Positions 1 to 27,537 of a stretch of 27,537 nt of DNA are shown here, one piece after another. Source of the DNA: a virus; IMG/VR virus record IMGVR_UViG_3300017727_002768, positions 1 through 27,537 of that record; one strand, 5' to 3'. The translations under genes and the position numbers were made by a program. Within the stretch, counting starts at the first letter, position 1; each line of letters begins with the position of its first letter. The notes beneath the pieces are model-generated. The model saw only the letters and a list, made by a program, of their open reading frames with translations, had not been told where the DNA came from and made no database searches.

Positions 1-1
1 A

Positions 2-703
2 GATATTTTAAAAGTTTCTAAAGGTACAACAGGATTGTTAAGGAACAGACCTAATAAACTTTCTAGGATATTTTGGGAATGGGTAAAAGACACATATCAT
101 GAAAAATGGATTGGCGATTTATTCAAAGGAGCAAACTTTGAAAACTTTGCACCTGTTTCTATATTAGTGTGGAATAATAATTCACCTTGGCACATGGAAC
201 CCGGTGAAACTGATGTCAATATTTTAAAACTAATTAACGAACACTCTAGCAAAAAAAAAGTGTGGGGTCCATGGTGGAGAGTTTCTACAACTGTATGTAA
301 TTTTAGATTACTAGGCGATGATAAAAATAGCTCAATACATTTTGCAGAAATAACAGATGAATTTCATAAAACAATACTTCATACAAGGCAAAAATTCTAT
401 AGAAAATGGTTTAAAACAAATACTGGTATTTTTGTTTCAGCAGTTGATGATGAAAATTGTCCAACTTTTCAGTCTTGTAATGACTCGGATCAGATAATTA
501 ATGATGATAAATGGCTTAATCACATGAAGGTCAAAGAGATAAAAAATGGATTTGAATCTCCTTTTATGTTAAACTTGGGAAATATACACAAAGTTTTCGT
601 TGGAGACCAATCTACAAGAGTTACGTTTAGGTTACACAGTAGTAAAAACCTAGATTGGACAAAAATAAAAGATTATAGAAATAAAGGGATTTTATTAAAA
701 TGA
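2..703 (+). CDS. 5'-truncated CDS, possible 2OG-Fe(II) oxygenase-like protein
   Basis: The reading frame is open from base 2 with no stop, so the gene almost certainly starts before the window. A TTG at 35 is the first possible start codon, but nothing marks it as real. The visible part has an HME triplet near 'SPWHMEPGE' and, about 135 residues later, a C-terminal 'IHKVFVGDQSTRVTFRL'. That order (H-x-D/E early, then a distal His followed by an Arg in a beta-strand) resembles the double-stranded beta-helix of Fe(II)/2-oxoglutarate oxygenases. The resemblance is by eye only and the N-terminus is missing, so the enzyme call is tentative. The stop overlaps the methyltransferase start (ATGA), so the two are probably translationally coupled and co-transcribed. 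Confidence 0.45.
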   Translation, partial: DILKVSKGTTGLLRNRPNKLSRIFWEWVKDTYHEKWIGDLFKGANFENFAPVSILVWNNNSPWHMEPGETDVNILKLINEHSSKKKVWGPWWRVSTTVCNFRLLGDDKNSSIHFAEITDEFHKTILHTRQKFYRKWFKTNTGIFVSAVDDENCPTFQSCNDSDQIINDDKWLNHMKVKEIKNGFESPFMLNLGNIHKVFVGDQSTRVTFRLHSSKNLDWTKIKDYRNKGILLK

Positions 704-1572
704 AGACAGAAGTAAAGAAGTTCTATTCAGAAATTCAATTTAACACAGGGGAAGAAAAAATAGTTCAAACAGTTGGTGATATTCATGCCGCAGATGTAAT
801 ACCAAGTAAAACATTACAAACTCTTTTAGATATTGAAATGTTTATGGACGTCGAAGGTGTAACTGATGTTTTAGAACTAGGATGTGGTAACGGTTGGTTA
901 AGCAATCGTATAGCCACTAACTATCCGCATTTAGACATAACAGGAATAGACATTGCTGAGCCTCAAATCGAATATGCAAAATCAACTTGTTGCGATGATT
1001 ATGATGCTGATGAATGTGCAAGATTTCATGTAGAAGACATAATGGATACACACAGAACAGCAGACCTTGTTATTAGTATAGGAGCATTACATCATATACC
1101 AAATTACTCTATGTACGAAACAATTACTAAAGCATTAGAGTGTGCTGAAAGATTTGCATTTATAGGGTTATATCATAAAGAATCAAGAAATGCTATGTTT
1201 GAATGGTTCAAACAGTTTCCAGAAAAAGAATGGTACAATATTTTTACAGAACTTACACCATATCTAATTGATGATACTCAGCGAAGAAGTTGGTTTCAGG
1301 ATCAATTTTATGCTCCTTATGAGAAAATGGTAGACTTTGATATTTTAAATCAAGTAAGTATGAGAACTGATACAAAAATTCTTAGCACAAGTTTTGAAGA
1401 AGATATCGATTATGCCCAAAGAGTAATAGACAAATTAAATAATAAAGAATTTACAAGTGGGTTTGTTTACACTCTTTTTGACAGAACAAATTCTATTGAT
1501 TCAGATGATGAAGAATTACTAAAACAAAGAATAGACGATATAAGAAAAAACGACCCATACATTTACAGATAG
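700..1572 (+). CDS. Class I SAM-dependent methyltransferase
   Basis: The 290-residue protein has a Rossmann-type SAM-binding motif I, 'VLELGCGNGW', at residues 57-66. A motif II acidic strand, 'ITGIDIAEPQ', follows around 80-89, with the Asp expected to bind the ribose of SAM. 'LVISIGALHHI' fits motif IV and post-motif strands of small-molecule-type methyltransferases. The substrate cannot be read from the sequence: no DNA-methylase DPPY/NPPY motif is present, which argues against a classical N6-adenine or N4-cytosine DNA methylase. The start overlaps the upstream stop by four bases (ATGA) and the dNMP kinase follows after 7 nt, so the three genes form one transcription unit. It may act with the upstream oxygenase-like gene on a metabolite or cell-surface component, which is inference. 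Confidence 0.85.
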   Translation: MKTEVKKFYSEIQFNTGEEKIVQTVGDIHAADVIPSKTLQTLLDIEMFMDVEGVTDVLELGCGNGWLSNRIATNYPHLDITGIDIAEPQIEYAKSTCCDDYDADECARFHVEDIMDTHRTADLVISIGALHHIPNYSMYETITKALECAERFAFIGLYHKESRNAMFEWFKQFPEKEWYNIFTELTPYLIDDTQRRSWFQDQFYAPYEKMVDFDILNQVSMRTDTKILSTSFEEDIDYAQRVIDKLNNKEFTSGFVYTLFDRTNSIDSDDEELLKQRIDDIRKNDPYIYR

Positions 1573-1579
1573 GAAAAAC

Positions 1580-2281
1580 ATGATTATAGGAATAACAGGA
1601 TTCATTGGAAGTGGCAAAGACACAGTTGCTAAAATGTTAGTTGAGAAAGGCGCAGTACAAGATAGTTTTGCGGCACCATTAAAAGACTTATGTGCTAGTG
1701 TTTTTGGCTGGCCCAGAGATTTATTACAAGGCGACACAGTAGAAAGCAGAGACTTTAGAGAAACACCTGACATGTATTGGACAAGGAAACTAGGTATAGA
1801 CCAATTCACACCTAGACTTGCCTTACAGTTACTTGGCACAGAAATAATGCGTACTCATTTTAATCAAGATATTTGGTTAGACAGTTTAGAATATCGTATT
1901 AGAAAAAATGCACAAGAAGACCAATTAGTAGTTGTAAGCGATTGTAGATTTAAAAATGAATTAGACTTAATAAAATCTTTAAATGGTATTGTTGTTCATG
2001 TGATAAGAGATGAATTACCTGAATGGTATGAAACTGCCGTACATGCCAACAAAGGTAGTGTACCTGCAAAACACACTATGGAAACACGTTTTGCTAAAGT
2101 ACATGCTAGTGAATGGAAATGGGTTGGTTACAATTTTGATTATGTCATTAAGAATGAAAGCAGTTTGGAAGATTTACAAAAACAAGTAATAGATATGCAC
2201 AATAACATAAAACATAATCAATCTAAGTTTGTAAGTGCATCAGTTAATGATAATGTTATTAACATATCAGATAAAGATTAA
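1580..2281 (+). CDS. 1: Deoxynucleoside monophosphate kinase (T4 gp1-like)
   Basis: The 233-residue protein begins with a P-loop, 'GFIGSGKDT' (residues 7-15), followed by the 'DSFAAPLKDL' segment typical of T4 gp1-type dNMP kinases (T4 gp1 is about 241 residues). These enzymes phosphorylate dNMPs to dNDPs in the cytoplasm for phage DNA synthesis; the T4 enzyme also accepts the modified nucleotide hydroxymethyl-dCMP. 'VVSDCRFKNEL' in the middle is the conserved acceptor-side region. ATG 1580 is preceded by an AGGAAA ribosome site. The gene ends a co-directional run and is followed by 142 non-coding bases leading to the sheath gene. The family call is strong; nucleotide specificity is unknown. 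Confidence 0.88.
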   Translation: MIIGITGFIGSGKDTVAKMLVEKGAVQDSFAAPLKDLCASVFGWPRDLLQGDTVESRDFRETPDMYWTRKLGIDQFTPRLALQLLGTEIMRTHFNQDIWLDSLEYRIRKNAQEDQLVVVSDCRFKNELDLIKSLNGIVVHVIRDELPEWYETAVHANKGSVPAKHTMETRFAKVHASEWKWVGYNFDYVIKNESSLEDLQKQVIDMHNNIKHNQSKFVSASVNDNVINISDKD

Positions 2282-2384
2282 ATAATACCTAAGACACCCA
2301 AAACATTAAAAATTTCTATATTTATACAAAACCTATAAAACCTTTGTACCCCCGGTTTATATAATACCTATTTTTCGTATTTTA

Positions 2385-2392
2385 GATAAATA
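2385..2392 (+). promoter_or_regulatory. T4-type late promoter for tail sheath
   Basis: GATAAATA matches 7 of 8 positions of the T4 late consensus TATAAATA. It lies 31 nt before the sheath ATG, with an AAGGAG ribosome site at 2411-2416, so this transcript would have a normal leader. The rest of the gap (2282-2384) holds AT-rich sequence with several ATACCT or ACCTAT words and no convincing terminator or reading frame. Confidence 0.75.
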
Positions 2393-2423
2393 TTCGTATA
2401 ATAATTCATTAAGGAGATTAATT

Positions 2424-5216
2424 ATGGCAACATTAGTATCACCTGGTGTTAGTATTAGTGTAACAGACGAATCGTTTTACGCGGCGGCTGGTGCTGGTAC
2501 AGTTCCATTGATAATCATTGCGTCTGCTCAAGATAAGAGTAGTCCAGATGGTTCAGGAACTGCGGCATACACTTCTAAGGCTAATGCAGGAAAATTACAA
2601 CTAATTACAAGTCAACGTGAATTACTACAACAATTTGGAAATCCTTTATTTTACAAATCAGGTAGTAATCAGTTGCATGGTTATGATCTCAATGAATACG
2701 GCTTACTAGCGGCCCACTCATTCTTAGGTTTGGCAAACAGAGCATACGTTCTGAGAGCAGACATTGATTTAGGTCAACTAAGTGCTTCATCTAGTGCACC
2801 ATCAGGTGCTATTGCAGATGGCAGTTACTGGTTAGACACAGCAAGTTCAGTTTATGGACTTAGAGAATATAGTGCGAGTGCCGGCTGGGTTAAAAAAGAC
2901 GTATCCGTTGCAGACGCAATCAATATCAATTCTTCAACAGGCGGACCTAAAAGAGCATTTGGTCTTAACGGCGACTATGCCGTTGTGGCAAATACAAATG
3001 CTGGTGGAACAGCCGCAAATGTTAAGTATTACGAAAAATACAGTGATGACTGGTACCTAGTAGGTAGCACAAGTTGGGCATCTGCAACAAGCAGTGACTT
3101 CCAATGGGCTACTCATACTACAGTTCCAGCACTTAAGAGCGATGGAGTTAGTTCATTAGCCGCTGGAGACCTTTTCATTCAAACAAGTACACCTAACTCA
3201 GGTGCTGACTATAAAGCAAAACTTTACAGTTCTTCAACAAAAGCATTTACTACAGTGAGTGCTCCATTCTATGCAAATAGCGATGCCGCATACGCAGGCA
3301 TTGGTACTGCAAATGTTAGTGTTGGAAACTTAGTTGGATTGTTTGACAATGTAGATCCAGAAGAAGCAACTATTGTGTTGAAAAGACACAATGGTAATAC
3401 ATCAGTAGTTGCTACTGGTGGAACAATAGCAAACTTAGACGTTTCAGGCAACTCAAGTTTTGACATAGTATATGGCGGAACAACAGTTGTAGTAACTTTA
3501 GCGGCTACCATTTCAGGTACAGCCTCTACTTCAACGGCAGAAGACGCCGTTTTTGATATTAACTCAGCATTAGCGGGTGCATCAATAACAAAAGTTACAG
3601 CAAGTTTAGGTAGTTCTAACAATGTCGTATTAACATCAAGCGATGGTAGAGACATAGTATTACAAAGTAACCACGCAGACTTTGGACCAAGTTCAGTAGG
3701 ATTTGGATCTCAGGCAGTTACAGCAGGTATTACATACTCTAACTTTGCAGATTTAAGTTACGAAGCAAGTAAAACATCTATCACAGGTACTCTTGCAGAA
3801 GGTACTTACTGGTATAATGCCTCAGTGGCAGTAGCAAACGTAGACATCTTAGAAAATGACGCATCAAGTGGATGGCAGTCATTAACTAAAGACTTAAACG
3901 TAGCCGCTTCTGCTCCTACAACTCAATCAGACGGAACTGCTCTAGTGGCAGGTGATGTTTGGTTAGACTCAGACGATACTGAAAACTTCCCTAAACTTTA
4001 TAAGTGGAGTGGAACAGCCTGGGCCGCAGTTGATGGTACAGACCAAGTAACAGCAGAAGGTATAATTTATGCAGACTTCAGACAAACTAAAACTTCAAGT
4101 TTAGATGCTGATGCTCCTGCACAAACAGCCTACCCTGCAGGTATGCTAGGATGGAACAAACGTGCTTCAGCAGGTAACGTTAAAGAGTATAAAATTAATT
4201 ATACTCCTGCTTCAACCAACATTGGTAATGTTTGGGTTGACGCAAGTGGAAACAATACAGCAGGTAAAATGTTTGGATTAAGAAAAGCAGTTCACAACTT
4301 GGTTAAAACTAAGATGCAAGCCGCTATTGTATCTAATGATGACATTAGAGCAGAGACAAATTCATTTAACTTAATTGCCGCTCCTGGATTCCCAGAAATG
4401 CTAGACGAAATGGTTGCATTAAGCACAGACAGAAGAAATACTGCTTTTGTTATTGCTGATACTCCATTCAGACTTAAAGCAGACGCAACAAGCACTAAGA
4501 ATTGGGCAACAAACGCCAACAATGCTAGTGAGAACGGTGAAGATGGATTAGTTTCAAGTTCACCTTATGCTGGTGTTTACTATCCAAGTGCTTTAACAAC
4601 AAACTTAGATGGAACTAACGTAGTTGTTCCTTCAAGTCATGTTGCTTTAAGAACATTTGCATTTAATGACCAGGTTGCTTTCCCTTGGTTTGCTCCAGCA
4701 GGATTCCAACGAGGTCTTGTACAAAACGCAACTTCAGTAGGATATGTTAATCCGACCGATGGTGAATATGTATCAGTTACATTGAACGAAGGTCAGAGAG
4801 ACACATTGTACTCAAACAAAATTAACCCTATTGCACAATTTCCTGGAAGAGGACTTGCAGTCTTTGGACAGAAAACATTGAATCCAAATTCAAGTGCATT
4901 AGACAGAGTTAATGTTGCAAGATTGTTAGTTTACATAAGAGAACAACTTGACGATGCAGTTAAGCCTTTCTTGTTTGAACCAAACGATGAATTGACAAGA
5001 GCAAATGCAAAATCTGTTGTTGATGGATTCTTAAGTCAGTTAGTTATTCAAAGAGGTTTATTCGACTTTGTAACTGTTTGTGACGGAACAAACAATACAG
5101 CGGCTCGAATTGATAGAAACGAACTTTACATTGACATTGCTATACAGCCAGTCAAAGCAGTAGAGTTTATCTACATACCAATTAGAATTCAAAACACTTT
5201 GGGTTCAACAGCATAA
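2424..5216 (+). CDS. 18: Contractile tail sheath protein (gp18)
   Basis: At 930 residues this is well above T4 gp18 (659). The N-terminus ('LVSPGVSISVTD', then 'LLAAHSFLGLANRAYVLRAD' at about 94-113) and the C-terminal part ('VFGQKTLNP', 'LFEPNDELT', the 'IDIAIQPVKAVEFIYIPI' strand) are typical of the sheath fold. Between about residues 120 and 545 lies an Ala/Ser/Thr/Gly-rich insertion. It carries four versions of a short motif resembling 'DGxYWLDT...LY..s..GW' (near 131-160, 246-278, 458-490 and 508-538) and a beta-rich stretch near 311-437. The insertion probably forms surface-exposed decoration domains on the sheath exterior. Expression is late (GATAAATA plus AAGGAG). A rho-independent terminator follows directly, so the sheath is its own transcription unit, as expected for a very abundant protein. 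Confidence 0.93.
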   Translation: MATLVSPGVSISVTDESFYAAAGAGTVPLIIIASAQDKSSPDGSGTAAYTSKANAGKLQLITSQRELLQQFGNPLFYKSGSNQLHGYDLNEYGLLAAHSFLGLANRAYVLRADIDLGQLSASSSAPSGAIADGSYWLDTASSVYGLREYSASAGWVKKDVSVADAININSSTGGPKRAFGLNGDYAVVANTNAGGTAANVKYYEKYSDDWYLVGSTSWASATSSDFQWATHTTVPALKSDGVSSLAAGDLFIQTSTPNSGADYKAKLYSSSTKAFTTVSAPFYANSDAAYAGIGTANVSVGNLVGLFDNVDPEEATIVLKRHNGNTSVVATGGTIANLDVSGNSSFDIVYGGTTVVVTLAATISGTASTSTAEDAVFDINSALAGASITKVTASLGSSNNVVLTSSDGRDIVLQSNHADFGPSSVGFGSQAVTAGITYSNFADLSYEASKTSITGTLAEGTYWYNASVAVANVDILENDASSGWQSLTKDLNVAASAPTTQSDGTALVAGDVWLDSDDTENFPKLYKWSGTAWAAVDGTDQVTAEGIIYADFRQTKTSSLDADAPAQTAYPAGMLGWNKRASAGNVKEYKINYTPASTNIGNVWVDASGNNTAGKMFGLRKAVHNLVKTKMQAAIVSNDDIRAETNSFNLIAAPGFPEMLDEMVALSTDRRNTAFVIADTPFRLKADATSTKNWATNANNASENGEDGLVSSSPYAGVYYPSALTTNLDGTNVVVPSSHVALRTFAFNDQVAFPWFAPAGFQRGLVQNATSVGYVNPTDGEYVSVTLNEGQRDTLYSNKINPIAQFPGRGLAVFGQKTLNPNSSALDRVNVARLLVYIREQLDDAVKPFLFEPNDELTRANAKSVVDGFLSQLVIQRGLFDFVTVCDGTNNTAARIDRNELYIDIAIQPVKAVEFIYIPIRIQNTLGSTA

Positions 5217-5234
5217 GTTAATTAGATTTAACAT

Positions 5235-5263
5235 AAAAAGGGGTCTTTATAGGCCCCTTTTTT
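5235..5263 (+). terminator. Rho-independent terminator after sheath gene
   Basis: An 11-bp stem, AAAAAGGGGTC paired with GGCCCCTTTTT (one G-T pair), with loop TTTATA, is followed by a run of T. It lies 18 nt after the sheath stop codon. Confidence 0.9.
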
Positions 5264-5306
5264 ATTGGCTGATTAAAACTGTAGTTAATAATTTTAGGCA
5301 ATTATT

Positions 5307-5314
5307 GATAAATA
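5307..5314 (+). promoter_or_regulatory. T4-type late promoter for tail tube
   Basis: GATAAATA lies 60 nt upstream of the tube ATG and after the sheath terminator, so the tube gene needs its own promoter. By T4 geometry (element at about -13 to -6) transcription would begin near 5320, a few bases before the 10-bp hairpin at 5328-5358. Confidence 0.75.
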
Positions 5315-5327
5315 ACTGTAACGATAA

Positions 5328-5358
5328 ACCCATAAACAATATCAAGGGGTTTATGGGT
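5328..5358 (+). promoter_or_regulatory. 5'-leader hairpin of tail tube mRNA
   Basis: Arms ACCCATAAAC (5328-5337) and GTTTATGGGT (5349-5358) form a perfect 10-bp stem with an 11-nt loop. It would lie about 8 nt from the predicted 5' end of the late transcript and ends just before the TAGGAG ribosome site. Lacking a downstream T-run, it is not a terminator. A role in protecting the 5' end of an abundant mRNA is inference. Confidence 0.7.
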
Positions 5359-5374
5359 ATTAGGAGATAATGAA

Positions 5375-6013
5375 ATGGCAAGTCCAACAGTTGATAAAAC
5401 AAAGAACAAATTTGGTGTTCCAGTAGTCGCTGGTGAACAAGGTATATTAATGCCTAAACTGAAATTCAGATTTAGAGTTAGTATGCTTGACGGTTTTGGT
5501 GGAGACCAATCCACTAGAAGGTTCACACAAAATGTTATGAACGTTACTCGTCCTAAAGTTAATTATGAAGAGGTTGTAATTGATTCTTACAATTCAAAAG
5601 TATATATACAAGGAAAACATGCTTGGGATCCTATCACAGTAGTATTACGTGATGATATTTCTAATAGTGTTGCAAGACTTGTTGGTGCTCAGAACCAAAG
5701 ACAATTAAACCACTTTGAACAAACTTCTCCAATCGCTGGTGAAGATTACAAATTTAACATGCAGATTGAAGTGTTAGATGGTAGTACTGCTGATGCTATG
5801 GAAGTTTGGAACTTAGAAGGATGTTTCTTAACAAACGTTGATTACAGTGACTCAGACTATGCTACAAATGAACCTGTTACTGTTTCTCTAACAATTAGAT
5901 ATGACAATGCTATACACAGTCAAGGACCTAGTGGTGTTGTTTCTAATGTTGAAGCAGGTAACCCATTTGATAGTTCAATAGTACCTGGCGCAACTGACAA
6001 CGAATCTGCATAA
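5375..6013 (+). CDS. 19: Tail tube protein (gp19)
   Basis: The 212-residue protein is close to but slightly longer than T4 gp19 (163). Conserved features are the N-terminal 'FRFRVSMLDGFGG', the 'VMNVTRPKVNYEEVVIDSYNS' region, 'WDPITVVLRDD' and the C-terminal 'VSLTIRYDNAIH' strand, all typical of myovirus inner-tube subunits. Hexameric rings of it stack inside the sheath and conduct DNA at infection. The last 20-odd residues form a flexible Gly/Ser/Asn-rich tail. ATG 5375 has TAGGAG upstream; an ATG at 5370 is out of frame. Its place directly after the sheath gene matches the conserved gp18-gp19 order. Confidence 0.92.
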   Translation: MASPTVDKTKNKFGVPVVAGEQGILMPKLKFRFRVSMLDGFGGDQSTRRFTQNVMNVTRPKVNYEEVVIDSYNSKVYIQGKHAWDPITVVLRDDISNSVARLVGAQNQRQLNHFEQTSPIAGEDYKFNMQIEVLDGSTADAMEVWNLEGCFLTNVDYSDSDYATNEPVTVSLTIRYDNAIHSQGPSGVVSNVEAGNPFDSSIVPGATDNESA

Positions 6014-6031
6014 TAATCTTTAAGATTATTA
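6011..6031. repeat. Perfect inverted repeat at end of tail tube gene
   Basis: TAATAATCTT (6011-6020) and AAGATTATTA (6022-6031) are exact reverse complements separated by one base. The left arm begins with the tube stop codon TAA. The stem is all A/T except one G-C pair and has no T-run, so it is a weak terminator at best. It may be an mRNA 3'-end stabiliser or processing hairpin between the tube gene and the next gene, which starts 25 nt later. Confidence 0.6.
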
Positions 6032-6055
6032 TTCGGATTTAAGAGAGTATAAACA

Positions 6056-7282
6056 ATGGCTTTTTTAGATAAACAAAGAATAAGAGGTTATGGTAGATAC
6101 TTTTTGATGCGAGCCGGCGGCTTTGATATGTTCAATGGCCAAAGGGTAGAAGATTCTCATGGAACAAATGGTTTACCGATTAAAAACCATTACATGCGAG
6201 ACTTTAAAAACGCAGAACGGTTTAAGCCTAAGAACACACCGGTTCGTCAAAAATTTAATGGTTATGTCAACTTCCACTTTAACCCGGAAGTTGACCTACC
6301 ACAAGTTTTAGAACACGGTCTTCAGGACCAACTTACATTAAGTAGTTTAATAAGGCAATCAGGAATACCTAGTGCCGATATTCAAACAGATGTAAAAAAC
6401 CAATATAACAGAAAGAGAATAACTGTAACTCATACCGAATTTAAACCTATTCAAATGGTTGCGTATGACACAGTTGATTCTATGTGGGTATCAGTCTTAA
6501 TGGCGGCATACCAACATCTCTTTATGAACCCATCAGGAAAATTTCAACCAGGATCAGGAGCAGGTGACCCAATGTTACCAACTCCAACACCTCATGATGT
6601 AGTTCCAGGTGAAGTTCCTAGTGGAGATGGAAATGGATTTACTTCCTTTAATGAAGGCTTTGATAGTAACTTCATGGGTTTAAGATTACAAGAAAATGCT
6701 AAAAGAAACTTTATAGACAGCATTGACATAGTTCAATATCATGGACAAAAGTGTATCAAGTACACTTTGTTTAGACCAATGATTACAAATTTTGAAATTG
6801 ATGGCATTGACCACGGTTCAAGTGAAGCAAATTTAATCACAATGGATATAACTTATGAAAACTTTGCTATGCAACCAATCATAAACGAATTTATTAGTGA
6901 AGATGATTTACAAAGATTCTCAGATTTTAATAGAGGACATTGGAGTAGATTAAGAGACGGCGATCCAAACGTAACAGAAATACCAGGTGGCAGTAGAGCA
7001 AATGCTAGACCATTAAGTATAGAATCTAGGAGTGAAGGATTTACAGATGCAACAACTAGAAATAAACAAAATGCTTGGTTAGGTAATTTTACTAACAACA
7101 GTAGTGCAGGAGCCAATGCTGGCAAAGAAAATCCTGTACCACAAGAAGAAAAGAAGGATACTAGTAAGCAAGAAGATAAAACTCAACCGCAAGGAGCAGG
7201 TGCTTTAACAGATGAAGAAGCAACAGCACTTGCTGAAGAATACAATGCCCAACAAGCCGCAAACGCAGGATTTGGTGCCTAA
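6056..7282 (+). CDS. Tube-like tail structural protein (possible baseplate tube initiator)
   Basis: This 408-residue protein follows the tube gene. Residues 1-310 look globular: 'RGYGRYFLMRAGGFDMFNGQRVEDS' near the start, then 'MVAYDTVDSMWVSVLMAAYQHLF'. A closing strand region, 'ITNFEIDGIDHGSSEANL' with 'MDITYENF', resembles the last beta-strands of tail-tube-fold proteins. From about residue 330 the chain becomes low-complexity (Asn, Ala, Gln, Glu, Lys). In T4 the tube-like proteins gp48 and gp54 join the tube to the baseplate, and this may have a similar role, but I see no direct sequence match to either. The ribosome site is AAGAGAG; the stop overlaps the next start by one base. Confidence 0.55.
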   Translation: MAFLDKQRIRGYGRYFLMRAGGFDMFNGQRVEDSHGTNGLPIKNHYMRDFKNAERFKPKNTPVRQKFNGYVNFHFNPEVDLPQVLEHGLQDQLTLSSLIRQSGIPSADIQTDVKNQYNRKRITVTHTEFKPIQMVAYDTVDSMWVSVLMAAYQHLFMNPSGKFQPGSGAGDPMLPTPTPHDVVPGEVPSGDGNGFTSFNEGFDSNFMGLRLQENAKRNFIDSIDIVQYHGQKCIKYTLFRPMITNFEIDGIDHGSSEANLITMDITYENFAMQPIINEFISEDDLQRFSDFNRGHWSRLRDGDPNVTEIPGGSRANARPLSIESRSEGFTDATTRNKQNAWLGNFTNNSSAGANAGKENPVPQEEKKDTSKQEDKTQPQGAGALTDEEATALAEEYNAQQAANAGFGA

Positions 7283-7716
7283 TGAGTGAAAGTTTATATA
7301 CAACATTTGGTAATGAAATAAGTTACGAAATCCGTAGAGATAAACTTGTTAAGTTTTTAGAAAACAACACAATAAACTTTCCATTACCAGAAGCAAGTTT
7401 AGAAATACTAGTCAACATGTTGGCTGTAGATGATAGAGGCATATCAGCAGACAAACTAGACATAGTGTTTAACAGATTAACCAGCATAGGTTTTGCAAAG
7501 TCAAATGCAAAAGCATTAGCAGTAGCACTTATTAAAGTTGCTGATGCACAAGGCGTACACCCAATATCATATTTTGAAATTAATGAAGATTCAATTAAGT
7601 TAGCAGAAAATACTTATAAAGCAATTAATGAATTAAGACCAGCAGGAAATCAAATTGGTCTTAAGGTTACTACAAAGAACAATCAATCAAAAATAGCAAA
7701 TAAGATTCGACCATAG
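7282..7716 (+). CDS. Unknown phage protein in tail/head gene cluster
   Basis: The 144-residue protein is not recognised. It is predicted mainly alpha-helical, with a hydrophobic middle ('LEILVNMLAVDD', 'LAVALIKVADAQG') and a basic, polar C-terminus. The start codon overlaps the preceding stop by one base (TAATG), so the two are probably translationally coupled, and gp4 follows after 9 nt. Its position between a tube-like protein and the head-completion nuclease suggests a small virion or assembly role. No signal peptide or membrane segment is seen. Confidence 0.75.
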   Translation: MSESLYTTFGNEISYEIRRDKLVKFLENNTINFPLPEASLEILVNMLAVDDRGISADKLDIVFNRLTSIGFAKSNAKALAVALIKVADAQGVHPISYFEINEDSIKLAENTYKAINELRPAGNQIGLKVTTKNNQSKIANKIRP

Positions 7717-7725
7717 GTGTAACAC

Positions 7726-8178
7726 ATGTCTAGTAAATATTCACAAGGCAAATACTCCGTACAAAATCCAGAAAAGTTCGTAGGTACACAGCAACCTTTT
7801 GCTCGTAGTAGTTGGGAGATGGCGTTTATGAGGTTCTGTGACAGCCATCCTAACATTACCAAGTGGGCAAGTGAAAACGTAAAAATTCCTTATAGGCATC
7901 CTTTTACAGGTAAAATTGCAAACTATGTTCCTGACTTTATGGTACAGTATCAAGACAAAACAGGAAAGACACGAGTTGATTTAATTGAAATCAAACCTAA
8001 AGCACAAACACTACAAGAAAAAGCAAGAGATAAGTATGACAAAATGTCAATACAAGTGAATGCTGTTAAGTGGGAAGCCGCTCAAGCCTGGTGCAAGGCA
8101 AAAGGTTTACACTTTAAAGTTATTACGGAAGACCAGATTTTCCGGAAACAAAATGGTAGAAAAACCAAACGTATCTAA
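7726..8178 (+). CDS. 4: Head completion nuclease (gp4/gp50-like)
   Basis: The 150-residue length matches T4 gp4. The protein has a TnsA/restriction-like nuclease layout: E31 in 'SSWEMAFMRFCD', D70 in 'YVPDFMVQY' and E88-x-K90 in 'VDLIEIKPK'. The conserved N-terminus contains 'KYSQGKYSVQNPEKFVG'. In T4, gp4 is needed to finish DNA-filled heads before tail joining; the nuclease activity probably trims packaged DNA ends. The gene sits at the end of the tail block. Its TAA stop (8176-8178) overlaps the late promoter of the following diiron gene by two bases. Confidence 0.9.
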   Translation: MSSKYSQGKYSVQNPEKFVGTQQPFARSSWEMAFMRFCDSHPNITKWASENVKIPYRHPFTGKIANYVPDFMVQYQDKTGKTRVDLIEIKPKAQTLQEKARDKYDKMSIQVNAVKWEAAQAWCKAKGLHFKVITEDQIFRKQNGRKTKRI

Positions 8179-8184
8179 TAAATA
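8177..8184 (+). promoter_or_regulatory. T4-type late promoter 6 nt before start codon
   Basis: AATAAATA (7 of 8 to consensus) ends 6 nt before ATG 8191. It overlaps the gp4 stop codon. No Shine-Dalgarno sequence lies between it and the ATG, so a transcript from here would have about one untranslated base. Confidence 0.7.
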
Positions 8185-8190
8185 TTTAAT

Positions 8191-9267
8191 ATGAAAATAG
8201 AATATACAAATACTCCAAGGGACGTAGTCGAGTTTGACGATGATGTTCCGGCTAATCTAGATCCTACTGATGTAGTAGAGATTTTTCAAACACCTTTAAC
8301 TGGATCTTTTAATTGGGATTATAGAGTACAAGATAATAGAATTAAAAAATTATATGAGTTAGGCAAACAATTAAATTGGAATGTAGAAGTCGATGTTGAC
8401 TGGACTCCAAAATTTACTAGCATTAGTGATGAAGAATTCGATTTTGAAAACACTCAATGGGATAATCATAAAACATTTAAAGCATTTGATAAAGAAACAA
8501 GATTAGAATTTTTTAAAGATTTAAACAGTTGGGGAACAAGTCAATTCTTACATGGTGAGCAAGGAGCATTGTTGGTAGCATCACAGTTAGCCAGTTGTGC
8601 CCCAACCTATAATGCAAAATTATATGCCGCCAGTCAAACTTTTGATGAAGCAAGACATGTAGAAGCATTCAACAAATATTTACAGCAAAGATTAAAACGT
8701 AGTTGGCCCATAGGTAGAGCATTAAAAGGTTTGCTAGATAAAATTTTAACAGACCCTAGGTGGGATTTAAAATTTATTGGCATGCAAGTAGTAATAGAAG
8801 GATTGGCATTAGCCGCCTTTAACGCCGCCAAGAATGCAACGAACGATCCTGTGTATGAACAAATGCTTGAATACATAATCAGGGACGAAGCAAGACATGT
8901 TACATTTGGTATAAACTATTTAACAGACTTTGTAACTACTTTAACTGAAGAAGAAGTATTGGATAGAGCACAGTTTGCCTTAGAAGCCTGTACAGTAAGT
9001 AGAAACAGATTAAGAGCATATGATGTTTGGGAAAAATATGGTATGGATATAGAATACACTGAAGCATATCAAAAAGAACACATATTCCAAACACAATTTC
9101 AAGATGTATTGTTTAGTAGAATAATGCCTAATCTTAAAAAGATAGGTTTGCTACATGAAGATTTAGTACCTGAATATGAAAAATTAGGTGTTATGGGATT
9201 TGCAGAAGGCGATAGTGATTATGAAACTAGTTGGGAAGAACTTTCCAAGCCTTTAAAGAGTGCATAA
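8191..9267 (+). CDS. Ferritin-like diiron oxygenase, first of tandem pair
   Basis: The 358-residue soluble helical protein shows a full set of six carboxylate-bridged diiron ligands. E123 is in 'LHGEQGALL', E153 and H156 in 'FDEARHVEAF', E203 in 'VVIEGLALAAF', and E233 and H236 in 'RDEARHVTFG'. The E, ExxH, E, ExxH order is that of ribonucleotide reductase R2, R2-like oxidases, AurF-type N-oxygenases and bacterial multicomponent monooxygenases. The N-terminal 'RIKKLYELGKQLNW...DVDW' is also a feature of R2/AurF-like marine proteins. It is too divergent to name the substrate, and no reductase or ferredoxin partner is encoded nearby. The start has no ribosome site and sits 6 nt after a late promoter. 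A paralogue follows directly. Confidence 0.8.
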   Translation: MKIEYTNTPRDVVEFDDDVPANLDPTDVVEIFQTPLTGSFNWDYRVQDNRIKKLYELGKQLNWNVEVDVDWTPKFTSISDEEFDFENTQWDNHKTFKAFDKETRLEFFKDLNSWGTSQFLHGEQGALLVASQLASCAPTYNAKLYAASQTFDEARHVEAFNKYLQQRLKRSWPIGRALKGLLDKILTDPRWDLKFIGMQVVIEGLALAAFNAAKNATNDPVYEQMLEYIIRDEARHVTFGINYLTDFVTTLTEEEVLDRAQFALEACTVSRNRLRAYDVWEKYGMDIEYTEAYQKEHIFQTQFQDVLFSRIMPNLKKIGLLHEDLVPEYEKLGVMGFAEGDSDYETSWEELSKPLKSA

Positions 9268-9274
9268 ACTTTCA

Positions 9275-9282
9275 GATAAATA
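9275..9282 (+). promoter_or_regulatory. T4-type late promoter 6 nt before GTG start
   Basis: GATAAATA ends 6 nt before GTG 9289. No Shine-Dalgarno sequence is visible. The element separates the two diiron genes, giving the second copy its own late transcript. Confidence 0.7.
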
Positions 9283-9288
9283 GTCTTT

Positions 9289-10407
9289 GTGTACAAAGTA
9301 ATTAAATTAAACAAAGACGCATACTCAAGTGAGCTCGTTGAAAAAGAACATAGTTTTGATGTCATTGCGGAAGAATTTCCTTTAGAAGTAACTGGGCAAT
9401 GGAACTGGGACTACTCGCATATTAATGATAAGATAAATTATATCTATCAGTTAGGTAAAGAACAAGCCTGGGACGTTGAAAAAGACATAGATTGGAATTC
9501 TGAAACTACAGCATACAATGAGAGTTCTTCACCGTTTGGCATTCCTGCTGTACATAGATTTTCACAATTCAAACCATTTCAAAAGTTAACCACAGTTAAA
9601 CGTAAACAATTTTTACATGACATAGATGGATTTGTTGTAAGTCAACTTTTACATGGAGAACAAGGAGCATTTTTAGTTGCTTCTCAACTTTGTTCAACAC
9701 TTCCTACTTTAAATTCTAGATTGTATGCTAGTTCACAAACTTTTGATGAAGCAAGACATGTGGAAGCATTCACAAAGTATTTGTCTGTAAGACATAAAGG
9801 TACTATATGGCCCTTTAATAATGATTTTAAAGAACTTATAACTAGAACACTACAAGACAAACGTTGGGATATGAAATTTGTATGTATGCAAGGCATTATA
9901 GAATACTATGCAACTTCTGTTTTTGTTAGTTTAAGAAACAATACAAAGGACACTATGTTTAAAGACATGCTTAAATTAATTATTAGAGATGAAACAAGAC
10001 ATGTTGCATTTGGTAGAAACTTTTTAATTGATTATTACAAAACTTTAAGCGATGAAGAGTTAGATGGTCGAGCAGTATTCATGGCAGAATGTTTGATTCA
10101 ACTACTAAATGATGATTACCTGTATCATGCACATCTATTATATGAGAAGCATGGATTTGATCCTGAAGAAACTATTGCATTCATTAAAGAAACAGACAAT
10201 GCTATTATGAAAAAGAAGAGAAAAGAATTTTTAGGCATTGACTTTGATCCTAAAGATGATAATTTAGAAAACTTTCAAATGACAGACAGATTTACACTTA
10301 TGGTTAAATCAGTTGCTATGTTTAATGATTTTAAATTAATTAGGCCCAGTAATATACCTATGCTAGAAGAAGCATTCAAACTAAATATTAGTGAGATATT
10401 ACAATGA
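9289..10407 (+). CDS. Ferritin-like diiron oxygenase, second of tandem pair
   Basis: The 372-residue paralogue of the preceding gene keeps all six predicted iron ligands: E124 ('LHGEQGAFL'), E154 and H157 ('FDEARHVEAF'), E205 ('GIIEYYATSVF') and E235 and H238 ('RDETRHVAFG'). Similarity is highest around the metal-binding helices; the N-terminus and the C-terminal 120 residues differ strongly, so this is an old duplication or two separate acquisitions. The third helix replaces the small residues of copy 1 (GLALAAF) with YYATSVF, which would change the substrate pocket. GTG is the only sensible start: it lies 6 nt after a late promoter and the alignment with copy 1 begins there. The end overlaps a 49-codon gene (ATGA). 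The two could form a heterodimer or act on different substrates; both are inference. Confidence 0.8.
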   Translation: MYKVIKLNKDAYSSELVEKEHSFDVIAEEFPLEVTGQWNWDYSHINDKINYIYQLGKEQAWDVEKDIDWNSETTAYNESSSPFGIPAVHRFSQFKPFQKLTTVKRKQFLHDIDGFVVSQLLHGEQGAFLVASQLCSTLPTLNSRLYASSQTFDEARHVEAFTKYLSVRHKGTIWPFNNDFKELITRTLQDKRWDMKFVCMQGIIEYYATSVFVSLRNNTKDTMFKDMLKLIIRDETRHVAFGRNFLIDYYKTLSDEELDGRAVFMAECLIQLLNDDYLYHAHLLYEKHGFDPEETIAFIKETDNAIMKKKRKEFLGIDFDPKDDNLENFQMTDRFTLMVKSVAMFNDFKLIRPSNIPMLEEAFKLNISEILQ

Positions 10408-10553
10408 CAATAGCAGAAATAATAGAATTTAAAACACCAAAAAAGGTTTATGACAAGCCACAAGACTATGTTGATGCAAGAAATCATAGATTTGACCAAA
10501 TGTTTGGGCATCCTACACGCAAATTAAAGAAAAAACGTAAGTCTAGGAAATAA
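10404..10553 (+). CDS. Small basic protein, 49 residues
   Basis: The ATG overlaps the stop of the second diiron gene (ATGA), so translation is probably coupled. The product starts 'MTIAEIIEFKTPKKVYD', contains 'YVDARNHRFDQMFG', and ends in a strongly basic tail, 'RKLKKKRKSRK', that could bind nucleic acid. It is unrecognised. The stop codon TAA (10551-10553) lies inside the late promoter of gp16. It fills the gap between the diiron gene and gp16 exactly, and the coupled overlap supports a real gene. Confidence 0.7.
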   Translation: MTIAEIIEFKTPKKVYDKPQDYVDARNHRFDQMFGHPTRKLKKKRKSRK

Positions 10554-10556
10554 ATA
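10549..10556 (+). promoter_or_regulatory. T4-type late promoter 5 nt before gp16 start
   Basis: AATAAATA ends 5 nt before ATG 10562, placing the predicted +1 on the A of the start codon. The element contains the stop codon of the preceding small gene. An AGGAAA lies upstream of the predicted +1, so only a readthrough transcript would carry it, and it is too far away to be a good site. Confidence 0.7.
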
Positions 10557-10561
10557 GTAGC

Positions 10562-11062
10562 ATGACCAAAAAACTTGAAGAAGAATTCAACCTACCTTCT
10601 ATAGAAGAAGCAACAAAAAAGGAAATTACATACGATACTCCATCATATGACGACCCTAATGAACCTTCAACTGACATTATAGAAGTACAAGATGTTGAAA
10701 AAGCATTAAGTAACGCAGAAAAAATTGACCAAGCATTACAAAACGTTAAAGGTTTAAATGACCATGACGTTGAAATGGATGACATTGGGCAACAAGCAAT
10801 GGACAGTTATCAGCAACTAATGAATTTAGGCATGAATGTTGGTGATAGAGAAGCAGGTCATATATTTGATAGTGCATCTAAAATGTTAAAGACTGCCTTA
10901 GAAGCCAAAGAGAGTAAGATAAATGCTAAACTTAAACAAATTGATTTAATGGTTAAGAAGGCAAGACTTGATGGAAATACCAGTGACAATGGCTCAGGTG
11001 CAGGTGGAAAACCTTTAGACAGAAACGAATTACTGAGAATTATCAATAATAAAGGGGAATAA
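10562..11062 (+). CDS. 16: Terminase small subunit (gp16-like)
   Basis: The 166-residue length is close to T4 gp16 (164). It has an acidic N-terminus with 'EEFNLPSIEEA', then a long helical core, 'QQAMDSYQQLMNLGMNVGD...HIFDSASKMLKTALEAKESK', followed by a second helix, 'KLKQIDLMVKKARLD'. This is the coiled-coil layout of gp16, which assembles into rings and regulates the gp17 motor. The C-terminus is polar and flexible. The family call rests on this architecture and on the presence of gp17 in the window. In T4 and cyanophages gp16 and gp17 are adjacent; here about 3.9 kb separates them. The radical SAM gene starts directly after the stop codon. Confidence 0.72.
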   Translation: MTKKLEEEFNLPSIEEATKKEITYDTPSYDDPNEPSTDIIEVQDVEKALSNAEKIDQALQNVKGLNDHDVEMDDIGQQAMDSYQQLMNLGMNVGDREAGHIFDSASKMLKTALEAKESKINAKLKQIDLMVKKARLDGNTSDNGSGAGGKPLDRNELLRIINNKGE

Positions 11063-12748
11063 ATGAAGACCCCAGTAGATTTTTTAATCTTTACAGGCAG
11101 AGCAAACGATATTGAAAGTTTATCTCTTCATCCGGGTGATAAAACATACGGAAACGTATTTCAACCTTTAATTTCAACCACAACTAGAACACTAGGTGCT
11201 TACAAAGTAGCCTATCACTGCAGATTGCAAGGATTTTCTGTACAAGTTGTGGATTATTCTAAATTTTTATCAACAGAACAGTTCATTAGCATAATAGATA
11301 AGTTTGTAGGACCTAATACATTAGCAGTTGGTACTAGTACAACATGGTTACACCAACCTTTATCTTCAAGAAAGACTTTAAATATGGTAGGTCAATATGG
11401 ATTTGAAGCGGCACAATGGTTACCTGTGGAAGATTTCGAAACTGAAACAAAAATTACAGAGCATATAAAGAGCATTAGTCCAGAATGTAAAGTTATTGTA
11501 GGAGGTGCGATAGTAAACCAAGACAGTTTGAACAATCCAAACATAGATATTGTTGCTAGTGGGTATGGAGAAGTTACTGTTCCTGATATTTTAATGTCTA
11601 TTAAAAACAATACTGAAATAAGACAATATTATGCAGACCCGCACAGTCAACATGAGATAGCAACATCAACAATGACTTGGTGTCCTGAAGATTTAGCAAC
11701 AGAAACTGAAGCATTGCCTTTAGAAATTGCTAGAGGTTGTATATTTCATTGCAGTTTCTGTAGTTTTAGATTGTTAGGTAAAGAAAAAGGTAGTTATGTA
11801 AGAGGTAAAGACTTAATACGAGATGAACTTATACGCAATTATGAAAATTTTGGCACAACAAGGTATTGGATAAGTGATGATACCTTTAATGATGACAGTG
11901 ATAGACTACAAGAGTTTGCAGATGTAGTTCAATCATTGCCTTTTAAAATTACATTGAGTGCTTTTATACGATTAGATTTAGTAATGTTAAAAAAACAAGA
12001 ACAATTATTAAAAGATTGTGGGTTAGTGTTTGCACATTGTGGTATAGAAACACTAAACAGCGAAAGTGCTAAAGATATTGGCAAAGGATTAAATCCTATG
12101 ATGTTAATGGATTGGTTAAGAGATATAAAACAAAATGTTTGGAAAGATGTCTTTGTACACTCAAATTTTATTCTAGGTCTACCTAGCGATTCTAAAAGTA
12201 CTTTAAGAGAAAATTTAAGATTTTTAAAGAGCGATGATAATCCTTTGGATAGTTTTGTTGTAAGTCCGTTGTATTTGCCTAAGCAAGGCACTAAGTCTAG
12301 CAATGAAGAAAGTAAATTTACAAATGATCCTGAAAGTTTTGGCATGGAGATTATTCCTTGGAGCGATGATTATCTAAAATATGTTGCAGAAGGTAATACT
12401 TTTCAAAATTATAGAAACAAACATGGTATTGTAAACGAAGAAATGTTTAGAACTAGACAAAGATTTGCATCAACAATGGTACAACACAAAAACGGATACA
12501 AATTTATATTTCATGGACAGTTTAGAGCATGGGGACTAGACGGATGTGATTTACATCCTGATGAAATATTAGAATTGGTTAAAGATAAAAAGTTTACTTG
12601 GTTGGACAGAAACAAGATAGAGAAGAAAAACTTTGATAGTTACACAGATAGATTAATGTCTATAGAAAAACATACAAGTTTTGTTAAATCACAATTAGTT
12701 GATGCTGAGAATTTAAAAAGAGTGTCTATTGCCAGGGAATTAGTTTAA
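11063..12748 (+). CDS. B12-binding-like radical SAM protein
   Basis: The 561-residue protein has the radical SAM iron-sulfur motif CxxxCxxC at C226, C230 and C233 ('ARGCIFHCSFC'). An N-terminal Rossmann-like region (about 40-180) ends in 'VIVGGAIVNQ' and 'VASGYGEVTVPDIL', like the cobalamin-binding half of B12-dependent radical SAM enzymes. A TIM-barrel part contains 'YWISDDTFND' and 'FAHCGIETLNSESAKDIGKG', followed by 'NFILGLPSDSKSTLRENLRFL'. Such enzymes cut SAM to make a radical and perform methylations or rearrangements. No DxHxxG cobalamin signature is visible, so B12 binding is uncertain. The ATG follows the gp16 stop directly, with AAAGGGG as the likely ribosome site. Its 3' end overlaps the convergent minus-strand gene by 23 nt. 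The substrate is unknown. Confidence 0.87.
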   Translation: MKTPVDFLIFTGRANDIESLSLHPGDKTYGNVFQPLISTTTRTLGAYKVAYHCRLQGFSVQVVDYSKFLSTEQFISIIDKFVGPNTLAVGTSTTWLHQPLSSRKTLNMVGQYGFEAAQWLPVEDFETETKITEHIKSISPECKVIVGGAIVNQDSLNNPNIDIVASGYGEVTVPDILMSIKNNTEIRQYYADPHSQHEIATSTMTWCPEDLATETEALPLEIARGCIFHCSFCSFRLLGKEKGSYVRGKDLIRDELIRNYENFGTTRYWISDDTFNDDSDRLQEFADVVQSLPFKITLSAFIRLDLVMLKKQEQLLKDCGLVFAHCGIETLNSESAKDIGKGLNPMMLMDWLRDIKQNVWKDVFVHSNFILGLPSDSKSTLRENLRFLKSDDNPLDSFVVSPLYLPKQGTKSSNEESKFTNDPESFGMEIIPWSDDYLKYVAEGNTFQNYRNKHGIVNEEMFRTRQRFASTMVQHKNGYKFIFHGQFRAWGLDGCDLHPDEILELVKDKKFTWLDRNKIEKKNFDSYTDRLMSIEKHTSFVKSQLVDAENLKRVSIARELV

Positions 12749-13358
12749 AACGTTCTTCAGGTAAGTTTAAAAATTTAGTTGTCCAAGCACTTTGACCTAC
12801 AAAGTCTAAATGTTGCCATTCATCTTTCCGTGATATTTTAGTCTTTGCTACATCATTCCAATCGTTAGTATCTATTATACCTTGTATTAACTCTTTCTTT
12901 TCTAGCACTGAATCCAAATTATGACTATCCCATTCATAATGAAATAATTCCATAACATTCCTTTGTTCATCTACATAATCTATACTAATATCTATTCCCC
13001 ATTTAGGTTTAAGTTGAGTCATTTTGTATAATAAGTTGTTTCCAGGTGTCCAATGGTACAACTGTTCTAATGCATATCCGTGATATCCTTTTCTTTCATA
13101 TAAATCTGAATGATTAATGTGAGCACCAGTTGAATTACCACAAGGCAAATACCAGTCTTGTTTGATACATCTTTTATAACGCATGTATTGTGGATCACCT
13201 AGGTTACATTGTGCATATTCTTGTTCTAATTCACATAGGTCATAACCACTTTGGTCGAATCTATCGAGTTTATTTGGTCGAGGACACACCATATTTTCTA
13301 TGGCAACACCCCAGGTACCCATATGGTTGAAATTGTTACTGCTTCTTTTAAACTGCAT
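12726..13358 (-). CDS. Unknown protein, only minus-strand gene in window
   Basis: The 210-residue product is rich in Trp, Tyr, His and Cys, with an ordered, protein-like sequence ('MGTWGVAIENMVCP', 'WGIDISIDYVDEQRNVMELFHYEWDSHN', 'WQHLDFVGQSAWTTKFLNLPEERF'). This is unlike a random antisense frame, and no competing plus-strand gene exists here. The family is not recognised. Five Cys occur in the first 75 residues but without a clear CxxC pair. A CATAAATA late promoter on the minus strand (13374 to 13367) ends 8 nt before the ATG and there is no ribosome site, so its mRNA would be nearly leaderless. It converges on the radical SAM gene with a 23-nt tail-to-tail overlap. Confidence 0.75.
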   Translation of the reverse strand: MQFKRSSNNFNHMGTWGVAIENMVCPRPNKLDRFDQSGYDLCELEQEYAQCNLGDPQYMRYKRCIKQDWYLPCGNSTGAHINHSDLYERKGYHGYALEQLYHWTPGNNLLYKMTQLKPKWGIDISIDYVDEQRNVMELFHYEWDSHNLDSVLEKKELIQGIIDTNDWNDVAKTKISRKDEWQHLDFVGQSAWTTKFLNLPEERFKLIPWQ

Positions 13359-13366
13359 ACTTTTAG

Positions 13367-13381
13367 TATTTATGATAAATA
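13367..13381. promoter_or_regulatory. Palindromic divergent late promoter pair
   Basis: TATTTATGATAAATA is a perfect inverted repeat around G13374. It reads GATAAATA on plus (13374-13381) and CATAAATA on minus (13374-13367). The plus arm serves the gene at 13404 (22 nt away, GGAG site at 13391-13394); the minus arm serves the gene ending at 12726. The two -10 elements share one base, so both promoters cannot be melted by polymerase at the same time. Confidence 0.75.
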
Positions 13382-13403
13382 AGTGTTACAGGAGTTTTAA
13401 ACT

Positions 13404-14102
13404 ATGAAAGAATTAAAAGACATCATTAGCGAATCTTTCAGCAAAGAGTATGGTTATAGAGTTAAAATAGCATCCGACTGCTCCGCTGAAGATTTGTCAA
13501 AATTAGAAAGTGTGTTAGCAAAGTACAATCTTGTAAGTGCTACACCTTGGAAACGTACACCTATTCAAGAGAATCCTATGGAATTCCAGAGATTAAAAGG
13601 TGCAAATTTTACATCAGAAGTATGTAGTACAGACGTTGTGCTAAAATACCCAGTAAACCAAAGAGTACTTGAAGTATTTCTAGCAGTAAACATGGGAATA
13701 GACCACGAAAGAGTACTTGCATATGGTGTTAAAGAACCTAGAAAACTAGAAAGCGATTTAGCACAAGAAAGAACTGCAAGAAATGTTGATAGACAAGTAT
13801 CACAAGAAGATGCAGTACTAAATCAAGAAGATATGACACATTATGAGAACGAGCACGTTGATGTCGATGCTGGTCAAGAGTCACTTTTTGGTGAAGCATA
13901 CAATCAAAAATTCCTAGCAGAACTCCAAAAAATTAAAGACGAAAAAGGCGAAGATTATTTCCGTAACTATCCTGCAAAAGATGAGTTAATGGGCGATAAC
14001 CTCAAGTCTAAGTACGCAGAAATTACAGGTACAGCACATGGTGGACAAGCACCAGAACCAAAACATGTTGATGTTGTATCACAAAGTTCAAGAAGAAACT
14101 AA
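13404..14102 (+). CDS. Unknown phage protein, probable virion or assembly component
   Basis: The 232-residue protein is not recognised. Residues 1-115 look globular: 'ELKDIISESFSKEYGYRVKIASD', then 'VLKYPVNQRVLEVFLAVNMGIDHERVLAYGV'. The rest is acidic, polar and probably extended or coiled ('QKFLAELQKIKDEKGEDYF', 'KSKYAEITGTAHGG'). It has a late promoter, a GGAG ribosome site and a one-base stop/start overlap (TAATG) with the next gene. Together these suggest a late two-gene unit just upstream of the large terminase. No catalytic motif is visible. Confidence 0.8.
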   Translation: MKELKDIISESFSKEYGYRVKIASDCSAEDLSKLESVLAKYNLVSATPWKRTPIQENPMEFQRLKGANFTSEVCSTDVVLKYPVNQRVLEVFLAVNMGIDHERVLAYGVKEPRKLESDLAQERTARNVDRQVSQEDAVLNQEDMTHYENEHVDVDAGQESLFGEAYNQKFLAELQKIKDEKGEDYFRNYPAKDELMGDNLKSKYAEITGTAHGGQAPEPKHVDVVSQSSRRN

Positions 14103-14884
14103 TGAGTGAAGAAATTAAACGATATTTAAAACTGGTAGAAGCCAGAGGTATTATATCAGCACATCAAGGTGGTATTGAATTAAGTATTAACGATGAAAGA
14201 ATAGACTTAGGTAAAACACCTGAGGATATTGCTGACAAACTTAAAACAGTAGCAGACTTTGATTTAGATGACTTGTTTGGTTCAAGTTCTATGGACTTTG
14301 CTTCAGAAGAAGGCTTCGAAAATGACGATGCCGCACATGAATTGTTTGACAAAGCAGTAGCATTAATGGTACCAAAACCAGATGACCAAGCAGACGAAAA
14401 ACCTGAAGATAGACCTGCAACTTCAGACGATATTGCTAAAATAAACAAAGGCGAAGAACCAGAAGAATCAGTTGAAGAAGGTTGTGGTGATGATTCATGT
14501 CCTACATGCGGTGGAGGTTCAGAAGAAATGGGACCACCAGAAGCAGAAGAACAAGAAAGTCACAAGTATGAAAAACATCATTCTACTGATACTGGTTCAG
14601 TTTCAGTCGAGGCTAGTGCAGATTCAATAGATGAACTAAAAGTATTACTACAAAAAGTAGGAATTACATTACCAAGTGGTGAGCCAGGACATGATATGTC
14701 TCATGATCCAGAAGATGATGCTGAAGGTCCTATGAAAGTGATATCATTAAGTCCAGAACCAGAAATGGATGGCGAAAAACCAACTATGGACTACCCAAAA
14801 ACAGATGTTGATCCAGATGCAAAAGAAGTTTTAACAAATATCCTCAAAGATAAACTTAAAGATTACCTGCGTAACGGCAAGTAA
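14102..14884 (+). CDS. Unknown highly acidic protein with single CPTCGGG motif
   Basis: The 260-residue protein is very rich in Asp, Glu, Pro, Gly and Ser, and largely low-complexity from residue 90 on. It contains one 'GDDSCPTCGGGSEEMG' stretch (about 130-145) that looks like half of a zinc ribbon; an upstream Cys in 'EEGCGDD' is the only other nearby Cys. The N-terminal 'RYLKLVEARGI' and the C-terminal 'KEVLTNILKDKLKDYLRNGK' are helical. It is translationally coupled to the preceding gene. The family is not recognised; the composition would suit a DNA-mimic, scaffold-like or assembly protein, which is inference only. Confidence 0.75.
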   Translation: MSEEIKRYLKLVEARGIISAHQGGIELSINDERIDLGKTPEDIADKLKTVADFDLDDLFGSSSMDFASEEGFENDDAAHELFDKAVALMVPKPDDQADEKPEDRPATSDDIAKINKGEEPEESVEEGCGDDSCPTCGGGSEEMGPPEAEEQESHKYEKHHSTDTGSVSVEASADSIDELKVLLQKVGITLPSGEPGHDMSHDPEDDAEGPMKVISLSPEPEMDGEKPTMDYPKTDVDPDAKEVLTNILKDKLKDYLRNGK

Positions 14885-14908
14885 TTTTTAAATCCCCCTC
14901 CAAAACTG

Positions 14909-14916
14909 AATAAATA
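14909..14916 (+). promoter_or_regulatory. T4-type late promoter 5 nt before gp17 start
   Basis: AATAAATA ends 5 nt before ATG 14922, so the predicted +1 falls on the start codon. The 20 nt upstream contain no purine-rich ribosome site; instead there is a pyrimidine run (CCCCCTCC at 14894-14901). Confidence 0.7.
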
Positions 14917-14921
14917 CTGTT

Positions 14922-16517
14922 ATGCCAAAAGGAACAGTTAATACTGAGTTAGTAAAACAAGCATATTCTAAAATGCAATATGACCCTGACATGCTTAGGG
15001 AATTTCAGCATTGCTGTGATCCTAACGATGGTCCTATGTATTTTATGAAGCAGTATGTGAACATACAACATCCTACTAGAGGTGGCATTCAGTTTGATCC
15101 ATACGATTATCAAGAAGATTTAATTCAAAACTACAATAATAATAGATATAGTATTAACATGCTGGGCAGACAGATGGGTAAAACCACTGTAGCGGCAGGT
15201 TATTTGTTATGGTTTGCTATGTTTAGACCTGACAGTACTATATTAGTTGCGGCCCACAAGGCGGCAGGTTCACAAGAAATCATGCAACGTATAAGATATG
15301 CGTATGAAAGTATTCCTAATCATATAAGAGCAGGTGTTGTAGAATACAATAAAATGAGTATTAGTTTTGATAATGGTAGTAGAATAGTTGCAAGTACAAC
15401 AACAGAAAATACTGGACGTGGTATGTCACTTACATTAGTTTACTTGGACGAGTTTGCATTTGTTCCACCCAGAATAGCCAAAGAGTTTTGGACTTCATTA
15501 TCACCAACACTAGCAACAGGTGGTAAATGTATTGTTACAAGTACACCTAATAGTGACGATGATACATTTGCACAAATTTGGCATCAGGCAGTAAAAACTG
15601 TAGATGAGTATGGTAATACTTCTGATGTAGGTGTAAATGGTTTTAAAGGTTATTTGGCAAAATGGGACCAACATCCAGATAGAGATACGGAATGGAAAGA
15701 TGAAGAACAAGGTAGAATAGGTGAAGAACGTTTTAGACGTGAGCATGAATGTGAATTTATCATTTATAACGAAACACTTATAGACTCCTTAAAGTTGGCT
15801 ACTCTAAAGTACACAGACGTCTTGTACAGGCAGGGAGAAGTTCGTTGGTATAAAAGGCCCACAGCAGATAAAACTTATGTGTTAGCACTAGATCCTGCGG
15901 CTGGCACAGGCGGAGATAACTCCGCAATACAGGTAATTGAACTTCCTACAATGACACAGGTTGCAGAATGGTGTCACAATAAGACTCCAGTTGAAGGTCA
16001 AGTTAGAGTAATGAGAGAAATTTTAAAAGAGATTGACCAGTACGGAGCAAAAGAAATTTATTGGACAGTTGAGAATAATAGCATAGGTGAAGCCGCTCTT
16101 GTAGTAATCAGAGACACAGGAGAAGAAAACTTTCCAGGAAACTTTTTACATGATCCAGTAAAAGTACAAGGCAAAAGAGGAAGAAAAGGTTTCCACACAA
16201 GTTCAAAAAGTAAATTAGATGGTTGCATAACATTAAAAAGATTTGTAGAACAAGATAAAATTAAACTTTTTTCTGATGCATGTATTAGAGAATTAAAAAC
16301 ATTTGTCGCTAGAGGCAATAGTTTTTCAGCACAGCCAGGTGAAACAGATGACTTAGTAATGAGTTTAGTTATTTGTTGTAGAATGATTTCATATATTGCT
16401 TCTTTTGAAGATGATATTTTTGAAGTTGTTAACCAAAATATAGGTGATGGTAACAGGTATGACGATGATAAGCCTTTAGACGAATATGATGAACCTATGC
16501 CAATCGGACTACTTTAG
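14922..16517 (+). CDS. 17: Terminase large subunit (gp17)
   Basis: The 531-residue packaging motor and nuclease is somewhat shorter than T4 gp17 (610). The ATPase domain has Walker A 'GRQMGKTT' (82-89), Walker B 'TLVYLDEF' (171-178, D176/E177) and the coupling motif 'IVTSTPN' (about 204-210). The C-terminal RNase H-like nuclease domain carries acidic residues at D324 ('LALDPAAGTGGD'), E384 ('WTVENNSIGE') and D476/D477 ('ETDDLVMSL'). It docks at the portal and packages and cuts concatemeric DNA. The gene has its own late promoter 5 nt before the ATG and no Shine-Dalgarno sequence. Its TAG stop ends at the first base of the next late promoter. Confidence 0.95.
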   Translation: MPKGTVNTELVKQAYSKMQYDPDMLREFQHCCDPNDGPMYFMKQYVNIQHPTRGGIQFDPYDYQEDLIQNYNNNRYSINMLGRQMGKTTVAAGYLLWFAMFRPDSTILVAAHKAAGSQEIMQRIRYAYESIPNHIRAGVVEYNKMSISFDNGSRIVASTTTENTGRGMSLTLVYLDEFAFVPPRIAKEFWTSLSPTLATGGKCIVTSTPNSDDDTFAQIWHQAVKTVDEYGNTSDVGVNGFKGYLAKWDQHPDRDTEWKDEEQGRIGEERFRREHECEFIIYNETLIDSLKLATLKYTDVLYRQGEVRWYKRPTADKTYVLALDPAAGTGGDNSAIQVIELPTMTQVAEWCHNKTPVEGQVRVMREILKEIDQYGAKEIYWTVENNSIGEAALVVIRDTGEENFPGNFLHDPVKVQGKRGRKGFHTSSKSKLDGCITLKRFVEQDKIKLFSDACIRELKTFVARGNSFSAQPGETDDLVMSLVICCRMISYIASFEDDIFEVVNQNIGDGNRYDDDKPLDEYDEPMPIGLL

Positions 16518-16524
16518 ATAAATA
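16517..16524 (+). promoter_or_regulatory. T4-type late promoter 5 nt before start codon
   Basis: GATAAATA ends 5 nt before ATG 16530, and its first base is the last base of the gp17 stop codon. Stop, promoter and start thus fit in 18 bp (16515-16532). No ribosome site is present. Confidence 0.7.
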
Positions 16525-16529
16525 CAAGT

Positions 16530-17801
16530 ATGGCAATCAGTATAGAAACAGTAGCAGACAAAACATATAACCTTTTAAAAGGATATGGCTTCAAAATAGA
16601 TACTTTTAATAAAGTAGGTGAAGTTGTTGGTGACCCTTCAGAAGCAATTAGATTTTTTGTAGAAGATCCAAACTTGTTAGTTACACTTAATGTACCTGAT
16701 GAAGAAGTCAGATTAAGCATCAGTAAAAACACTGAGCAAACAGATAAATTAAGAAAACAATTAGAAAATTTAAGCAAAGATTATTTAATGAGTTTAGATT
16801 TTAGAGTATTTGGTAGAACATTAAAACCAAGTAGTGATTCAACTGACGTAGCAAAAGAGACCAAAATGAAAGAAGAAGCAATAAAAGAAGCAAGTTTAGG
16901 TCCTGTACAAGGATCTTTAAAAACAAGTTATCAACCACTGGATAATGTAAAACTAGTTGTAAAACATTCTAAACCTGTAAACGAAGAAATACGTGGTGCT
17001 AGAAGTAGAAACATTAGTAAAATATTCATTCAAGCAAATGAAGAACGTATTGCTTTCCCTAGTAAAAATTTACAAGGTGCAAGAGCAATGGCTAGACACA
17101 TTTATAATGGTGGTGTAATGCATGACTCTATCGGAGAGAGCATTGTGCAAATGTGTAAAGATTTTGCTACATTAAAAGAATTTGTACGATATGTTAATAA
17201 ACAAGGTTTAATAAATGAAGACAACCAAGAATATATAACACTTGCAAGACAGCAAATGGAAAACATTAAAAGTAACTTTAAAAAAGTTGCTGGTAGTAAG
17301 TCATATAGTAAAGCAATTGAAAGTCTCACAGATGAGTCTACTATTGATATTGTTACAGAAGTTAATTTAGAAGACCACTTTACAGAAACACACTTTGATG
17401 ATAAAGTTGGAAATGCACATGAGACACTAACAAAATTAGTAAACAGAAAAAATGCATTTGAACAGTATATTATGACAGCAATTGAAAGTGAAAATTTTGC
17501 AAATGCAAAACAAGTAATACAAGAAGAACCAATTGAGTTTGAAAATCCACATCAAAGATTAGGTTATCAAGTAGGTCAATTAAGTAGTGTTGTTAAAGAT
17601 GGTAAGTTAGCAAACTACTTAGGTGGTATTGGAAACAAATTATCCACTGGTGGACAATTAGATGCAATGGAGTATAGAGCAGTTAAGGCTTCTTTACTTT
17701 CAGCACAAAGACCACAACAAACTGTAATGGCAACAGAGATGTCCCTTGCAGAATCTAAAGAATACCAAAAATTTATAGAGAGTTTTGACGTAGAGGTATA
17801 A
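16530..17801 (+). CDS. Unknown phage protein downstream of gp17
   Basis: The 423-residue protein has no recognised family. It looks soluble and mostly helical with two parts. Residues 1-130 contain 'NLLKGYGFKIDTFNKVGEVVGD' and an acidic/basic helix 'LRKQLENLSKDYLMSLDF'. Residues 155-423 contain 'FPSKNLQGARAMARHIYNGG', 'MCKDFATLKEFVRYVNKQG' and 'LANYLGGIGNKLSTGGQLD'. Its late promoter and place next to the terminase fit a virion or morphogenesis protein. The start is 5 nt after the promoter and has no ribosome site. The stop codon lies within the late promoter of the gp32 leader. Confidence 0.8.
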   Translation: MAISIETVADKTYNLLKGYGFKIDTFNKVGEVVGDPSEAIRFFVEDPNLLVTLNVPDEEVRLSISKNTEQTDKLRKQLENLSKDYLMSLDFRVFGRTLKPSSDSTDVAKETKMKEEAIKEASLGPVQGSLKTSYQPLDNVKLVVKHSKPVNEEIRGARSRNISKIFIQANEERIAFPSKNLQGARAMARHIYNGGVMHDSIGESIVQMCKDFATLKEFVRYVNKQGLINEDNQEYITLARQQMENIKSNFKKVAGSKSYSKAIESLTDESTIDIVTEVNLEDHFTETHFDDKVGNAHETLTKLVNRKNAFEQYIMTAIESENFANAKQVIQEEPIEFENPHQRLGYQVGQLSSVVKDGKLANYLGGIGNKLSTGGQLDAMEYRAVKASLLSAQRPQQTVMATEMSLAESKEYQKFIESFDVEV

Positions 17802-17804
17802 ATA
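17797..17804 (+). promoter_or_regulatory. Exact-consensus T4 late promoter before gp32
   Basis: TATAAATA matches the T4 late consensus exactly and overlaps the preceding stop codon (17799-17801). It lies 141 nt before the gp32 ATG, so a transcript from here would carry a long structured leader. Confidence 0.8.
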
Positions 17805-17817
17805 ATATCATAACAAA

Positions 17818-17856
17818 GACAACGGTTATTGTCGAAAGACAAAAAAAGATTGACAA
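17818..17856 (+). promoter_or_regulatory. Candidate regulatory leader structure of gp32 mRNA
   Basis: TTGTC at 17829-17833 can pair with any of three GACAA copies. The upstream copy (17818-17822) gives a 6-nt loop, the one at 17838-17842 gives a GAAA tetraloop, and the one at 17852-17856 is the most distant. The stems are mutually exclusive. T4 gp32 represses its own translation through a structured leader, so a similar role is plausible but unproven. Confidence 0.4.
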
Positions 17857-17878
17857 CATGGCACAAAGAAAGTAAACT
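17850..17878 (+). promoter_or_regulatory. Possible sigma70-like promoter before gp32
   Basis: A perfect -35 TTGACA (17850-17855) is followed 17 nt later by TAAACT (4 of 6 to TATAAT). It is weaker than the other early-type promoters in the window but would give gp32 expression before the late phase. Confidence 0.45.
17858..17875 (+). other. Tiny upstream ORF (MAQRK) in gp32 leader
   Basis: ATG GCA CAA AGA AAG TAA follows an ACAAC context with no clear ribosome site. It starts with the same ten bases (ATGGCACAAA) as the second tiny ORF at 17920. It may be chance. Confidence 0.3.
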
Positions 17879-17919
17879 AAGGCACAGTAATACATAAACA
17901 CAAAGTAGTATTACACATT

Positions 17920-17934
17920 ATGGCACAAACATAG
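17920..17934 (+). other. Tiny upstream ORF (MAQT) ending in gp32 ribosome site
   Basis: ATG GCA CAA ACA TAG ends at 17934; its stop is the first part of the gp32 ribosome site TAGGAG (17932-17937). A ribosome finishing here would sit on the gp32 start region, so it could either couple or block gp32 translation. Confidence 0.35.
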
Positions 17935-17945
17935 GAGACATTATT

Positions 17946-18944
17946 ATGGCATCTTTGGCAGAAATAAGGGCTAAATTGGCAAGCATGGAGAACAACAAGA
18001 GTTCTAGCCAATCATCAACAGGCGGAGACAACGCCATTTTCCCACATTGGAATATCGACGAAGGTACAAGTACTACACTTAGATTCCTTCCTGATGAAGA
18101 TCCTAACAACACGTTTTTCTGGGTAGAAAGACAAATGATTAGGTTATCTTTTCCCGGTGTGAAAGGTGGAGACGCAAAACCTGTTACAGTACAAGTTCCC
18201 TGTAACGAAATGTACGGAGACACTTGTCCAGTATTAACTGAGGTTCGTCCTTGGTTTAAAGACGCAAGTCTAGAAGACATGGGTCGTAAATATTGGAAAA
18301 AAAGAAGTTACATATTCCAAGGATTTGTAACTGAAAATCCGTTGAATGAGGAAACACCTGAAAATCCAGTAAGGCGTTTTGTTATTTCCCCACAAATCTT
18401 TAACATTATTAAATCAGCATTGATGGACCCAGATATGGAAAACATTCCTACTGATTATGTTAATGGTACTGATTTTAGAGTTACTAAAACTACTAAAGGT
18501 CAATACGCAGATTATTCAACTTCTAAATGGGCACGAAAAGAACGTGGCTTAAATGAAGAAGAGTTAAAAGCAATTGACACAAATGGTTTACATAACTTAA
18601 ACGACTTTTTACCTAAAAGACCTGGTCCAGAAGAACTACAAGCAATTAGCGAAATGTTCCAAGCATCAGTGGATGGTGAATTATATGATGTTGAAAGATG
18701 GGGTAACTTCTACAAACCTTACGGAGTAGATGTTCCAAAAACTCAATCAACGACACCAGCGGCTCAACCTGCACCTACAGTAACAACTGAACCAGTAGCA
18801 GAAGTAAGTGCGCCGGCACCAGCAGTAGCAGAAACAACAGCACCAGTTGTTGAAACACCTGCACCTGCACCAGTACAGGAACAAGCAAGTAGTGAAAAAC
18901 CAAGTGCAGATGACATTTTGAATATGATCCGTAAAAGGTCGTAA
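17946..18944 (+). CDS. 32: Single-stranded DNA-binding protein (gp32)
   Basis: The 332-residue protein (T4 gp32 is 301) has a basic N-terminal cooperativity region, 'MASLAEIRAKLASMENN'. A core follows with 'TTLRFLPDEDPNNTFFWVERQ' and 'RKYWKKRSYIFQGFVTENP', matching the gp32 OB-fold. In T4 the core has a zinc site with a C-P-V-C pair. Here the equivalent segment has C86 and C94 ('TCPVL') but Leu at 97, so the last zinc-binding Cys is missing and zinc is probably bound differently or not at all. Residues 250-320 are a Pro/Ala/Val/Glu-rich linker ending in 'SADDILNMIRKRS', not the typical strongly acidic tail. It coats ssDNA in replication and recombination. A TAGGAG site precedes ATG 17946, and uvsX follows 11 nt after the stop. 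Confidence 0.93.
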   Translation: MASLAEIRAKLASMENNKSSSQSSTGGDNAIFPHWNIDEGTSTTLRFLPDEDPNNTFFWVERQMIRLSFPGVKGGDAKPVTVQVPCNEMYGDTCPVLTEVRPWFKDASLEDMGRKYWKKRSYIFQGFVTENPLNEETPENPVRRFVISPQIFNIIKSALMDPDMENIPTDYVNGTDFRVTKTTKGQYADYSTSKWARKERGLNEEELKAIDTNGLHNLNDFLPKRPGPEELQAISEMFQASVDGELYDVERWGNFYKPYGVDVPKTQSTTPAAQPAPTVTTEPVAEVSAPAPAVAETTAPVVETPAPAPVQEQASSEKPSADDILNMIRKRS

Positions 18945-18955
18945 GGAGATACATC

Positions 18956-20074
18956 ATGCAGAAACCATTTGACTTAACCAAGTTCAGGACGGGCATAACT
19001 AAAGGCATCACTGGAATCAGTGCAGGCTTTCATGACCCACAGGATTGGATATCAACTGGTAACTACACTTTAAATTACTTAATAAGTGGGGACTTCCATA
19101 AAGGAGTCCCTTTAGGTAAAGTTAGTGTATTTGCTGGCGAATCTGGTTCGGGTAAAAGTTTTATCTGTTCAGGTAACTTAGTGCGTAATGCACAACAACA
19201 AGGCTGTCAAGTAGTATTATTTGATAGTGAAAATGCACTTGATGAAGATTGGCTACAAGCATTAGATGTAGATACTAGTCCTGAGAAACTTCTCAAAATT
19301 AGTGTTAGCATGATTGATGATGTTGCTAAAACAATCAGTGAATTTGTAAAAGACTATAAATCTAACTATGGTGATTTACCATATGATGAACAACCTAAAA
19401 TGCTATTTGTAGTAGACAGTTTAGGTATGTTACTAACACCAACTGATGTTGCACAATTTGAAAAAGGTGACATGAAAGGTGATATGGGTAGAAAACCAAA
19501 GGCATTAACAGCCTTAGTTAGGAATACAGTTAATCAACTAGCACCACATCCAATTGGGCTTGTTGCAACTAACCATACATACGCATCACAAGATATGTTT
19601 GATCCAGATGATAAAATATCCGGCGGACAAGGTTTTGTATATGCAAGTAGTATTGTAGTAGCAACGAAAAAGTTAAAGCTCAAAGAAGATGAGGATGGTA
19701 ACAAAACTACTACTGTACAAGGTATTAGAGCGGCATGTAAAGTAATGAAAACTCATTACAGCAAACCGTTTGAAAGTGTACAGGTTAAAATACCATATGA
19801 GACAGGAATGAATCCTTACTCAGGTATTTTAGAATTGCTTGAAGCAAAAGGTATCGTTGTAAAAACTGGTAATAAACTTGAATATACATCACCTGTTACA
19901 GGCGAGATTATAAAAGAGTTTAGAAAGCAGTGGACTGAAGAACGTTTACAAGTAGTTATGGACGAGTGGAATCAAATACCATTAGTTACTGAAGATGAAG
20001 ATTTAAGTGACATTGTAGATGATGAAACTTTAGTTGATGAACCTAACATAGAGGAGTTTAATAATGAATCCTGA
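18956..20074 (+). CDS. uvsX: UvsX, RecA-like recombinase
   Basis: The 372-residue protein (T4 UvsX about 391) has Walker A 'GESGSGKS' (61-68), Walker B 'LFVVD' (150-154) and the RecA-core segment 'LVATNHTYASQDMFDPDDKISGG', where the loop contacts DNA. UvsX forms filaments on ssDNA cleared of gp32 with the help of UvsY, and drives recombination-dependent replication and repair. The C-terminus is strongly acidic ('VTEDEDLSDIVDDETLVDEP'), as in T4. AAGGAG lies just before the ATG. It follows gp32 by 11 nt and its end overlaps the next small gene by 11 nt, so gp32, uvsX and the small gene are one operon. Confidence 0.95.
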   Translation: MQKPFDLTKFRTGITKGITGISAGFHDPQDWISTGNYTLNYLISGDFHKGVPLGKVSVFAGESGSGKSFICSGNLVRNAQQQGCQVVLFDSENALDEDWLQALDVDTSPEKLLKISVSMIDDVAKTISEFVKDYKSNYGDLPYDEQPKMLFVVDSLGMLLTPTDVAQFEKGDMKGDMGRKPKALTALVRNTVNQLAPHPIGLVATNHTYASQDMFDPDDKISGGQGFVYASSIVVATKKLKLKEDEDGNKTTTVQGIRAACKVMKTHYSKPFESVQVKIPYETGMNPYSGILELLEAKGIVVKTGNKLEYTSPVTGEIIKEFRKQWTEERLQVVMDEWNQIPLVTEDEDLSDIVDDETLVDEPNIEEFNNES

Positions 20075-20294
20075 TTTACAATTATTAATAAGCACTTGGG
20101 ACACTCTCAAGAATTACATAGCCAAAAAAGACAGAGTGGAAGCCGCAGAACATATTGTTCGCGTCTTTGATGAAGAATGCGATATTGCCGGAGTGGAAGA
20201 TGAAGCAAATACTTTCGACTCTGCCTTAAAAGCCGCAGTTATTGGACACTATGGCATTGGCGAAGAAGAAGCAGAAATGGATGATTGGGATTAA
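20064..20294 (+). CDS. Small acidic protein between uvsX and uvsY
   Basis: The 76-residue protein is not recognised. It is acidic and helical ('LQLLISTWDTLKNYIAKKDRVEAAEHIVRVFDEE', then 'GEEEAEMDDWD' at the end). Its start overlaps uvsX by 11 nt with a GAGGAG ribosome site at about 20052-20057, and uvsY starts 2 nt after its stop. The tight insertion between two recombination partners suggests a role in, or co-regulation with, UvsX and UvsY. The sequence alone shows no function. Confidence 0.8.
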   Translation: MNPDLQLLISTWDTLKNYIAKKDRVEAAEHIVRVFDEECDIAGVEDEANTFDSALKAAVIGHYGIGEEEAEMDDWD

Positions 20295-20296
20295 TT

Positions 20297-20758
20297 ATGG
20301 CAGGTTGGTATAATTCAGTTGTAGAAGATTTAGGGAAAATAGTTGACTCTATTGACCACTATGAAAAGGAATTACAAGAAGCCAAATACGAATGCGGTAT
20401 TAAGGGAAGTCTAGAGAAATCTAGTTCTTCCCTTCCTGGCATCACTGAACATAGATTCAATCAATTACAAGAAATAGAAGCAATTCTAGAACACTTAAAT
20501 ATTGAACTTCGTAAGGAGAGAAGTAAAACTTTCAGAATGTATTTAGAATCCTACAATAGGACACTAAGTAGTAGAGACGCAGAAAAGTTCGTTGATAGTG
20601 AAGATAGTGTTATTAACCTAACACACCTTTGCAATCAATATAGTCTACTTAGGAACAAATACCTAGGCATCATGAAGGGATTAGATACTAAACAATGGCA
20701 GATAGGTCACATCACAAGGCTCAGAACAGCCGGAATGGAAGACATAGTAATAAGTTAA
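20297..20758 (+). CDS. uvsY: UvsY-like recombination mediator
   Basis: The 153-residue helical protein (T4 UvsY is 137) has the core 'EAILEHLNIELRKERSKTFRMYLESY' followed by 'LRNKYLGIMKGLDTKQWQIGHITRLRTAG'. This parallels the C-terminal half of T4 UvsY, where the last helix ends in '...IKHIQDMRA'. UvsY binds ssDNA and helps UvsX displace gp32. ATG 20297 is preferred: a TTG at 20285 would extend four residues back into the previous gene with no ribosome site. Location directly after uvsX and its small neighbour supports the call, and the 3' end overlaps the next gene by 64 nt. Confidence 0.78.
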   Translation: MAGWYNSVVEDLGKIVDSIDHYEKELQEAKYECGIKGSLEKSSSSLPGITEHRFNQLQEIEAILEHLNIELRKERSKTFRMYLESYNRTLSSRDAEKFVDSEDSVINLTHLCNQYSLLRNKYLGIMKGLDTKQWQIGHITRLRTAGMEDIVIS

Positions 20759-21276
20759 TTCCTTCCAAATCAATAACATACAAAAAGGTTGACAAATCCA
20801 CACAAGATGCTACTATAAGCACAATATCTAATTGGGTAGGAAATCAAGATATGGTGCATGTGGAAATCCATGGACAACTAAAAAATCGCAAATTTGTTGA
20901 AAATGTAAGCGAACTACTTCTAGAAAATATAATACCAAATAAACTTAGACGCAATGTACAAGTAGATGTTTGGATTTATAATGCAGTAGAGGAACAAGCA
21001 GGTGGGTATTGTTGGGGAGATAAAAAGAATATTGATATTGAAATAGCAAGAACATCAGATGGATATCGATATACAAGAGAAGAACTTTTATTGAATTTAA
21101 CACACGAATTAATTCATGCTAAACAGTTCATTGCAGGAGAATTATCACCTTCCAATATGAAATGGAAAAAAGCAGATTACTCTAAGGTTCCATACAGTCA
21201 TCAACCTTGGGAACGTGAAGCATATCGTTGGGAAAAGCGACTTTACGAAAAATACTTCAAAAAATTAAATGCATAA
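20695..21276 (+). CDS. Putative zinc metallopeptidase-like protein (HELIH)
   Basis: The 193-residue protein contains HExxH as 'LTHELIHAKQF' (HELIH about 137-141), and about 34 residues later 'PWEREAYRWEKRLYEKYF' could supply the third zinc ligand (E175 or a neighbour). That layout resembles small SprT-like/ImmA-like phage metallopeptidases. The N-terminal half ('VHVEIHGQLKNRKFVENV', 'KKNIDIEIARTSDG') is beta-rich. Starting at ATG 20695 gives a 64-nt overlap with uvsY and a low-complexity first 25 residues; the next in-frame ATG is at residue 53 and would remove only the N-terminal region. The true start may therefore be later or use an alternative codon. No signal peptide is seen, so it acts in the cytoplasm. 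Target unknown. Confidence 0.7.
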   Translation: MADRSHHKAQNSRNGRHSNKLIPSKSITYKKVDKSTQDATISTISNWVGNQDMVHVEIHGQLKNRKFVENVSELLLENIIPNKLRRNVQVDVWIYNAVEEQAGGYCWGDKKNIDIEIARTSDGYRYTREELLLNLTHELIHAKQFIAGELSPSNMKWKKADYSKVPYSHQPWEREAYRWEKRLYEKYFKKLNA

Positions 21277-21281
21277 TTAGG

Positions 21282-21310
21282 TTGACACACATACCAAATA
21301 ATCGTATAAT
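21282..21310 (+). promoter_or_regulatory. Sigma70-like early promoter (perfect consensus)
   Basis: TTGACA (21282-21287), a 17-nt spacer and TATAAT (21305-21310) within CGTATAAT match the bacterial housekeeping consensus exactly. It serves the small gene at 21339 and probably the exonuclease after it. Confidence 0.9.
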
Positions 21311-21338
21311 ATACATAATTTATTTTTTAGGAGTAAAA

Positions 21339-21503
21339 ATGCAAATATTTGAATATGATGAATCATTATCTTCTGAACAGAATTTTTCTGTTTGGTATGA
21401 TATGAATAGTAGAGAACGTTCTGATTGGAACGAAAAGCCTTACACATTAAAAGAAGCAAAACTTGTCTTTGAAGGCATGTATGCTGATGTAATCACTATA
21501 TAA
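21339..21503 (+). CDS. Small acidic early protein, 54 residues
   Basis: ATG 21339 is chosen because TAGGAG (21329-21334) sits 4 nt before it and the promoter at 21282-21310 is just upstream; a longer frame opening at 21228 would run through the promoter. The product ('MQIFEYDESLSSEQNFSVWYD', 'RERSDWNEKPYTLKEAKLVFEG') is acidic and unrecognised. A strong consensus promoter and a good ribosome site for such a short gene suggest an early host-directed protein, such as an inhibitor of a host enzyme. That role is inference. Confidence 0.8.
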   Translation: MQIFEYDESLSSEQNFSVWYDMNSRERSDWNEKPYTLKEAKLVFEGMYADVITI

Positions 21504-21512
21504 GGAATACTT

Positions 21513-22052
21513 ATGACCACCCACGCAATGATTGATATAGAGACTTTGGCGACTACGCCAGAAGCAGTAGTATTAAGTGTGGGTGGTGTAAAGTTCGATC
21601 CTTACACAAATGAAGAGCCACATACATTCTTTGATGCTAAACTTGATATTGATGCCCAAACAGAACTAGGCAGAGATGTCGACCAAGGCACAATAGAATG
21701 GTGGGGCAAACAATCACAAGAAATTCAGGATATAGCCTTTGCAGAAGATGGCAGAATTAAACTGGAAGACTTCACAAAATCACTTAATAAATGGCTTGTA
21801 GGCTGTGACCAAATTTGGTGCCAAGGCCCACAATTTGATATGGTCATTATTGAGAATCTATATAAAATGCTAAACACCCACACAAATTGGGCATATTGGC
21901 AAATTAGAGATAGCAGGACTGTATTCAGTTTAATGGATGTAGACCCTAGAAAAGGCGTTCAAGAAGCATTACATAGTGCTGTAGATGACGCCAAATGGCA
22001 GGCAAAATGCTTACAAACTTGCCTATTCATGCTAAACATCAAAAAAGATTAA
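21513..22052 (+). CDS. dexA: DEDDh 3'-5' exonuclease (DexA-like)
   Basis: The 179-residue protein has all DEDDh motifs: D8 and E10 in 'AMIDIETL', D109 in 'QGPQFDMVII', and H154 and D159 in 'HSAVDDAKWQ'. T4 DexA is about 227 residues, so this is a shorter member. Such enzymes digest ssDNA or RNA from the 3' end using two metal ions. It could recycle host nucleotides or trim recombination intermediates, since it lies near the UvsX/UvsY/UvsW genes. AAGGAA precedes ATG 21513. The family is clear; DNA versus RNA preference cannot be told. An A/T hairpin follows the stop. Confidence 0.87.
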   Translation: MTTHAMIDIETLATTPEAVVLSVGGVKFDPYTNEEPHTFFDAKLDIDAQTELGRDVDQGTIEWWGKQSQEIQDIAFAEDGRIKLEDFTKSLNKWLVGCDQIWCQGPQFDMVIIENLYKMLNTHTNWAYWQIRDSRTVFSLMDVDPRKGVQEALHSAVDDAKWQAKCLQTCLFMLNIKKD

Positions 22053-22053
22053 C

Positions 22054-22080
22054 TTTTTTACCACTTTTTTTGGTAAAAAG
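22054..22080 (+). terminator. A/T-rich hairpin after exonuclease gene, possible terminator
   Basis: TTTTTACCA (22055-22063) pairs with TGGTAAAAA (22071-22079), extended by a T-G pair, with a 7-nt T-rich loop. It starts 2 nt after the stop codon and ends 1 nt before the next -35 box. It lacks a T-run downstream on plus; termination efficiency is doubtful. Confidence 0.45.
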
Positions 22081-22081
22081 G

Positions 22082-22109
22082 TTGACTTCCATTCAAAAAG
22101 ACGTATAAT
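22082..22109 (+). promoter_or_regulatory. Sigma70-like early promoter for AAA+ ATPase
   Basis: TTGACT (22082-22087), a 16-nt spacer and TATAAT (22104-22109) within CGTATAAT. Predicted transcription start is near 22116, giving a leader of about 53 nt. Confidence 0.87.
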
Positions 22110-22115
22110 AGTATA

Positions 22116-22168
22116 TAAGAGTTAGGGAAAGGGTCCTTGCTCATAACATAACAGTCGGGGATGACATT
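22116..22168 (+). promoter_or_regulatory. ATPase 5' leader with antisense target at ribosome site
   Basis: The ribosome site is GGGGA (22157-22161), 7 nt before ATG 22169. GGGGATGAC (22157-22165) is perfectly complementary to GTCATCCCC (23253-23261) in the structured RNA downstream of the same gene. Other leader elements are a GTTA...TAAC pairing option and a tandem ATAACATAAC. Confidence 0.55.

Positions 22169-27537: not shown

Follow-up and report, generated by a model that had tools for sequence, protein, structure and literature searches.

What two adjacent oxygenase-like genes are doing among the virion genes of a phage is the question raised by this locus. The window analysed here, comprising the whole virus record IMGVR_UViG_3300017727_002768 (27,537 bases), is a fragment of a phage genome. 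It encodes a T4-like tail sheath protein and a gp4-like head-closure protein, as well as what we take, from the sequence, to be terminase-like, RecA-like and UvsW-like genes. ORF A (positions 8191–9267, + strand) is a conserved phage orthologue encoding a 358-aa R2lox/AurF-like dimetal-carboxylate oxygenase, and ORF B (positions 9289–10407, + strand) encodes a divergent paralogue of 372 aa with a GTG start and all of the ligands retained. Both ORFs are intact and adjacent, at the positions initially annotated, and lie between the gp4-like head-closure gene and o10562, a conserved late gene; around them in the window are virion and packaging genes, and lipid genes are not among their immediate neighbours. 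The two products share 45% identity across 276 aa (E = 1e-75), and this identity, together with the six ligands and the predicted fold, bears out the initial annotation of the pair as tandem paralogous diiron-type oxygenases.

A small 49-aa ORF (MTIAEIIEFKTPKKVYDKPQDYVDARNHRFDQMFGHPTRKLKKKRKSRK; positions 10404–10553, + strand) lies directly after A in relatives. The same peptide follows A in locus L008, and in the window B is inserted between A and this ORF. Further downstream, positions 11063–12748 (+ strand) encode a radical SAM protein with a B12-binding domain, and a different radical SAM gene directly follows A in L002 (positions 9329–10378), L004, L008, L010 and L080. Among the late genes, positions 12726–13358 carry a conserved ORF that runs the other way (− strand), with 70–86% identity in relatives and no family match.

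Each gene of the pair is preceded by its own late-type promoter motif, as originally proposed. The sequence ATAAATA is found at positions 8178–8184 (+ strand) for A and 9276–9282 (+ strand) for B, in both cases 13 nt before the start codon, and no Shine-Dalgarno sequence precedes either gene. T4-type late promoters read TATAAATA, and promoters of this type so placed would give near-leaderless transcripts. Within the window the motif occurs 10 times on the + strand and twice on the − strand, and it also begins 12 nt before o10562, terL and o16530, again with no Shine-Dalgarno sequence. Of 65 distinct viral regions upstream of A, 16 have ATAAATA 10–14 nt before the gene; the corresponding figures are 32 of 532 for other viral ORFs and 0.2% for random positions. 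The regions carrying it include phage groups that have A elsewhere in the genome, and late expression of A and B is predicted from this recurrent arrangement.

Fold, metal ligands and family membership

AlphaFold2 models of the two proteins were obtained with pLDDT values of 81.8 (A) and 73.2 (B, whose C-terminus was poorly predicted). The best fold match of A was R2lox (7qbk, Z 22.1 over 250 aa; 3ee4, Z 21.7), and B aligned with R2lox at Z 19.9 over 242 aa. RNR R2 was the next match (Z ~20), AurF and CmlI were also near B, and the acyl-ACP desaturase 1afr stood low in the fold table of B, a rank that speaks neither for nor against a close relationship. The profile searches against AurF and R2lox that the initial annotation had called for matched the pair to both families, weakly and below the cut-offs: Pfam AurF (PF11583) scored 23.9 bits for A and 24.0 for B (gathering cut-off 29.6), and NCBIfam R2lox scored 27.5 and 37 bits for the phage pair (curated cut-off 194). 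Across the family, AurF was matched by 67 of 68 members, as the top Pfam family, and R2lox by all 68, the phage proteins weakly in each case; cellular relatives passed the PF11583 cut-off with 44–61 bits. Aldehyde-deformylating oxygenase, likewise a ferritin-like dimetal enzyme and one that acts on fatty aldehydes, resembles them weakly in sequence along the ExxH helices (profile E 8e-6 for 5uxg), but it is a shorter enzyme and A and B miss its Pfam/TIGR cut-offs.

Six metal ligands, four Glu and two His in the order E, ExxH, E, ExxH, are invariant in all 68 aligned sequences. In A they correspond to Glu123 (positions 8557–8559), the second-ligand ExxH motif with Glu153 and His156 (8647–8658), Glu203 (8797–8799), and the fourth-ligand ExxH motif with Glu233 and His236 (8887–8898), all on the + strand; in B they are E124, E154/H157, E205 and E235/H238. 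The observation that both genes keep these ligands in the same order is thus confirmed for all six. Metal binding and O2 activation are predicted for both proteins from this set, with a dimetal-carboxylate cofactor that would be either Fe/Fe or Mn/Fe.

Hallmark residues of the characterised subfamilies are replaced. The radical-Tyr position, seven residues after the second-ligand Glu, is occupied by Phe (Phe160 in A) in 68/68 sequences. When equivalents of the R2lox cross-link residues were located by counting along the ligand helices, the V72 position (three residues after the first Glu) was Ala126 in A and Ala in 66 of the 67 other sequences, and the Y162 position (five before the third Glu) was Met198 in A and invariantly Met. 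Four residues before the last ExxH Glu, presumably the place of the additional His ligand of AurF, all 68 sequences have Ile or Val. Since the cross-link residues are Ala and Met, the radical Tyr is Phe and the AurF His is Ile or Val, A and B would be expected to work like members of the R2lox/RNR-R2/AurF superfamily while lying outside every characterised subfamily tested. R2lox, a fatty-acid-binding family, provides the best structural match and shares the ligand set and order; it differs in its V72–Y162 ether cross-link, in a sequence identity of 16–20% and in an NCBIfam score far under the cut-off.

The class I RNR beta subunits (NrdB/NrdF) share the fold and the metal ligand pattern, and the initial annotation had found them no obvious fit, with a beta-subunit match and an alpha subunit elsewhere in the genome as its refutation. 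That A and B might be radical-generating beta subunits, perhaps forming a new subclass, would agree with the common fold and with the weak PF00268 match of B (24.6 bits; A, 16.2 bits), but both scores are below the cut-off of 33.6. Some RNR subclasses also lack the radical Tyr. The 27.5-kb record, itself a fragment, contains no RNR large subunit, near the pair or elsewhere. Larger related phage records contain genuine NrdA above cut-off in 7 of 14 cases and NrdB in 7 of 14, encoded separately from A; one of the records with separate Nrd genes is G159 (61.9 kb), whose A is 92% identical, and NrdA in the relatives has its own NrdB. Because of the Phe at the radical-Tyr position and these separate NrdA and NrdB genes, we rejected an RNR beta assignment, in line with the initial annotation, and consider it scarcely credible.

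Distribution of A and the private paralogue B

Peptide-pattern scans of IMG/VR recovered 115 and 135 encoding stretches of the A family, on more than 100 distinct contigs of uncultured marine, T4-like phages, with a single copy per locus in all viral loci examined. A search of 50,697 deposited phage genomes gave no relatives of A or B, and a literature search found no relevant report of phage genes of the AurF, PF11583, ferritin-like or diiron type. At least 577 encoding stretches were recovered from bacteria, with SAR86, Halieaceae and Alcanivorax supplying the nearest, and 141 of 151 SAR86-order genomes carry a homologue, in one to three copies each. The SAR86 homologues show 57–59% similarity to the phage protein. 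In the phylogenetic tree the phage sequences, B included, fall on one side of a branch with support 100/98, apart from the chromosomal homologues. A gene for a cellular-type enzyme is thus kept in phage genomes, as expected of an auxiliary metabolic gene, and its activity in infection is a prediction. A SAR86-like or other gammaproteobacterial host would fit the similarity to the SAR86 homologues.

Other features were considered as indications of the host. The window encodes a 574-aa TonB-dependent-receptor-like protein (positions 23386–25110, + strand; Pfam Plug 5.5e-8), which is unusual inside a phage genome and has relatives in 24 IMG/VR loci at 54–100% identity. Assignment to a SAR86 host through this gene was rejected, as it gave weak matches only, in 5 of 61 genomes, and the window holds no tRNA genes that might serve as a hint. 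SAR86-type genomes (L189, L196, L215, L219 and L221) also have tandem pairs of this oxygenase family, independently of A and B; those in L189, L196, L215 and L219 lie downstream of CobS/CobT-like genes.

The location between the gp4-like head-closure and terminase genes, as well as the late-type promoters, could be taken to indicate that A and B are virion structural or assembly proteins derived from a co-opted ferritin-like scaffold. We judge this very improbable, given that other phages carry the gene at unrelated genome positions and that it has near-universal SAR86 chromosomal homologues with all ligands intact.

B departs from the wide distribution of A. In twelve close-relative loci A is located between gp4 and o10562 and B is absent; A and o10562 are about 155 bp apart in L003, which is overall the closest relative. 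Neither B-specific peptides, nor a B-ranked family scan, nor 16 related records revealed B in other phages, and B so far appears unique to this record. The initial treatment of the two genes as a unit was therefore incomplete: A occurs widely in phages, as a single copy, and has a near-universal counterpart in SAR86, and B is a private, divergent addition. Two origins for B were rejected. Against a frameshifted A, none of the window's frames encodes a convincing A-like C-terminus. Against a SAR86 chromosomal source, the best identity was 48–49% (151 SAR86-order genomes); the tree groups B with the phage clade at the 100/98 branch, although the branch of B is very long and its exact placement unsure. 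B retains 61 of the 82 positions invariant in 67 other sequences, every ligand among them. Its departures include G197C, G204Y, L207T and A209V (numbered as in A), which fall on the third-Glu helix, and an altered C-terminus. This combination points to an unchanged metal chemistry in an altered pocket.

The initial annotation had also drawn attention to a patch of nearly identical DNA in the two genes. The near-identity is real, A and B being identical at 29 of 30 nt over the stretch encoding FDEARHVEAF, but it carries no special meaning: the peptide is (nearly) invariant across phage and cellular relatives, and over these 30 nt A agrees with 128 viral orthologues at 24–30 positions. Elsewhere in the two genes, residues identical in A and B share their codon in 59 of 114 cases, against 60 expected from phage codon usage. 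Synonymous sites are therefore saturated, and the divergence of A and B is old or fast. Gene conversion at the patch was rejected, since codon identity elsewhere equals the expectation and the patch itself gives p ~0.04 before allowing for its having been selected. The near-identity is thus best attributed to a conserved protein sequence combined with codon bias rather than to recent exchange.

Gene neighbourhoods and the candidate substrate

Neighbouring genes, counted in A-carrying loci alone, vary from one phage group to another, as does the position of A in the genome. In two contigs (L088 and L136) a fatty-acid desaturase gene overlaps or abuts A, ending within 6 nt of its start. An alternative oxidase (AOX) gene lies 106–145 nt upstream of A in loci L066–L075, and phages of this group also have a desaturase elsewhere in the genome; in L069, a marine phage contig, the AOX directly upstream of A (positions 7323–7898) scored 230 bits. 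An acyl carrier protein (ACP) is encoded 1.2–1.5 kb downstream of A in 12 loci (L083, positions 3337–3555, and 11 others), with one intervening gene that has no assigned function, and a PAP2-domain protein is encoded 7 nt upstream of A in L046 and L047. Among bacteria, the Streptomyces homologue belongs to a cluster with an AMP-ligase, ACP, a PaaI-thioesterase and an acyl-CoA dehydrogenase, the Rhodococcus homologue adjoins the ferredoxin FdxA, the Alcanivorax homologue lies beside 4HBT thioesterases and a patatin-like gene, and the Halieaceae homologue also lies beside a patatin-like gene. The SAR86 copies nearest to the phage sequences are flanked by alanine racemase and CTP synthase genes, an uninformative context. 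A search for an electron donor found no Fer2 ferredoxin match in 15 related, fragmentary records.

Characterised R2lox has a bound fatty acid (PMC6399176), and alkane monooxygenase activity has been reported for GkR2loxI (PMC10867098). A fatty-acyl substrate is favoured because these precedents coincide with the lipid and redox neighbours in phages and bacteria. We therefore lean, with evenly balanced confidence, towards A and B being soluble helix-bundle enzymes of R2lox/AurF type that would use O2 to oxidise a hydrophobic substrate, which we infer is most likely fatty-acyl. The computed basis comprises homology, fold, ligands, the missing RNR and R2lox hallmark residues, the late motif, the distribution and the lipid and redox neighbours. 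Counting against it are the purely virion and packaging surroundings of the pair in the window, the change of neighbours between phage groups, the gene that separates ACP from A and the negative Fer2 result. Of the directions hinted at initially, that of lipid oxidation gains support from the fatty-acid desaturase, AOX and ACP genes beside phage homologues.

The same neighbours bear on two other readings. A and B could instead oxidise a non-lipid small molecule, such as an arylamine or an amino-acid derivative in the manner of AurF and CmlI, and supply a late-infection metabolite. AurF is the best Pfam family, with cellular members reaching 60.9 bits against the 29.6 cut-off, and both AurF and CmlI lie structurally near B; however, the phage proteins stay under that cut-off, the presumed position of the extra AurF His is Ile or Val throughout the family, and neighbouring genes indicate acyl chains rather than arylamines. 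We regard a non-lipid substrate as unlikely, if still a credible option. Alternatively, the proteins might handle O2 or iron, as an oxidase, a peroxide or iron scavenger or a terminal electron sink, and protect virion assembly without making a product. The AOX linkage in one phage group and the ferritin-like fold would agree with such a role, but the R2lox-type fold and the ACP, desaturase and thioesterase neighbours imply an organic substrate, and we consider it improbable.

According to the favoured fatty-acyl reading, A would be produced late by the phage and would catalyse an O2-driven hydroxylation or desaturation of a fatty-acyl substrate, with electrons drawn from a host ferredoxin or reductase, probably altering host acyl chains or membrane lipids. 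B would be a pocket-remodelled paralogue carrying out the same type of reaction, probably on another substrate or chain position. Marine-phage auxiliary genes for lipid desaturases and terminal oxidases offer a parallel, being phage-borne and engaged in O2-dependent lipid or redox reactions, with AOX and desaturase beside A in some groups, but they belong to protein families other than that of A and B. A bolder and more tentative proposal is that a widespread phage clade of R2lox-like dimetal oxygenases, so far undescribed, acts late in infection to oxidise host acyl-ACP or acyl chains of the membrane as part of a lipid/redox module with desaturase, ACP and AOX, to which B, as a duplicated copy, might add a second substrate specificity.

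The structure of R2lox-type enzymes is well studied, but their biological substrates are largely open, apart from a single report on alkanes (PMC10867098). A genetic handle on these substrates comes from a phage clade of the enzyme that recurs with acyl-lipid genes, together with a near-universal copy in the SAR86 order, and A and B form a ready-made comparison between two pockets that share one type of metal site. If the favoured reading is true, phages of uncultured marine bacteria would remodel host acyl chains with soluble oxygenases so far not seen among isolated phages.
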